Source: Micromonospora sp. HK10
GTDB taxonomy: Bacteria; Actinomycetota; Actinomycetes; Mycobacteriales; Micromonosporaceae
Direction: 5' to 3'
NCBI RefSeq assembly: GCF_000982955.1
Contig: NZ_KQ058830.1
Location: 1 to 64,000 of the forward strand
Length of the DNA: 64,000 nt
Shown: piece by piece, positions 1 to 64,000 of the stretch
How the letters are laid out: each line of letters begins with the position of its first letter
How positions within the stretch are numbered: the first letter of the stretch is position 1
Notes under the pieces: generated by a model
The model's input: only the letters and a program-made list of their open reading frames with translations
Database searches by the model: none
What the model was told of the DNA's origin: nothing
Position numbers and translations under genes: made by a program

Positions 1-2
1 CG

Positions 3-206
3 TCCACCGCTCCGGCTCTGGCTCGCCCGGTTGCTGCCGGCGGTCCGTCCACCGCTCCGGCTCTGGCCCGCTCGGCTGGCGCCGGCGGCCCGTCCGTCGA
101 CGGCGCTGCCGTCGCCGACCTGCCGGTCGGGGCTCCGGTGCCGGCGCCGGCCGGGCGGGCGGTGCCGCGGCCGGCCGAGCGGCAGGCGGCTCCGGCCGGG
201 ATCTGA
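3..206 (+). CDS. 3' end of a Pro/Ala-rich protein (partial, uncertain)
   Basis: One frame is open from the left edge to a TGA at 204-206. It reads as an Ala/Pro/Gly-rich low-complexity tail. The tail contains an in-frame 15-residue repeat, with STAPALAR appearing twice, encoded by a 45-bp direct repeat whose 21-bp core sits at 1-21 and 46-66. Such tails are common at the C-terminus of actinobacterial secreted or membrane proteins, but no domain is visible and third-position GC is lower than in neighbouring genes. Another frame is open across the same stretch, so the coding assignment is a weak inference. I see nothing recognisable in the remaining 180 nt before the next gene. Confidence 0.3.
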   Translation, partial: STAPALARPVAAGGPSTAPALARSAGAGGPSVDGAAVADLPVGAPVPAPAGRAVPRPAERQAAPAGI

Positions 207-395
207 CGAAGACCCGCCGGCCCTCGGGCCCCGCCCGCCGGCTGACCGCTGTGCGGGCCGCCGGCCCGCGCCTGCCGTACCCCCTGCGAACCTCGCCCCG
301 CACCTGCCCGACGGCCGGCTGGTGGCGCCCCCGGTGGCGCCCGCCCTGTCGGCGGTGCGGCCCTCTCCACCACGACCGTCCGTGAGGTGCCGATC

Positions 396-1169
396 ATGGA
401 GCAGACCGTCCTCTACCACTTCCTGACCGAGGTCCCGGAGGCCGCCGCCATCTGGACCGCCCTGCTCGTGCTCGCGCTCGGGGTGCTCGCCGCGCTGGTG
501 GCCCGCCCCGAGCGGGACGGCCCGGACGAGCCGGTCCCCGACCCGGCCGCCGAGGCGGCGACCCGCCTCGCCGACCTGCGCCGGTACGCCGACGAGGTGG
601 CGGTGGCCGCCGCCGGGGCGGCCCGGACGAGCCGCCGGCGGCGCGCCCGGTGGCTGGCCGCCCACCAGGACGCCGACCGGGCCTGGCGGGCGTACGACGA
701 GGCCGAGGCGGCTGCCCGGCGGCTCGCCGGCGCCGCGGTGCTGGCCGAGCCCTGCACGCCCCGCACGCCGGCCGAGTACGCGGTCCGGGAGCGTTGGCTG
801 CACCGCGCCGCGATGGCGGCGCACTGGCGGGGTGACCTGAGCGCCCGGCAGCTCGCCGACGCGCTGGCCGGCCGCAACGGCTGGGATCCGCGCCGGCACC
901 CGGCCGAGCAGGAGATCGTCCTGGCCCGGGTGGTCCGGGACGGCCGGCTGGCCCGCTGGCGGGCGGCCGGCGAGCGGGAGCGGCAGGCGTGGCGGGACGC
1001 CGAGCTGGCCGCCGACGCCGCGCGGGCCCTGGCCGGGGAGGCGTACGCGGCCGCCGAGGCGCTGCGGCCCGCCCCGGTACGTTCCGCGGCGCGGGGGACG
1101 CCGGGTCCGGCCGCGGTGCCGGCGGCCGTCGGGCGGGCCGCCCGTTGGCGCCCGGCGCGGGTGGGCTGA
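396..1169 (+). CDS. Membrane-anchored Ala-rich protein of unknown function
   Basis: A 257-residue protein I do not recognise. It has one hydrophobic segment near the N-terminus (about residues 17-36, rich in A, L and V), then a long Ala/Arg/Glu-rich, probably helical cytoplasmic region with repeated AEAA- and RARW-type stretches that could form coiled coil. The last ~35 residues are Pro/Ala-rich. I chose the ATG because GAGG lies 8 nt upstream; an in-frame GTG nine bases earlier has no such site. The following ~300 bases carry no gene and lead into a riboswitch, so this is probably the last gene of its unit. No enzymatic motif is visible. Confidence 0.7.
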   Translation: MEQTVLYHFLTEVPEAAAIWTALLVLALGVLAALVARPERDGPDEPVPDPAAEAATRLADLRRYADEVAVAAAGAARTSRRRRARWLAAHQDADRAWRAYDEAEAAARRLAGAAVLAEPCTPRTPAEYAVRERWLHRAAMAAHWRGDLSARQLADALAGRNGWDPRRHPAEQEIVLARVVRDGRLARWRAAGERERQAWRDAELAADAARALAGEAYAAAEALRPAPVRSAARGTPGPAAVPAAVGRAARWRPARVG

Positions 1170-1469
1170 ATTGTTACCGGATTTTGGTGAGCCCGGTCAC
1201 CGCGGCCCGGAATCGGTCAATGCGACCCAGGCGGCGCGTTCGGGCGCCGTGATTGCGGGCCGGCCGGCACCGGATGTCCGGTTGTCGCCCGTCGGCTCCG
1301 ACCGGACCGCTCGTCCCATTGAGTGACGTCAGTGTCGAACTGTTCCGCTCAGCGTCATGATGCTCGACGTTTAGGCAGGTGGGGGCGCTTGGCATGGGGC
1401 GTACCTGTCGGTAATGTCGGCGCGTCCGGTGCGGTTTTCGATCGCGAGTGGCGACGCCGTGCCGACCCG
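1170..1469. other. Intergenic stretch without a gene
   Basis: No convincing reading frame. It probably contains the promoter of the riboswitch-controlled transcript that follows. A perfect 8-bp palindrome TGACGTCA occurs at 1324-1331, but nothing ties it to a regulator. Confidence 0.5.
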
Positions 1470-1600
1470 CCTAATCGTGCTCGCACGAACCGGGGACCCA
1501 CAGGCAACACCGGGGTGAATCCGCGCGCCACGGCCCGCGGTAGGGCGTACTTCCCGCCCGAATCCGTCAGCTAACCCGGTAGGCGGTCACGGAAGGAGTT
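1470..1600 (+). promoter_or_regulatory. c-di-AMP riboswitch (ydaO/yuaA class)
   Basis: The conserved blocks of the ydaO-type aptamer appear in order: ACCGGGGACCCACAGGCAAC at about 1489, CGGGGTGAATCC at about 1511, GCGGTAGGGCGTACTTCCCG at about 1538, CCCGAATCCGTCAGCTAAC at about 1557, and CGGTAGGCGGTCACGGAAGG at about 1577. In actinobacteria this class typically precedes genes for cell-wall hydrolases such as Rpf and NlpC/P60 proteins, and cyclic di-AMP binding lowers expression. Here the next gene encodes an exported C39-like peptidase about 210 nt downstream, so the leader is unusually long. The exact 5' boundary is approximate. Confidence 0.9.
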
Positions 1601-1609
1601 CCAATCCTC

Positions 1610-1672
1610 GTGCCCAACACCCCCCGATCCTCCCCGCGCCTCCACGGCGTCGCGGTGCCGCCGCTCGCCTGA
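1610..1672 (+). CDS. Possible 20-codon leader peptide downstream of the riboswitch
   Basis: A GTG 11 nt after the GGAAGGAG that closes the riboswitch opens a 20-residue frame, Pro/Ser/Arg-rich and ending in VAVPPLA, with a TGA stop. Nearly every codon ends in G or C, as in real genes of this genome. It may be a translated leader peptide that couples the riboswitch to the peptidase gene, or simply chance, since GC-rich DNA readily gives such frames. The absence of any other start near this strong Shine-Dalgarno sequence is the main argument for it. Confidence 0.25.
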   Translation: MPNTPRSSPRLHGVAVPPLA

Positions 1673-1701
1673 CCCGCGAGACCGTCCGGCCCACCCCCCA
1701 A

Positions 1702-1717
1702 GCCCGGCTCACCGGGC
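1702..1717 (+). terminator. GC-rich hairpin between riboswitch and peptidase gene
   Basis: GCCCGG-CTCA-CCGGGC forms a perfect 6-bp stem with a 4-nt loop, followed by a C-rich and not U-rich stretch. It may be part of a riboswitch expression platform or an attenuator. The stem is short and there is no T tract, so this is a tentative call. Confidence 0.25.
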
Positions 1718-1810
1718 GCCCCCCGTCCCGCGGCATCCCGCCCCGCAACGCGCGTGAGTTCCTCCGCGCGTCGGGCCGGCGCGTGCCGCTCCGGCTCCGT
1801 GGAGGAAACC

Positions 1811-2644
1811 TTGAAGCACCATGTGAAGCGTCAGCTGCGCCGGCTGGCGACCGAACGCCCGTACCAGATCATCGCCGGCTCGGCCGCCGCGCTGGTGCTG
1901 GCCGGCGGCACCGCCGCCCTCGCCACCACCGACGACGCCCCGGCCCGCCAGGAGCACCGCGCCGCGGTCGCCGAACTCGAGTCCCGGCTCGATGACGTCG
2001 CCACCCGCGGCGAGGCCCGGGTCGCCATCCCGTCCCCGTCCACCTCGCCGAGCACGTCGCCGTCGCCCTCGGCCCGGGCGAAGAGCGCGGCCCCGGCCGA
2101 CCCGGACCTCACCACCCGGGCGGCGAAGCCGAAGCCCCCGTCGACCAAGATCCTGAAGTACCGGTACCAGGCGCAGACCACCTACTGGAACTGCGGTCCG
2201 GCCGCGGTGCGCAACGCGCTCAGCGCGAGCGGCGTCGAGACCACCCAGGAGGCCCTGGCCGGTCCGCTGGGCACCACCGAGGGCGGCACCAACTCCGCCG
2301 AGGACACCACCCGCGGCTTGAACCAGATGGTCAAGGGCAACCCGTACCGGACCCACATGTTCGGCGGCGCGGCGAGCCCCGCCGAGATGGACCAGCTCCA
2401 GGCGGACGTGGTCAAGGCCGTCACCGACGGTCGGGGCGTGGTGGTCAACGTGGCCGGCGACGCCGTCGACACCGACGGCGGCTGGCACTCGTTCCCCGGC
2501 GGCCACTACGTCGCGGTGATCGGCTACCGCAATGACGGCCGCACCGTGCGGATCGCCGACTCGGCGAACCCGGCGCTGCCCGAGTACTGGCTGAGCACGA
2601 TCGACCTGGCGAACTGGGCGGCCAGCCGGGGCTACTCGGCCTGA
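1811..2644 (+). CDS. Exported C39-like cysteine peptidase under riboswitch control
   Basis: A 277-residue protein. A basic N-terminus precedes a hydrophobic segment (about residues 19-38), which acts as a signal peptide or anchor. A Ser/Thr/Pro-rich linker (73-90) follows, then a peptidase C39-like domain. The catalytic triad is visible: Cys128 in YWNCGPAA, His232 in GGHYVAVIGY and Asp250 in RIADSA. The family cleaves peptides, probably outside the cell; the substrate is unknown. I chose the TTG because GGAGG lies 5 nt upstream; an in-frame GTG four codons earlier lacks a site. The c-di-AMP riboswitch upstream suggests a cell-wall or osmotic-stress role. A strong hairpin follows the stop codon. 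Confidence 0.85.
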   Translation: MKHHVKRQLRRLATERPYQIIAGSAAALVLAGGTAALATTDDAPARQEHRAAVAELESRLDDVATRGEARVAIPSPSTSPSTSPSPSARAKSAAPADPDLTTRAAKPKPPSTKILKYRYQAQTTYWNCGPAAVRNALSASGVETTQEALAGPLGTTEGGTNSAEDTTRGLNQMVKGNPYRTHMFGGAASPAEMDQLQADVVKAVTDGRGVVVNVAGDAVDTDGGWHSFPGGHYVAVIGYRNDGRTVRIADSANPALPEYWLSTIDLANWAASRGYSA

Positions 2645-2663
2645 TCGCTCCCGTGCCCCCGAC

Positions 2664-2694
2664 GGCGGGCCCCGGCGCTTCGCCGGGGCCCGCC
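2664..2694 (+). terminator. Strong hairpin terminator after the peptidase gene
   Basis: GGCGGGCCCCGGC-gcttc-GCCGGGGCCCGCC is a perfect 13-bp stem with a 5-nt loop, 20 nt after the stop codon. There is no T tract, which is usual for GC-rich actinobacterial terminators. Confidence 0.75.
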
Positions 2695-2801
2695 GCCGTT
2701 GCGCCGGCCACGCCGGAGCCCGACGGGCACCCGGCGGTCCGCGTCGACGGGCCCGGGCGGCCTCTCGCGCGTCGCGTCCGTCCGGTGGCACACTGCGCCC
2801 T

Positions 2802-3554
2802 ATGGGCGACGCGACGGGTACCCGCCACCTGCTGTTGCTGCACGGCATGGGCGCCACCGGGGCGGTCTGGCTGCCCTGGGCGCCGCTGCTGGAGGGCCGC
2901 TGGGCGGGTCGCTGGCTCGCCCCCGACCTGGCCGGGCACGGCTGGTCCCCGCCGCTGCCGGCGTACTCCTTCGGCGCCCTCGCCCAGCGGCTGATGGAAG
3001 GGCTGGGTCCGGTCGCCGAGCGGCTCGGCCCCCGGGACCGGCTCGTCGTGCTGGGCCACTCGCTGGGCGGGGTGGTGGCGCTGGCCCTCGCCGCCCGGGC
3101 CCGCCGGCTGCCGGTGGACGCCGTGGTCGGGCTGGGCATCAAGGTGACCTGGTCCCCGGCCGAGCTGGACAAGGCCCGCGAGCTGGCCGAGCGGCCGGTG
3201 ACCTATTTCAGCAGCCGGGACGAGGCGGCCCGCCGCTACCTGCGGGTGGCCGGCCTGACCGGGCTCTTCGCCCCGGACCATCCGGTCGTCGACGCCGGGC
3301 TGCGGCAGGAGGACGGCCGCTGGCGGCTGGCCATGGATCCGGCCGCCTTCGCGGTGGGGGAGCCCCGCCTGCCGGAGCTGCTCGCGGCGACCGACGTGCC
3401 GGTCCTGCTGGCCCGGGGCGAACAGGACCCGATGGTCTCCGACGCCCAGCTCAAGGAGCTGGGCGTGCCGGTGGCCACCCTGCCAGGGCTCGGCCACAAC
3501 GCACACGTCGAGGACCCGGCGGCGGTGCTCGCCCTGCTCGACCCGTACGGCTGA
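2802..3554 (+). CDS. Alpha/beta hydrolase
   Basis: A 250-residue cytosolic hydrolase of the alpha/beta fold. The oxyanion HG motif is in LLLHGMG (14-15), the nucleophile elbow GHSLGG has Ser87, an acidic residue sits in RGEQDPM after strand 6, and the catalytic His is in GLGHNAHVE near the C-terminus. Its length is typical for single-domain esterases or C-C hydrolases, and the substrate cannot be told from sequence. There is no Shine-Dalgarno site. CACACT at 2789-2794 lies 7 nt before the ATG, so the transcript may be leaderless. It stands alone, convergent with the teichoic-acid polymerase gene 17 nt away. Confidence 0.85.
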   Translation: MGDATGTRHLLLLHGMGATGAVWLPWAPLLEGRWAGRWLAPDLAGHGWSPPLPAYSFGALAQRLMEGLGPVAERLGPRDRLVVLGHSLGGVVALALAARARRLPVDAVVGLGIKVTWSPAELDKARELAERPVTYFSSRDEAARRYLRVAGLTGLFAPDHPVVDAGLRQEDGRWRLAMDPAAFAVGEPRLPELLAATDVPVLLARGEQDPMVSDAQLKELGVPVATLPGLGHNAHVEDPAAVLALLDPYG

Positions 3555-3570
3555 GCGGCGGGCGGGCCGG

Positions 3571-5280
3571 TCAGCCGGCCGGGTGCAGCGGCGCGCCGTC
3601 CGGGGCCACCGGGTCGGCGGCGCGCGGCGCGGGCGGCTGCCCGCGCTGGTCGAGCTCCCGGCGGGCCGCCTCGAGGAACGCCTCGGCGTACGACTCGGCG
3701 GGGAAGTCGCCCAGGTAGCGGCTCCGGGTCGCCCAGCGGGCCGCCGCCTTCGGGTCGGTCTCCAGCAGGTCGGTGAGCACCTCGTCCACGTTGGACATGT
3801 CCCGGCGCAGCAGGTAGCCCGACCCGGCCAGCGGGAACCGCTCGACGAACCGGTCGCCGTCCGCGCCCATGTCGGTGACCGCGTACGGCTTGCCCGAGTA
3901 GAGCCAGTCGGAGATGACCCCGGACACGTCCGAGACCAGCGCGTCGGCCCGGTTCACGCACTCGGTGAGGCTCAACTCGCGGCTCGCGGCGGCGCCCCAC
4001 CGGTGTGCCCGGCCGGTCTTCGCCCGGTCGGCGGCGAGCAGTTCGGTGAGCCGGGCCAGCTGCCGCGCCGAGGCCGGGTCCTGGTTGGTGTACGGGTGGG
4101 CCCGCAGGATCACCGTGGCGTCCCGGTCCAGCAGCCGGCGCAACACCGTCTCGGCCACCGGCAGCGAGCAGTAGTTGGCGTCGGCGTGGTGCCCGCGCCA
4201 GGTGGGGGTGTAGAGCACGGTCGGGTCGGCCGGCACCGGCCCCCGGCGTACCTCGATGGCCTCGACCTGGGGGCGGCCCACCACGACGAACTTCTCGGCC
4301 GGGATCTCCACGCCGGCCCGGGCGTACCGGTCGATCGCGGCCTGGCCGGCCACGAAGATCCTGTCGAAGATGGCCGAGACCGGGTTGGCGCTGGGCGCCT
4401 TGTCGCTGTCGCCGTGGTGCAGCTGCACGTGGGTGAGCTGGTGGAACCGGATGCAGTGGCTGTTCTTCGCGCCGTGGTTGACGTAGAAGGCCACCCGCAG
4501 GCTCGGCACCAGCGCCTCGTCCAGACTCTGGTGGGTGGGGCAGTAGACCACCGGCGCCCGGGTGGCCGCGGCGACGGTCCGCAGGAACTCCGGCTCCCGC
4601 ACCACCACCAGGAACGGCCGGCCGATCCGCTCCAGGTACGGCAGCCACATGGTGACCTGGTACTCGGAGCCGGGCGGGGCGGAGAAGTGCAGCAGGAACT
4701 CGGGCTGGTGCCGGCGCAGCGCCCGGCCCACCGGGCCACCCCCGGCCGGCGGGCGGAACCGGCGCCGGGCCAGGTCCAGCCCGACCGCGCCGCAGCCCAC
4801 CGCGACCAGCAGCGTGGCCACCAGCGCCAGCCAGGCCGGCAGCACCAGGGCGGCGGCCAGCGCCAGCACGGCGAGCAGCCCGAGCAGCGCGTCGCCGAGC
4901 CGGGCGGCGACCAGCGGGGTCCACGACCGGACCGGCAGGTTCGCCGCCCGGATCTCCAGCGCGCCGGCGTCCCGCAGCGGCCCCACCAGCAGCACCAGGC
5001 CGAGCAGGACCAGGGCGGTCAGCGCCAGCGCCGGATCGAAGCCGCCGTCCAGGCGGCGGGCGTACCCGACCAGCACCCCGGCGGCGACCAGCGCCGACTC
5101 GGCGACGGCGTCGGCGTTCGGCCGGACCCGCCGCTCCACGGCGGCGGCGAGCAGCGCGGCCGCCGCGACCGCCAGGCCCCAGCCGGTCGCGCCGGTGAGC
5201 GCCACGACAACGAAGGCCAGCACCGCCAGCCCGGTGGTCAGCACCCGGGCGAGCAGCTTCCGGACCAGGTCACCACGCAT
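3571..5280 (-). CDS. CDP-glycerol/CDP-ribitol polyol-phosphate transferase with membrane N-terminus (teichoic acid polymerase, TagF/TarL family)
   Basis: A 569-residue protein. The first ~190 residues hold five or six hydrophobic segments. The remaining ~370 form a CDP-glycerol glycerophosphotransferase domain, with the family-typical stretches VLYTPTWRGHH, ILRAHPYTN, DALVSDVSGVISDWLYSGKP and a C-terminal DPKAAARWATRSRYLGDF-like part. Members move glycerol- or ribitol-phosphate from the CDP form to a growing wall polymer at the inner face of the membrane. Classical TagF proteins do not start with such a membrane block, so this is a variant architecture. It is 26 nt downstream of the IspD-SDR gene, whose likely product (CDP-ribitol) would be its substrate. 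The start ATG has only a weak GGGACG upstream. Confidence 0.88.
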   Translation of the reverse strand: MRGDLVRKLLARVLTTGLAVLAFVVVALTGATGWGLAVAAAALLAAAVERRVRPNADAVAESALVAAGVLVGYARRLDGGFDPALALTALVLLGLVLLVGPLRDAGALEIRAANLPVRSWTPLVAARLGDALLGLLAVLALAAALVLPAWLALVATLLVAVGCGAVGLDLARRRFRPPAGGGPVGRALRRHQPEFLLHFSAPPGSEYQVTMWLPYLERIGRPFLVVVREPEFLRTVAAATRAPVVYCPTHQSLDEALVPSLRVAFYVNHGAKNSHCIRFHQLTHVQLHHGDSDKAPSANPVSAIFDRIFVAGQAAIDRYARAGVEIPAEKFVVVGRPQVEAIEVRRGPVPADPTVLYTPTWRGHHADANYCSLPVAETVLRRLLDRDATVILRAHPYTNQDPASARQLARLTELLAADRAKTGRAHRWGAAASRELSLTECVNRADALVSDVSGVISDWLYSGKPYAVTDMGADGDRFVERFPLAGSGYLLRRDMSNVDEVLTDLLETDPKAAARWATRSRYLGDFPAESYAEAFLEAARRELDQRGQPPAPRAADPVAPDGAPLHPAG

Positions 5281-5306
5281 CTCGATCGTCCCGTCCGTTC
5301 CTCGGC

Positions 5307-6842
5307 TCAGGCCTGCGGGCCGGCCGGCAGTCGCGGCGACAGCGCCAGGTCGGCGGCGTCGGAGCGGTGCGGGCCGGGCTGGGTGGGCACCGCCGCGACC
5401 TGCTCGCCGGGCGCCCGGCGTACGTCGATCACCTGGCCGGTCAGGTCGGAGATCAGCACATCCAGCGAGGCCTGGGCGACCGCCTCGGCGGAGAGCAGGG
5501 TGTGCTCGGGCTCCTCGCCGAAGGCGCGGGTGCGCATCGGCGTCGCGGTGCGCTCCGGGTTGACGCAGTTGACCCGTACGCCGAACTCGGCCCACTCGTC
5601 GGCGAGCGCCTGGGTCAGGTTGACCAGCGCCGCCTTGGTGGCCGAGTAGAGCGCGTACCGGGCCCGCCCCCGGGTGTACGAGCTGGAGGTGTAGAGCAGC
5701 AGTTGGCCCTTGGTCTGCTGGAGGTAGGGCAGGGACTGCCGGGCGACGGTGACCGGCCCGACGAAGTTGACCTGGAGGAGCCGGTCCATGGTCTGCTCGT
5801 CCATCTCGGCGAGCGCGCCCCGCTCCAGGATGCCGGCGGTGACCACCACGTGGTCGATGCGGCCGGTCGCCTCGAAGGCGGTACGCAGCGCGGCGGCGAC
5901 GTCCCCGGCCCGCTCCACGTGGGTGCCGGTGGTGGTGCGGCTGAACGGGAAGACCTGGGCGCCGTAGCGGCGGGCCAGCTCGGCCAGCTCGTGGCCGATG
6001 CCGTAGCTGCCGCCGAAGACCACGACGGTCCGGCCGGCCAGCTCCTCGGTGTAGCTGCGGTGGTCGCTGACCCGGGGCGCCTGCGCGGCGGCGAGCTGGA
6101 AGAGCTTGTCCGCCAGGTGCACGTCGACCGGGTGGGTGACCTTGATGTTCTCGTCCGACCCGTCGATCACCTTGATCGGCGTGCCGGGCAGGTAGCGCAG
6201 CACCACCCCGCAGTCGTCGGTGGCGGCGAAGTCCGGGTCGCCCTCGGCCCGCCGGTACGCCTCCCGGATGGTGCCGGAGCGGAACGCCTGCGGGGTCTGG
6301 CCGCGGCGCAGGGTCGCGCGGACCGGGATGTCGACGATGCAGTCGTCCCCGTCGACCTGGATGATCGTGTCTGCGGACGGGATGGCCACGTCGACCGCGG
6401 CGTAGCTCCAGAGGGCGTTCACGCACTCGCGGACGATCCGGGCGCTGACCAGGGGCCGGACCGCGTCGTGGAAGAGCACGTTGACGTCGCCGTCGCCGAG
6501 GGCGTCGAGCGCGATCCGGGTGGTGTCGTTGCGGGTCTCGCCACCCTCGATGATCTTGCTGACCTTGCGGAAGCCGGCACCCGCGACGATCCGCTCCGCG
6601 TCGGGCACGTGCCCGGCGGCCATCAGCACGATGATCTCGTCGATCTCCGGCGCGGCCTCGAAGACGGCCAGCGTGTGCTCGATGATCGGCTTGCCGGCGA
6701 TCTTCAGCAGCTGCTTCGGGATGCCCAGCCCGAGCCGGGCGCCGGTCCCGCCGGCCAGCACCACCGCCACCGTACGGGCCGGCCGCCACGGCGCGGGCTC
6801 GTGCGGTGCGGTCTCCGGTGCCGGGGTCCGGTCCTGCGTCAT
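5307..6842 (-). CDS. Bifunctional cytidylyltransferase/SDR reductase, Bcs1-type CDP-ribitol synthase
   Basis: A 511-residue fusion. Residues ~20-255 are an IspD-like nucleotidyltransferase, with AGGTGARLGLGIPKQ (30-44), a conserved Asp in FHDAVRP and GQTPQAF. Residues ~268-480 are a short-chain dehydrogenase, with GGSYGIGHE (277-285), VVVTAGIL, a Ser cluster at 386-388 and YSATK (Tyr399, Lys403). The same order of domains occurs in Haemophilus Bcs1/Acs1, which reduces ribulose-5-phosphate and joins the ribitol-5-phosphate to CTP. An alternative is a different keto-polyol phosphate substrate. The ATG is chosen because GAGG lies 6 nt upstream. The neighbouring polyol-phosphate polymerase supports a teichoic-acid role over isoprenoid synthesis. 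Confidence 0.85.
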   Translation of the reverse strand: MTQDRTPAPETAPHEPAPWRPARTVAVVLAGGTGARLGLGIPKQLLKIAGKPIIEHTLAVFEAAPEIDEIIVLMAAGHVPDAERIVAGAGFRKVSKIIEGGETRNDTTRIALDALGDGDVNVLFHDAVRPLVSARIVRECVNALWSYAAVDVAIPSADTIIQVDGDDCIVDIPVRATLRRGQTPQAFRSGTIREAYRRAEGDPDFAATDDCGVVLRYLPGTPIKVIDGSDENIKVTHPVDVHLADKLFQLAAAQAPRVSDHRSYTEELAGRTVVVFGGSYGIGHELAELARRYGAQVFPFSRTTTGTHVERAGDVAAALRTAFEATGRIDHVVVTAGILERGALAEMDEQTMDRLLQVNFVGPVTVARQSLPYLQQTKGQLLLYTSSSYTRGRARYALYSATKAALVNLTQALADEWAEFGVRVNCVNPERTATPMRTRAFGEEPEHTLLSAEAVAQASLDVLISDLTGQVIDVRRAPGEQVAAVPTQPGPHRSDAADLALSPRLPAGPQA

Positions 6843-6889
6843 TGCGATCCTCACTGGTCCACGAGCTGGTGCCGTTCGCCGGGTACGGC

Positions 6890-6931
6890 GTGCCGACGGC
6901 CGGGTCGCGCGGGGCGCCCGGCCGTCGGCAC
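6890..6931 (-). terminator. Terminator after the ABC exporter operon
   Basis: GTGCCGACGGCCGGG pairs perfectly with CCCGGCCGTCGGCAC: a 15-bp stem with a 12-nt loop. It begins 11 nt beyond the stop codon of the ATP-binding gene on the minus strand and separates that operon from the CDP-ribitol synthase gene. Confidence 0.75.
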
Positions 6932-6942
6932 CGACCGTCGGC

Positions 6943-7758
6943 TCAGCGGTTGGCCATGTAGTCCTCGTACGCCTGGGCCACCTCGTCGGTGGGCCCGTCC
7001 ATCCGGATGAGCCCCGACTCCAGCCAGATCGACCGCTCGCAGGTGTCGCGGATCGAGCCGATCGAGTGACTGACCAGGAACACCGTACCCGCGTCCTCGC
7101 GCAGCTGGCGGATGCGCTGCTCGCTGCGCCGGCGGAACCGGGCGTCGCCGGTGGCCAGGGCCTCGTCGATCAGCAGCACGTCGTGTCGCTTGGCCGCGGA
7201 GATCGCGAAGCGCAGCCGGGCCCCCATGCCGGAGGAGTAGGTGCGCATCGGCAGCGAGGCGAAGTCGCCGCGCTCGTTGATCCCGGAGAAGGAGAGGATC
7301 TCCGGCGCCACCTTCTTCACCTCCTCCGGGCTCATGCCCATGGCCAGGCAGCCCAGCTCCACGTTGCGCTCGCCGGAGAGGTCGCCGAGCAGCGCCGCGT
7401 TGACCCCGAGCAGGGACGGCTGCCCCTGGGTGTAGATCGCGCCCCGGTTGACCGGCATCAGGCCGGCGATGGCGCGCAGCAGGGTCGACTTGCCGGAGCC
7501 GTTGCTGCCGATCAGGCCGATCGCCTCACCCCGGTACGCGGTGAAGCTCACCCCCTTGACCGCGTGCACCTCGCGCAGGGTCTGCCGGGCCGGCTGCCGG
7601 CGGACGATCCGCCGCAGCGCGGCCGCCGGGGAGGCGGCGCTGCCGTTGCCGCCGCCGTACACCCGGTAGATGAGGTGGGCGTCGTCCACGATCACCGTGG
7701 GGATCCGCTCGCCGACGGCCGTGGTGGCCGCGTCGGCGGGAGAGTTCAGCTCAGCCAC
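6943..7758 (-). CDS. ABC transporter ATP-binding subunit for wall polysaccharide/teichoic acid export (TagH/Wzt type)
   Basis: A 271-residue ATPase. Walker A is GSNGSGKST (about 84-92), the signature is YSSGMGAR (174-181), Walker B is VLLIDEAL (194-201) and the H-loop His is in VSHSIGSI. These spacings and the LPMRTYSSGM context are typical of the TagH/Wzt/KpsT polysaccharide-export group. It has no C-terminal glycan-binding extension and so resembles teichoic-acid exporters more than O9-type Wzt. The GTG start has AGGAG 7 nt upstream and overlaps the stop of the permease gene by 8 nt, which indicates translational coupling. The partner is the adjacent permease; the likely cargo is the polymer made by the surrounding genes. 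Confidence 0.9.
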   Translation of the reverse strand: MAELNSPADAATTAVGERIPTVIVDDAHLIYRVYGGGNGSAASPAAALRRIVRRQPARQTLREVHAVKGVSFTAYRGEAIGLIGSNGSGKSTLLRAIAGLMPVNRGAIYTQGQPSLLGVNAALLGDLSGERNVELGCLAMGMSPEEVKKVAPEILSFSGINERGDFASLPMRTYSSGMGARLRFAISAAKRHDVLLIDEALATGDARFRRRSEQRIRQLREDAGTVFLVSHSIGSIRDTCERSIWLESGLIRMDGPTDEVAQAYEDYMANR

Positions 7759-8647
7759 GACCGTACTCCTGTTCGCCGCGCCAGAAGTAGATGAAACCGC
7801 CCAGGCCCACCACGACCGCCCAGGCGATCGCCAACAGCCAGAGCACGGGTGCCGACGAGGTGAGCGGGGTGTTCTCCAGCATCGCGTGCCGGACCAGCTC
7901 GATGTAGACCAGCAGCGGGTTGATGTGGACCAGCTGGGCCACGAGCGCCGGCAGGTTCTCCTCGAACACCTTGACGCTGTAGAGCACGCCGGAGCCGTAC
8001 ATCCAGGTACGCATCACGAACGGCATGATCTGCTTCATGTCGGTCAGCTTCGAGCCGAGTCGGGCCAGGATCATCGCCAGGCCGGCGTTGAAGACCGTCA
8101 TCAGCAGGATCGCCGGCACCACCAGCAGCCACTCCAGGTTGATCGGCTCGCCGGTGGCCAGCACGATCACCACCAGCACCGCCATCGCGTAGAGCAGGTT
8201 GCGGAACTGGGTGAGCGTCGTGGCGATGGGCAGGCTGGCCCGGGGGAAGTGCAGCGCCCGGATCAGCCCGAGGTTGCCGCTGATCGCCCGGGTGCCGCCC
8301 ATCACCGCGGCCTGGGTGAAGGTGAACACGAAGACGCCGACGCAGAGGTACGCGATGAAGTTCGGCACGTTGCGCTTCGTGTTCAGGATGACGCCGAAGA
8401 TCAGGAAGTAGACGGCCGCGTTGGTCAGCGGGGTCAGCACCTGCCACGCCTGACCCAGCCGGGCCTGACTGAACGCGGAGACCGCCTTGGCGTTGGCGTA
8501 CGTGGTGATGAAGTGCCGGTAGGACCACACCTGCTTCACGTACGCGGCCAGGGTCGGCCTCGCGCCGGCGACGGTCAGGCCGTGCCGCGCGGCGAGTTCC
8601 GCCCGGCTGAGCCCTGAGCCGGCGTCGGCCACCGCCGTGTTGGCCAT
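7751..8647 (-). CDS. ABC-2 type permease for wall polysaccharide/teichoic acid export (TagG/Wzm type)
   Basis: A 298-residue integral membrane protein with about six transmembrane segments, e.g. NAAVYFLIFGVIL, NFIAYLCVGVFVFTFTQAA, LLYAMAVLVVIVLA and a C-terminal LLAIAWAVVVGLGGFIYFW. The amphipathic N-terminus carrying YRHFITTYANAKAVSAF and the motif FPRASLPIATTL are typical of ABC2_membrane polysaccharide exporters. It pairs with the overlapping ATPase gene. I start it at the ATG that gives the usual family length; GGAG lies about 10 nt upstream. It is transcribed away from a TetR gene with a short divergent region between them. Confidence 0.9.
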   Translation of the reverse strand: MANTAVADAGSGLSRAELAARHGLTVAGARPTLAAYVKQVWSYRHFITTYANAKAVSAFSQARLGQAWQVLTPLTNAAVYFLIFGVILNTKRNVPNFIAYLCVGVFVFTFTQAAVMGGTRAISGNLGLIRALHFPRASLPIATTLTQFRNLLYAMAVLVVIVLATGEPINLEWLLVVPAILLMTVFNAGLAMILARLGSKLTDMKQIMPFVMRTWMYGSGVLYSVKVFEENLPALVAQLVHINPLLVYIELVRHAMLENTPLTSSAPVLWLLAIAWAVVVGLGGFIYFWRGEQEYGRG

Positions 8648-8772
8648 GGGTAGGCGCTCCGATCTCTTGTCCGGTAGAAGATCATCCACGGCGGCGAAGG
8701 GGGCCACCACAGTGGGGGCCGCCGCTCCGTCGCCGCGTGGACGGTAGTTCACAAACACGTCGGGACGCAACC

Positions 8773-8790
8773 GTACCGTCGCTGCGGTAC
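8773..8790. promoter_or_regulatory. Candidate TetR operator overlapping the tetR promoter
   Basis: GTACCG-tcgctg-CGGTAC is a perfect 6-bp inverted repeat. Its right arm overlaps the -10-like TACATT (8788-8793), which sits 7 nt before the GTG of the TetR gene. Such placement is typical of autorepression. The same intergenic region must also hold the promoter of the divergent ABC exporter operon. Confidence 0.5.
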
Positions 8791-8800
8791 ATTGTCCCAC

Positions 8801-9475
8801 GTGACGACCGAGAAGAGGCGTGCGCCGGCCGGAGCGGCGGTGCTCCGTGGTGAGATCACCACGGCCATCCGCGGCGCCGTTCTGCAGGAACTTGCCGCGG
8901 TCGGCTACGGCAGGCTCTCCATCGAGGCGGTGGCCCGCCGGGCCGGCGTCAGCAAGACCGCCATCTACCGGCGCTGGCGCTCGAAGCTGGAGCTGGTGCT
9001 GGAGATCGTCTCGGGGGTGGCGGGCCAGCGCCTGCCGCTGCCCGACACCGGCGATCTCCGCGGCGACCTGGGGATGCTTTTCCTGATCATGACCAAGGCG
9101 CTCCGCCACCCGGTGGCGGTGCAGATCATCCCCGACCTGCTCGCCGAGGCCGCCCGCAACCCACGCATCGCACAGACCCTGGAACAGGCCCTGCAGGCCA
9201 ATCAGCGCGAGATCGGCGGCCAGCTCATCGACCGCGCGATCAGGCGCGGCGAACTCGCCCCCGACCTCGATGTCGACCTCGCGGTCGACCTCATCGTGGG
9301 CCCGCTGTACTGGCGGCTCGCCGTCTCCCGGACCCCGTTGTCCGTGGAGGACCTGCCCCGACTGGCGGCGGTTGTCGCCACCGCACTGGAGGTAGCATGC
9401 CAACCGGCAGTCCGGACGGAACCGGACGTACACGTATCCCCCATCACCGCGACCATCGATCCGATCCGGTCGTGA
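8801..9475 (+). CDS. TetR family transcriptional regulator
   Basis: A 224-residue regulator. The N-terminal helix-turn-helix is clear: AVARRAGVSKTAIYRRWRSK at about 44-63, the classic TetR_N recognition region. The C-terminal part resembles the TetR_C ligand domain found with ...DRAIRRGELAPDLDVDLAVDLIVGPLYWR. It stands divergent to the wall-polymer exporter genes and upstream of the amino-sugar genes, so it may control either, probably together with itself. GTG is chosen because a -10 box TACATT lies 7 nt upstream (leaderless); a TTG nine bases earlier would overlap that box. The ligand is unknown. Confidence 0.85.
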   Translation: MTTEKRRAPAGAAVLRGEITTAIRGAVLQELAAVGYGRLSIEAVARRAGVSKTAIYRRWRSKLELVLEIVSGVAGQRLPLPDTGDLRGDLGMLFLIMTKALRHPVAVQIIPDLLAEAARNPRIAQTLEQALQANQREIGGQLIDRAIRRGELAPDLDVDLAVDLIVGPLYWRLAVSRTPLSVEDLPRLAAVVATALEVACQPAVRTEPDVHVSPITATIDPIRS

Positions 9476-9560
9476 CCCGTTCCGCACCCCCACGTCCGGT
9501 CCCGATCGGACCGGCTAGCATCGCGTCCCGAACGAGCACCCTGTCGACAGGAGGAAGCCC

Positions 9561-10670
9561 ATGTCTGGGCTGAACGCAGAATTCATCCCCCCAGCCCGGC
9601 CGGTGATCGGTGAGGCCGAGATCGAGGCGGCTGTCCGGGTGCTGCGCAGCGGCCTGGTGGTACAGGGCCCCGAGGTCAAGGCGTTCGAGGAGGAGTTCGG
9701 CGAGCTGGTCGCCGGCCGGCACTGCGTGGCGGTGAACTCCGGCACCTCCGCGCTCCAGCTCACCCTCATGGCGCTGGGCTTCGGCCCGGGCGACGAGGTG
9801 ATCGTTCCGTCGTTCTCCTTCGCCGCCAGCGCGAACGCCGTCCGCCTGGTCGGCGCCGAGCCGGTCTTCGTCGACATCGAGCCGGGCAGCTTCTGCGTGG
9901 ACCCGGCGGCGGTCGCGGCCGCGGTCACCCCGCGCACCGTGGCGATCATGCCGGTCCACCTGTACGGGCACCCGGCCGCCATGGACCAGCTCATGGAGAT
10001 CGCCGAGCGGCACGGCCTCGCCGTGGTCGAGGACGCCGCGCAGGCGCACGGCGCGGCGCTGGGCGGCCGGCCGGTGGGCTCGTTCGGCACCGCGGGCTGC
10101 TTCAGCTTCTACCCGACCAAGAACATGCACTCGCTCGAGGGCGGCATGGTCACCACCGCCGACCCGCAGCTCGCCCGTACGCTGCGTCTGCTGCGCAACC
10201 AGGGCATGGAGCAGCGGTACGCCAACGAGATCGTCGGCGCCAACATGCGGATGACCGACGTGGCCGCCGCGATCGGCCGGGTGCAGCTGCGCCAGCTTCC
10301 CGACTGGACCGAGCAGCGGCGGACCAACGCCAAGTTCCTCGACTCCAACATCACCGGCCTGGTGACCCCGCCGGTCGCCGACAGCGCGAAGCACGTCTAC
10401 CACCAGTACACCGTCCGGGCCGAGGGCAACCGGGACGCCGCCCAGCGGCGCCTCACCGAGCTGGGCATCGGCAACGCGGTCTACTACCCGACCCCGATCC
10501 ACCGGCTCAAGCCGTACCTGGACGAGAACGGCAAGCCCGGCCCGTGGGACCTGCCGGAGACCGAGCGGGCCGCCGCCGAGGTGATCTCGCTGCCGGTGCA
10601 CCCGTCGCTGAGCCAGGCCGACCTCGAGCGCATCGCCGAGGGCGCGAACCTCGCCGGGGGTGCCCGATGA
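9561..10670 (+). CDS. DegT/DnrJ/EryC1 PLP-dependent sugar aminotransferase (WbpE-like)
   Basis: A 369-residue aminotransferase of nucleotide sugars. The PLP lysine is Lys187 in FSFYPTKNM, with the family motifs AVNSGTSALQL (57-67), VIVPSFSFAAS and EDAAQAHGA. AGGAGGA lies directly upstream (9549-9555). It overlaps the next gene by ATGA, an oxidoreductase of the WbpB type, the same pairing as in the WbpB-WbpE couple that turns UDP-GlcNAcA into the 3-amino sugar. The other enzymes of that route occur elsewhere in the locus. A role in making UDP-GlcNAc(3NH2)A is therefore likely, but inferred. Other 3- or 4-aminotransferase roles remain possible. Confidence 0.85.
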   Translation: MSGLNAEFIPPARPVIGEAEIEAAVRVLRSGLVVQGPEVKAFEEEFGELVAGRHCVAVNSGTSALQLTLMALGFGPGDEVIVPSFSFAASANAVRLVGAEPVFVDIEPGSFCVDPAAVAAAVTPRTVAIMPVHLYGHPAAMDQLMEIAERHGLAVVEDAAQAHGAALGGRPVGSFGTAGCFSFYPTKNMHSLEGGMVTTADPQLARTLRLLRNQGMEQRYANEIVGANMRMTDVAAAIGRVQLRQLPDWTEQRRTNAKFLDSNITGLVTPPVADSAKHVYHQYTVRAEGNRDAAQRRLTELGIGNAVYYPTPIHRLKPYLDENGKPGPWDLPETERAAAEVISLPVHPSLSQADLERIAEGANLAGGAR

Positions 10671-11713
10671 GCGAGGGACGCAAGCTGCGTGCCGGCCTGA
10701 TCGGCCTGGGGGCCATGGGTCGCAACCACGCCCGGGTGCTGTCCAACCTGGACGGCGTCGAGCTGGTCGGCATCGTCGACCCGGCCGGTGACGTCACCGG
10801 CACGCTGCGCGCGCCGGTCGTGCCCGAGCTGAGCGAGCTGCTCGCGCTGGGCATCGACTACGCGGTGGTGGCCTGCCCGACCGCGCTGCACGAGCCGATC
10901 GGTCTGGAACTGGCCCGCAACGGCGTCAGCGCGCTGATCGAGAAGCCGCTCGCGCAGTCCGTCGAGGCGGCCAGCCGGCTGGTCGAGGCCTTCGAGACCG
11001 CCGGCCTGGTCGCCGGCGTCGGCCACATCGAGCGGTACAACCCCGCCCTGCAGAACCTGCGGCTGCGGCTGGAGGCGGGGGAGCTGGGCGAGGTGTTCCA
11101 GGTCGTCACCCGTCGGCAGGGCCCGTTCCCGCACCGGATCGCCGACGTCGGCGTGGTGATGGACCTGGCCACCCACGACATCGACCTGACCAGCTGGGTG
11201 ACCGGGCAGGCGTACACGTCGGTCTCGGCCCGGACGGTGTCGCGCAGCGGCCGGCTGCACGAGGACATGGTCGCCGTGGTGGGCCAGCTCGCCGACGGCA
11301 CGATGGTCAACCACCTGGTCAACTGGCTGAGCCCGCTCAAGGAGCGGTCCACCGTCGTCACCGGCGACAAGGGCTGCTTCGTGGCCGACACGCTCACCGC
11401 CGACCTGACCTTCTACGCCAACGCCGCCATCGACACCGAGTGGGAGGCGCTGCGCGCGTTCCGCGGCGTCGCCGAGGGCGACATGGTCCGGTACGCGATC
11501 CCGAAGCGGGAGCCGCTGCTGGTGGAGCACGAGCGGTTCCGCGACGCGGTCGAGGGCAAGGAGAGTGACATCGTCACGCTGCGCCAGGGCCTGCGTACCG
11601 TGCAGGTCGCGTCCGCGCTGCTCCGGTCGGCCGGCGACGGCAGCACGATCGACGTCGCGAGCCGGCCCGGGAGTTCCCTTCCCGCGCCGGACTCGGAGCA
11701 GGCGCGAGCGTAG
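10667..11713 (+). CDS. Gfo/Idh/MocA family oxidoreductase (WbpB-like)
   Basis: A 348-residue NAD(P)-dependent oxidoreductase. It has a Rossmann N-terminus with GLIGLGAMGRNHARVL (10-25), the family EKP motif (92-94, with catalytic Lys93 in ALIEKPLAQS) and a C-terminal dimer/substrate domain containing DLATHDIDL. WbpB-type members oxidise C3 of UDP-GlcNAcA ahead of the coupled aminotransferase. The ATG overlaps the aminotransferase stop codon (ATGA), so the two are translated together. The family is broad (inositol, sugar and bile-pigment reductases), so the substrate rests on this neighbour and on the presence of WbpA-, WbpD- and WbpI-type genes nearby. Confidence 0.82.
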   Translation: MSEGRKLRAGLIGLGAMGRNHARVLSNLDGVELVGIVDPAGDVTGTLRAPVVPELSELLALGIDYAVVACPTALHEPIGLELARNGVSALIEKPLAQSVEAASRLVEAFETAGLVAGVGHIERYNPALQNLRLRLEAGELGEVFQVVTRRQGPFPHRIADVGVVMDLATHDIDLTSWVTGQAYTSVSARTVSRSGRLHEDMVAVVGQLADGTMVNHLVNWLSPLKERSTVVTGDKGCFVADTLTADLTFYANAAIDTEWEALRAFRGVAEGDMVRYAIPKREPLLVEHERFRDAVEGKESDIVTLRQGLRTVQVASALLRSAGDGSTIDVASRPGSSLPAPDSEQARA

Positions 11714-11798
11714 CTCGGCGGGTTCCTGGACCTCCCGGCGGCGGAGCCGTAGCGCGGCCGGTATCAGCCTCAGCCCAATCACTGGAGGATCTAGCAGC

Positions 11799-14408
11799 AT
11801 GGCACCGCCCGCCCCCCGGCCCAAGCTCGCGGTGATCGTCGCCAACGGCATCACCGGTGACTCACGAGTGCAGAAGATCGCCATCGCTGCGGCGCGGGAC
11901 GGGTGGGACGTCACCCTGATCGGCGTGGGCGGGGACCGCGTCAAGCGGACCAGGATGGGGCCGATCGAGGTGATCCGGGTCCCGGTCCGGACCCACATGC
12001 GGCAGCAGCTCACGCCGCACCGGCTGCGCCGCCGGGTCACCCAGTTCGGCATCACCGACAAGCAGGCGCTGGCCCGCCGGCGGGCCGCCCACCAGGCGTG
12101 GGTCCGGCAGGTCAGCGCGCAGGTGGGCTGGCTGCGCGGCGAGCCGGACCAGTCCGGCGTCCGCCGGATGCTCGGGCTGCCGCCGAGTCGGGCGCTGGGG
12201 GCGGTGGTGCGGTTCGGCCGCGCCGCCCACCGCTTCCGGGAGCGCGCCTTCGGCTGGGAGCAGGCGCAGCAGGCGAAGGCCAGGCCGACCGGTGACTGGC
12301 GCCGGGACTGGCCGCACCTGCTGGATCTCGACCTCGCCGTCGGGCCGGTGCTCGAGGAGCTCAAGCCCGACCTGATCCACGCCAACGACGTCACCATGAT
12401 CAACACGGCCGCCCTCAGCGTGGCCCGGATGCGGGCCCGCGGCGAGCGGGTCTCCTGGATCTACGACGCGCACGAGTACGTGCCGGGCGTCGACTGGCCG
12501 AAGCCGGCCATGGACAGCGCCTTCCCCGCGGTGGAGCGGATGTTCATCCGGCGTGCCGACGCGGTGGTCACCGTCTCACCCGAGATCGCCGAGCGGCTGC
12601 GGGGCGACTACCGCCTGCCCGAGCTGCCGTTGGTGGTGCGCAACACGCCTATCCGCGAGTCGGTGGGCGCCGCGGCGGCCCCGCCGTCGGTGCGGGCGGC
12701 CGCCGGGCTCGGACCGGAGACCCCGCTGCTGGTCTACTCCGGCTGGCTCTCCGCCGAGCGGGGCCTCGGCACGGCCGTGAACGCCCTGCCCCAGCTGCCG
12801 GAGCACCACCTCGCGATCGTCTCCGGCCGGACCAGCCCGGAGCTGGAGTTCCTGCTGGGCCGGGCCGAGGAGCTCGGGGTGCGGGAGCGGATCCACGTGG
12901 TGCCGTACGTGCCGCAGCACGCGGTACCGGACTACCTCTCCTCGGCCGACCTCGGCCTGATCTGTTCGAAGCGCACCCTCAACTACGAGCTCTCGCTGCC
13001 CACCAAGCTCGCCGAGTACCTGCACGCCCGGCTCCCGGTCATCGCCAGCGACGTGAAGACCCTCGGCGAGTACGTGTCGGGTCACGGCGTGGGGGAGACG
13101 TTCCGCTCCGACGACTCGGCGAGCTTCGTCGAGGCCGTCAAGCGGGCGACCGCGCGACGCGACGAACTGGCGGCCGGGATCACCGAGGAGATCCTGCGGG
13201 ACCTGTCCTGGGAGGAGCAGAGCGCCGGCCTGATGGCGCTCTACCGCACGGTGTCGGGGCTGACCCCGGCGGCGCCGGCGGCCGAGGTCCCGTGGAGCGT
13301 CGAGGAGTACGCCGCCCCGGCCCCGGCGAAGCCGGCGGACCTGCGGCCGCTGGACGGCTGGCGGCCGCTCGGGCAGACCCGGGTGCGGTTGGGGCTCGGC
13401 CCCGCCAACTACGCCGGGCAGGCGGCGGCGTTCGCCCAGGCCATCTGCCGGGACAACGAGGACGTCTCGGCCGAGGTGGTGATGCGCCTGCAGGCCTCCA
13501 GCTTCCCGTTCCCGGCCGACGTCTACCTGGACGTCGACCGGCTCGGCGACCTCGCGGTGCAGACCGAGCAGCTTGAGCGGGTGATCGGCCGGTACACCCA
13601 CCTCATCGTCGACGCCTTCATGCCGGTGTTCGGTTTCCTCAACGGCGACACCATCGAGGGGGACCTGCCGGCCCTCAACCGGGCGAAGATCAAGGTTGCC
13701 GTGCTGGGCCACGGCAGCGAGGTGCGCCACCCCGGCCGGCACCTGGAGCGGCACGAGTTCTCGCTCTTCCGGGACGCGCCGGAGGGGACCGTGGCCCGGT
13801 TGACCGCGCGGGTGGAGCGCAACCTGCGGATCGCCGAGGAGACCGGCCTGCCGCTCTTCGTCACCACCCCGGACCTGCTCGCCGACCTGCCGGGCGCGGT
13901 CTGGGCGCCGCAGGTGGTCGACGTGCACTCCTGGGCCAGCGACGAGCCGGTGATGCGGCGCAAGCGGCCGGTGGTGCTGCACGCGCCGTCGAGCCGATGG
14001 ACCAAGGGCACCGACCGGATCCTGCCGGTCGTCACCGAACTGCACGAGCAGGGCGCGATCGAGCTGCGGCTGATCGAGAACACCCCGTGGGCCGAGGTGC
14101 GCGAGCTGGTGAAGTCGGCGGACATTGTGCTCGACCAGTTCGCGACCGGCGCGTACGGCACCTTCGCGGTGGAGGCGATGGCGGCCGGCCGGCCGGTGGT
14201 CGCGTCCATCGACGAGAGCCTGCACCTGCGCTTCGGCGCGAACCCGCCGGTCGTGAACGCCACTCCGGGCACGCTCCGCGAGGCGCTGGAGTCGCTCCTC
14301 GACGACCGGGACCGGGCCGCCAAGATCGGCGCGGAGTCGGTGGCGTACGCCCGCGAGGTGCACGACGGGCGGCGTACCGCCAGCGCCTTCGCCGAGTTCC
14401 TGCGCTGA
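11799..14408 (+). CDS. Two-domain glycosyltransferase (tandem GT4-type modules)
   Basis: An 869-residue protein with two glycosyltransferase-like halves. The first (about 1-510) is GT4/GT-B: an N-terminal GDSRVQKIAIAAARDGW Rossmann start, DLIHANDV, DAHEYVPG, and a C-terminal donor site with LVYSGWLSAERGL and LGLICS...NYELSLPTKLAEYLHARLP. The second (about 525-869) ends with DIVLDQFATGAYGTFAVEAMAAGRPVVAS-type donor-site sequence. The first half is related to the two tandem GTs encoded further along this locus. The start ATG has GGAGG 10 nt upstream. It probably adds two successive sugars of the wall polymer in the cytoplasm; donor and acceptor are unknown. A hairpin follows the stop codon. Confidence 0.82.
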   Translation: MAPPAPRPKLAVIVANGITGDSRVQKIAIAAARDGWDVTLIGVGGDRVKRTRMGPIEVIRVPVRTHMRQQLTPHRLRRRVTQFGITDKQALARRRAAHQAWVRQVSAQVGWLRGEPDQSGVRRMLGLPPSRALGAVVRFGRAAHRFRERAFGWEQAQQAKARPTGDWRRDWPHLLDLDLAVGPVLEELKPDLIHANDVTMINTAALSVARMRARGERVSWIYDAHEYVPGVDWPKPAMDSAFPAVERMFIRRADAVVTVSPEIAERLRGDYRLPELPLVVRNTPIRESVGAAAAPPSVRAAAGLGPETPLLVYSGWLSAERGLGTAVNALPQLPEHHLAIVSGRTSPELEFLLGRAEELGVRERIHVVPYVPQHAVPDYLSSADLGLICSKRTLNYELSLPTKLAEYLHARLPVIASDVKTLGEYVSGHGVGETFRSDDSASFVEAVKRATARRDELAAGITEEILRDLSWEEQSAGLMALYRTVSGLTPAAPAAEVPWSVEEYAAPAPAKPADLRPLDGWRPLGQTRVRLGLGPANYAGQAAAFAQAICRDNEDVSAEVVMRLQASSFPFPADVYLDVDRLGDLAVQTEQLERVIGRYTHLIVDAFMPVFGFLNGDTIEGDLPALNRAKIKVAVLGHGSEVRHPGRHLERHEFSLFRDAPEGTVARLTARVERNLRIAEETGLPLFVTTPDLLADLPGAVWAPQVVDVHSWASDEPVMRRKRPVVLHAPSSRWTKGTDRILPVVTELHEQGAIELRLIENTPWAEVRELVKSADIVLDQFATGAYGTFAVEAMAAGRPVVASIDESLHLRFGANPPVVNATPGTLREALESLLDDRDRAAKIGAESVAYAREVHDGRRTASAFAEFLR

Positions 14409-14431
14409 GCACGCCCGGAGCGGACGGCCCC

Positions 14432-14460
14432 GCGGCGCCACCGGATTCCGGTGGCGCCGC
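14432..14460. terminator. Bidirectional terminator between convergent genes
   Basis: GCGGCGCCACCGG-att-CCGGTGGCGCCGC, a perfect 13-bp stem with a 3-nt loop, lies between the stop codons of the two-domain glycosyltransferase gene (plus) and the GT-half gene (minus). Confidence 0.75.
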
Positions 14461-14481
14461 CGCGCCGTGCGGGCGGGACGG

Positions 14482-15048
14482 TCAGCGGTGCGGGGCCGCG
14501 GCCGGTTCGTCGTCGAGCGGTCGGTGCCCGGCCAGGTCGTAGGTGATCCGCTCGGCGACCGACCGTCGTTCGGCCAGCCGGGCGGCCAGCGGGATCGACG
14601 GCGGATCGCAGACCACCACCACGTCGAAGGCCGTCTTGCGGAGCACGAGACGGCGCACCAGCCGGTGCCGGTTGTCGCCCCGCAACCAGCGGTAGGTGGG
14701 CGTGAACAGGCGCTCGTCGATCACCTGCGCGACCCGCTTCTCGTACGCCGTGCCGACCCGTGCCGACCAGGACAGCAGGGGAAGCCGGCCGGCCAGCCCG
14801 AAGAGCCGGCGGGGGAGGCGGTACAACACCTTCCGCGCCACCTTCGCCGGCATCGCCGCCTCCTGCAGCGCGGCCAGTTCGAGGACCCGTACCCGGGAGG
14901 AGAACCGCCGTGGGGTGGGCCAGACGGAGACGTCGTCGATGACCACGACGGCGCGGCCGCCCTCGGCGACCACCCGGGCCGCGTCCTGGATGACCACCCG
15001 CTGCCGGTCCCCACCGAGCGCGAGGAAGAGTACGTTTCTGCCGGTCAT
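14482..15048 (-). CDS. Small protein resembling the N-terminal half of a GT-B glycosyltransferase
   Basis: A 188-residue protein I do not recognise. The start NVLFLALGGDRQRVVIQDAA and the later FDVVVVCDPPSIPLAARLA look like the first Rossmann half of GT4 enzymes (compare the YDVIHAHDPP motif of that group). The nucleotide-sugar-binding C-terminal half is absent, so on its own it should not be active as a GT. The ATG overlaps the stop codon of the upstream glycosyltransferase (ATGA), so the two are made together, perhaps as a complex. The C-terminus is Asp/Glu/Pro-rich. It could be a truncated GT or an accessory subunit. Confidence 0.65.
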   Translation of the reverse strand: MTGRNVLFLALGGDRQRVVIQDAARVVAEGGRAVVVIDDVSVWPTPRRFSSRVRVLELAALQEAAMPAKVARKVLYRLPRRLFGLAGRLPLLSWSARVGTAYEKRVAQVIDERLFTPTYRWLRGDNRHRLVRRLVLRKTAFDVVVVCDPPSIPLAARLAERRSVAERITYDLAGHRPLDDEPAAAPHR

Positions 15049-16289
15049 GGTACTGGCTGCGCCGTGCCTTCCTGGACGGGTGCGGTGGTGCCGGCCTCGG
15101 GATACCAGGCGCGGTGGTGCGCGGCGGCCACGGCGTCGTAACCGTAGCGGCCCTCGAGCGAGCGCCGGGCCTCGGCCAGGGCGAGACCGTCCCGGAACCG
15201 GGCCCGCAGCCGGCGGAAGCCCTCGGCGAGGGAGGACGGGTCGTCCTCGACGGCGACGAATTCGGCGGTGGCGGCCTCGATCCCGGCGAGGGTCTCCTCC
15301 GGGCCGTGGCACCGGGTCACCAGCACCGGCATGCCGGCGGCCACCGCCTCGACCACGGTCATCCCGAACGTCTCGAACTGGCTCGGATGGACCAACAGGT
15401 CGTGTTCGCGCATCAGCCGCAGCGCCTCCTCGGGCGCGACCGCCCCGGTGAAGCGCACCGCGTCGGCCAGGCCCAGCTCCGCGCTGCGGGCCTGGAGGGG
15501 CCGCAGCAACGCGCCCTCGCCCACCATGGTGAGGGTGAGCGTGGGGTCCTCCCGGTGACAGAGCGCGAACGCCTCCAGCAGCCGCCGGACGCCCTTGCGG
15601 GGGATGAGCCCGCCGACGAAGAGCCACCGCCGCAGCTCGGTCACCGGCGTCGCCCGTTCGGTGCGGAAGGAGACCGGATTGGGCATGATCGAGATGCGTT
15701 CGGCGTGGTGCGGGAAGGCCTCGACCAGCGGGTCCCGCACGGCCCGGCCGACGGCGAAGAAGCCGGCGCACCGGTGCAGCAGTTCGTCGTACCGGCGCCG
15801 GGCCTCGGGCTGGGCGAGCACCGCGTCCAGGAAGGTGGCGTGCTCGGTCACGAAGACCCGCGCGCCGGGCCGGGCGTTGCGCAGCGCGGCCCAACCGCCC
15901 GGCAGCCCGACGTGGGCGTGCACGACGGGTGCGTCGAGGGTGCCCCCGGAGAGCGCGGCCCGGAGGGTTTCGGCGTGCCGGTCGGCGATCTCCGCGTAGC
16001 TCAGACCGAGGGGCAGCAGGACCGGCACGTGCAGGAGTGCGGCGCCACCGGCGACGGGACGGGGGCGCAGGGTGCGGGGCAGCAGCGCGTGGTGCGCCCG
16101 GGTCATCGCGGCGTCGTCGGCGGCCGGGTAGGGGCCGGCCCACTCGTCGCAGTGGTACACCAGCATGCTGCCCTGCCGCGGTGCGGTCGCCTGGACCGTC
16201 GCCTCGACGAAGGCGCCCAGGAAGGGCCGGTGGCGGCTCGGATACCACGGCGTGACGATCGCGACGTCGCTGGCGAAACTCGTGTCCAC
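15045..16289 (-). CDS. GT4 family glycosyltransferase
   Basis: A 414-residue GT-B enzyme. The N-terminus VAIVTPWYPSRHRPFLGAFV is typical of GT4 exopolysaccharide transferases. HAHVGLPGG and VTEHATFL follow, and the C-terminal donor domain has LFVGGLIPRKGVRRLLEAF and the EX7E-type stretch HPSQFETFGMTVVEAVAAG. It transfers a sugar from an NDP donor in the cytoplasm; the identity of the sugar is unknown. The GTG start has a purine-rich GGGGGGAAAAA upstream. It forms a two-gene unit with the short GT-like gene it overlaps by 4 nt. Confidence 0.88.
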   Translation of the reverse strand: MDTSFASDVAIVTPWYPSRHRPFLGAFVEATVQATAPRQGSMLVYHCDEWAGPYPAADDAAMTRAHHALLPRTLRPRPVAGGAALLHVPVLLPLGLSYAEIADRHAETLRAALSGGTLDAPVVHAHVGLPGGWAALRNARPGARVFVTEHATFLDAVLAQPEARRRYDELLHRCAGFFAVGRAVRDPLVEAFPHHAERISIMPNPVSFRTERATPVTELRRWLFVGGLIPRKGVRRLLEAFALCHREDPTLTLTMVGEGALLRPLQARSAELGLADAVRFTGAVAPEEALRLMREHDLLVHPSQFETFGMTVVEAVAAGMPVLVTRCHGPEETLAGIEAATAEFVAVEDDPSSLAEGFRRLRARFRDGLALAEARRSLEGRYGYDAVAAAHHRAWYPEAGTTAPVQEGTAQPVP

Positions 16290-16479
16290 GTGCGGCTTTT
16301 TCCCCCCGGGTGCACCGTTGGCGGGCAGACGCTACCACCGGCGGGGCCGCTGTCGATAGGCCCCGGTCGGGCCGGCGGAGCAACCCGGAACCGGGACGGT
16401 GGGTCGGCGGCCGCGTGGACCCCCGACCCACCGGGTCAGGCCGGGACGCGCCACCCGCCGGTGGCCCGTCGGGACGAGG

Positions 16480-17568
16480 TCAGCCGAGCCGCTCGGCCAG
16501 AATCTGTACGACGCGCCGCGCGGCCTGACCATCGCCGTACGGCGTGCCCCGCTCGGCCTGCGGCGTCGGGCGGGTGGCCGTGGCGATCCAGTCGCCCGGG
16601 CCGAGCGCACCCGGGTCCGGCACCAGGTGGTTCCAGCCGCCGTCGAGGGTCTCCACCCACTCGGTCTCCGAGCGCAGCGTGGTGCAGGGCCGGCCCAGCA
16701 GGTAGGCCTCCTTCTGCAGGCCGCCGGAGTCGGTCACCACGCCGGCCGAGCCGAGCACGGCCGCGATCAGGCCCGCGTAGCCCAGCGGCTGCCCGACGTG
16801 CACCGCACCCTGGCCGATCTTCAGGCCGTACTGGTCGGCCTTGGCCAGCAGTCGGGGGTGCGCCAGCAGGGCGACCGGCACCGGCAGCTCGGCGAGCGCG
16901 GCCAGCAGCGCGGCCAGCCGCGCGGGGTCGTCGGTGTTCTCGGCCCGGTGCAGCGTGGCGATCAGGTACGGGGCGTCCGGATCGATGCCCTCGGGGAGGG
17001 TGGGCCGGGGGTGCTGCCCGCTCAGCACGGCGTCGCGGACCCGCAGGCACACGTCGACCATCACGTCACCGGCGAGCACCGTACGGTCTGCCAGCCCTTC
17101 GGTGGCGAGGTGCCGCACGGCCTGCTCGGTGGGGGCCAGCAGCACGTCGGCGCAGTGGTCGGTGAGCACCCGGTTGTGCTCCTCCGGCATCCGGCGGTTG
17201 AACGACCGCAGCCCCGCCTCCAGGTGGGCGACCTTGATGTGCTGCTTCACCGCGGACAGGGCGCCGGCCAGGGTCGAGTTGGTGTCGCCGTAGACGAGCA
17301 CCCAGTCGGGCGCCTGCTCGGCGAGGACCGGGTCGATGGCGGCGAGCACCCCGCCGGTCTGCACGCCGTGCGATCCGGAACCGATGCCCAGGTGGACGTC
17401 CGGGTCGGGGATCCCGAGCCCGGTGAAGAACACGTCGGAGAGGTTGGCGTCGTAATGCTGGCCGGTGTGCACGATGACGTGCTCATGATCGGTCTCCGCG
17501 AAGGCAGCCGCGATCGGTGCCAGTTTGACCAACTGCGGACGTGCTCCGACTACGCTGACAACCTTCAC
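16480..17568 (-). CDS. UDP-N-acetylhexosamine 2-epimerase (WecB/WbpI family)
   Basis: A 362-residue GT-B-fold epimerase. Family motifs are VVGARPQLVKLAP at the N-terminus, HTGQHYDANLSDVFF, VYGDTNSTLAG, HLEAGLRS, RMPEEHNRVLTD, TLHRAEN and VVTDSGGLQKEAYLLGRP. WecB converts UDP-GlcNAc to UDP-ManNAc; WbpI acts on UDP-GlcNAc(3NAc)A. Sequence alone does not separate them, but WbpA-, B-, D- and E-type genes in the same locus favour the WbpI role. The GTG start is supported by AGGAG 8 nt upstream. The ~390 nt before it hold no gene but carry a repeated palindrome. Confidence 0.9.
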   Translation of the reverse strand: MKVVSVVGARPQLVKLAPIAAAFAETDHEHVIVHTGQHYDANLSDVFFTGLGIPDPDVHLGIGSGSHGVQTGGVLAAIDPVLAEQAPDWVLVYGDTNSTLAGALSAVKQHIKVAHLEAGLRSFNRRMPEEHNRVLTDHCADVLLAPTEQAVRHLATEGLADRTVLAGDVMVDVCLRVRDAVLSGQHPRPTLPEGIDPDAPYLIATLHRAENTDDPARLAALLAALAELPVPVALLAHPRLLAKADQYGLKIGQGAVHVGQPLGYAGLIAAVLGSAGVVTDSGGLQKEAYLLGRPCTTLRSETEWVETLDGGWNHLVPDPGALGPGDWIATATRPTPQAERGTPYGDGQAARRVVQILAERLG

Positions 17569-17956
17569 TGCTCTGACTCCTGCACTCTCGGACGCGGAAC
17601 GAGTGGCACCCGGCACCGATGGTGTGGAGAGAGAACGCCAGGTCGGCGACCCATCGGGCGGCTCGGCGAAACACACGATACGTCACCTTGCGCCCTCCGC
17701 CGTGCCGGCTCCCGCCGCGCGGCCGCCGGAGGACGGGTCGGTCCGACCGGGTATCCGCCGGGGGACGGGTCGGTCCGACCGGGCGTCCGCGGGCGCCAGA
17801 TACGCTTGGCGTCGCCGGATGCCGGTGCACGCGGGTCGACCAGCCGGCGTCGCCCGAGGTTTGTGAACCAGTGCGCGCTCCGGGGCATTCGCGACTACTG
17901 CCGTACACTCGCCGGGGTTTCCGGCAACTGCCTGAGCGAGAGGAAGTGCGACCATC
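17569..17956. other. Divergent intergenic region with repeated palindromes
   Basis: Separates the epimerase gene (minus) from the glycosyltransferase gene (plus). No gene is visible. It contains the 32-bp direct repeat listed separately and a -10-like TACACT at 17904-17909, about 50 nt before the ATG of the downstream gene. Confidence 0.5.
17723..17786. repeat. 32-bp direct repeat, each copy carrying a 13-bp palindrome
   Basis: Two head-to-tail copies (17723-17754 and 17755-17786) share the 21-bp core GGACGGGTCGGTCC followed by GACCGGG. Inside each is the perfect palindrome GGTCGG-T-CCGACC. The spacing of 32 bp is three helical turns, as expected for two dimers bound on one face of DNA. It lies about 170 bp upstream of the glycosyltransferase gene and may be an operator or a simple duplication. 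Confidence 0.6.
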
Positions 17957-19576
17957 ATGAGCTTTGACGACGCTGTCGGTTCACGCGGCGGGCGGGGTCG
18001 GGTGGTGATGCTGGTCGACAACGCCGTCAAGGGCGACTCCCGGGTGCAGAAGGCGGCCCGGTCGGCGGCCGACGCGGGCTGGGAGGTCATCCTGCTCGGC
18101 CGTGGTCGTCCCGGGCAGCCGGAAAGCTGGAAGCTCGGGCAGGCCGAGGTACGGCTGGTGCCGATGGCGGCGCCGCTGGCGAAGCACCGGCGGGAGCTGC
18201 GCCGGGTGTGGCAGCGCGGCCCGCTGGCCTACCCGCCGAACGGCGTCGCGCCGTACCGGGCGCAGCAGATGAAGGCGTGGCGGACGGATCTGCAGGTCCG
18301 GGAGGATCAGCTCCGGCTCGCCGCGGCCTCCGGCGGCGACGTGCAGCGACTGCGGTGGCAGCAGCAGATGCTGCGGATGGAGCGCACCGCGGCCGGGCTC
18401 ACGCAGAAGTGGGTCTCGTTCCGCTACTGGCAGCTGACGCAGGGGCAGAAGGCCCGGCGTAACCGGCTGGGCCCGGTGACCCGCCTGTCGACGTGGTTCT
18501 GGGAGGCGGTCAAGGGCGACGGCGCGTGGCGTCGGCTGGAGCCGGGGCTGTGGGACTTCGAGCTGGCCTTCGGGCCGGTCATCGACGAGTTGCGCCCCGA
18601 CCTGATCCACGCGAACGACTACAAGATGCTCGGTGTGGGCGCCCGCGCCACGATCCGGGCACGGGGCGCGGGCCGGCACGTCAAGCTCGTCTGGGACGCC
18701 CACGAGTTCCTCCCCGGCCTCAACCCGGCGCTGGCCAAGGGTGCCTGGCTGCGGGCACAGTGCGCCCATGAGCGGGAGTACGCGCCGGTCGCCGACGCGG
18801 TGGTCACCGTCTCGGAGGCGCTGGCCGACCTGCTCCAGCAGCACCACTCGCTGGCCGAGCGGCCCGCGGTGGTGATGAACGCCCCGAGCATCGGCGGCGC
18901 GGACGAGACCGGGCGCGGCGAGGTCCTCGATCTGCGCGCCCGCTGCGGGATCGACGCGGACACCCCGTTGCTCGCCTACTCGGGTGGCATCGCGCCGGTC
19001 CGGGGGGTGGACATCATGGTCGAGGGGCTGCCCCAGCTTCCGGAGGTGCACATCGCCCTGGTGTCGCTTCCGCCGGGTCGGCCCTCCACGCCGTACATCG
19101 ACGGCCTGCTGGCCCGGGCCGCGGAGCTGGGCGTCGCGGACCGGGTGCATGTCCTGCCGTACGTGTCCCACCACCAGGTCGCGCAGTTCCTCTCGGCCGC
19201 TGACGCCGCCGTGAGCCCGCTGCACCACCTGCCCAACCACGAGATCGCGCTCAGCAACAAGTTCTTCGAGTACTCCCACGCCCGGCTGCCGATCGTGGTC
19301 AGCGACACCAAGACCATGGCCGAGATGGTGCGCACCACCGGGCAGGGCGAGGTGTTCCGGGCCAAGGACGTCGACGACTACGTCCGGGCGGTCCGCGCCG
19401 TGCTCGCCGATCCGGCCCGGTACCGTGCCGCCTACGACCGCCCGGGCATGCTTGAGGAGTGGACCTGGGAGACGCAGGCGAAGGTCCTCGACGAGGTCTA
19501 CCGCCGGTTGCTTCCGCAGCAGCAGCCGCCGGCCGCCGCGCGGGCGGACGAGAGCCCGGTGGAGGTCCCCGCCTGA
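17957..19576 (+). CDS. GT4 family glycosyltransferase, paralogue A
   Basis: A 539-residue GT-B protein. The N-terminus is VVMLVDNAVKGDSRVQKAAR, followed by an inserted basic helical region (about 85-185), then DLIHANDYKMLGVGA, LVWDAHEFLPG and a donor domain with LAYSGGIAPVRGVDIM and NHEIALSNKFFEYSHARLP, where the Glu-rich donor-binding stretch is expected. It is closely similar along its whole length to the next gene, so the pair arose by tandem duplication. GAGAGGAAG precedes the ATG. It probably acts on the cytoplasmic face on a lipid-linked wall glycan. Donor and acceptor are unknown. Confidence 0.85.
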   Translation: MSFDDAVGSRGGRGRVVMLVDNAVKGDSRVQKAARSAADAGWEVILLGRGRPGQPESWKLGQAEVRLVPMAAPLAKHRRELRRVWQRGPLAYPPNGVAPYRAQQMKAWRTDLQVREDQLRLAAASGGDVQRLRWQQQMLRMERTAAGLTQKWVSFRYWQLTQGQKARRNRLGPVTRLSTWFWEAVKGDGAWRRLEPGLWDFELAFGPVIDELRPDLIHANDYKMLGVGARATIRARGAGRHVKLVWDAHEFLPGLNPALAKGAWLRAQCAHEREYAPVADAVVTVSEALADLLQQHHSLAERPAVVMNAPSIGGADETGRGEVLDLRARCGIDADTPLLAYSGGIAPVRGVDIMVEGLPQLPEVHIALVSLPPGRPSTPYIDGLLARAAELGVADRVHVLPYVSHHQVAQFLSAADAAVSPLHHLPNHEIALSNKFFEYSHARLPIVVSDTKTMAEMVRTTGQGEVFRAKDVDDYVRAVRAVLADPARYRAAYDRPGMLEEWTWETQAKVLDEVYRRLLPQQQPPAAARADESPVEVPA

Positions 19577-19705
19577 CCGGTTCTGACCACGCGGGGTGCC
19601 GCGGGCGGACCGCCCGGGGCCCGGGTGGAGAATTGTGCCGACACAGGGCGTGGTAGGTGCGCCGGGCGCCGGCTTCAGCGGGCCGGCTCAGCGGAGGGGC
19701 AGAGA

Positions 19706-21328
19706 ATGAGGGGCGACGGTGCTGTCGTGGCGCCGGAGGCCGGTGGACGGGTCGTCATGCTGGTCGACAACGGCGTGCACGGCGATTCCCGGGTGCAGAA
19801 GGCGGCCCAGTCGGCGGCGGAGGCCGGGTGGGAGGTCATCCTGCTGGGCCGGTCGCCGGGCGGACCGCCGCAGACGTGGCGGCTCGGGCGGGCCGAGGTG
19901 CGGCTGGTGGACATGCCGGACCCGCTCGCCCGGCGTCGGCACGAGTTCCGCCGGGCGTGGCTGCGGTGGCCGTTGGCGTACCCGCCGAACGGCATCGCCG
20001 CGCACCGTGCCCAGCAGGCCAAGGCCTGGCTGGCGGACCTGCGGCTGCGCCGGGCCACCCTGACCCTCGCCGCCCGGGCCGGTCAGCGGGTGCCGGCCTG
20101 GCGGTGGCAGCTGCTGCGCGGTGAGCAGTTGGCCGCCCAGACGCTGCGCCGGTGGGTGTCGTTCCGGTACTGGCAGCTGACCCGGGCCCGGACCGGGCGC
20201 AAGCTCCGCAGCCCCTGGGACCGCGCGTACACTCGGTTCTGGCAGACGGTCAAGGGCGACGGCGCCTGGCGGCGCCTGGAGCCGGGGCTGTGGGACTACG
20301 AGTTGGCCTTCGGGCCGGTCATCGACGAGCTGCGTCCCGACCTGATCCACGCCCACGACTTCCGGATGCTCGGCGTCGGCGCGCGAGCCAAGATCCGCGC
20401 GGCGCTCGACGGGCGCGAGATCAAACTGGTCTGGGACGCGCACGAGTTCCTGCCCGGTGTCCGGCCCTGGCACGACAACGCCCGCTGGCGGCCCGCCAAC
20501 CAGGCGCACGAGCGGGAGTACGCGCCGTACGCCGACGCGGTGGTGACCGTCTCCGACGGCCTGGCCGAGCTGCTCCAGCGCGAGCACGGGCTGGCCCAGC
20601 CGCCCGAGGTGGTGCTCAACGCGCCGGCCGCCCGGTCGGTGGATCTCGACCCCGCGGCTCCGGCACCCGACCTGCGGGCCCGGTGTGGAATCGGCCCGGA
20701 CGTGCCGCTGCTCGTCTACAGCGGCGCCGCCGGCCCGCAGCGCGGCCTGGACACCATGGTCGCCGCCCTGCCGCAGCTGCCGGGCGTGCACGTCGCGCTG
20801 GTGGTCAACAAGCCGGACGGCCCGTACCTGGTCGAGGTGCTGGCCCGGGCGGCCCGGCTCGGCGTCGCCGACCGGGTGCACGCGCTGCCGTACGTGTCGC
20901 ACTGGCAGGTGGTGCCGTTCCTGTCGGCGGCGGACGCCGGGGTGATCCCGATCCACCACTGGCCCAACCACGAGATCGCGCTGATCACCAAGTTCTTCGA
21001 GTACTCGCACGCCCGGCTGCCCCTGGTGGTCAGCGACGTGAAGACGATGGCCGGCACGGTGCGCGACACCGGCCAGGGCGAGGTGTTCCGGGCCGAGGAC
21101 GTCGCGGACTACGTGCGGGCGGTCCGGGCGGTGCTGGCCGACCCCGACCGCTACCGGGCCGCGTACGACCGGCCGGGGCTGTTGGAGAGCTGGACCTGGG
21201 AGGCCCAGGCCGAGGTGCTGGACGCGGTGTACCGCCGGCTGCTGCCGGGCCGGGCACCGGCCGGGCCGGCCGGCGGGGCGGCCGGGCTGGCGGACGAGGT
21301 GCAGCCGGCGGTCGGAGCCGGCACGTGA
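19706..21328 (+). CDS. GT4 family glycosyltransferase, paralogue B
   Basis: A 540-residue GT-B enzyme, paralogue of the preceding gene. Shared blocks include VSFRYWQLT, VKGDGAWRRLEPGLWD, ELAFGPVIDELRPDLIHA, LVWDAHEFLPG and NHEIALITKFFEYSHARLP. The start ATG has GGAGGGG 7 nt upstream. Differences concentrate in the acceptor-side half and in the donor loop (YSGAAGPQRGLDTM versus YSGGIAPVRGVDIM), so the two may add different sugars or act on different acceptors. Its stop overlaps the GTG of the following GT2 gene (GTGA), which indicates an operon. Confidence 0.85.
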   Translation: MRGDGAVVAPEAGGRVVMLVDNGVHGDSRVQKAAQSAAEAGWEVILLGRSPGGPPQTWRLGRAEVRLVDMPDPLARRRHEFRRAWLRWPLAYPPNGIAAHRAQQAKAWLADLRLRRATLTLAARAGQRVPAWRWQLLRGEQLAAQTLRRWVSFRYWQLTRARTGRKLRSPWDRAYTRFWQTVKGDGAWRRLEPGLWDYELAFGPVIDELRPDLIHAHDFRMLGVGARAKIRAALDGREIKLVWDAHEFLPGVRPWHDNARWRPANQAHEREYAPYADAVVTVSDGLAELLQREHGLAQPPEVVLNAPAARSVDLDPAAPAPDLRARCGIGPDVPLLVYSGAAGPQRGLDTMVAALPQLPGVHVALVVNKPDGPYLVEVLARAARLGVADRVHALPYVSHWQVVPFLSAADAGVIPIHHWPNHEIALITKFFEYSHARLPLVVSDVKTMAGTVRDTGQGEVFRAEDVADYVRAVRAVLADPDRYRAAYDRPGLLESWTWEAQAEVLDAVYRRLLPGRAPAGPAGGAAGLADEVQPAVGAGT

Positions 21329-22893
21329 CCCAGCCGGACGTCACCGTCATCACCGCCGTCTACAACACCATGCCGTACCTGACCCGCTGCCTGACCTCGC
21401 TGGTCGAGCAGAGCATCGGGCGGGACCGGCTGGAGGTGGTGGCGGTGGACGACGGCTCCACCGACGGCAGCGGCCGGGAGCTGGACCGCTTCGCGCGCCT
21501 GCACCCCGGCACCGTCAAGGTCATCCACCAGGCCAACTCGGGCGGGCCGGCGCAGCCCAGCAACGTCGGGCTGGAGCACGCCACCGGCCGGTACGTCTTC
21601 TTCATCGGCTCGGACGACTACCTCGGGCCGCAGGCGCTGGAGCGGCTGGTGGACGCCGCCGACCGGTACGGCTCGGACGTCGTGCTCGGCCGTACCGTCG
21701 GGGTCAACAGCCGCTACATCCACCAGGCGATCTTCGCGGCCACGGACCCGGACGTGGACCTGTTCGACTCCGCCCTGCCGTGGTCGCTGTCGAACACCAA
21801 GCTGTTCCGGCGCGAGCTGATCGAACGCCACGGGCTGCGCTACCCGGAGGACATGCCGGTCGGCAGCGACCAGCCGTTCACCATCGAGGCGTGCTTCCGG
21901 GCCCGGCGGATCTCGGTGCTCGCCGACTACGACTACTACTACGCGGTGCGCCGGCTGAACGCCCGCAACATCACCTACAAGAGCCGGCACCTGGAGCGGC
22001 TGCGCTGCGCCGAGCAGCTCGTCCGGTTCGTGGCCGACCTGATCGAGCCCGGCAAGCGGCGCGACGCGGTGCTGCTGCGGCACTTCACCTGGGAGGTCGC
22101 CAAGCTCCTGGAGAACGACTTCCTGCTGCTGACGCGGGACGTCCAGGAGCAGGTGCGCGCCGGGGTCCGGGAGCTGGCCCGGCAGTACCTCACCGACGAC
22201 ATCCGGGACCGGCTCCCCATCGAGGCCCGGGTCCGGCTCGGCGCGGCCCGGCACGGCGACCTCGACGACCTGCTGGCGGTGATCCGGCAGGACGCCGAGC
22301 TGGGCATCCCGCCGGCCGTGCTGGACGGCGACCGCTGGTACGCCGGCTATCCGGGGTTCCGGGATCCCCGGCTGGCCGTCCCGGACCCGTGGTTCGAGAT
22401 CACCGACACGGTCGCCGACTGGCTGGCCCGGTTCGACACCGTCTCGGCCACCTTCGAGGGAGGCCGGGCCGGCGCCCGCGCGCTGCTGGTGACCGCCCGC
22501 AGCCCTCGACCCGACCTCACGGAACGCGCCTCGGACCTCCGGCTCTGCGCCGGGGACGTCGCCGGTGTCACGTTCGCGGTCGACGCCGACGCCACCGGCA
22601 CCACCGTCCGGGCCCGGATACCGTTGGGCCGGGTGCTGGCCACCGTCGCCCCCGGTGGCGAGCTGCGCGTCGTCTCCGCCCAGGTGACCGCCCTCGGCGC
22701 CACCGGGTCGGCGGCGCTGCGCGGGCCCCGCCGGCCGGTGCCGGTACGGTCCGTGGTGCGCCACGGCGCCCGACTGCACGTCATCACCACCACCACGAAC
22801 CACAAGGGTCAGCTCGTGATCGCCGTAGCACCTGTGACGCCGCGCAGGCTGATGGCCCGCCTGCAGCGCCGGCTCCCACTAGGAGGAAAGTAG
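21325..22893 (+). CDS. GT2 family glycosyltransferase with C-terminal extension
   Basis: A 522-residue protein. Residues 1-~230 are a GT-A (GT2) domain: VTVITAVYNTMPYLTRCL, VVAVDDGSTDGSG, and the metal-binding GSDDYL, followed by SNTKLFRR and the acidic MPVGSDQPF near the catalytic base. The C-terminal ~280 residues include a helical region and a beta-rich part without a recognised domain. Similar architecture occurs in enzymes that glycosylate teichoic acids (TarQ/TarS/TarP type), where the C-terminus drives oligomer formation; this comparison is an inference. The GTG overlaps the stop of the upstream paralogue. The AGGAGG for the next gene lies within its final codons. Confidence 0.85.
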   Translation: MTQPDVTVITAVYNTMPYLTRCLTSLVEQSIGRDRLEVVAVDDGSTDGSGRELDRFARLHPGTVKVIHQANSGGPAQPSNVGLEHATGRYVFFIGSDDYLGPQALERLVDAADRYGSDVVLGRTVGVNSRYIHQAIFAATDPDVDLFDSALPWSLSNTKLFRRELIERHGLRYPEDMPVGSDQPFTIEACFRARRISVLADYDYYYAVRRLNARNITYKSRHLERLRCAEQLVRFVADLIEPGKRRDAVLLRHFTWEVAKLLENDFLLLTRDVQEQVRAGVRELARQYLTDDIRDRLPIEARVRLGAARHGDLDDLLAVIRQDAELGIPPAVLDGDRWYAGYPGFRDPRLAVPDPWFEITDTVADWLARFDTVSATFEGGRAGARALLVTARSPRPDLTERASDLRLCAGDVAGVTFAVDADATGTTVRARIPLGRVLATVAPGGELRVVSAQVTALGATGSAALRGPRRPVPVRSVVRHGARLHVITTTTNHKGQLVIAVAPVTPRRLMARLQRRLPLGGK

Positions 22894-22897
22894 AAGC

Positions 22898-24181
22898 ATG
22901 AACATCTGCGTCGTCGCCCTCGGCAAGATCGGACTGCCGCTCGCCGTGCAGTTCGCGTCGAAGGGGCACCGGGTCATCGGAGCGGACGTCTCCGAGCGGG
23001 TCGTCACGCTGGTCAACGACGGCGCGGTGCCGTTCCCCGGCGAGACCGACCTGGACACCAAGCTCAAGGAGGCGGTCTCCGCCGGGCTGCTCACCGCCAC
23101 CACCGACACGGCCGCCGCGGTGGCCGAGGCCGAGGCGGTGGTCGTGGTCGTGCCGCTGTTCGTGGACGCCGACGGCGTGCCGGACTTCGGCTGGATGGAC
23201 GACGCCACCCGGGCCATCGCCCGTGGGCTGCGCCCGGGCACCCTGGTCAGCTACGAGACCACCCTGCCGGTCGGCACCACCCGCAACCGCTGGGCGCCGA
23301 TGCTGGAGGAGGGCTCCGGCCTGACCGCCGGCACGGACTTCCACCTGGTCTTCAGCCCGGAGCGGGTGCTCACCGGCCGGGTCTTCGCCGACCTGCGCCG
23401 CTACCCGAAGCTGGTCGGCGGCATCGACGAGGCGTCCGCCGAGCACGGGGTCCGCTTCTACGAGGCGGTGCTGGACTTCGACGAGCGGGGCGACCTCAAC
23501 CGGGCCAACGGCGTCTGGGATCTCGGCTCGGCCGAGGCGTCCGAGCTGGCCAAGCTCGCCGAGACCACCTACCGGGACGTCAACATCGGCCTGGCGAACC
23601 AGTTCGCCCGGTTCGCCGACACGGTCGGTGTCGACGTCACCAAGGTGATCGAGGCCTGCAACACCCAGCCGTACAGCCACATCCACCAGCCGGGCATCGC
23701 GGTCGGCGGGCACTGCATCCCGATCTACCCGCGGATGTACCTCTGGAACGACCCGGCCGCCACCGTGGTGCGCTCGGCCCGCGAGGCCAACGCCGCCATG
23801 CCGGACTACGCGGTCGACCTGCTCGCCGCCGCGTACGGCGACCTGACCGGCGTGGGCGTGCTGGTGCTCGGGGCGGCCTACCGGGGCGGGGTGAAGGAGA
23901 CCGCCTTCTCCGGGGTCTTCCCGACCGTCGAGGCGCTGCGCCAGCGGGGCGCCGTCCCGTACGTCTCCGACCCGATGTACACCAACGAGGAGCTGGCCGC
24001 GCACGGCCTGCCCGGCTACGACGGTGAGCCGGTCGGCGCGGCGGTCATCCAGGCCGACCACGCCGAATACCGCACCCTCGCCCCGGCCGACCTGCCGGGC
24101 GTGACGGTGCTGGTCGACGGCCGCCGGGTCACCGACCCGGCCCGCTGGACCGGTGTGCGCCGGGTGGTCATCGGCGGCTGA
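22898..24181 (+). CDS. UDP-GlcNAc/UDP-ManNAc-type nucleotide sugar 6-dehydrogenase (WbpA/WecC family)
   Basis: A 427-residue NAD-dependent dehydrogenase that oxidises C6 of a UDP-sugar to the uronic acid. The N-terminal Rossmann start is CVVALGKIGLPLAVQFA, YETTLPVGTT and VFSPERVLTGR are typical, and the catalytic cysteine is Cys273 in GIAVGGHCIPIYP. The C-terminal UDP-binding domain contains VLVLGAAYRGGVKETAFS. The HQPGIAVGGHCIP context favours the N-acetylhexosamine group (WbpA, WecC) over UDP-glucose dehydrogenase. It would supply UDP-GlcNAcA for the WbpB/E/D/I-type enzymes of this locus. AGGAGG lies 11 nt upstream of the ATG, 4 nt after the preceding stop. Confidence 0.87.
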   Translation: MNICVVALGKIGLPLAVQFASKGHRVIGADVSERVVTLVNDGAVPFPGETDLDTKLKEAVSAGLLTATTDTAAAVAEAEAVVVVVPLFVDADGVPDFGWMDDATRAIARGLRPGTLVSYETTLPVGTTRNRWAPMLEEGSGLTAGTDFHLVFSPERVLTGRVFADLRRYPKLVGGIDEASAEHGVRFYEAVLDFDERGDLNRANGVWDLGSAEASELAKLAETTYRDVNIGLANQFARFADTVGVDVTKVIEACNTQPYSHIHQPGIAVGGHCIPIYPRMYLWNDPAATVVRSAREANAAMPDYAVDLLAAAYGDLTGVGVLVLGAAYRGGVKETAFSGVFPTVEALRQRGAVPYVSDPMYTNEELAAHGLPGYDGEPVGAAVIQADHAEYRTLAPADLPGVTVLVDGRRVTDPARWTGVRRVVIGG

Positions 24182-24195
24182 CCCCGCCGCACGGA

Positions 24196-24228
24196 CGCGG
24201 GCCCTGACCGGATCGGTCAGGGCCCGCG
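24196..24228 (+). terminator. Terminator of the glycosyltransferase/dehydrogenase operon
   Basis: CGCGGGCCCTGACCG-gat-CGGTCAGGGCCCGCG is a perfect 15-bp stem with a 3-nt loop, 14 nt after the stop codon of the dehydrogenase gene. It also lies downstream of the convergent acetyltransferase gene and may serve both. Confidence 0.8.
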
Positions 24229-24288
24229 GTGTGTCAGTGGCCGGCCGGGGGAGCGAGCAGCCCGGCCGTGGCCGGTACGGCGGCCCGG

Positions 24289-24840
24289 TCAGCCCTGGGT
24301 CAGCCCGGTCGGCGGGGTGTCGGCGTCGCGCGAGACGACCTCGCCCTTCTCGTCGACCCAGCCCTTCGGCCGGGCCGGGTTGCCGGCCACCAGCTGGTAC
24401 GGCTTGACGTCCTTGGTCACCACCGAGCCGGCGGCGATCATCGCGTACTCGCCGACCTCGATGCCGCAGACCAGGGTGGCGTTGGCGCCGATCGAGGCGC
24501 CCCGGCGGACCAGGGTCGGGGTGATCGTCCAGTCCGGGTTCTGGGCGCGCGGCCGGAAGTCGTTGGTGAACACCGCGCACGGGCCCACGAAGACCTCGTC
24601 CTCGATGGTCACGCCCTGGTAGACCGAGACGTTGTTCTGGATCTTCACGCGGTCGCCGACCGAGACGTTCGCGTCGACGTACACGTTGCGGCCGATGACG
24701 CAGCCGGCGCCGACCTGCGCGCTCGACCGGATGTGGGCCAGGTGCCAGACCTTGGTGCCGTCGCCGACCTGGGCGCCGGCCTCCACGTCGGCCGTCGGGT
24801 GGACGAACACGGAGGCGGACCGGTCGTTGGTGTCAGTCAT
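24289..24840 (-). CDS. Left-handed beta-helix N-acetyltransferase (WbpD/WlbB-like)
   Basis: A 183-residue hexapeptide-repeat acyltransferase. Repeats run from VHPTADVEAGAQVGDGTKVW to IGANATLVCGIEVGEYAMIA, with the loop VFTNDFRPRAQNPDW and the end VAGNPARPKGWV. These loops are characteristic of WbpD/WlbB enzymes, which acetylate the 3-amino group of UDP-GlcNAc(3NH2)A using acetyl-CoA. It completes the set of five enzyme types for UDP-ManNAc(3NAc)A in this locus. It is alone on the minus strand, convergent with the dehydrogenase gene, and ends in a Pro/Thr-rich tail. Other LbH sugar acetyltransferases are possible, but the loop signature makes this the best fit. Confidence 0.85.
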   Translation of the reverse strand: MTDTNDRSASVFVHPTADVEAGAQVGDGTKVWHLAHIRSSAQVGAGCVIGRNVYVDANVSVGDRVKIQNNVSVYQGVTIEDEVFVGPCAVFTNDFRPRAQNPDWTITPTLVRRGASIGANATLVCGIEVGEYAMIAAGSVVTKDVKPYQLVAGNPARPKGWVDEKGEVVSRDADTPPTGLTQG

Positions 24841-24993
24841 TGTCTACTCGCATCGTCGCGGGCGCGCCGTCGCGCCGTCGGGTGCCGGGTGGACCGTGCC
24901 GGTCGGTCGGCGCGGCCCCGCCCGGGCCAGGACCGCCCGGCCGCCCGGGAGGCGTCCCCGTGTCGGCGCGGGCTGACGCAGCATAGCGAGCCG

Positions 24994-25332
24994 TCAGGGC
25001 AGCAGTTCGGCCACCGCGTCGGCGGCCGGCCGGTCCGCCGGCAGCGGGTGCGCGGTCACCACCGCCTCGACCGGCAGCGGCGCGTACAGGTGCGGAAAGA
25101 GCGCCCCATCCCGGGAGACCTCCCAGCGCAGCGCGTCGCCGAGCCGGTCGGGGTCCACCGCGAGCACGGTGAGGCCGGTGGCCCCGGCGAAGTACCGCCG
25201 GGCCGTCCGCACCACCTGGTCGGCGGCGGAGAGGTGGATGAAGCCGTCCTGCCGGTCCAACTCCGTGCCGGTGAACCGGCCGGCCGCCCGGGCCTGCTCC
25301 CACTCGCTGGAGGAGAGGATCTTGTAGATCAT
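24994..25332 (-). CDS. DUF952 family protein
   Basis: A 112-residue protein that matches the DUF952 family along its length. The start is IYKILSSSEWEQARAAGRF, then DGFIHLSAADQV, a conserved core with LRWEVSRDGALFPHLYAPL, and a C-terminal VEAVVTAHPL. The family is widespread in actinobacteria and has no established function. A -10 box TAGGCT (minus strand, 25339-25344) ends exactly 6 nt before the ATG and no Shine-Dalgarno is needed, so the mRNA is probably leaderless. It is a single gene between the acetyltransferase and the divergent response regulator. Confidence 0.85.
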   Translation of the reverse strand: MIYKILSSSEWEQARAAGRFTGTELDRQDGFIHLSAADQVVRTARRYFAGATGLTVLAVDPDRLGDALRWEVSRDGALFPHLYAPLPVEAVVTAHPLPADRPAADAVAELLP

Positions 25333-25452
25333 TTCCGCAGCCTAGTCCGGCAGCTCGGTGGAATGCGCCCGCTCACCGGCAACCGGCCCTCCCGTCGCGC
25401 CGCCGCGTCTGCCACCATTCCAGGGCGACACGTCGAGCGGATGGGGGCACGG

Positions 25453-26109
25453 GTGCGGATCCTCCTGGTCGAGGACGATCGGCGGGTGGCGGCCGCCCTC
25501 TCGTCGGCGCTGACCCGGCGCGGCTACCAGGTCGAGCACGCGGCCACCGTCGAGGCGGCCCTCTCCGCCGCCCCCTGCGACCTGGTGCTGCTCGACCTGA
25601 CCCTGCCCGACGGGGACGGCACCGACGTGTGCCGGGAGCTGCGCCGGCGCAGCAGCCAGCTCGGCATCATCGCGGTGACCGCCCGCGGCGAGGAACGCGA
25701 CCGGGTGCTCGGCCTGCGGCTGGGCGCCGACGACTACGTGGTGAAGCCCTTCTCGATGGTGGAGTTGCAGGCCCGGATCGAGGCGGTGCTGCGCCGGGCC
25801 GCGCACACCGCGCCGGAGCGCAACCTGATCGAGGCCGGCCCGGTCCGCATCGACGTGGCCGGGCGGACGGTCAGCGTCGCCGGCCGGGGCGTGACGCTGA
25901 CCCGCAAGGAGTTCGACATCCTGCTCTCCCTGGCCCGGCAGCCCGGCGTCGCGGTGCCCCGGGAACGCATCCTGCTCGACGTCTGGGGCACCACCTGGGC
26001 CGACCGGCACACGGTGGAGGTGCACGTCGGCTCGCTGCGCGGCAAGCTCGGCGACCCGACGCTGGTGGAGACCGTACGCGGGGTCGGCTACCGGCTCCGC
26101 GGCGAGTGA
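25453..26109 (+). CDS. OmpR/PhoB family response regulator
   Basis: A 218-residue two-component regulator. The receiver domain is at 1-~115, with acidic pocket VEDD (6-9), phospho-acceptor Asp48 in LVLLDLTLPDGDG and Lys98 in DDYVVKPF. The C-terminal winged helix (about 120-218) has GVTLTRKEFDILLSLA and the recognition end HTVEVHVGSLRGKLGD...TVRGVGYRL. The GTG start puts the first beta strand at residue 2, as usual; an in-frame ATG four codons earlier (25441) is an alternative. The kinase gene follows after 10 nt, so the pair is one operon. The signal and target genes are unknown. Confidence 0.9.
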   Translation: MRILLVEDDRRVAAALSSALTRRGYQVEHAATVEAALSAAPCDLVLLDLTLPDGDGTDVCRELRRRSSQLGIIAVTARGEERDRVLGLRLGADDYVVKPFSMVELQARIEAVLRRAAHTAPERNLIEAGPVRIDVAGRTVSVAGRGVTLTRKEFDILLSLARQPGVAVPRERILLDVWGTTWADRHTVEVHVGSLRGKLGDPTLVETVRGVGYRLRGE

Positions 26110-26119
26110 GGAGCCCCCG

Positions 26120-27706
26120 GTGCGACGCCGGCTGGTGATCAGCTACCTGCTGCTGATGGTGCTCGTGCTGCTCGCCCTGGAGACGCCGCTGGCCGCCACC
26201 CTCGCCACCCGGGAGACCGACCGGGTCCGCGCCGACCGGCTCGCCGACGCCAACCGGTTCGCCTCGCTGGCCGGTCCGGCGCTGCGCGGCGGCGGGCCTG
26301 GCCCGCTCGACGGGGAGCTGGCCGCCTACGACGGGCTGTACGGCATCGGCGCGGCGGTGGTCGACCGGGACCGGCGTACCGTGGCCGCCTCGGCGAGCTG
26401 GCAGTTCGGCCCGCGCGCCGACGAGGCGCTGGACACCGCGCTGGCCGGGCAGCAGGCCAGCGGGCCGGATTCGGTGTGGCCGTGGGGGGACGGGCCGCTG
26501 GTGGTGGCCGTCCCGATCAACGACGGCGGCGAGGTGCTGGGCGCCGTGGTCACCGCCACCCCGGCCAGCTCGGTACGCCGTACCATCGCCGCCTGGTGGC
26601 TGCTGCTCGCCGGCATCGGCCTGCTCGCTGTGCTGGCCTGCGTCTCCACCGCGTTCGGGCTGGCCGGCTGGGTGCTGCGCCCGGTGACCGAGCTGGACGC
26701 GGTCACCCACGAGATCGCCGAGGGGCGCCGGACCGCGCGGGTGCGTCCCCGGCTCGGCCCGCCCGAGCTGCGCCGGCTCGCGACCAGCTTCAACCACATG
26801 GCCGACGCGGTCTCCGACGTGATGGACCGGCAGCGGGCCTTCGTCGCGCACGCCAGCCACCAGCTGCGCAATCCGTTGACCGCGCTGCGGCTGCGGGTCG
26901 AGGAGCTGGGGTTGAGCCTGACCGACGCCGACGGGCGTGCCGAGCACCGGCTGGCCCTGGAGGAGACCGACCGGCTGGCCACCGTGCTGGACGCGCTGCT
27001 CACCCTGGCCCGGGCGGAACGCGAGGAGAACCAGCGGGTCACCGTCGACGCCGCCGAGGTGGCCGCCTCCCGGGTGGCGGCCTGGCTGCCGCTGGCCCGG
27101 CACCGCTCGGTCGCGCTGCGGCTTGACACCACCACCGCCCCCGCGTACGCCCGGACCGTGCCGACCGCCATCGACCAGGCCCTCGACGCGTTGATCGACA
27201 ATGCGGTCAAGTTCAGCGGGGCCGGGGGCGAGGTGACGGTGACCGTGCGGGCGGCCGACGGCGGGGTCGCGCTGGCGGTGCGGGACACCGGCCCCAGCAT
27301 GACGACCAGCCAGCTCGACCAGGCCACCGAGCGGTTCTGGCGGGCACCCGACGCGCAGAACGTGGACGGGGTCGGGCTGGGCCTGACCATCGTGGCGGTG
27401 CTGGTCGACGCCTCCGACGGGCGGCTGGTGATGCGTCAGGCCGAGCCGCGCGGGCTGGTCGCCGAGCTGTGGTTCCCCGCCCCGGACGCACCTGCCCTCC
27501 ACGGACCAGCCCCGAACGAGCCAGGCCTGGACACACCAGCTCGGGACGGATCAGGCCCGGACGGGCCAGGCCAGGACGCACCAGCCCGGGACGGATCAGG
27601 CCCGGACGGACCGGCGCCGGACGGGCCGGCCCCGGACAGCCCTGCGGCAGACGGGGAGCAGACCCCGCCGACCGGCCCGCCGCGGGCGCCGGTCGGCACC
27701 GGCTGA
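26120..27706 (+). CDS. Two-component sensor histidine kinase with Pro/Asp/Gly repeat tail
   Basis: A 528-residue membrane kinase. The first TM is at about 6-28, an extracytoplasmic sensor region at ~30-155, the second TM at ~158-184 and HAMP at ~185-240. The H-box HASHQLRNPLTALRLR carries phospho-acceptor His247. The ATPase region has DALIDNAVKFS, DTGPSM and GVGLGLTIV. After the catalytic domain the last ~75 residues are a low-complexity tail with an in-frame 15-residue repeat (PARDGSGPDGP occurs twice, 45 nt apart). The tail is not needed for catalysis and is variable in such kinases. GTGAGGAG overlaps the regulator stop and serves as its ribosome site. Confidence 0.88.
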   Translation: MRRRLVISYLLLMVLVLLALETPLAATLATRETDRVRADRLADANRFASLAGPALRGGGPGPLDGELAAYDGLYGIGAAVVDRDRRTVAASASWQFGPRADEALDTALAGQQASGPDSVWPWGDGPLVVAVPINDGGEVLGAVVTATPASSVRRTIAAWWLLLAGIGLLAVLACVSTAFGLAGWVLRPVTELDAVTHEIAEGRRTARVRPRLGPPELRRLATSFNHMADAVSDVMDRQRAFVAHASHQLRNPLTALRLRVEELGLSLTDADGRAEHRLALEETDRLATVLDALLTLARAEREENQRVTVDAAEVAASRVAAWLPLARHRSVALRLDTTTAPAYARTVPTAIDQALDALIDNAVKFSGAGGEVTVTVRAADGGVALAVRDTGPSMTTSQLDQATERFWRAPDAQNVDGVGLGLTIVAVLVDASDGRLVMRQAEPRGLVAELWFPAPDAPALHGPAPNEPGLDTPARDGSGPDGPGQDAPARDGSGPDGPAPDGPAPDSPAADGEQTPPTGPPRAPVGTG

Positions 27707-27728
27707 GGGCGCCGGTCGGCACCGGCTG
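27686..27728. repeat. Two-copy 23-bp repeat over the kinase stop codon
   Basis: The 20-mer GCGCCGGTCGGCACCGGCTG occurs at 27686-27705 and 27709-27728. The first copy contains the T and G of the kinase TGA stop. The period of 23 is not a multiple of three. Confidence 0.6.
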
Positions 27729-27740
27729 GGAGCGCCGGGG

Positions 27741-28703
27741 TCAGGGTTTGTTGGCGCGGTACCAGTCGGCCGCGCCGGGATGCAGCGGCAGGGGAGCGGT
27801 GACGATCGCGGCGCGGGGACTCATCCGGCCGGCGGCCGGATGCGCGGCGGCCAACTCCTCCCGGCGTTCCATCAGCAGCCGGGTCACGTCCCGCACCAGG
27901 GACTCCGGCAGGTTCGCCCGGACGATCAGGTAGTTCGGGTTCGCCACCGTGCTGACCGGATCGGTGCGGTACACCGAGTGCGGGATGTCCCGCGTCACGT
28001 AGACCTGTCCGTAGGCGCGGCGCAGCGGCTCGGTCCACTCGCCCAGGTCGACCATCCGCACGCTGGTCCGGCCGGCCAGCTCGGCGACGCCGCGCACCGG
28101 CAGCCCACCGGAGAAGAAGAACGCGTCGATCTGGCCGGCCCGCAGCGCGGCCACCGAGTCGTCCAGGCCGAGGTGCTCCTGGTGGACCCGGTCGCCGCCG
28201 AGCTGGGCCACCGCGAGCAGCCGCTTCACGGTGACCTCGGTGCCGGAACCGTCGGCGCCCACCGAGACCCGCCGGCCGCGCAGGTCGGCGAGCGTGCGTA
28301 CCGGGCCGCCGGCCGTGGTGACCAGGTGCAGCAGGTCGTCGTAGACGCGGGCCACGGCGAGCACGGCGGGGTGCTCGGGGGCGCGCGGAGGCAGCACGTC
28401 GGCCTGGGTGAACCCCAGCTCCGCCGCGCCCGTGCCGACCAGCCGGACGTTCTGCGCCGACGCGGCGGTGACCTCCACGCTGGCGCGTACCCCCGGCAGC
28501 TCCCGGTTGAGGATGGCGGCCAGCGACTGGCCGAAGGCGTGGTAGACGGCGGTCGGGCTGCCCGTGGCGATCCGGATCGGGACCGGCTCGGTCGGCTCGT
28601 CCCGGCAACTGGCCAGCGCGGCCAGGGCCGACCCGAGCAGGATGAGCAGCGCGAGCGGCGCGGCGACCCGGCGTCGTCCGGGCACGGACCAGTGTCGGCT
28701 CAC
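27741..28703 (-). CDS. TAXI family (TRAP-type) solute-binding lipoprotein
   Basis: A 320-residue exported protein. The basic, hydrophobic signal ends in a lipobox (ALASC; Cys at about 33), so it is a membrane-attached lipoprotein. The body matches the TAXI solute receptor family: IRIATGSPTAVYHAFGQSLA, LGFTQADVL, LADLRGRRVSVGADGSGTEVT, a ligand-side DAFFFSGGLPV and a C-terminal PLHPGAADWYR. These proteins bind small organic acids or amino acids for a DctQM-type permease. No permease gene is present here, so it may work with a distant one or as the sensor partner of the adjacent two-component system. The GTG start is chosen for signal-peptide length; there is no clear ribosome site. Confidence 0.85.
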   Translation of the reverse strand: MSRHWSVPGRRRVAAPLALLILLGSALAALASCRDEPTEPVPIRIATGSPTAVYHAFGQSLAAILNRELPGVRASVEVTAASAQNVRLVGTGAAELGFTQADVLPPRAPEHPAVLAVARVYDDLLHLVTTAGGPVRTLADLRGRRVSVGADGSGTEVTVKRLLAVAQLGGDRVHQEHLGLDDSVAALRAGQIDAFFFSGGLPVRGVAELAGRTSVRMVDLGEWTEPLRRAYGQVYVTRDIPHSVYRTDPVSTVANPNYLIVRANLPESLVRDVTRLLMERREELAAAHPAAGRMSPRAAIVTAPLPLHPGAADWYRANKP

Positions 28704-28785
28704 GCGCTGCACTGTGCGCCGCGCACGGCCCGCGGCGCAAGCCCGGGCCGGGTGTGACGGGCGGCACGAACCACACCGCAGCCGC

Positions 28786-28924
28786 GCCACGGCTGCCCCC
28801 TCCGGCAGCGTGACCGCGGCGCCGGCCCGGTAGCCACGGCCGCCCCCTCCGGCACTGTGACCGCAGCGCCGGCCCGGTAGCCACGGACCCCTTCCGGCAC
28901 CGTGACCGCGGCGCCGGCCCGGTC
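28786..28924. repeat. 47-bp tandem repeat, three copies
   Basis: Copies at 28786-28832, 28833-28879 and 28880-28924 (the last 2 nt shorter) share GCCACGG...CCGGCA followed by GTGACCGC and GCGCCGGCCCGGTA. They lie in a 365-bp stretch (28704-29068) that holds no gene. Because 47 is not a multiple of three, open frames crossing it are artefacts. The stretch also contains the promoter region of the lipoprotein gene and the 3' flank of the next minus-strand gene. Confidence 0.8.
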
Positions 28925-29068
28925 GCCGCCGCCGAGGACGCCGGTCGGCGCCGGCGTACCGGCAGGTGGCCGGGGGAGCGGAGCCCCGGTCCCGGTGGGG
29001 GCCCCGCCCACCCGGAGCAGAGGGGGTGCGCCCCGGCGGCGCGGTCGCGGGTGGCCGCCGGGCGCGGT

Positions 29069-29740
29069 TCAGTAGGCGGTCACGGGCGGGGCGAGCGTCG
29101 CGCTGGCCAGGATCCGGGTCCGGTGCGGACCGTTGGCGACGCTCACCAGGAAACAGCCGGCGCCCGGCCGCAGCATCGCCGGGACGTCCAGCAGGGCCGC
29201 GCCGCGCACCAGCACGGCGGCCAGGTCCCGGTCGGCCAGCCGGATGCCGAGACTGTGCCGGCGGACGTGCCGCCCGCCGGCCAGCAGCGCCGCCCGCCAG
29301 GCGGCGGCGGCCAGCCGTGGCCGCCACACCCGCCGAGCCGGTGAGGCGCCGGGCACCGGGCCGCCGAGCAGCTCCCGCCGGCCCTGCCGCCAGGCTGCCT
29401 CCACCAGCGTCGCGTACGCCGGCCGGTGCTCGCGCGGCACGGACAGCCGGTGCACCTCGTAGCGGCGGCGCAACCCGCCGGTGGCCAGCTCGTGCTCGAC
29501 CGGCACGGCGAGGCGGCCGAGCAACTGCCGCAGGCGGCGGGCCGCGTCCTCCCGGTTGAACTCGGCGACCCCGCCCCGGTACGTGCCGGTGCCCGGACGG
29601 CGCAGGTCGGTGGCCGGCGGCGGAGTGCAGCGCAGCAGGCAGGCGACCTCGAACGCGTCGGCCACGGTCGGCCAGTCCAGCGGGGGCAGGGTCGACGGCG
29701 GGCGGGGCCGGTCGAGCAGGGTCACGGGCTCGGGGGCCAT
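29069..29740 (-). CDS. Conserved-looking protein of unknown function, faintly WhiA-like
   Basis: A 223-residue basic protein that I cannot assign to a family. The ATG has AAGGAG 7 nt upstream and codon use is normal, so the gene is real. The central part holds VEHELATGGLRRRYEVHRL. The C-terminal half reads AAWRAALLAGGRHVRRHSLG followed by DRDLAAVLVRGAALLDVPAM, which faintly recalls the LAGLIDADG-like repeats of WhiA (AFLRGAFLAxGS... pattern). That resemblance is by eye only. There is no signal peptide or membrane segment. It is transcribed in the same direction as the upstream yaaA gene, 95 nt apart. Confidence 0.6.
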   Translation of the reverse strand: MAPEPVTLLDRPRPPSTLPPLDWPTVADAFEVACLLRCTPPPATDLRRPGTGTYRGGVAEFNREDAARRLRQLLGRLAVPVEHELATGGLRRRYEVHRLSVPREHRPAYATLVEAAWRQGRRELLGGPVPGASPARRVWRPRLAAAAWRAALLAGGRHVRRHSLGIRLADRDLAAVLVRGAALLDVPAMLRPGAGCFLVSVANGPHRTRILASATLAPPVTAY

Positions 29741-29835
29741 CGCAGTGCTCCTTGTCGACGTCGGGGTCCCCCTACGGTGGCCCCGTCGCTGCCGGGGCGG
29801 AACCGCTGCGCCCGAGCCTTGAGCAAAAATTGCGG

Positions 29836-30633
29836 CTACAGCTCGGTCACCACGACGTCGACCTGGCGCGGCCGGCCGGCCACCGACGGTTGCTCCTCGA
29901 CCTGGTACTTGAGCTCGCGCAGCGCCCCGACCAGGGCGGCGGCGGTGCGGGGCCGGGCCCCGGCGGTCAGCAGGTCCCGGACCAGCCGGCCCTTGGTGGC
30001 CTTGTTGAAGTGGCTGACCACCGAGCGGGTCGGCACCCCGTCGACCTCGCGCTCGTGCAGCACCCGCACGGTGACGGTGCGTTCGGCCAGCACGCCGCGG
30101 GGCGCCCAGGTGGCCGCGTACGCCCCGGACCGCAGGTCCAGCACCGGCCCGGCGCCGGCGGCCGCCGTCATCGCCGGGGCGAGGGCCCGCCGCCAGTACG
30201 CCGACAGCGCCCCGATCCCCGGCAGCTTCGCCCCGATCGGGCAGCGGTACGGCGGGATCCGGTCGGTGAGCCGGACCGCGCCCCACAGACCGGAGCTGAT
30301 CAGCACGCTGCGGCGGGCCAGCCGGTCGGCCGCGGGCGGCAACGAGGCCAGGTCGAGCGCCTCGTACAGCACCCCGGTGTAGACCTTCGCGGCCGGCGCG
30401 GTGGCGGCCTGCCGCAGCCGGGCGTTGCGGCGCAGGTCGCCGCGCTGGCCCGCGCTGAGGCCCAGGGCGGCCCGGGCCGCCGCCTCGTCCGGCCCGGCGC
30501 AGAGCGCGACGAGGGCGGTCAGCACCTCGTCCCGGGCCGGGGTCAGCTCCGGCAGGGCCAGCCGGGACAGGTCCAGCCGCCGGCCGGCGCCGGCCTCGAC
30601 CTTCCCCTCGGACGGGGGCAGCAGGATGAGCAC
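29836..30633 (-). CDS. yaaA: YaaA/DUF328 family peroxide-stress protein
   Basis: A 265-residue member of the YaaA family, which limits free intracellular iron and oxidative damage and binds DNA. The start LILLPPSEGK matches the family LILxSPAK-type N-terminus. Further motifs are SGLWGAVRLTDRIPPYRCPI and a C-terminal SHFNKATKGRLVRDLL corresponding to the NxxKKARG region. I start it at the GTG two codons inside the longest frame: TAATCT (30640-30645, minus strand) then sits 6 nt upstream as a -10 box of a leaderless mRNA, and the protein begins MLILLPP as in the family. Adjacent to the GT-C gene on the same strand. Confidence 0.88.
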   Translation of the reverse strand: MLILLPPSEGKVEAGAGRRLDLSRLALPELTPARDEVLTALVALCAGPDEAAARAALGLSAGQRGDLRRNARLRQAATAPAAKVYTGVLYEALDLASLPPAADRLARRSVLISSGLWGAVRLTDRIPPYRCPIGAKLPGIGALSAYWRRALAPAMTAAAGAGPVLDLRSGAYAATWAPRGVLAERTVTVRVLHEREVDGVPTRSVVSHFNKATKGRLVRDLLTAGARPRTAAALVGALRELKYQVEEQPSVAGRPRQVDVVVTEL

Positions 30634-30654
30634 CGGCACAGATTACGGCCCGGC

Positions 30655-32265
30655 TCAGCGCCACGGTCGCACGGCGCTCTCCGGGTGGTACACGCGATAG
30701 CCGCCGGCCTCGGCCACCACGGCGGCGTCGGCCCGGTCGCCGAGCAGCCGGCGCAGCCCGCGCTCCGCCGACGAGCCCAGCGGCACCACGTACCCGGGCC
30801 GGGGCGCCCGCCCGACCCGCTTCCAGTACGCCGGGTAGCGGTTCTGTCCCGGGGTCAGGTTGCCGTCCAGCACCGCGCAGACCACCCGCTCGCCGGTGTT
30901 GAAGATCAGCCGGTTGCAGGTCCAGTAGTCCGAGTAGACCTCGTGCAGGCCGGCCCGGCGGACCGCGTCGGCCAACTCGCGGGCCCGCCGTTCCTCGGCG
31001 CGCAGCGCCGGCGCGTCGGCGACGAACGCCACGGTGCCGGCGAGCGTGCCGGCGGCCAACGCGACCAGCACCAGGGTGGCCAGGGCGCCGCCGAGTCGGG
31101 CCAGCATCCCGGCCGCGCCCCGCCAGGCGTACCCGGCGGCCAGCCAGAGCGGCCAGAGCACCACCGGCAGCGAGAGTTGCAGCACCGACAGGTAGCGGGC
31201 GTTGCCCAGCGGGTCGGTGGCCGACAGCGGGCTGCGGACGTACCCGAGCAGGGTGAGCACCGCGCCGACGACCAGCGCGAGGATGGCCACGGCCCGGACC
31301 CGCGCGGCCGGGTCCGCGGCCCGCCGGTAGGCGACCAGCCCGAGCCCGGCGGCGGCCAGCAGCAGCGGCGGAAGGAGCAGCCCGAACCAGCCCGCCCAGC
31401 GGGCACAGCCGTCCATCGGGCAGAGGCCGGTCGCCAGCGGCACGCCCTCCAGCAGCCCGCCGTGCAGCCGCTCGGTGAGCGTCGGGGCCAGCCCGTCCTT
31501 GGTGCTGATCTCCCGGAACACCGACAGCGAGTCCTGCCCGTCCGGGGCGATCAGATTGTCCTTGATCATCGGGGCCAGGCCGATCAGGAACCCGCCCAGC
31601 AGCAGCACGCCCGGCCAGCCGACCAGCTCCCGGGGCACCGCCCAGACCAGCACCAGCGCCGCCACCGCCAGGTAGGGCGCGATCAGCCAGTCGGACCAGA
31701 GCGCCACCCCGGCGAGCAGCCCGAACGCCCCGGTGGCCAGCCAGCGGTGCCGGACCCGGTCGTCGGCCAGGGCCAGCGCGATCAGCAGCATGGCCAGGAC
31801 CGCCGGCTTCACCTCCGGCCGCCCGCCCACCACGGTGAGCTGGTCCCGCACCACCCGCTCCGAGCCGAGCGCGAGCAGGCCCACCACGAAGGTGGCCAGC
31901 CAGGGGGAGAGGAGCCGGCGGGTCAGCCGGTACGTCAGCCAGAGGAACACCGCGTAGAGCACCAGCAGCGGCAGCCGCAGCACCGGCCAGCTGGGGCCGG
32001 TCAGCGCGAGCAGCGGGGCCGCCAGGTAGGACTCCAGCATGCCCATGTAGCGCTGGCCGTACAGGAAGACGGGCCGCTCGTGGCCGGTGGCGATGTGCAG
32101 GGCGGCCAGGCCGAAGGTCGCCTCGTCGCTGTTCGAGGTGGGCAGGGTCAGCAGCGTCAGGACCAGCCGGTAACCGACCCCGGCCACGCCGAGCAGCAGC
32201 GCCACCAGCGCCGGCCGGTCGAGCGTCGGACGCCGTCGCCTCGGGTCCCGCACTGGTGTCGACAC
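30655..32265 (-). CDS. GT-C type membrane glycosyltransferase (ArnT/PMT-like fold)
   Basis: A 536-residue polytopic membrane protein with about 11 hydrophobic segments. The first loop carries SNSDEATFGLAALHIATG, where the acidic pair is placed as in GT39/ArnT-type enzymes that use polyprenyl-phosphate sugars. GHERPVFLYGQRYMGMLESY in the first loop is typical of this group in actinobacteria. The soluble C-terminal part (~430-536) includes DYWTCNRLIFNTGERVVCAV. The likely role is transfer of a lipid-linked sugar to an extracytoplasmic acceptor; the acceptor is unknown. The GTG start is uncertain, and a TTG two codons earlier is possible. It is divergent from the App1-like gene with 129 nt between. 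Confidence 0.75.
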   Translation of the reverse strand: MSTPVRDPRRRRPTLDRPALVALLLGVAGVGYRLVLTLLTLPTSNSDEATFGLAALHIATGHERPVFLYGQRYMGMLESYLAAPLLALTGPSWPVLRLPLLVLYAVFLWLTYRLTRRLLSPWLATFVVGLLALGSERVVRDQLTVVGGRPEVKPAVLAMLLIALALADDRVRHRWLATGAFGLLAGVALWSDWLIAPYLAVAALVLVWAVPRELVGWPGVLLLGGFLIGLAPMIKDNLIAPDGQDSLSVFREISTKDGLAPTLTERLHGGLLEGVPLATGLCPMDGCARWAGWFGLLLPPLLLAAAGLGLVAYRRAADPAARVRAVAILALVVGAVLTLLGYVRSPLSATDPLGNARYLSVLQLSLPVVLWPLWLAAGYAWRGAAGMLARLGGALATLVLVALAAGTLAGTVAFVADAPALRAEERRARELADAVRRAGLHEVYSDYWTCNRLIFNTGERVVCAVLDGNLTPGQNRYPAYWKRVGRAPRPGYVVPLGSSAERGLRRLLGDRADAAVVAEAGGYRVYHPESAVRPWR

Positions 32266-32394
32266 GACCAACGCCCCCGTCGTCGCCTGCGACCGCAGTT
32301 TTTCACGGCGCCGGGCGGCGGCGGGGTGGATCCGCGCACTCCGCCCGGCCCCACTCGCGTGGCCGGGTCCCCCGGGTTGTGGCAGGGTGGCAGC

Positions 32395-33435
32395 GTGCCA
32401 CCGACACCACCGGACCAACTGGCCGTGCCGCAGCTGCACCGGGCGGCGCGGATCGAGGACGCCGTGCACGGCCTGGTGGAGCGCCGGCTGCGCCGCACCG
32501 GATGGCAGGCCAACATCATCGCGTACGCCGGCTACGGCGCACCGGGCTGGGCGCGGGTGCTCTGCCGGGTGCTGCTCGGCCGCCCCGACACCCGCCAGCG
32601 CGGCCGGCTGGAGAAGGTCCGGGGCTGGCGCAGCTTCGCCACCCTGCCGGCCAAGTACGCGACCGTCACCATCGAGGCCGGCGGCGTACGCCGGGAGGCG
32701 ACCGCCGACCGCAGCGGCTTCGTCGACACCGTCATCGAGGCCGACTTCACCCCGGGCTGGGGCTGCGTACGCCTGAGCGTCCCCGACGCGGAGCCGGTGG
32801 ACGCCCTGGTCCGGATCCTCGACCCGGATGTCCGGTTCGGCATCCTCTCCGACATCGACGACACGGTGATGGTGACCGCGCTGCCCCGGCCGCTGCTCGC
32901 CGCGTGGAACACCTTCGTCCTCGACGAGCACGCCCGGGCCGCCGTGCCCGGCATGGCCGTGCTGTACGAGCGGCTGGTCACCGCCCACCCCGGCGCGCCC
33001 GTCTTCTACCTCTCCACCGGCGCCTGGAACGTGGCGCCGACGCTGACCCGGTTCCTCTCCCGGCACCTCTACCCGGCCGGGCCGCTGCTGCTCACCGACT
33101 GGGGGCCGACCGCCGACCGGTGGTTCCGCAGCGGCCGGGAGCACAAGCGGGCCACCCTGGCCCGGCTGGCCCGGGAGTTTCCCGACGTGCGGTGGCTGCT
33201 GATCGGCGACGACGGGCAGCACGACCAGGAGATCTACCGGGAGTTCGCGGCCGCCCACCCGGACAACGTGGCCGGGGTGGCGATCCGTCGGCTCTCGCCC
33301 ACCCAGTCGGTGCTGGCCGGCAGCCTGCCCACCCCGCCGGACCGCCCGTCCGCCGGCCCGGTGGGGCAGAAGTGGCTCGCCGCCCCGGACGGCGCCGGCC
33401 TCTGGAAACTGCTGCGCGAAGCCGGGCTGGTCTGA
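32395..33435 (+). CDS. App1 family (DUF2183) phosphatidate phosphatase-like protein
   Basis: A 346-residue protein. The N-terminal ~135 residues form a beta-rich domain with WRSFATLPAKYATVTIEAG. The HAD-like phosphatase core has the nucleophile motif FGILSDIDDTVMVT (DxDxT), then FYLSTGAWNVAPTLTRFL and LIGDDGQHDQEIYREFA. This is the App1/DUF2183 pattern; yeast App1 dephosphorylates phosphatidic acid. The bacterial substrate is unproven. CAGGGT lies 6 nt before the GTG, close to the TAGGGT -10 box used by other leaderless genes here. No signal peptide. It converges on glgB across a 342-nt repeat-bearing spacer. Confidence 0.85.
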   Translation: MPPTPPDQLAVPQLHRAARIEDAVHGLVERRLRRTGWQANIIAYAGYGAPGWARVLCRVLLGRPDTRQRGRLEKVRGWRSFATLPAKYATVTIEAGGVRREATADRSGFVDTVIEADFTPGWGCVRLSVPDAEPVDALVRILDPDVRFGILSDIDDTVMVTALPRPLLAAWNTFVLDEHARAAVPGMAVLYERLVTAHPGAPVFYLSTGAWNVAPTLTRFLSRHLYPAGPLLLTDWGPTADRWFRSGREHKRATLARLAREFPDVRWLLIGDDGQHDQEIYREFAAAHPDNVAGVAIRRLSPTQSVLAGSLPTPPDRPSAGPVGQKWLAAPDGAGLWKLLREAGLV

Positions 33436-33535
33436 GCCGGACGGGCCCTTCCGGCACGCTGTGGCCCTCCGGCGCGCCCGCGACCGGGGTCTGTGACGGA
33501 GGGTAGCGCCGGTCGCTGGGCAGGACAGGTGAGAG

Positions 33536-33577
33536 CGATATGCCGCTGAGGCATGAATATGACTCAGCGGCATATCG
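33536..33577. repeat. Perfect 15-bp inverted repeat between convergent genes
   Basis: CGATATGCCGCTGAG (33536-33550) and CTCAGCGGCATATCG (33563-33577) are exact reverse complements around a 12-nt AT-rich loop (GCATGAATATGA). The element is much richer in A/T than its surroundings. It lies between the stop codons of the App1-like gene and glgB, so it could act as a bidirectional terminator, but there is no T tract. It may also be a dispersed repetitive element. Confidence 0.8.
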
Positions 33578-33613
33578 GCTAGAAGTCCTACCTCCGCCTG
33601 GCCCGGGCCACGC

Positions 33614-33699
33614 CGGGGTGCGGCGAGCGGCGGGGTGCGGCGCGCGGCGGGGTGCGGCGCATGGCGGGGTGCGGCGCACGGCGGGGGTGCGGCGCGCGG
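33614..33699. repeat. 17-bp tandem repeat, five copies
   Basis: The unit CGGGGTGCGGCGCGCGG is repeated at 33614, 33631, 33648, 33665 and 33682 (last copy 18 bp) with 1-2 changes per copy. It lies 3' of glgB; degenerate GGTGCGG units continue to about 33750. The whole 33436-33777 spacer holds no gene. A 17-bp period breaks any reading frame. Confidence 0.85.
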
Positions 33700-33777
33700 C
33701 ACGAGCCGAGGTGCGGTGTGCGGCCGTGCGCGGTGCGCGGCGGAAAGGGGTGTGCGGCCGGGTCCGTCGGTGTGGCG

Positions 33778-37964
<4,187 letters not shown>

Positions 37965-38034
37965 CGGTTCAACCTACTGCGCGAGATCCTCTCGCGCTCG
38001 GGTGCGACCCCGGATGCACCCCACCGGACCTCCG

Positions 38035-38763
38035 TCAGCACGCCCGGCGCGCGATGAACACGAACTCCCGCCCGGGCCGGTCGGGCGCCTCCCGCACGTC
38101 GACCGTCCGGTAACCGGCGGCGGCCAGGCTCACCTCGACCTCGTCGCGGTCACGGAACCGGAGGGTGGAGTCCGACGTGAGCACCGCGCCGTCGGCCAGG
38201 AACCGGTACGTGTGCCGGAAAGAGACCAGCGGCAGGTTGATCGCGGTGACCTCAAGACGCTGCTCCACCGGCCCGACGCCCGGCACGTCGCGGGTGACCG
38301 GACCCGCCTCCGCCGCCCACTCCTCCCAGGCGCGACGCTCGGGGCGCCTGGTCTCGAAGACGAGGTGACCGCCCGGGCGGAGCGCGGCGCGGATGCTCTG
38401 GAGGGCATGCGCCCAGTCGGTGTCGGTGAGGAAGACCTGGGCCACGTTCCCGGTCATCGTGGCCAGGTCGACGGCGAGCGCTGGCAGCGCCGTGACGTCG
38501 CCGTGGACCCAGCGGACCCGGCCCGCCTGATCTTTCGACCTCGCGACCTCGAGTGACGCCTCGGCCGGGTCGACGCCCACGACCGGGTGACCGTTCTGCG
38601 CGAGCAGAATCGCCAGGGATCCGGTCCCGCAGCCCACGTCAAGCACCGTGTTCGCGCGGAACTCACCGGCGATCGCCAGGTAGGCGGCCAGGTCGTCACG
38701 GTGCCCGTCGAAGGTGTCGTAGACCGGTGCGAGGCGCGGATGGGCGAAGATCGCATCAGGCAT
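38035..38763 (-). CDS. Class I SAM-dependent methyltransferase
   Basis: A 242-residue soluble methyltransferase. SAM-binding motif I is TVLDVGCGTGSLAILLA (residues ~39-55), motif II is GVDPAEASLEVAR, and motif III-like sequence is in LRPGGHLVFETRRP. The N-terminus YDTFDGHRDDLAAYLAIA is typical of small-molecule methyltransferases. The substrate cannot be told. TACGGT (38770-38775, minus strand) lies 6 nt upstream of the ATG, so the transcript is likely leaderless. It sits between glgE and the Uma2 gene without obvious link to alpha-glucan metabolism. Confidence 0.88.
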   Translation of the reverse strand: MPDAIFAHPRLAPVYDTFDGHRDDLAAYLAIAGEFRANTVLDVGCGTGSLAILLAQNGHPVVGVDPAEASLEVARSKDQAGRVRWVHGDVTALPALAVDLATMTGNVAQVFLTDTDWAHALQSIRAALRPGGHLVFETRRPERRAWEEWAAEAGPVTRDVPGVGPVEQRLEVTAINLPLVSFRHTYRFLADGAVLTSDSTLRFRDRDEVEVSLAAAGYRTVDVREAPDRPGREFVFIARRAC

Positions 38764-38847
38764 CCGGGGACCGTACCCAACCTTCCTGGACTGACCCTGA
38801 TCGCGCCCGAGGCGTAAGGTCCTCGGGGTGCCCCGTCGCGGTTCCGG

Positions 38848-39402
38848 TCAGCCGAGGTCGTGCTCGGCCGGCGTGGTGTTGAGGACCCAGGCGAGCGGCA
38901 TGGTGGCCCGTACGCCGTAGTGCTCGCCGTCCAGCCGGTGCATCGTGACGGTCTGGGCCTGGTCCTGCTCCACGACCCAGTACCGCGGGATGCCCGCTGC
39001 GGCGTACTCGCCGCGCTTGGTCACCGTGTCGATGCCCTCGGAGCCGGGCGAGACGATCTCGACCACGAGAAGGACGTCGCCGGGCGGCAGCCACACGCCG
39101 TCGGCCTGCGTCTTGCTCCACACCACGAGGTCGGGGATCCGTCCACCGACACCGCCGTGCCGCCCGGGGATGCGCAGCCCGACCGCCTGGGCGACATGAT
39201 CCGCCGGGACGCCTCCCTGGGCGAGCCAGACCATGAGCCGGGTCGCGATGATCGCATGGGCGTATCCCGGCGGCGGCATGATCGAGAGAACTCCCTCAGG
39301 GCTGATCTCGTACCGATGGTGCTCGTCCGCGGCCATCATCGCGGCCAGGTCGTCGAGCGACACGATCGGCGGCATCGACCTGCCAACCGCCTCTGCGCTC
39401 AT
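38848..39402 (-). CDS. Uma2 family (DUF820) restriction-endonuclease-like protein
   Basis: A 184-residue PD-(D/E)XK-fold protein. The fold residues are visible: an early Glu in HHRYEISPEGVL, Asp in GRIPDLVVW, Glu in LLVVEIVSPGSE and Lys in TVTKRGEYAAAGIPRYWVVE. The family is very abundant in actinobacteria and cyanobacteria and its biological role is unknown; nuclease activity is assumed only from the fold. TACGAT (39409-39414, minus strand) lies 6 nt before the ATG, another leaderless start. It is a single gene. Confidence 0.88.
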   Translation of the reverse strand: MSAEAVGRSMPPIVSLDDLAAMMAADEHHRYEISPEGVLSIMPPPGYAHAIIATRLMVWLAQGGVPADHVAQAVGLRIPGRHGGVGGRIPDLVVWSKTQADGVWLPPGDVLLVVEIVSPGSEGIDTVTKRGEYAAAGIPRYWVVEQDQAQTVTMHRLDGEHYGVRATMPLAWVLNTTPAEHDLG

Positions 39403-39462
39403 GCGCGCATCGTACCGGCCCCGGCACGTCGACGGCCGGGACGGACACGCGTCGGAGTGCGG

Positions 39463-40671
39463 TCAGCCGGCCGCGCCCACCGACCGGTACACGTCCATCG
39501 TGCGCTGCGCGATGGTGTCCCAGGAGAAGTGCTCGACCGCCCGGCGGCGGCCGGCGAGCCCGAACTCCTCGGTCCGCTTCGGGTCGGCCAGCAGGTCGTT
39601 CATGCGCGCGGCCAGGTCGGTCACGAATCGCGCCGGGTCCAGCGGGGTGCCGGAGCCGTCGCCGGCCTGCTCGATCGGCACCAGCAGGCCGGTCTCGCCG
39701 TCGGCGACCACCTCGGGGATGCCGCCGGTGGCGGTGGCCACCACGGCCGTCTCGCAGGCCATCGCCTCCAGGTTGACGATGCCCATCGGCTCGTACACCG
39801 ACGGGCAGACGAAGATCGTGGCGTGGGCGAGCACCTGGATCACCTCGGGCTTGGGCAGCATCTCGGCGATCCACACCACCCCGGAGCGGTTCGCCCGCAA
39901 CTCGGCGACCAGGCCCTCCACCTCGGCGGCGATCTCCGGGGTGTCGGGGGCGCCGGCCAGCAGCACGAGCTGGGTGTCGGCGGGCAGCTCGCGGGCCGCG
40001 CGCAGCAGGTACGGCAGGCCCTTCTGCCGGGTGATCCGGCCCACGTAGACCACGCTCGGGCGGGCCGGGTCGATGCCGAGCCGGTCCAGCACGTCGGTGC
40101 CCGGGTCCGGGGCGTACTGCGCGGTGTCGATGCCGTTGTAGACCACCCGCACCCGGTCCGGGTCGATCGCCGGGTACGCGGACAGCACGTCGCGGGCCAT
40201 CCCGGCGCTGACCGCGATGACCGCGTCGGCGGCCTCGAACGCGGTCCGCTCGCACCAGGATGAGAGGGCGTAGCCGCCGCCGAGCTGCTCGGCCTTCCAC
40301 GGGCGCAGCGGCTCCAGGCTGTGCGCGGTCACCACGTGCGGCACCCCGTGCAGCAGCTTCGCGGTGTGCCCGGCCAGGTTGGCGTACCAGGTGTGGCTGT
40401 GCACCACGTCGGTGCCGGCGGCCCCCGCGGCCATCTCCAGGTCCACGCCCATGGTGCGCAGCGCGGCGTTCGCGCCGGCCAGCGCGGCCGGCTCGGGGTA
40501 CGCGGTGACGCCCGGCTCGGCGCGGGGCGCGCCGAAGCAGTGCACCCGCACCTCGGCGAGCCGGCGCAGCTCGCGCGCCAGGTACTCGACGTGCACCCCG
40601 GCGCCGCCGTAGACCTCCGGTGGGTACTCCCGGGTGAGCAGGTCCACGCGCAGCCGTGCCGAAGACGTCAT
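39463..40671 (-). CDS. glgA: Actinobacterial glycogen synthase / maltose-1-phosphate synthase (GlgA/GlgM type GT4)
   Basis: A 402-residue GT4 enzyme. The N-terminus is RVDLLTREYPPEVYGGAGVH; other motifs are VVHSHTWYANLAG, TAHSLEPLRPW, VVYVGRITRQKG and the donor site CPSVYEPMGIVNLEAMACE with its EX7E pattern. It belongs to the short actinobacterial group typified by mycobacterial Rv1212c (GlgM), which uses ADP-glucose and glucose-1-phosphate to form maltose-1-phosphate. GlgA-type chain elongation is the alternative. It is divergent from glgC, the ADP-glucose producer, exactly as in mycobacteria. TAGGGT (40679-40684, minus strand) lies 7 nt before the ATG, so it is probably leaderless. Confidence 0.92.
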   Translation of the reverse strand: MTSSARLRVDLLTREYPPEVYGGAGVHVEYLARELRRLAEVRVHCFGAPRAEPGVTAYPEPAALAGANAALRTMGVDLEMAAGAAGTDVVHSHTWYANLAGHTAKLLHGVPHVVTAHSLEPLRPWKAEQLGGGYALSSWCERTAFEAADAVIAVSAGMARDVLSAYPAIDPDRVRVVYNGIDTAQYAPDPGTDVLDRLGIDPARPSVVYVGRITRQKGLPYLLRAARELPADTQLVLLAGAPDTPEIAAEVEGLVAELRANRSGVVWIAEMLPKPEVIQVLAHATIFVCPSVYEPMGIVNLEAMACETAVVATATGGIPEVVADGETGLLVPIEQAGDGSGTPLDPARFVTDLAARMNDLLADPKRTEEFGLAGRRRAVEHFSWDTIAQRTMDVYRSVGAAG

Positions 40672-40766
40672 GACCGGCACCCTAGTGCAGTTCGCCACCC
40701 CGCACCGGCTGCGGAACTGTGCCCGTACGAGTGGTGAAGTCGGGGTCGGATGGATAGCGTCTGGGC
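40672..40766. promoter_or_regulatory. Divergent glgA/glgC promoter region
   Basis: Ninety-five bases between two start codons. On the minus strand TAGGGT ends 7 nt before the glgA ATG; on the plus strand TAGCGT (40755-40760) ends 6 nt before the glgC ATG. Neither gene has a Shine-Dalgarno sequence. Both are therefore best explained as leaderless transcripts from back-to-back promoters. Confidence 0.65.
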
Positions 40767-41999
40767 ATGGCTGCCAAGGTGCTCGCGATCGTCCTGGCCG
40801 GCGGGGAGGGCAAGCGCCTGATGCCCCTCACCACGGACCGGGCGAAGCCCGCCGTCCCCTTCGGCGGGATGTACCGCATGGTCGACTTCGTCCTCTCCAA
40901 CCTGGCGAACGCCGGCTTCCTCAAGATCGTCGTGCTCACCCAGTACAAGTCCCACTCGCTGGACCGGCACATCACCAAGACGTGGCGGATGTCGACCCTG
41001 CTCGGCAACTACGTCACCCCGGTGCCGGCCCAGCAACGCCGCGGCCCGTGGTGGTTCGCCGGCTCGGCCGACGCGATCTACCAGAGCTTCAACCTGATCA
41101 ACGACGAGCAGCCCGACTACGTGATCGTCTTCGGCGCCGACCACATCTACCGGATGGACCCGCGCCAGATGGTCGACGACCACATCGCCTCCGGCGCCGC
41201 GGTGACCGTGGCCGGCATCCGCCAGCCGCTGTCGACGGCCGACCAGTTCGGGGTGATCGAGGTGGGCGAGGACGGCCGCCGGATCCGCGCGTTCCGGGAG
41301 AAGCCGACCGACGCGGTCGGGCTGCCCGACGCGCCGGACCAGATCTACGCCTCGATGGGCAACTACGTGTTCAGCACGAAGGCGCTCTGTGAGGCGGTCG
41401 AGCGCGACGCCGAGGACAAGAGCAGCAAGCACGACATGGGCGGCAGCATCATCCCGATGCTGGTCGAGCGGGGCGAGGCCAACGTCTACGACTTCAAGGA
41501 CAACGAGGTGCCCGGCAGCACCGACCGGGACCGCGGCTACTGGCGGGACGTGGGGACCCTCGACTCCTTCTACGACGCCCACATGGACCTGATCAACGTG
41601 CACCCGGTCTTCAACCTCTACAACTTCGACTGGCCGATCTACACCGAGCAGCCGCCCTTCCCACCCGCCAAGTTCGTCCACCAGTGGGGGGAGCGGGTCG
41701 GCCGGGCGGTCGCCTCGATGGTCTCGCCCGGCGCGGTGATCTCCGGCTCGCTCGTGGAGAACTCGATCGTCGCGCCCAAGGTGAAGGTCCACTCCTGGGC
41801 GCACGTGGACGGCGCGGTGCTCATGGAGGGTGTCGAGATCGGCCGGCACGCGGTGGTCCGCCGGGCCATCCTGGACAAGAACGTCTACGTCCCGGAGGGC
41901 GCCGAGATCGGCGTCGACCTGGAGAAGGACCGGCAGCGCTACACCGTCTCCGACAACGGCATCGTCGTCATCGGCAAGGGCCAGCGCGTCGAGCCCTGA
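40767..41999 (+). CDS. glgC: Glucose-1-phosphate adenylyltransferase (ADP-glucose pyrophosphorylase)
   Basis: A 410-residue nucleotidyltransferase that makes ADP-glucose from ATP and glucose-1-phosphate. Key stretches are [18 protein letters not shown] (nucleotide binding), [20 protein letters not shown] (regulatory/substrate loop), [13 protein letters not shown] (metal Asp), FREKP and [15 protein letters not shown]. The C-terminal left-handed beta-helix has [20 protein letters not shown]. The ATG is preceded by TAGCGT at 6 nt and by no ribosome site (leaderless). It feeds the divergent GlgA/GlgM; pgm follows after 31 nt and supplies its glucose-1-phosphate. Confidence 0.97.
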
Positions 42000-42030
42000 T
42001 CCACCCGCACCAGCTCAGGAGGTTTCCACC

Positions 42031-43672
<1,642 letters not shown>

Positions 43673-43674
<2 letters not shown>

Positions 43675-43810
43675 CCGGTGCCGGCCTCCGGCGGGCTTCC
43701 GCCTGTGACCGGCGTTGGTCTCCGGCGTGCTTCCGCGTGTGACCGGCGTTGGTCTTCGGCGTGCTTCCGCGTGTGACCGGTGCTGGTCTCCGGTGTGCGC
43801 TCCCCGCGCT
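43673..43810. repeat. 34-bp tandem repeat, four copies, starting in the pgm stop codon
   Basis: Copies start at 43673, 43707, 43741 and 43775, with the unit GACCGGCGTTGGTCTCCGGC followed by GTGCTTCCGCGTGT. Copies 2 and 3 differ by one base; copies 1 and 4 are more diverged. The array fills almost the whole space between convergent pgm and nadK. Confidence 0.85.
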
Positions 43811-43830
43811 GACCCCGGGTGTCCGCGGGG

Positions 43831-44760
43831 TCAGCAGGGCGGTTCCAGCTCCCGCTGGTCGCGCTCCCGGCGCAGCTCCTCCGGGAGAAGCTCGCGCAGC
43901 TGGTCGGGAAGGAACGGCAGGTCCAGCAGGCTCAACTTGAGCTGGTTGCGCTCCTGGTAGCGCTTCGGGTCGAAGCGGACCACCCGGCCGGCGTCGCGGC
44001 GGTAGCGGATCTGCACCGCCCCCTCCCGCGCCGCCTCCTTGATCACCAGCCCGTCCATCTCGACGGCGACGGCCGCCGAGTGGGGCTGGAGGTCCAGCCG
44101 GATGCCCTCCTCCGGGGCCAGCACCACCGACCGGGAGATGCCGGCCATCGGCGCCGACGGGGTCACCACCACCGCGTCGGCCGCCGGTGAGATGAGCGGC
44201 CCGCCCGCCGCGTAGCTGTACGCGGTCGAGCCGGTCGGGGTGCTCACCACCAGCGCGTCGCAGCGGTAGTAGCCGTACCGCTGGCCGTTCACCGCGAGGG
44301 TGGCCGTGACGAACCCGGAGCCGGGCTGGCGGAGCAGCGCGATGTCGTTGAAGGCGACCACGTCGTCGCCGCACACGTCGCAGGCCAGGCAGGCGTGCGA
44401 CTCGACGGTGAAATCCTTCGCCGCAAGCCGGCTCAGCGCGTCCGGCAGGTCCGGCGGCTCGACCTCCACCAGGAAGCCGAGCCGGCCCAGGTGCACGCCG
44501 AGCACCGGCTTCGGGTCAGCCACCGCCATCCGCAGCGCACCCAGCATGGTCCCGTCCCCGCCGATGCTGATCAACGCGTCGCAGGACGACGCCACCGCCT
44601 CGGCCGGGAGCGGTTCCACCGTCGATGGCACCCGGTGCCGGTCCTCGGCCCGTACCGCCAGGCTCATCCGGTGCCGGGCCACCCAGTCCACGATGATGTC
44701 GACCACCTCGGAGACGTCCCGGGTGGGGTGCAGCACCAGCCCGAGGCGGATCCGATCCAT
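43831..44760 (-). CDS. nadK: NAD kinase
   Basis: A 309-residue ATP-NAD kinase that makes NADP. The diagnostic GGDGT is in DALISIGGDGTMLGALR, and the second motif is TPTGSTAYSYAAGGPL with the NE/D-type motif in VVAFNDIALLR. FDPKRYQERNQLKLSLLDLP forms the C-terminus. Length is normal. The ATG has GGTGAG ~10 nt upstream. It is unusual in not lying in the recN/tlyA cluster where the housekeeping actinobacterial NAD kinase (PpnK) is normally found. It might be a second paralogue, which needs the rest of the genome to decide. Confidence 0.92.
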   Translation of the reverse strand: MDRIRLGLVLHPTRDVSEVVDIIVDWVARHRMSLAVRAEDRHRVPSTVEPLPAEAVASSCDALISIGGDGTMLGALRMAVADPKPVLGVHLGRLGFLVEVEPPDLPDALSRLAAKDFTVESHACLACDVCGDDVVAFNDIALLRQPGSGFVTATLAVNGQRYGYYRCDALVVSTPTGSTAYSYAAGGPLISPAADAVVVTPSAPMAGISRSVVLAPEEGIRLDLQPHSAAVAVEMDGLVIKEAAREGAVQIRYRRDAGRVVRFDPKRYQERNQLKLSLLDLPFLPDQLRELLPEELRRERDQRELEPPC

Positions 44761-44850
44761 GTGCCCAGCTCACCACATTCGCCGCCGCCCCGGCGGGCTT
44801 TGCGTCGCTGCCGCCACCCCGGCGTGCCCTGTCCCGATGCGCCGCCGCCG

Positions 44851-45014
44851 GGCGGTGACCACGGGATGGCGCAATCCGCGCCAACCGCTCAGGCGGTGAC
44901 CACGGGACGGCGCAATCCGCGCGAACCGGTCAGACGGTGACCACGGGATAGCGCAATCCGGGCCTATGGGTCGCGCGGTTGGCACGGGATGGCGCAATCC
45001 GGGCCTGCGGATCG
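44851..45014. repeat. 41-bp tandem repeat, four copies
   Basis: Copies at 44851, 44892, 44933 and 44974 share the core GGTGACCACGGGATGGCGCA followed by ATCCG. The first two are nearly identical; the last two form a second subtype ending in GGCCTATGGGTCG or a similar sequence. The array lies between nadK and the epimerase gene (44761-45061 has no gene), upstream of both genes' starts, unlike the other arrays of this window, which lie at 3' ends. Confidence 0.85.
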
Positions 45015-45061
45015 CGGGGGGAACAACGGGAATGTCGCATATCAGACCATCGGAGGGTCCG

Positions 45062-46556
45062 GTGCCCTTTAGTGCATATTTTTGGCAGGTGGGTAGTTAC
45101 GTAGCCAGATGGCGATCGAGGGCCGGTGCCCTACCGGCCGCGCTGCTGCTCGCGTTGGCCGCGCCGACGCCGGTGGACTCGGCGTTCGCGGCCACGGTGG
45201 CGGGCACCGACAGGCCGGCCACGAGCGTGACCGACTACGCCCGCAGCGGCGTCCGCCCACAGACCATGCCGGACGCCGCGCTTCCGTACCAGGACACTCC
45301 GCTGGCGCCGCGCGTGGACCCCGGGCTGCACGACGATCAGGGCGTGCGGATGTTCCGGTACAACGACGAGATCTATGACCACCCCGTGGCGCAGGCGCAG
45401 TGGGGGCTCAGCAACCTGCGCACCTACCTGGTCAATCACGATCGGTCCTACCTCGACCGGGCGGTCGCGCAGGCGCAGCGGAACCTGGATCGAAAGGTCG
45501 AGTCCCGCGGTGCGTGGTGGTATCCCTATGAGTTCGACCTTCCCGCTTGCGGACAGCTGCCGGTGATCCGGGCCCCGTGGTACAGCGCGATGTCGCAGGG
45601 CCAACTGCTCAGCCTGTTCGTGCGGCTCCACCAGGTGACGGGGGACCAGAAGTGGCGGGAGGCCGCAGATCTGACCTTTGCCAGCCTGCTTCTTCCCCCC
45701 CGCACCAGGGCTGCCGTGGGCGAGTTGGGTCGACGACGCCGGGTACCTGTGGCTGGAGGAGTACCCGGTGACGCCCGGTGTGACCGGGGAACGGGTGCTG
45801 AACGGCCACATCTTCGCGCTCTACGGCGTGTACGACTACTGGCGGCTGACCGCCGACCCGCGGGCTGTCGCGATCTTCGACGGTGCCGCCACCAGCCTGC
45901 GCCACTACGTGCCGACGGCACTGCGCATGCCGGAGTGGGTCAGCCGGTACGCGGTCGGCTGCCCCAACGCGTACATCGGCTACCACGCCTTGCACATCCA
46001 GCAACTGCTGAAGGTGTACGAGATGTCCCGGACAGCGGTCTTCGCGGGTCTGGCCGACCTGCTTCGGGACGACTATCCGCCCCCGGCGGTCACCGGCACC
46101 GTCGTCTTCGCCGGTGGCACCCACATCGGGTACACCTTCAGCGCCACGGGTTCGATTCTCGAGCAGAAGCCGCTGACCCTGTCCCGCCAGTCGAATGCGA
46201 ACGCCGACCAGCGGATCCGGGTACGCGGCCGGGGCGTGTACTACCAGATCCACAACGGTGCGCTGGCCGGATACTTCGTCGCCGAGGAACCCGGAACGCG
46301 GGTGCTGCTCGGTGCGGTGGCCCTGCACACCTATGCGCCGCAACGGACGCTGCTGTTCAGCCCCGGTACCTACCCGGGCTACCGGTACGGTCCCGCCTGG
46401 ACGGTCGCCGAGAGCCGGACGTACACCTTCCCCCGGGCGTCTGCGGCTCCTTTCGATGCGACGGCCTGGGTCAACGGGCGGCTCTGCTACCGGATCACCG
46501 CCGGCGCGTACGCAGGGCTCTGGCTACCCGCGGTGGAGGGCCTGAATCCGGCGTGA
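45062..46556 (+). pseudogene. Exported D-glucuronyl C5-epimerase-like protein, frameshifted at a C7 tract
   Basis: Two overlapping frames together encode one ~497-residue protein. The first frame (from a GTG with GGAGG 5 nt upstream) gives a signal peptide ending in SAFA (about residue 37) and the first part of a glucuronyl C5-epimerase C-terminal domain: AQWGLSNLRTYL, WWYPYEFDLPACG, PWYSAMSQGQLLSLFVRLHQ. The second frame continues the domain with WASWVDDAGYLWLEEYP, ERVLNGHIFALYGVYDYWRL and CPNAYIGYHALHIQQLLKVYE, then two ~75-residue repeats with YYQIHNGALAGYFV and CYRITAGAYAGLWLP. The frames join if one C is removed from the run at 45695-45701. The family converts D-glucuronate to L-iduronate in polymers. 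Mutation, phase variation or a sequencing error are all possible. Confidence 0.82.
45695..45701 (+). other. C7 homopolymer at the frameshift
   Basis: The coding strand reads CTTCTTCCCCCCCGCACC. With six C's the epimerase frame is continuous (LLPPAPGLPWASWVDD); with seven it shifts into a frame that happens to stay open to the gene's end. Runs of this kind are classic slippage sites. Confidence 0.75.
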
Positions 46557-46741
46557 GCTGAGCAACGCCGGCACCGGTAGGCCGGAGCGGGTGTCGCCAC
46601 GGATCGGTGCGAGCCGGACATAACCCCGAGATCAGCTGATTCGTTAGCCGAATGGCGGCGGGCTGGGTGGCTACCCGGCCGCCGACGCTCCGGTGTGCCC
46701 GCCGGCCGACGCCGCGCTCGAAGAGAAACGAGTTCGATGAC

Positions 46742-48031
46742 ATGCGACCGCGACTGCTGATCATTGCCTATGGCTTTCCGCCGTCGGAGTCGGTCGGCGC
46801 CCGCCGCCCCGCCGAACTGGCCGCGTTCGCGGCCCGACAGGGCTGGGACGTCCGCGTGCTCACCTCGACCCCGGCGGATCTGCGGGCAGCCGCCGACGGC
46901 CTCCCGGAGAGCCACATCTTCCGCGTCGCTCCGGTGCCCCGCTCGACTCCCCTCGTCGGTTCGATCCGCAGGGCAGAGGCAGCGGCCCGGACGGGCCGGC
47001 GGCGGCCGCTGACGCTCCTCGGCACGCTCGGGCGCGAAGTCATGATCCCGGACGGGTGTGTCACCTGGGTGGCTCCGGCTGCCCGGCAGTTCATGCGGAG
47101 GCGGCAGAACTGGCGTCCCGATGTGATCATGGTGACCGGTCCACCGGCGTCGGCGTACCTGGTCGCCGCCAGGCTGGCGTCTCGCCTGAACGTGCCCTGG
47201 GTGGCGGACTACCGGGACCTCTGGACAGTCGGCAACGACTACTGGCCGTACGGCCAGTCCCGGATCCGTCGCGTTCTCGACCGTCGCATGGAGCGCTGGC
47301 TGCTGCGCTCCGCGGCGTGTTGCGTGACGATCTCCGAACCGCTGGCCGAGATCCTGCGTTCGACGTTCGACGTCGACGCGAAGGTCGTGATGAACGGCAT
47401 CGACCGGCCCAGGAACCTCCCGGCGGAGCGGCCCGCATCGCGGCCCGTTCCAGGACCCTCGACGTTGACGCTGGCGCACACGGGCCGGCTCGTTCCCGGC
47501 AAGCGCGATCCCTCGCCGCTGCTGGACGCGGTGGCACTGCTCGGCTCGGATGCCCGGCGCGTCAACGTCGTCTTCGCTGGTGAGGACAACGGTGTGGCGC
47601 AGGCCGCCGTGGATCGCGCCGGGGTCGCCGACTCGGTGACGAACCTCGGTGAGGTGTCGGCCGAGAAGTCGTGGCATGTGCAGACCGAGGCCGATGTGCT
47701 GGTCCTGGTGATGTGGAACGACCCCCGTGACGCCGGAACGGTGCCCGGGAAGTTCTTCGACTACCTGCGTGCACGTCGTCCGATCCTGATGATCGGGCAC
47801 CCGGAGGGGATCGTGGCGGGCATCATCCGGTCGCGCCATGCCGGTGTCGTCCTCAGCGACCCCCGGCAGATCGCGGAGCAGCTGCGGGAGTGGCTGGCCG
47901 AAAAGGACCGCGCCGGTCGGATCCCGGAGCTGCCCGCCTCCGCTCTTGACGGTCTCTATCGGGAGGACCAGTTGGAGCGGTACCTCGAGGTGCTCGCCGA
48001 CGTGGCGGCCGGGCACGTGCCGGACTGCTGA
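46742..48031 (+). CDS. GT4 family glycosyltransferase
   Basis: A 429-residue GT-B enzyme. The N-terminus is LLIIAYGFPPSESVGARRPA, the GT4 start common in exopolysaccharide loci. Next come WVADYRDLWTVGN, CCVTISEPLAEIL, VVMNGIDRP and a donor domain with LAHTGRLVPGKRDPSPLL, VLVLVMWNDPRDAGTVPGKFFDYL and RPILMIG. It is a likely transferase for one residue of the Wzy-dependent repeat unit; the sugar is not known. I chose the ATG that yields the canonical N-terminus; a longer in-frame extension upstream is Arg/Pro-rich and unlike the family. It converges on the flippase gene with only 1 nt between stop codons. Confidence 0.86.
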   Translation: MRPRLLIIAYGFPPSESVGARRPAELAAFAARQGWDVRVLTSTPADLRAAADGLPESHIFRVAPVPRSTPLVGSIRRAEAAARTGRRRPLTLLGTLGREVMIPDGCVTWVAPAARQFMRRRQNWRPDVIMVTGPPASAYLVAARLASRLNVPWVADYRDLWTVGNDYWPYGQSRIRRVLDRRMERWLLRSAACCVTISEPLAEILRSTFDVDAKVVMNGIDRPRNLPAERPASRPVPGPSTLTLAHTGRLVPGKRDPSPLLDAVALLGSDARRVNVVFAGEDNGVAQAAVDRAGVADSVTNLGEVSAEKSWHVQTEADVLVLVMWNDPRDAGTVPGKFFDYLRARRPILMIGHPEGIVAGIIRSRHAGVVLSDPRQIAEQLREWLAEKDRAGRIPELPASALDGLYREDQLERYLEVLADVAAGHVPDC

Positions 48032-48032
48032 C

Positions 48033-49391
48033 CTACCGCTGTTCCGCGACCTCCGGCGCCACCGTTTCGGGTACCGACTCCGGTGGGAGCCGGGTCGCGC
48101 GCCGCAAGATGTGCAGCGAGAGCACCCAGGACGCCCCGTACGCGGCAGCGGCGGAGATGCCGAAGGCCCACACCGCGGTCAGGGCCGGCGCGCCGACGAG
48201 GGAGGGGACGACCACCGCCGCCGTGGTCAGGAGCATCCGTCCCGCGTCCCAGGTCAGTTGGAGGCCGTGCCGGCCGAAGACCACCAGGGACTGGGAAAGT
48301 GGCGAGCCGACGAACTGAGCTGCCAGGAAGAGCGCGAGCGCTCGGGCGTACGCACCGCTGGTTGCCCACTTCGGGCCGAACGCCAGCGCGAAGGCCGCCG
48401 GAGCGCTGAGCGCGACGACGAGTCCGCCTACGGCGGCAACCATGGCGAGTTGACGGCTCGCCCGCAGAAAGACCGCCACGGCTCGGGCGGCGTCGGTACG
48501 GGCAACTCGCGACAGCTCGGCCAGGTACACCTGGGCGACGGCCAGGCCGAGCAACGCGGCGGGCGCGGCGAGCATCCGCTGGGTGAAGCCGAACCAGCCG
48601 GCCACATCGGCCCCGTAGTAGTACGCGAACAGCAGGACGGGAAGCTGAAGGCCGAGCACGTTCAGCAGCCCGGACGGGGCGAGCAGCAGCGGGAATCGGC
48701 GATGGCGGGCGGCTGTCTGCCACAGTCGTCGGGGCGTCGCACGTTCCTCGCCGGCCACCCTTCGACGAAGGCCAGGCAGGAGGCTGAGTGCTGCCACGGC
48801 CTGGCCTGCGCCCAGCCCCAGCATCAGTCCACCGGCCCGGAGACCGACGGCACCGGCACCGAACTGGGCGAGCAGGGTCGCGCAGGTCTGGAGCAGATTG
48901 CGCCGACCGATCGCGGCGTAGCGGCGGTACCGGATCGCCAGCTGGTTCAAAACCTGAAGGATCGCCATCGCCGCGGCTGTCCAGGGCACCAACCACAGCC
49001 AGGACGCCAGTGCCGGCTGGTCGAACAGCGTCGCGATGCGCTCTCCGGCCAGCGCCACCAGCACCGTACCCGCGAGTGCGGTGCCCAGTGCCACCACGAG
49101 ACCGAGGGCAACCAGGTCGTGCGCCTCGCGATCGCGTTCCGGGAGCGGTACCGCGAGTTCAAATCGGCCGGCGGCAACCGCACCGACGGCTGCGGCGAGC
49201 GTGGCGAGCACAGCGAAGACCCCGAAATCCGCCGGGCTGTACAGCCGGGCGAGGACCGGTGCCGAGAGCAGGAGGAGCACCTGGCCGCCGGCGCTTCCCG
49301 CCGCGATACTGAGCACACCCCGTCGGCTGCCGGTCAGCCACCGCCGGTGCCGTCCCGGGTGGTCGCCGGCCGTGCGGGTGTCCAGCCGCAC
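48033..49391 (-). CDS. Wzx-type polysaccharide flippase (MOP superfamily)
   Basis: A 452-residue membrane protein with about 12 hydrophobic segments. The opening LSIAAGSAGGQVLLLLSAPVLARLYSPADFGVFAVLATLA is the usual start of Polysacc_synt/Wzx proteins (a long hydrophobic block over residues ~28-67). It moves undecaprenyl-diphosphate-linked repeat units across the membrane. The GTG start (or the TTG one codon earlier) lies just past the stop of the polymerase gene, so translation is coupled. It is the last gene of a minus-strand run that begins with the 4,6-dehydratase gene. Confidence 0.88.
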   Translation of the reverse strand: MRLDTRTAGDHPGRHRRWLTGSRRGVLSIAAGSAGGQVLLLLSAPVLARLYSPADFGVFAVLATLAAAVGAVAAGRFELAVPLPERDREAHDLVALGLVVALGTALAGTVLVALAGERIATLFDQPALASWLWLVPWTAAAMAILQVLNQLAIRYRRYAAIGRRNLLQTCATLLAQFGAGAVGLRAGGLMLGLGAGQAVAALSLLPGLRRRVAGEERATPRRLWQTAARHRRFPLLLAPSGLLNVLGLQLPVLLFAYYYGADVAGWFGFTQRMLAAPAALLGLAVAQVYLAELSRVARTDAARAVAVFLRASRQLAMVAAVGGLVVALSAPAAFALAFGPKWATSGAYARALALFLAAQFVGSPLSQSLVVFGRHGLQLTWDAGRMLLTTAAVVVPSLVGAPALTAVWAFGISAAAAYGASWVLSLHILRRATRLPPESVPETVAPEVAEQR

Positions 49392-49396
49392 CAAGG

Positions 49397-50797
49397 TCAG
49401 TGCCGCCCGACGAGATGTCGCGGCGACCCCTCCGACTGCCCGGGTGGTGCGCCGGTTGGCCGCATCCCGACCGTGGGGACCGGAGGCTGCCGGCCCGGTC
49501 CGGCGTGGTGGAGGGCCCGGCGACGTCCGGTGTTGCCGATCCGACCGCCCCAGTACCAGAGCAGGAGATAGCTGACGAGACCGATGTTCAACGGCGTCTC
49601 GATGCCGCCGGCCACCCAGGTGCCGAGGACGACGGTGACGCCGGCGAAACCGATCAGCTGAAGCGAGTTGTAGTGACCACGGCGCAGGGATCGCTGGGTG
49701 AGTACCTGAAACAGCACGCCGAAGAGGGCAGCCATGAAGAGCAGACCCAGGGTGTCGAAGTTGTAGTGGATCGAGCCCCACAACGACGGTGGTGAGGTGC
49801 CGCGGGTCGAGCCGTAGAGGGTGTAGAAGACGTCCGAACTCAGGGTGCTTCCCCGGTGGCTCGGCAGCACGCTGAGCAGGCCCTGAAGCCAGTCGCCACC
49901 GTTGCTGACCGGCAGTGAGGAGGTGTAGTTGAACGCGGCGAGGCCGGAGGCCTGGTTGTCGTGGAGGAATCGGTTGCTCAGATCCTCCGCGGCCGCCTGC
50001 AAGGGGGAACTGGCGCTGTCCGGGCTCCGCGCCAGCACGTACGTCGACAGCACGAGGAGCGGCAGTCCCAGCAGCAGTGGTAGGACAAAGCCCCAGGACA
50101 GGTGCCGCCGACGGTGCAGAAACGCGTAGACCAGGGCGGTGGTCAGAAACAGCACCATGGCGCCTCGCTGCGCGGTGGCCATGAGGGCAAGCGCGGACAG
50201 CGCCAGGAGGAGGACCGAGCCCACCCGGGCGAAGAACCCGCCCTTCGCGAACGACCACACCGTGAGAATGACCGCCAGCGCGGGCAGTATCGCGTTCTTG
50301 AACTGGTTGACGAAGCCGGGGAAGAGGTACCGGTCGCCCGCGTACGACTCCAGCCGAAGGGTGGCGATGTCGGCCGGTGACCCGCCAAGCTGACCCTGTA
50401 GGCCGACCAGGAAGGCGCTGTAGCCGACGGCGGCGAAGTACCCGACGGTCACCACGATCGAGAGCGCGACGAGCGCGAGTATCGGACCGCTCGGAGCCAC
50501 GAGGGAGACCGAGTAGTTGGAGAAGTTGGGCCTGCCCGAGCGGTCCGGTCGCCGGTGCTGCATCGCGATGCAGGTTGTCAGGCTGGCGAGGAGGTAGAGG
50601 GCGGCAGCGGCGGCCATCAGCTGCGCGTAGAACGTCTCCACCGGTGAGTCGAAGTCGACCAGACGCACCGTGCCGTAGAGCATCAGCAGTTGACAGACCA
50701 CGAACAAGCCGTCTGGAGTCAGTATCCCGTACTGCCGGATGGCGACCGCGTAGTGCAGCACTGCCAGGGCCAGGACAGGCAGGAACAGGGTGGTCAT
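49397..50797 (-). CDS. Wzy-type polysaccharide polymerase (O-antigen polymerase-like)
   Basis: A 466-residue membrane protein with 10 or more predicted helices and a large external loop (~250-330: DLSNRFLHDNQASGLAAFNY to SDVFYTLYGSTRGTSPPS). This layout, with a position next to a Wzx flippase, is how Wzy polymerases are recognised; sequence identity between them is low. It would join flipped repeat units at the outer face of the membrane. The last ~45 residues are a Pro/Arg/Gly-rich cytoplasmic tail. Assignment rests on topology and neighbours. Confidence 0.78.
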   Translation of the reverse strand: MTTLFLPVLALAVLHYAVAIRQYGILTPDGLFVVCQLLMLYGTVRLVDFDSPVETFYAQLMAAAAALYLLASLTTCIAMQHRRPDRSGRPNFSNYSVSLVAPSGPILALVALSIVVTVGYFAAVGYSAFLVGLQGQLGGSPADIATLRLESYAGDRYLFPGFVNQFKNAILPALAVILTVWSFAKGGFFARVGSVLLLALSALALMATAQRGAMVLFLTTALVYAFLHRRRHLSWGFVLPLLLGLPLLVLSTYVLARSPDSASSPLQAAAEDLSNRFLHDNQASGLAAFNYTSSLPVSNGGDWLQGLLSVLPSHRGSTLSSDVFYTLYGSTRGTSPPSLWGSIHYNFDTLGLLFMAALFGVLFQVLTQRSLRRGHYNSLQLIGFAGVTVVLGTWVAGGIETPLNIGLVSYLLLWYWGGRIGNTGRRRALHHAGPGRQPPVPTVGMRPTGAPPGQSEGSPRHLVGRH

Positions 50798-50839
50798 CGA
50801 ACGCTCAGCTCCGCTTGCGGTGAGGGTCGCGAATAGGGC

Positions 50840-51733
50840 TCATCGGGTTGACGGCCGGCCGGCTGCCCATCGGGAGCGTGCCGCGTGGAGTTTGGAGATC
50901 ATTTCGGGCCAGGCCGGAGGACGGTACCCGGTGGTGCGGGCCAGCGCCTCTGCGGACAGTGACCGGTCGCAGACGAAGCCGTCGAAGGGCGTGATGTCAC
51001 CGGTCCAGCCGTACGTCGCGGCGACCAGCCGTAGCAGGTCGTACTTCGCGATGGGCGCGGCGGCGACGTGGAACAAGCCGGTCAGGGCCTGGTCGGGCAG
51101 GATGACCGTGCGGAGGAGCCGGGCGAATTCCACGGTCGTCACGCCGCTGTAGATCGCCTTGGTGTACCCCTTCACGGCCGTCTGACCGAGGAACCAGTCG
51201 ACCAGTGACCGTGCGGTGCCGAGCTCGTGCCCGACTATCGACGTGCGTAGCGTCAGGGTGCCCTCACCTGTGGTCTCGCCCAACAGCTTCGATCGGCCGT
51301 AGAGATCGGTGGGGTCCGGCAGGTCCGTTTCCGTGTAGCCACCCCGGTCACCGGAGAAGACGCAGTCCGTGCTGACCTGGATCAGGCGGGCGCCGACCTC
51401 CGCACAGGCCTCGGCGAGTTGATGCGGCAGGAGAGCGTTGATGGCGATCGTCGGCACCGGATCCTCGACGCCGGGCCGCTGCTTGATGACCCCGATGCAG
51501 TTGACCACCGCGTCCGGCCGCTGCTCGCGGAGCAGACGGCGGATCCGTGGCACGTCGAGTGCCTCGACCCCGGTGGTGATCCGGGCGGCCAGCTCGTCGG
51601 GGAACCAGCCGGCCCGGCCGGTGAGTGACCGGGCGGTACCGCGCACGTCCAGGTCCGGCGAGCACTGAAGCTCGCGCAGGAGAGTGTGTCCGAGCATGCC
51701 GGTGGCGCCGAGAACAAGGACACGTCGAGTCAT
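50840..51733 (-). CDS. RmlD-like SDR sugar-nucleotide reductase (WbvR-like candidate)
   Basis: A 297-residue extended SDR. The Rossmann motif is LVLGATGMLGHTLLREL (7-23), with AVVNCIGVIKQ, STDCVFSGDRGGY and the catalytic pair YGRSK (Tyr145, Lys149). RmlD normally reduces dTDP-4-keto-rhamnose, but here it lies next to a FnlA/WbjB-type dehydratase and a WecB-type epimerase. In that three-gene set it would reduce the UDP-4-keto-6-deoxy-HexNAc intermediate. It lacks the C-terminal cupin of WbjC/CapF/FnlB and so resembles WbvR of the UDP-L-QuiNAc route more than the FucNAc enzymes. This is an inference from length and fold. Confidence 0.78.
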   Translation of the reverse strand: MTRRVLVLGATGMLGHTLLRELQCSPDLDVRGTARSLTGRAGWFPDELAARITTGVEALDVPRIRRLLREQRPDAVVNCIGVIKQRPGVEDPVPTIAINALLPHQLAEACAEVGARLIQVSTDCVFSGDRGGYTETDLPDPTDLYGRSKLLGETTGEGTLTLRTSIVGHELGTARSLVDWFLGQTAVKGYTKAIYSGVTTVEFARLLRTVILPDQALTGLFHVAAAPIAKYDLLRLVAATYGWTGDITPFDGFVCDRSLSAEALARTTGYRPPAWPEMISKLHAARSRWAAGRPSTR

Positions 51734-51773
51734 GGCCGCGCCTCGGCACGGCTCGCGCCAGCGATCCACACCC

Positions 51774-52820
51774 TCACGCGGGCACCACCGACGCGGCCTG
51801 GGCGGCTTCGAGCTCGGCGCGGATCTCGGGCAGCGTGAGGAGCACGGACATGATCTCCGGTACGTCCAGCCGCCGTGCGTTGTGTGAGTGGTAGTCGACG
51901 ATGTGGTCGCGGCCGACATCCCCCTCGTCGAAGTAGAGGGCGTAGTTCAGGTCGCGGCTGTCGATCGGGACCCGCAGGAAGTCGCCGAAGTCCTCGGCGC
52001 GAGCGAGATCCTCGCGACTGGCCAGTGTCTCGTACAGCTTCTCGCCGTGCCGGACGCCGAGGATGTCGAACTTGGGGGGAACGCCGAACAGGTTGCACAG
52101 GGCGGTGGCCAGATCGCCGATCGTGCAGGCGTCGGCCTTGCGGATGAAGATGTCGCCCGGTCGACCATGTTGAAAGGCATGTTCGACGAGTTCGACCGAC
52201 TGGCCGAGGGACATGAGGAACCGGGTCATTGTCGGATCCGTCACGGTCGGTGCGACACCGTTTCGGATCTGGTCGATGAAAAGGGGGATCACCGAGCCCC
52301 GGGAGTACATGACGTTGCCATAGCGGACGCAGCAGACCCGGGTGCGGGCGGAGGGATTGTTGCGGGCGTGGGCCTGGCCGACCTTTTCCATGAGGGCCTT
52401 CGTCATCCCCATCGCGTTGACCGGGTAAACCGCCTTGTCCGTACTGAGCAGCACCAGTGTCTCCACACCGTTGCGTTCGCAGGCGTCCACCACGTTGGCG
52501 CTTCCCAGCACGTTGGTCCGTACTGCCTCGAGCGGGAAGAACTCGCAGGACGGCACCTGCTTGAGTGCGGCCGCGTGAAATACGTACTCCACTCCGCGGC
52601 TCGCCTTGACGAGGCTGTCCAGATCCCGGACGTCGCCCACGTAGTAGCGCACCCGGTCATCGCGGATCCGGTGCCGCATGATGTCCTGCTTGGACTCGTC
52701 GCGGCTGAGAACGCGCACCTCACGAGCGCCGGCCTCGAGCAGCCGGCAGACCATCGTCTGACCAAATGATCCAGTGCCGCCGGTGATCAGAAAACGCCGG
52801 TCCAATAGTGAGGATTCCAC
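51774..52820 (-). CDS. UDP-GlcNAc 4,6-dehydratase/epimerase (FnlA/WbjB/CapE family)
   Basis: A 348-residue extended SDR. It has FLITGGTGSFGQTMVCRLLE (10-29), VFHAAALKQVPSCEFFPLEA, LLSTDKAVYPVNAMGMTK (Asp-Lys pair and Met in place of the canonical SDR Tyr) and VRYGNVMYSRGSVIPLF. This motif set marks the inverting 4,6-dehydratase/5-epimerase group that makes UDP-2-acetamido-2,6-dideoxy-L-4-keto-hexose. The GTG start has AGGGG 6 nt upstream. It heads a run of four minus-strand genes (reductase, polymerase, flippase follow) and is divergent from the epimerase gene with ~220 nt between. Confidence 0.9.
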   Translation of the reverse strand: MESSLLDRRFLITGGTGSFGQTMVCRLLEAGAREVRVLSRDESKQDIMRHRIRDDRVRYYVGDVRDLDSLVKASRGVEYVFHAAALKQVPSCEFFPLEAVRTNVLGSANVVDACERNGVETLVLLSTDKAVYPVNAMGMTKALMEKVGQAHARNNPSARTRVCCVRYGNVMYSRGSVIPLFIDQIRNGVAPTVTDPTMTRFLMSLGQSVELVEHAFQHGRPGDIFIRKADACTIGDLATALCNLFGVPPKFDILGVRHGEKLYETLASREDLARAEDFGDFLRVPIDSRDLNYALYFDEGDVGRDHIVDYHSHNARRLDVPEIMSVLLTLPEIRAELEAAQAASVVPA

Positions 52821-53038
52821 ATTTTCCCCTGTTCTCCCCGGATCGCCTTGCGGGGGAGTTGTCGATTCTCGTGCCCACCGGACAGTACAACCCCATGGGC
52901 GTTGACGGACGGCAATTGCGGATTCTGGAAGATGTTGGGCAGATGGTGACGGTGGCGTGACCGGGGACCGGCTCGGATCGTTGAGGCACAGGTCTTACGC
53001 CGACCGCTGCGGAGACCTGACATTCGGAGGGTGGAGCG

Positions 53039-54163
53039 ATGACACGGGTTATGACGGTGGTGGGGACGAGGCCGGAGATCATTAGGCTGTCCCGGGTGAC
53101 GGACAGGCTCGACCGGACGGTCGAACACGTCCTCGTGCACACCGGCCAGAACTGGGACCGATCCCTTTCCGATGTCTTCTTCGCCGAACTGCGAATGCGT
53201 GAACCGGACCGCTTCCTGAAGGTCGACACGTCTTCGTTGGGTCGGGTGCTCGGTGGCGTGCTGATCGGTGTGGAGGAAACCATTCGCGACGTACGGCCCG
53301 ACGCGCTGCTGGTGCTCGGGGACACCAACAGCGCCATCGCGGCGGTGATCGCCCGGCGGATGCGGGTGCCCGTCTACCACATGGAAGCCGGAAACCGTTG
53401 TTTCGATCTGAACGTGCCGGAGGAGACCAACCGCCGGCTGGTGGACCATGTCGCCGACTTCAACCTGGTCTATACCGAGCATGCCCGGCGCAACCTGCTG
53501 GCCGAGGGCCTGCACCCGCGCCGGATCCTGCACACCGGTTCACCGATGCGGGAGGTGCTGGAGCACTACCGGCCGCAGATCGACGCCTCGCCGGTCCTCG
53601 ACCACCTCCACCTCGATCCGGGTGAGTACTTCCTGGTGAGCGCCCACCGCGAGGAGAACGTGGACGAGCCGACCCGGCTGCGCCGTCTTCTCGACTGTCT
53701 GCGCGCCGTCCGGCGGGAATGGTCGCTGCCCGTGCTGGTCTCCACGCATCCACGTACCCGCAAACGCCTGGAGTCGCTCGCCGACGCGGCCATCGATCTC
53801 GATGGCATCACCTTTCACGAGCCGTTCGGTCTGTTCGACTACGTGCGGCTGCAGACCCAGGCGCGGTGCGTGCTCTCCGACAGCGGCACCATCAGCGAGG
53901 AGGCGGCCATCCTGGGCTTCCCCGCGGTGACGCTGCGGGATTCCATGGAGCGACCGGAGGCGCTGGACACCGGGGCCATCATCATGACCGGTCTGGAGCC
54001 GTCCGGGGTGGTCGAGGCGATCCGGGTGGTGGTCGACGAGGCCGCTGCGAACGGTGTCCCGTGTCCGCTGGACTACCAGGTCCGGGACACCTCTCGCCTG
54101 GTGGTCAACTTCATCCTCTCGACCGTTCGGCGACACCACGACTGGGCGGGGATTCGGCGCTGA
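53039..54163 (+). CDS. UDP-N-acetyl-hexosamine 2-epimerase, FnlC/WbjD/CapG-like
   Basis: A 374-residue member of the WecB superfamily: VVGTRPEIIRLSRV, HTGQNWDRSLSDVFFAEL, VLGDTNSAIAA, YHMEAGNRCFDLNVPEETNRR, SAHREENVD and LSDSGTISEEAAILGFPA. The AGNRCFD-NVPEE and GTISEE signatures distinguish the FnlC/CapG/WbjD branch (L-FucNAc or L-QuiNAc pathways) from plain WecB, which has AGLRS and GGLQKE, as seen in the other epimerase of this window. It would perform the last step, C2 epimerisation of the UDP-6-deoxy-L-HexNAc. GGAGG lies 8 nt upstream of the ATG. A strong hairpin follows. Confidence 0.9.
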   Translation: MTRVMTVVGTRPEIIRLSRVTDRLDRTVEHVLVHTGQNWDRSLSDVFFAELRMREPDRFLKVDTSSLGRVLGGVLIGVEETIRDVRPDALLVLGDTNSAIAAVIARRMRVPVYHMEAGNRCFDLNVPEETNRRLVDHVADFNLVYTEHARRNLLAEGLHPRRILHTGSPMREVLEHYRPQIDASPVLDHLHLDPGEYFLVSAHREENVDEPTRLRRLLDCLRAVRREWSLPVLVSTHPRTRKRLESLADAAIDLDGITFHEPFGLFDYVRLQTQARCVLSDSGTISEEAAILGFPAVTLRDSMERPEALDTGAIIMTGLEPSGVVEAIRVVVDEAAANGVPCPLDYQVRDTSRLVVNFILSTVRRHHDWAGIRR

Positions 54164-54172
54164 GCGGCCGTT

Positions 54173-54198
54173 GCGGGGGTCGGGTACCCGGCCCCCGC
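54173..54198. terminator. Bidirectional terminator between convergent genes
   Basis: GCGGGGGTCGGG-TA-CCCGGCCCCCGC forms a 12-bp stem with one G-U type pair and a very tight loop, directly after the epimerase stop and before the stop of the minus-strand glycosyltransferase. Confidence 0.65.
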
Positions 54199-54248
54199 CG
54201 GCGCCGGTCGGGCCGCGTCGGCGGCTGAACCACCTGACCGGGGCGCAC

Positions 54249-55547
54249 TCACCGGACGGGACGCCGGCGGTGCCGGGCCGCCGCCGTCAGGACGTCCGTC
54301 AGCACCTGAGCGTTGACATCCTCGCTCATGTGGGTGCGGTAGTGCGCGCGGCCGCACCGTCCCATCGCGCGCAGCCGGACGCGAGGCGTGGCCCGGGCGC
54401 GCCGGATCGCCTCCGACAGCCCCACCGGGTCCTCCGGCGGTGCGGCGAACCCGGCCCCGGCGTCGGTCACGATCCGCGCGGCGTCACCCGGAGCGCACAC
54501 CAACAGCGGTAGACCGCAGGCGAGAAGCGCCTGGACCTTGCTCGGCAGGGTGATGTGGAACAGCGGCTCGTCCGCGAGGGACACGAGGTGCAGGTCCGCC
54601 GTGGCCATGATGGCGGGAAGGGACTCGGGCTCAACCGCGTCGAGGAAGTGCACGCTCCGGAGTCCCAGCTGATCCGCCTGAGCGCGGAGGTCCCGCTTTT
54701 CCAGGCCGTCGCCGATGAGCACCAGGTGCACGTCCGGCAGGTCAACCAGGCGCGCCATGGCATCGATCACGGCATCGAGGCGTTGAGCCGGCCCCTGGTT
54801 GCCGGCGTACATCAGGACGAAGTCCTCCGGCGCCAACCCGAGTCGTGCCCGGAAGCGGAGATCCGGGTCGGCGGGCTGCATCACCTTCTCGTCGGTCCAG
54901 TTGTAGACGACGGAGACCTTGTCGGGCCGTACCCCGCGGCGGATGATCGTTTCCCGGAGACCGGGGGACGGGACCGTGATGTGGTCGGCCCAGCGGTAAG
55001 CCCGCTCGGTGAACGACGTCAGGGCGGCCTCGGCGACCCGGCGGGGGGCGCCCTTCGTCAGGAAGCCGGTCGCGAAGACGGAGTCCGGCCACAGATCCAT
55101 CACCATCAGCACATACGGTGTGCGTCGGCGTAGCCGGGCAGTGATCGCGGGCACTGCCGCCGTGATCGGGGAGGCGTACACGAGCGACACGTCCGCCGCG
55201 CGCAACACGGACGCTCCCAGGACTGCCGAACTGCCGGCCCAACTGAGGTAGTTGGCGGCCCGCCCCAGCGCGCGGCGATCGTGGCTGGGATAGAGCGGAG
55301 TGCGCACCACCCGCAGCCCGTCGCTCACCTCCACCGTCCGGCGCGCCGCCGAGTACCGGTCATAGACGCGGCCGGCCGGATAGTTGGGAATGCCGGTCAG
55401 GACCTCGACATCGAGGCCGCGGGCCCGCAGGGAGCGAGTGATCCCGAGGGCGATGGGTGCCGGCTCCGGTGGGAACCACTGGCTGATGAACGCGACCCGA
55501 GGCGTCGCCGCATCCGCTGACAGCTGCTTTCCGGCTTTGTCATCCAT
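54249..55547 (-). CDS. GT4 family glycosyltransferase (WbuB-like)
   Basis: A 432-residue GT-B enzyme. The start RVAFISQWFPPEPAPIALGI, then EVLTGIPNYPAGRVYD, MDLWPDSVFATGF, VYNWTDE, LMYAGNQGPAQRLDAVIDAM and FHITLPSKVQALLACGLP, form the signature of the WbuB group, which transfers L-FucNAc or related 6-deoxy-aminosugars in O-antigen loci. That fits the neighbouring FnlA/RmlD-like/FnlC set. The chosen ATG has GGGAGA 7 nt upstream. An ATG seven codons earlier overlaps the preceding stop by one base (TGATG) and is an alternative. It is the last gene of a five-gene minus-strand operon. Confidence 0.85.
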   Translation of the reverse strand: MDDKAGKQLSADAATPRVAFISQWFPPEPAPIALGITRSLRARGLDVEVLTGIPNYPAGRVYDRYSAARRTVEVSDGLRVVRTPLYPSHDRRALGRAANYLSWAGSSAVLGASVLRAADVSLVYASPITAAVPAITARLRRRTPYVLMVMDLWPDSVFATGFLTKGAPRRVAEAALTSFTERAYRWADHITVPSPGLRETIIRRGVRPDKVSVVYNWTDEKVMQPADPDLRFRARLGLAPEDFVLMYAGNQGPAQRLDAVIDAMARLVDLPDVHLVLIGDGLEKRDLRAQADQLGLRSVHFLDAVEPESLPAIMATADLHLVSLADEPLFHITLPSKVQALLACGLPLLVCAPGDAARIVTDAGAGFAAPPEDPVGLSEAIRRARATPRVRLRAMGRCGRAHYRTHMSEDVNAQVLTDVLTAAARHRRRPVR

Positions 55548-55567
55548 GAACGTTCTCCCATCCTCCA

Positions 55568-56362
55568 TCAACCGGCGGTACCGGCCGTCAGCGTTCGGGT
55601 CATCCGGGCGAAGTGGACGAACGCGCCGGACGAGGGGCTACCCGCGCTGGTTGGCTGGACGGCGAAGGCCTGATCGGCGCCGACGCTGACCGACAGGACG
55701 GCGGCGAGCACCGGACCGTCCTCGTCCGCCGGCACCCGTAGCGCGCTGCCGAGCACGCGTACGACGTGGTCGCGGTTCCGGTGGACGACTCGGACGTCAC
55801 CGAACCCGTACGCCGAGTGGTGGGCCGAGAACGACGGCCAGTCCAGCAGGCGTACCTCGGCCTGCTCGGCTGCCTGCGGGTGCACGCGGAGCCATTCCGC
55901 GTAGGTGTGTTCGACGAACCCGTGTCGCTCGTACAGCCGGCGGGCAGCCGGGTTGCTGGTGGAGACGTCGAGTGCGAGCGTGTCGCAGCCGAGGAGGCGA
56001 CCCAGCCGCTCGCCGTCCTCGATCAGCCGGCTGCCGTGCCGTTGGCCCCTCTCCTGCGTCGCCACGGCGATTCCGTTGAGGAACAGGCAGGTCCCGAGCA
56101 ACCGCCAGTCCGCGACCGCGCAGATGTCGCGGCCGGCACGCACATACCGGATGAAGACCGTTCGGCGCGGAACCGGCGGCGTCAGGGCCGCCGTCAGGTA
56201 GGAACCGAATCCTGCGGCGTGGTAGGGCACCAGACCGGCGCAGGCGGTGGGAACCGCCTCGCGGAGCAGCGCGACGACTGCCGCGGTATCGGAGTCAGTC
56301 GGATTCTCCAGCGACCGCACCCGGGCGGCGGTTGCCGCCCGACGTGGGCCGGCGATCGTCAC
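55568..56362 (-). CDS. GNAT family N-acetyltransferase in polysaccharide locus
   Basis: A 264-residue protein with one GNAT domain (~85-170). The acetyl-CoA-binding part reads FLNGIAVATQERGQRHGSRL, and DVSTSNPAARRLYERHGFVE is the C-terminal GNAT signature. The C-terminal ~90 residues are a beta-rich extension without a name. Within this operon it may acetylate the 4-amino group made by the adjacent aminotransferase, the step done by PglD or WeeI in bacillosamine pathways; this is an inference. GTG is chosen because it overlaps the stop of the sugar transferase gene (GTGA); another GTG four codons earlier is possible. Confidence 0.75.
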   Translation of the reverse strand: MTIAGPRRAATAARVRSLENPTDSDTAAVVALLREAVPTACAGLVPYHAAGFGSYLTAALTPPVPRRTVFIRYVRAGRDICAVADWRLLGTCLFLNGIAVATQERGQRHGSRLIEDGERLGRLLGCDTLALDVSTSNPAARRLYERHGFVEHTYAEWLRVHPQAAEQAEVRLLDWPSFSAHHSAYGFGDVRVVHRNRDHVVRVLGSALRVPADEDGPVLAAVLSVSVGADQAFAVQPTSAGSPSSGAFVHFARMTRTLTAGTAG

Positions 56363-57003
56363 ACCCGCACCCACGTCGTCATCCGCTCCTCGTCGAGATC
56401 GCGCATGACGGCTGAGGGATCCGCCGCCACGTCACTGCCGACGAACACCTTGTGTACGGTGCGGGCGAGGATCCACAGGTCGAGGCCGAACGACCAGCGC
56501 TCCACGTATCGCACGTCGAGGTCGAGGCGTTCGTTCCAGGCCAGACCGTTGCGTCCGTTGATCTGGGCCAGTCCGGTGATGCCCGGCGGCACCGCGAAAC
56601 GGAGGCGTTCCCGGTCGGTGTACCAGGGGTCGTACCGCGGTAGCAGCGGACGGGGGCCGACCAGACTCAGGTCACCCCGCAGGACGTTGATCAGTTGCGG
56701 TAGCTCGTCAATACTCGCCCGGCGGACCAGGAGGCCGAGCCCGGAGCAGCGTTGACCGTCCGGAAGGAGGTTGCCCCGGGCATCCCGGCCGTCCGTCATC
56801 GTGCGGAGCTTGATGATGGTGAACTGCCGGCCCCCCTGGCCGGTGCGGTGCTGCCGAAACAGTGTCGGCCCGCCGATCTGAAGGCGGAGCAGCGCCGCCA
56901 CGATCATCAGCAGGGGAGCGGAGAGGGCGAGCAGCACGACGCTGACGGCGATGTCCAGCATCCGCTTGGCGAGCCGGCCCCTGGTGTTTCTTGCGATCTC
57001 CAT
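56359..57003 (-). CDS. Small monotopic phosphoglycosyl transferase (PglC-like) initiating the repeat unit
   Basis: A 214-residue bacterial sugar transferase. It has a single N-terminal re-entrant hydrophobic helix (~10-38), then GGPTLFRQHRTGQGGRQFTI, IIKLRTMTD, the catalytic Asp-Glu dyad in RASIDELPQLINVL, LSLVGPRPLLPRYDP and a C-terminal PPGITGLAQINGRNGLAWNE. It transfers a phospho-sugar from a UDP-sugar to undecaprenyl phosphate. The minimal size matches PglC, which takes UDP-diNAc-bacillosamine, rather than the five-TM WcaJ/WbaP type. GGAG lies 9 nt before the ATG. PglF- and PglE-like genes sit upstream in the same direction. Confidence 0.9.
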   Translation of the reverse strand: MEIARNTRGRLAKRMLDIAVSVVLLALSAPLLMIVAALLRLQIGGPTLFRQHRTGQGGRQFTIIKLRTMTDGRDARGNLLPDGQRCSGLGLLVRRASIDELPQLINVLRGDLSLVGPRPLLPRYDPWYTDRERLRFAVPPGITGLAQINGRNGLAWNERLDLDVRYVERWSFGLDLWILARTVHKVFVGSDVAADPSAVMRDLDEERMTTWVRV

Positions 57004-57031
57004 GCGGTTGCACTCCACAGGTCAGTGGACT

Positions 57032-58080
57032 TCAGTGGGTGGTGGCTCGGTAGGCCGGGAAGAAGCCGGTTGACAGCAGGTCATGGGGGGAGACGCCGAG
57101 TTGGCGTGCTCGCCCGTCCACCAGTGCCGCGTATCGCTCGGGATCGACCACGACGGACCCCGTCCAGAACTGGGTCCGGAAGCCTCCGAAGGAGCGTTTG
57201 AACCGGAACAGCCCGTCGTCGGGTCGCAGGCCGCCACCGAGGTGGACGAGGTGGCATCCGTGCTCCGCGGCCCAGGCGAGGATCGTCCAGACGAGAAGGT
57301 TGTTGGCGCCGACCCGGCCGGCTGACAGGTCCGATCCGGCGAGGTGATAGTGGGCCCGGTCCCGGTGCCGAAGGACGAGCGCGCAGGCCACGACGGCGCC
57401 GCCGGTATCGCGAACCTCCGCCAGGTACAGCGCCTTGCCCAGCCCGTCGGCCAGTGCCTGGTAGTAGACGTCGGGAAACAGATACCAGGGCTGGCTCTCC
57501 AGCCGGATCATTGTCGACTCGTACAGCCGGCGGAACGGAGCACCCGCGGCGAGGTCAACAGGAGCAGCCGGTCGGATGGTGGCGTCCAGTCCCGCATTGC
57601 GGGCCTTTCGGATCGCCGTGCGGGACCGCCCCTCCATGCCGTCCCACACCCGGTCGGGACCCTCGGAGACCCGGACGGTGATCGTGTCCTGCCGCCGGGT
57701 CAGCTGCACCTGTCCGAGTGCCCGGACCGCGTCCACCGACGCGGGATCCAGTGGGGAGAAGCGCAGGAAAACGGCGACGGTGCGGGTCTGCCGCCAGTGC
57801 TCGACCGTGCGGCTCCAGAACCGGGCCACGTCGGCGGTCGAGCAGCCGGCATCGACGTGGACGCCGGCGTATCCGTAGGGGGTGGCCGCGTCCACGTCGA
57901 TCTCGCTCGCCGGACGCGACACGTAGGGCAGGATCAACCGGTCCTGTTCATGAACGACCTGCCAGGTGCCGGAATCCACCACCGCTGTCGCCGCGCCGTA
58001 CGCCGAGGTGAAGTACACGTCCGGGCAGTCGGCGTCGAGCAGGCCGGAGTCACCGTTGGCGCCACCCGTCGCGAACGCCC

Positions 58081-58084
<4 letters not shown>
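57032..58084 (-). CDS. FemAB-like GNAT-fold acyl/aminoacyltransferase
   Basis: A 350-residue protein with two GNAT-like halves. The second half carries the group signature: AHYHLAGSDLSAGRVGANNL, then HGCHLVHLGGGLRPDDGLFRFKRSFGG, as in FemAB/FemX proteins that use aminoacyl-tRNA to add amino acids to lipid II, and in related polysaccharide-locus proteins. The first half has GMEGRSRTAIRKARNAGL. In this setting it may attach an amino acid to a sugar amino group or act on a glycan. Its ATG overlaps the stop of the aminotransferase gene (ATGA), so it is tied to amino-sugar synthesis. The acceptor is not known. Confidence 0.8.
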
Positions 58085-59214
<1,130 letters not shown>

Positions 59215-59472
59215 GAATGCCACCAACGTAGTCGATCAACTCGGGACGAAACGCGTGTATCGGCTGGCAATAGAAGGAAACTCATCAAACCGCACAGGAC
59301 CGATCCTGATGAACAACCTCCGCGGCGGGCTGGGGGACACGGCTCGGCGGCCAACCGGCGAGGAGGACCGGTGCGGCCGGCGAGTCCTCGCGCCACCAGG
59401 CCAGCCCGACGCAGGGGCTGATCTGTGGGCCGACGACTCGGTTGGCGGTCGGTGCGAAGGCGCCGGGCGGCC

Positions 59473-61389
59473 TCAGCTGAGCGGGACGACACCGAACTGC
59501 GGACCCGGGCGAACGCCCGAGGCCGCACGCTGGCTGGCCGTCACCGTCGCGGCACCGGAGGGGCCGGCCGCGTCGCAGAGGAGGGCGAGTCGCGAGACGA
59601 TCTTCTCCGGTTCCTCGTACGGGTCGAGGCCGTCGACCTCCATGGGGTGCAGCGGCGGCACCGACACATGGGAGATCAGTGGGTGCAGCGGTCGAAGGTC
59701 GGTCTCCCCGGTGCCGAACAGGTCCTCGTGGAGCTTCTCACCGGGGCGCAGCCCGGTGTAGACGATCGGTACCGAGCTGGAGGCCTGCTCGGCCATCCGC
59801 CGGGCGAGGTCGGCGATCCGGACGGGCTCACCCATGTCCAGCACCAGGGCCTCGCCGTCCCGGCCGATCTCCGCGGCCTGCAACACGAGCTGGACGGCCT
59901 CCTGGATCGTCATCAGGTAGCGGGTCACGTCCGGGTGGGTCACGGTCAGCGGCTTCCCGGCCTCGATCTGCCGCTGGAACGCCGTCACGACCGATCCCCG
60001 ACTGCTCAGCACGTTGCCGAACCGGACGCTGAGAAAGGTCCCGGGCATCGCGGACGCGGCGTGCGCGGTCAGCCGCTCGGTGATCCGCTTCGTGTAGCCG
60101 AGCACGCTGACCGGGTCGGCGGCCTTGTCGGTGGAGATGTTGACGAACTTGGCCACGTCCTGGCAGGCCTCCAGCACCGACAGCGTGCCGAGGACGTTGG
60201 TCATGACGGCCTCGCCCGGGTGGCGCTGAAGCAGCGTCAGATGCTTGAGCGCCGCGGCGTGGAAGATGATGTCCGGGCGGCGGTTCCGGATGACCCGCCG
60301 GATGCCTTCTTCGTCCCGCAGGTCGGCGAGGATCAGCTCCGGACCGTCCAGCATGGCCCGCCCGGAGAGCGACATCTGGAGGCCGTGCAGGGCGGACTCG
60401 TCCCGGTCCAGCATCATCAGCTCGCCGGGGTCGGCCTGCATCAACTGGCGGCACAGCTCCGAGCCGATCGATCCGCCGGCGCCGGTGACCAGGATGCGCC
60501 GTCCGGTCAGGCTGTTGGTGCTCAGCGGAAGATCACCGACGACCTGGCGGCGCCCGAGGAGGTCGCTGATCCGCACGTCGCGGACGTCGGTGACGGTGAT
60601 CCGGTGATCGACCAGGTCCCGTACCGGGGGCAGCACCTTGAACGCCGCGCCGGTCTGCAGGGTGGCCTCCCGGATCTGACGGATCAGGGCCGCGTCGGCG
60701 TTGGCGACCGAGAAGATCACGGTGGCCGCGCCCGTGCGTCGGACCGCGGAAGCGATGTCGGCCTGGCCGCCGAGCACGCGGACGCCGGCGACTCGCAGGT
60801 TGCGCTTGTCGGGGTCGTCGTCGAGGGCGCCCACCGGTAGATACCGGCCGCGCGGGTCGCTCAGCATCGCTCGCACCAGCCCCTGGCCGGCGTCTCCCAT
60901 CCCGAACAGCAGCACCGGGGTCGACGACCGGACGTCCGGCCGCATGGCGAGGTCGCGTCGATGCCGGTACGCGATCCGCGCACCGAGCATGAACAGCAGA
61001 GCCAGCGCACCGCCGACCAGGGGGGTGCTCGCCGGCACCGGCCGGTCCGCGATGGGCTGCAGGCCGAGGAGCATGATCGCCGCCGCCGTGACAGTGGTGC
61101 CGGCGATGCCCCGGACCTCCTGGAGGCTGCCGAGCGGATGCCGTCCGGAGTGGAGGCGACGTACCGCGGTCACCGAGACGTACAACACCGCGGCCAGTAC
61201 GCCGGCGGTGGCCGCCCTGCTGAGCTGGCCCGCCGGCAGCTGGAACTCGAACCGCGTCCACGCCGCGGCGACGAATCCGCCGATCCAGGCCGTCGCGTCG
61301 GTGGCGAGGAACGCAGCCGCCCGTCGGCGGGCCCTGGCCCGGCGGGCGCGCTGGTCGGTGTGTCCGTTGCTCGCTGTTTCCGGCGGCAT
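59473..61389 (-). CDS. Membrane-bound nucleotide-sugar 4,6-dehydratase (PglF/WbpM/CapD family)
   Basis: A 638-residue protein. The N-terminal four or five transmembrane helices (to ~150) precede a first Rossmann domain (VLLFGMGDAGQGLVRAML) and a C-terminal SDR domain with ILVTGAGGSIGSELCRQL, IIFHAAALKHLTLLQRHP, NISTDKAADPVSVLGYTK and VRFGNVLSSRGSVV. The family converts UDP-GlcNAc to its 4-keto-6-deoxy form without C5 inversion. At the position four before the catalytic Lys, PglF/WbpM have Met; this protein has Leu (VLGYTK). The last ~35 residues are a disordered Ser/Gly/Pro tail. AGGAG lies 5 nt upstream of the ATG. Confidence 0.9.
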   Translation of the reverse strand: MPPETASNGHTDQRARRARARRRAAAFLATDATAWIGGFVAAAWTRFEFQLPAGQLSRAATAGVLAAVLYVSVTAVRRLHSGRHPLGSLQEVRGIAGTTVTAAAIMLLGLQPIADRPVPASTPLVGGALALLFMLGARIAYRHRRDLAMRPDVRSSTPVLLFGMGDAGQGLVRAMLSDPRGRYLPVGALDDDPDKRNLRVAGVRVLGGQADIASAVRRTGAATVIFSVANADAALIRQIREATLQTGAAFKVLPPVRDLVDHRITVTDVRDVRISDLLGRRQVVGDLPLSTNSLTGRRILVTGAGGSIGSELCRQLMQADPGELMMLDRDESALHGLQMSLSGRAMLDGPELILADLRDEEGIRRVIRNRRPDIIFHAAALKHLTLLQRHPGEAVMTNVLGTLSVLEACQDVAKFVNISTDKAADPVSVLGYTKRITERLTAHAASAMPGTFLSVRFGNVLSSRGSVVTAFQRQIEAGKPLTVTHPDVTRYLMTIQEAVQLVLQAAEIGRDGEALVLDMGEPVRIADLARRMAEQASSSVPIVYTGLRPGEKLHEDLFGTGETDLRPLHPLISHVSVPPLHPMEVDGLDPYEEPEKIVSRLALLCDAAGPSGAATVTASQRAASGVRPGPQFGVVPLS

Positions 61390-61641
61390 GTGTGCTCCTG
61401 TCCCCTGTCCATCCCGGTCCCTGTGGCCCCGGAGACGAACCGCTTGTATGTGCATGACGAGCTGTCCGGTGCGTGGCGGTGGCTGACGTCGAGGACCGTG
61501 AGGGTGATCTGCCTGACCGGCGGCTGCCGCGGCTGCCGGCGAACGCACCGCGGGGCACTGCCGCCGGCCGGATAGGAGCAGCCAGGTCAATCGATCAATG
61601 CTGAGTTGTCCCGCACTGATCGTCGCTGCCGGATCCGACCG

Positions 61642-61737
61642 TCACTCGTGGTGGTCGCGCAACGGATCAGGCTGCGGTACGTCCCACCCCTCCACGGAGA
61701 AACGATCGAAACCTTCCAAAAGGTTTTTATCAGACAT
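61642..61737 (-). CDS. Candidate 31-residue acidic peptide
   Basis: A short frame starting MSDKNLLEGFDRF and ending PLRDHHE, with GGTGAG 5 nt before the ATG and a TGA stop. The first codons are strikingly A/T-rich for this genome (TCT GAT AAA AAC CTT TTG GAA), which would keep the translation start unstructured. Overall G/C at third positions is about two thirds, lower than in neighbours. It matches no family I know. It lies in the 560-nt region between tex-side genes and the PglF-like gene, which otherwise holds no gene. It could be a small protein gene, a leader for the polysaccharide operon, or chance. Confidence 0.35.
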   Translation of the reverse strand: MSDKNLLEGFDRFSVEGWDVPQPDPLRDHHE

Positions 61738-61947
61738 TGAGCTCACCGGAGTCGATTCGACGTAGTACGCACCAGACCAGTCGGAACAACCTCGGACAGG
61801 AGGTCGAGGACACGGCCATGCCGCATTCGGCGCCGGGCGCGGCAGCGACCGGACGGGAAGTAGCGATCTCGACGACCGTTCGGGCGATGGAAAAGCCGGG
61901 CGGCACCGGTTAGGGCAGGTCACCCTGCTGCGGCGCCGATGACCGGG

Positions 61948-62382
61948 TCAGCGCCAGTCGTCGCCCGCCTCGAGACGCAGGTCGAGCAGCGTCGCCAGCG
62001 GAACCGACTCGCCGTCCCGGCCGCCCCGCCCGACCACCAGCGGCGGCGGGGCGGGCTCGACCTCCGCCCCGAACAGCCGCGACCGCAGGCTGGGCGGCAC
62101 GGCGAGCAGGTAGAAGCGGCCCTCGGTGTCCACCGCCCGGCTGCGCGCCCGGTCCACGTACCACCCGGTGATCCGGGTCCGGTAGCGGCCCCGTCCGTCG
62201 TAACCGGCGGCCATCAGCCGCTCGGTGTGCAGCCCGCGCCGCAGCGCCTCGGCCGCGAACCGGGCCACCAGCGCCGCGGCCTGCCCCTGCTCGGCGGCCC
62301 GCTGCCGGGCGTCGGCCGCCGCGTGCGCCCGCACCGCGCGGCGCTGCCGCTCCCGCCACTGGAGGCCGTCGTCCCCACCCAC
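61948..62382 (-). CDS. Small conserved-looking protein of unknown function
   Basis: A 144-residue soluble protein that I do not recognise. The N-terminal ~60 residues are Arg/Ala-rich and helical (WRERQRRAVRAHAAADARQR). The rest is a compact alpha/beta stretch with GRYRTRITGWYVDRARSRAV and GRFYLLAVPPSLRSRLFG. TACCCT (62390-62395, minus strand) lies 7 nt before the GTG, which supports a leaderless transcript and this start. It is transcribed in the same direction as tex but is separated from it by a strong hairpin, so it is an independent gene. Confidence 0.7.
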   Translation of the reverse strand: MGGDDGLQWRERQRRAVRAHAAADARQRAAEQGQAAALVARFAAEALRRGLHTERLMAAGYDGRGRYRTRITGWYVDRARSRAVDTEGRFYLLAVPPSLRSRLFGAEVEPAPPPLVVGRGGRDGESVPLATLLDLRLEAGDDWR

Positions 62383-62483
62383 GCCCGCGAGGGTACGCGC
62401 CAGCCTCGCCCAGCGTCGGACGCTGGCCCCGGGCTCGACGGTCTATGCGCTGGGCAGCGAGGGCGGTCGACGCTTCCCGGGGC

Positions 62484-62527
62484 GTCCGGCCTCCGCCGCC
62501 AGGCTCGGCGGGCGGCGGAGGCCGGAC
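62484..62527 (-). terminator. Terminator of tex
   Basis: GTCCGGCCTCCGCCGCC pairs perfectly with GGCGGCGGAGGCCGGAC (17-bp stem, 10-nt loop), starting 6 nt beyond the tex stop codon. Confidence 0.85.
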
Positions 62528-62533
62528 CCCGGC

Positions 62534-64000
62534 TCAGGCCAGGCCGGCGCGGCGCAACGCGTCCAGCATGGCGCTGTTCTCCGGTGCCGGAGCCCCGCCG
62601 CCGCGCCCCTGCCGCTGCTGCGGCCCGCCCCGCGAGCCGCCCCGGTCACCACGCGCGCCGCCGCCCTGACCAGTGGCGCCCTGGCCGCCGCGCGGGCCGC
62701 CGGTCCCCTGGCCACGGCCGCCCTGACCGGCGCCGCGCTGACCACCCCGGTCGTCCCGGCCGCCGCGTGATCCGCCGCCCTGGCCGCCGCGGTCCCGGCG
62801 CCCGTCGCCGCCCGGGGCCTCGTCGTCCAGCCGCAGCGTCAGCGAGATCCGCTTGCGGGGCACGTCGACGTCGAGCACCCGGACCCGGACCACGTCGCCG
62901 GACTTCACCACGTCGCGCGGGTCCTTCACGAACGTGTGCGACATGGCGGAGACGTGGACCAGGCCGTCCTGGTGCACGCCCACGTCGACGAACGCACCGA
63001 AGGCGGCCACGTTGGTGACGACGCCCTCCAGCACCATCCCCGGCGTCAGGTCGCTGATCTTCTCGACGCCCTCGACGAAGGTGGCCGTCCGGAACTCCGG
63101 TCGCGGGTCGCGGCCCGGCTTCTCCAGCTCGGCGAGGATGTCGGTGACGGTGGGCAGGCCGAACGTGTCGTCCACGAACTCGGTGGCCCGCAGGCCGCGC
63201 AGGATGGCCGACTTCCCGATCAGCGCGCGCAGGTCCTGCCCGGTGTGGGCGAGGATCCGCCGGACCACCGGGTACGCCTCGGGGTGCACGCTGGAGGAGT
63301 CGAGCGGGTCGTCGCCGCCGGGGATGCGCAGGAAGCCGGCGCACTGCTCGAACGCCTTCGGCCCGAGCCGGGGCACCTTCTTCAGCTCGGCCCGGGTGCG
63401 GAACGGCCCGTTGGCGTCCCGGTGCAGCACGATGTTCTCGGCCAGCCCGGCGCCGATGCCGGAGACCCGGGTGAGCAGCGGCGCCGAGGCGGTGTTGACG
63501 TCGACCCCGACCGCGTTGACGCAGTCCTCGACCACCGCGTCGAGCGAGCGGGACAGCTTCACCTCGGACAGGTCGTGCTGGTACTGCCCGACGCCGATCG
63601 AGCGCGGGTCGATCTTCACCAGCTCGGCGAGGGGGTCCTGGAGGCGGCGCGCGATGGAGACCGCGCCGCGCAGCGACACGTCGAGCCCGGGCAGCTCCTG
63701 CGAGGCGTACGCGGAGGCGGAGTAGACCGACGCGCCGGCCTCGGAGACCACCACCTTGGTCAGCTTCAGCTCCGGGTGCCGCTTGATCAGGTCACCGGCG
63801 AGCTTGTCGGTCTCCCGGCTGGCGGTGCCGTTGCCGATCGCGATCAGCTCGACGCCGTGCGCGGCGGCCAGGCGGGCCAGGGTGGCCAGCGAGGCGTCCC
63901 ACTGCCGCCGCGGCTCGTGCGGGTAGATGGTGTCGGTGGCCACCACCTTGCCGGTGGCGTCGACCACGGCCACCTTCACGCCGGTGCGCAGGCCCGGGTC
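62534..64000 (-). CDS. tex: Tex family S1-domain transcription accessory protein (partial, 5' end outside window)
   Basis: The last 488 residues of Tex; the frame is open through the right edge. Visible are the YqgF/RNase H-like part ([31 protein letters not shown]), the HhH region ([60 protein letters not shown]) and the S1 RNA-binding domain ([39 protein letters not shown]). After S1 comes a ~90-residue Gly/Arg/Gln-rich tail ([14 protein letters not shown]-type), absent from well-studied Tex proteins and likely RNA-interacting. Tex affects transcription and RNA handling. The final residues [11 protein letters not shown] form a short helix after the tail. Confidence 0.95.

Follow-up and report, generated by a model that had tools for sequence, protein, structure and literature searches.

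When 120 loci are compared, the picture that emerges is of a c-di-AMP riboswitch that directly targets a 20-codon reading frame and reaches its real target, a peptidase gene, through the unmasking of a remote ribosome-binding site. Riboswitches are usually pictured as controlling the adjacent gene. The riboswitch described here lies in a stretch of 64,000 nucleotides from Micromonospora sp. HK10 (hereafter, the window), which is part of a 6.9 Mb draft genome, and we consider it rather likely that it acts on a peptidase gene via a translated leader frame, the translation of which probably exposes the start site of the peptidase gene. By computation, we identified the aptamer, a conserved leader frame, a conserved complementarity between this leader and the ribosome-binding region of the peptidase gene (SD2), and a predicted opening of SD2 when the leader is held open.

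The elements of the locus are listed in Table 1. The aptamer, called clear in an earlier note on this DNA, matched the covariance model of RF00379 over its full length and above the gathering score (87.6 bits versus 38; E 4.4e-19), and the coordinates given in that note were correct. As it had described, a GTG-started frame of 20 codons (1610–1672) stands right behind the purine-rich aptamer end, 11 nt after AGGAG of GGAAGGAG, and a 6-bp GC hairpin, GCCCGG-CTCA-CCGGGC, is located at 1702–1717; the distance from the aptamer end to the gene, estimated there as approximately 210 nt, was measured as 210 nt to TTG 1811. The principal element, absent from that note, is CCTCCACGG (1639–1647) in the leader, which in the window is the exact complement of CCGTGGAGG (1797–1805).

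Table 1. Elements of the riboswitch–leader–peptidase locus in the window
Feature	Position	Strand	Remark
c-di-AMP (ydaO-type) riboswitch aptamer	1458..1600	+	RF00379, 87.6 bits, full model 1-134
CUUCC in the last loop of the aptamer, proposed to form a pseudoknot with GGAAG of SD1 (1591-1595)	1550..1554	+	5 Watson-Crick pairs
SD1 GGAAGGAG, aptamer 3' end and putative leader Shine-Dalgarno	1591..1598	+	invariant in 48/48 aligned loci
Leader ORF (uORF), 20 codons, GTG start, TGA stop	1610..1672	+	frame kept in 118/120 loci
Proposed anti-SD CCUCCACGG, within codons for recurring residues L-H-G	1639..1647	+	exact complement of 1797-1805
GCGGU, inner helix 5' arm, partner 1785-1789	1652..1656	+	86.4% of cells paired in A1
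Conserved 6-bp GC hairpin without U tract	1702..1717	+	102/118 loci; 93.3% of cells paired
GCCGC, inner helix 3' arm	1785..1789	+	alignment A1 pairing
SD2 region CCGUGGAGG of peptidase gene, proposed masking by anti-SD	1797..1805	+	CCGTGGAGG in 101/120 loci
Peptidase_C39_2 gene, 277 aa, TTG start, predicted exported	1811..2644	+	PF13529

The TTG start of the peptidase gene is situated behind GGAGG (1801–1805), and its 277 aa product belongs to Peptidase_C39_2 (PF13529; 62.9 bits versus a cut-off of 24). On our reading, the peptidase is exported, as its N-terminal hydrophobic stretch is typical of export; a search by sequence at E 0.1 returned no relative of solved structure. A homologue (E 0.001 or better) was detected in all 121 genomes of the genus searched, with weak matches only in G009 and G052. 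These 121 genomes were taken as Micromonospora on the basis of the named loci: among 10 named loci with a peptidase relative, eight are from Micromonospora, one from Phytohabitans and one from a Micromonosporaceae MAG. Peptidase loci were mapped by tblastn and nhmmer and the best loci were taken; 125 carried both the aptamer and the peptidase, and the removal of five duplicates left 120 distinct loci. L002 (same place as L006), L068, and three loci having the peptidase with no aptamer match (L032, L044 and L045) were left out of the counts, and the locus set excludes the weak homologues of G009 and G052 as well as second copies in G034, G044 and G090. The homologue in L032 (G090) is 73% identical and has no aptamer match upstream; this genome contains another copy.

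At the aptamer, CUUCC of the last loop and GGAAG of the 3' tail can form the loop–tail pairing expected of RF00379, which we take to be the pseudoknot of the solved ydaO crystal structures. Among 34 riboswitches of the class, at least five Watson–Crick pairs between the last loop and the 3' tail were detected in 29. The mean number of pairs was 5.5 for a riboswitch's own loop and tail versus 4.39 for crossed loci, and none of 10000 permutations reached the former value; the count of riboswitches with at least five pairs was reached by four permutations and that with at least six pairs by 107. Since the loops resemble each other, and likewise the tails, 59% of the crossed combinations also have five pairs, while shuffled loops gave on average 7 of 34. 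A cruder, earlier score was weaker, with own pairing exceeding the mean of the crossed combinations in 21 of 34 riboswitches and 6 of 5000 permutations as high. In the printed sequence of the T. tengcongensis ydaO RNA, a loop CUCCUUCG and a tail CGAAGGAG can be read by eye (PMC5393176), and a review places ydaO among the switches that hide a ribosome-binding site via docking (PMC10907184).

A long ORF immediately followed the aptamer tail in 26 of 29 class-level loci, each taken from one of the 29 highest-scoring genomes among 52 with a match. Frames were counted as long if they had at least 85 codons and a start within 17 nt of the tail; those of L182 and L187 continue past the end of the available sequence. 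For the other three, L173 and L192 have an ATG at a similar position, skipped by the SD filter of the script, and L169 has short frames only after the tail. These results suggest that the aptamer 3' end is a ribosome-binding site, and the covariation of the loop with a ribosome-binding tail would offer a simple reason why switches of this class could control translation and need no terminator. In the source genome, the other four riboswitches (L001, L003, L004 and L005) likewise have their start codon at, or at most approximately 11 nt from, the aptamer end. One of their targets is an NlpC/P60 protein (NLPC_P60) and one a transglycosylase-like protein (Rpf-type; Transglycosylas) with LysM; the remaining two are proteins without a Pfam match that look secreted by eye. 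The peptidase is unlike all of these, in agreement with the earlier note, which called its target class less common than Rpf or NlpC/P60.

We then analysed the leader frame. A frame of 12–36 codons was present at the leader position in 118 of the 120 distinct loci, the exceptions being L109 and L132, and a start codon just after SD1 was found in all 120 (GTG in 115, ATG in three and TTG in two). The leader motif CTYCACGG was detected in 103 loci; L132 is among the 17 without it. The distance from the start codon to this motif was 27, 30, 33 or 36 nt, always a multiple of three, in 101 of the 103 loci, with L031 and L109 out of frame (26 or 31 nt). Between the motif and the gene, 33 different spacings were seen, and the three residues modulo 3 were represented by 42, 31 and 30 loci. 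A quick tree built from the peptidase genes gave 15 changes of leader length, of which only two altered the phase, versus 43 phase-changing events among 70 changes of spacer length (Fisher p 0.0011). With 50 disjoint pairs from a single genus, synonymous changes accounted for 123 of 346 codon changes in the leader (0.355, versus a null of 0.295 and reached by 13 of 2000 draws). The frame is thus strongly kept and the peptide weakly. The combination of a start codon, an SD and a conserved frame is that expected of a translated regulatory uORF, and selection appears to act mainly on the in-frame reading of the leader, not on peptide identity.

The complementarity between the leader and SD2 was examined by conservation and by folding. 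Of the 120 loci, 101 have CCGTGGAGG at the gene and nine others have CTGTGGAGG; in seven of these nine, the leader has CTYCACGG, so that a G-U pair is possible. The CCGT part of the SD2 region is not required for ribosome binding, and CCGT stands before GGAGG in 6 of 211 occurrences on both strands of the window, the SD2 site included. Based on the RNA ensembles of 119 loci (L132 omitted), SD2 paired with the leader with a mean probability of 0.89, at 0.5 or above in 108 loci and below 0.5 in 11. The median cost of opening SD2 was 9.5 kcal/mol in the free RNA, 5.6 with the leader held open, as a ribosome would do, and 9.3 with a control block held open; covering the leader reduced the cost by over 2 kcal/mol in 80 of 119 loci, and covering the control block did so in 13 of 117. 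Even with the leader covered, a residual opening cost of about 5.6 kcal/mol is left. In the window, the values were 10.2 (free), 4.4 (leader covered) and 7.3 (control block covered), and the control block therefore has some effect in the window itself.

In alignment A1 of 48 diverse loci, 96.5% of the cells of the anti-SD helix were paired, and sliding the partners by 1–3 columns lowered the pairing of the whole three-helix structure from 93% to 42–50%. Within the genus, no compensatory double changes were found in the anti-SD:SD2 helix (0 of 9 pairs), and the SD2 variants of L019, L020 and L055 are uncompensated. When the 3' letters were shuffled among loci, 92.8% were paired compared with 93.0% in the real alignment, a value reached by 128 of 500 shuffles, and the covariation score was reached by 33 of 500; the shuffles between loci match the real pairing because both arms hardly vary, and each arm could be held separately, by conservation of SD2 and by conservation of the leader. 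After shuffling of the leader, SD2 still paired at 0.5 or above in 104 of 288 draws (real leaders, 22 of 24). The background pairing of GC-rich sequence is thus not small, and pairing probability alone was therefore not taken as proof. The fold of 1580–1830 as a single sequence was excluded as evidence, since shuffles fold comparably (z -1.04; 35 of 200 fold at least as well). A further hairpin, CGCGCG-TGAGTTCCTC-CGCGCG at 1749–1770, has a pyrimidine-rich loop and recurs in nearer relatives, and the CCUC it contains might serve as another anti-SD.

Three loci represent natural variants of the leader. The spacer between the aptamer and the gene is 200–292 nt long in 117 of 120 loci, the outliers being L132 (9 nt), L109 (65 nt) and L130 (138 nt). 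L132 (G080) has an aptamer of 87.5 bits and no leader; the GTG behind SD1, which elsewhere opens the leader, is here the start codon of the peptidase. In L109 (G059; aptamer, 88.0 bits), the leader frame is fused in frame into the peptidase, and its spacer retains CCTCCACG-GCCCT-CGTGGAGG. In L130 (G079), the spacer is shortened, with the leader, the motif and SD2 retained. Despite their large deletions, both L109 and L130 have kept CCTCCACGG and GTGGAGG, and the probability of SD2–leader pairing is 1.0 in both. Taken together, L132, L109 and L130 support the view that SD1 is a functional start site and that the anti-SD has been retained.

Matches were obtained in 68 genomes of the family; among the matches listed, we analysed the 23 peptidase loci that belong to genera other than Micromonospora (L143–L165) and found the aptamer in 18. 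All 18 have a frame of 22–46 codons after the tail, frames of this kind being common in GC-rich DNA, and in 12 of them SD2 pairs with the short frame at 0.5 or above. In L154 and L160, the site is GGAGAA and the predicted leader partner contains UUCUCC (L154) or UUCCUCC (L160), suggesting that the pairing was kept with changed letters between genera. Since leaders occur in other genera, L132 presumably reflects loss of the leader and not primitive absence.

In another family, a c-di-AMP riboswitch was also observed upstream of a gene for a CHAP-domain protein (L169, minus strand, approximately 1520–1240), with a 29-codon frame behind the tail. Among the 25 homologous loci returned, the aptamer was detected in eight, including L195 (same place as L169); the aptamer profile is biased to Micromonospora, and misses are thus possible. 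A long ORF beginning with MD starts directly in L204, L206, L207 and L216, other-looking ORFs start directly in L214 and L215, and none does in L213. The leader of L169 looks isolated because the riboswitches of its homologues mostly start the ORF directly, and L169 was dropped as a second case of a relay.

From the comparison of loci, the following two steps can be proposed. In the first, the purine-rich aptamer end would serve both as the 3' strand of the pseudoknot and as the Shine–Dalgarno sequence of the leader, and because of this double role, the ligand-bound aptamer would hide SD1 and stop leader translation. In the second, the leader codons CUC CAC GGC would carry the anti-SD CCUCCACGG, which may pair with CCGUGGAGG over approximately 150 nt. 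At low c-di-AMP, SD1 would be free, ribosomes on the leader would hold the anti-SD off SD2 and the peptidase would be made; at high c-di-AMP, the pseudoknot would form over SD1, the leader would be silent, SD2 would be masked and the peptidase would be off. As the leader stop lies 138 nt upstream of the gene start in the window, the helix might close again once each ribosome has passed. Both the response to the ligand and its direction, with high c-di-AMP as the OFF state, are suggested by analogy with relatives. The earlier note had suggested a two-step control of an exported C39-like peptidase: the preserved frame, the anti-SD and L132 make this the best-supported reading, while leader translation, the c-di-AMP response and its direction are what we infer.

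The same leader could also act through Rho. An untranslated C-rich leader would then load Rho and transcription would end, leader translation would protect against this, and the anti-SD would be secondary. Over the 120 loci, the initial 60 nt of the leader average 47% C versus 27% G (55% C in the window), and Rho-dependent ends have been reported in the uORF-containing Mbox leader of M. tuberculosis (PMC12810186). However, the spacer behind the leader is equally rich in C (48%), so that the leader is not special for Rho; polarity by Rho leaves the conserved CCGTGGAGG and its complement unexplained; and a Rho-independent action is stated for the S. coelicolor c-di-AMP riboswitch (PMC9960051). 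We regard this explanation as unlikely.

A purely structural switch, in which SD1 would be an anti-anti-SD, the riboswitch would refold onto SD2 directly and leader translation would be irrelevant, appears quite unlikely. Judging from the sequence, GGAG of SD1 is able to pair with CUCC of the anti-SD, a scheme of anti-anti-SD and anti-SD has been put forward for the Mbox of M. tuberculosis (PMC12810186), and in L031 the anti-SD is kept though out of frame. Such a switch is at odds, however, with the preservation of the frame, both in 101 of 103 loci and in 13 of 15 length changes, and with L132, where the same start site begins the peptidase itself.

It is improbable that the riboswitch controls a leader peptide with an activity of its own, whether in stalling, in sensing or as a small protein. 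The residues LHG..VP recur in the leader peptides across the genus, and there is the synonymous excess described above, but amino-acid selection is weak (0.355 versus 0.295) and the leader sequence differs between genera. RNA pairing already explains the recurring residues, as these are encoded by the codons that make up the anti-SD and the inner helix, and a mechanism driven by the peptide was ranked low because selection at the peptide level is weak.

With respect to termination, a 6-bp GC hairpin of the type seen in the window is located somewhere in the spacer of 102 of the 118 loci with a leader, and L130 is without it. In the window, the hairpin is followed by GCCCCCC with no T run, and a terminator scan of 1100–2000 detected no intrinsic terminator in the spacer. 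Attenuation at an intrinsic terminator, for which a GC hairpin and a U run are expected, was thus rejected. The hairpin is conserved and not a canonical terminator, and no evidence for a role as the switching element was found. An ordinary riboswitch with transcription attenuation, in which the short frame and the complementarity would be incidental to a GC-rich leader, is very improbable: GC-rich DNA often contains short ORFs and fortuitous pairing, premature transcript termination with c-di-AMP is reported for Streptomyces rpfA (PMC10117811), and the missing terminator does not exclude attenuation since the rpfA switch is said to lack a canonical one (PMC9960051), but the spacer has no terminator-like site, and conservation across the 120 loci extends to both the frame and the complementarity.

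The proposed relay through a translated leader can be compared with several known systems. The c-di-AMP switch of C. glutamicum nlpC is an OFF switch, likely translational, and resembles the present one in its aptamer class, the lack of a canonical terminator and a target of the cell-wall peptidase type; for nlpC, CUCC of the riboswitch is proposed to pair with GGAG of the ribosome-binding site of the gene (PMC9960051). Here, in contrast, the site at the aptamer end would serve a 20-codon leader, and the gene lies 210 nt further on, with its own site predicted to be masked. For Streptomyces, the accounts diverge between premature termination (PMC10117811) and blocking of the ribosome-binding site, the latter as cited for S. 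coelicolor (PMC8079986).

The closest arrangement, with an almost identical order of elements, is that of the Mbox of M. tuberculosis pe20, where the aptamer end carries SD1 and is followed by a short frame, and an anti-SD pairs with a second SD further downstream (PMC12810186); the aptamer-end SD, the anti-SD and the second SD of such a relay were found here by conservation and prediction, not by covariation. The Mbox of pe20 differs in its ligand, in the poor conservation of uORF1 and in the controlled second frame, which is a conserved small protein, and Rho-dependent termination is shown there (PMC12810186), whereas base composition alone was examined here. The B12 riboswitch of M. tuberculosis likewise works through a uORF, uPPE2, whose translation the downstream gene needs, and is coupled to it by an AUGA overlap of stop and start (PMC11260477). 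The link proposed here is instead the anti-SD inside the leader, and no overlapping stop and start was found, the leader stop lying 138 nt before the gene. In PMC8079986, the passages on the ydaO riboswitch and on leader peptides treat the two as separate matters, and a literature search of limited coverage returned no description of a c-di-AMP riboswitch acting via a uORF. Relays from a riboswitch to a uORF are thus known for B12 and Mg in M. tuberculosis, and the c-di-AMP version appears to be new within the literature searched.

The relay would also account for the long spacer, which otherwise resembles an unexplained leader, and L132, L109 and L130 offer ready-made natural variants in which the leader is missing, fused or shortened. 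If the proposal is true, c-di-AMP would join B12 and Mg (PMC11260477, PMC12810186) as a riboswitch class that works through a uORF, outside mycobacteria. We put forward more tentatively, as a possibility short of an expectation, that an obligatory translated leader, selected for its frame and not its peptide, relays c-di-AMP to an exported peptidase across genera of one actinobacterial family, Micromonosporaceae judging from the named members. Because the gene would need both low c-di-AMP and active leader translation, such a leader may constitute a two-input gate that joins cell-wall and osmotic signalling to the state of the ribosome.
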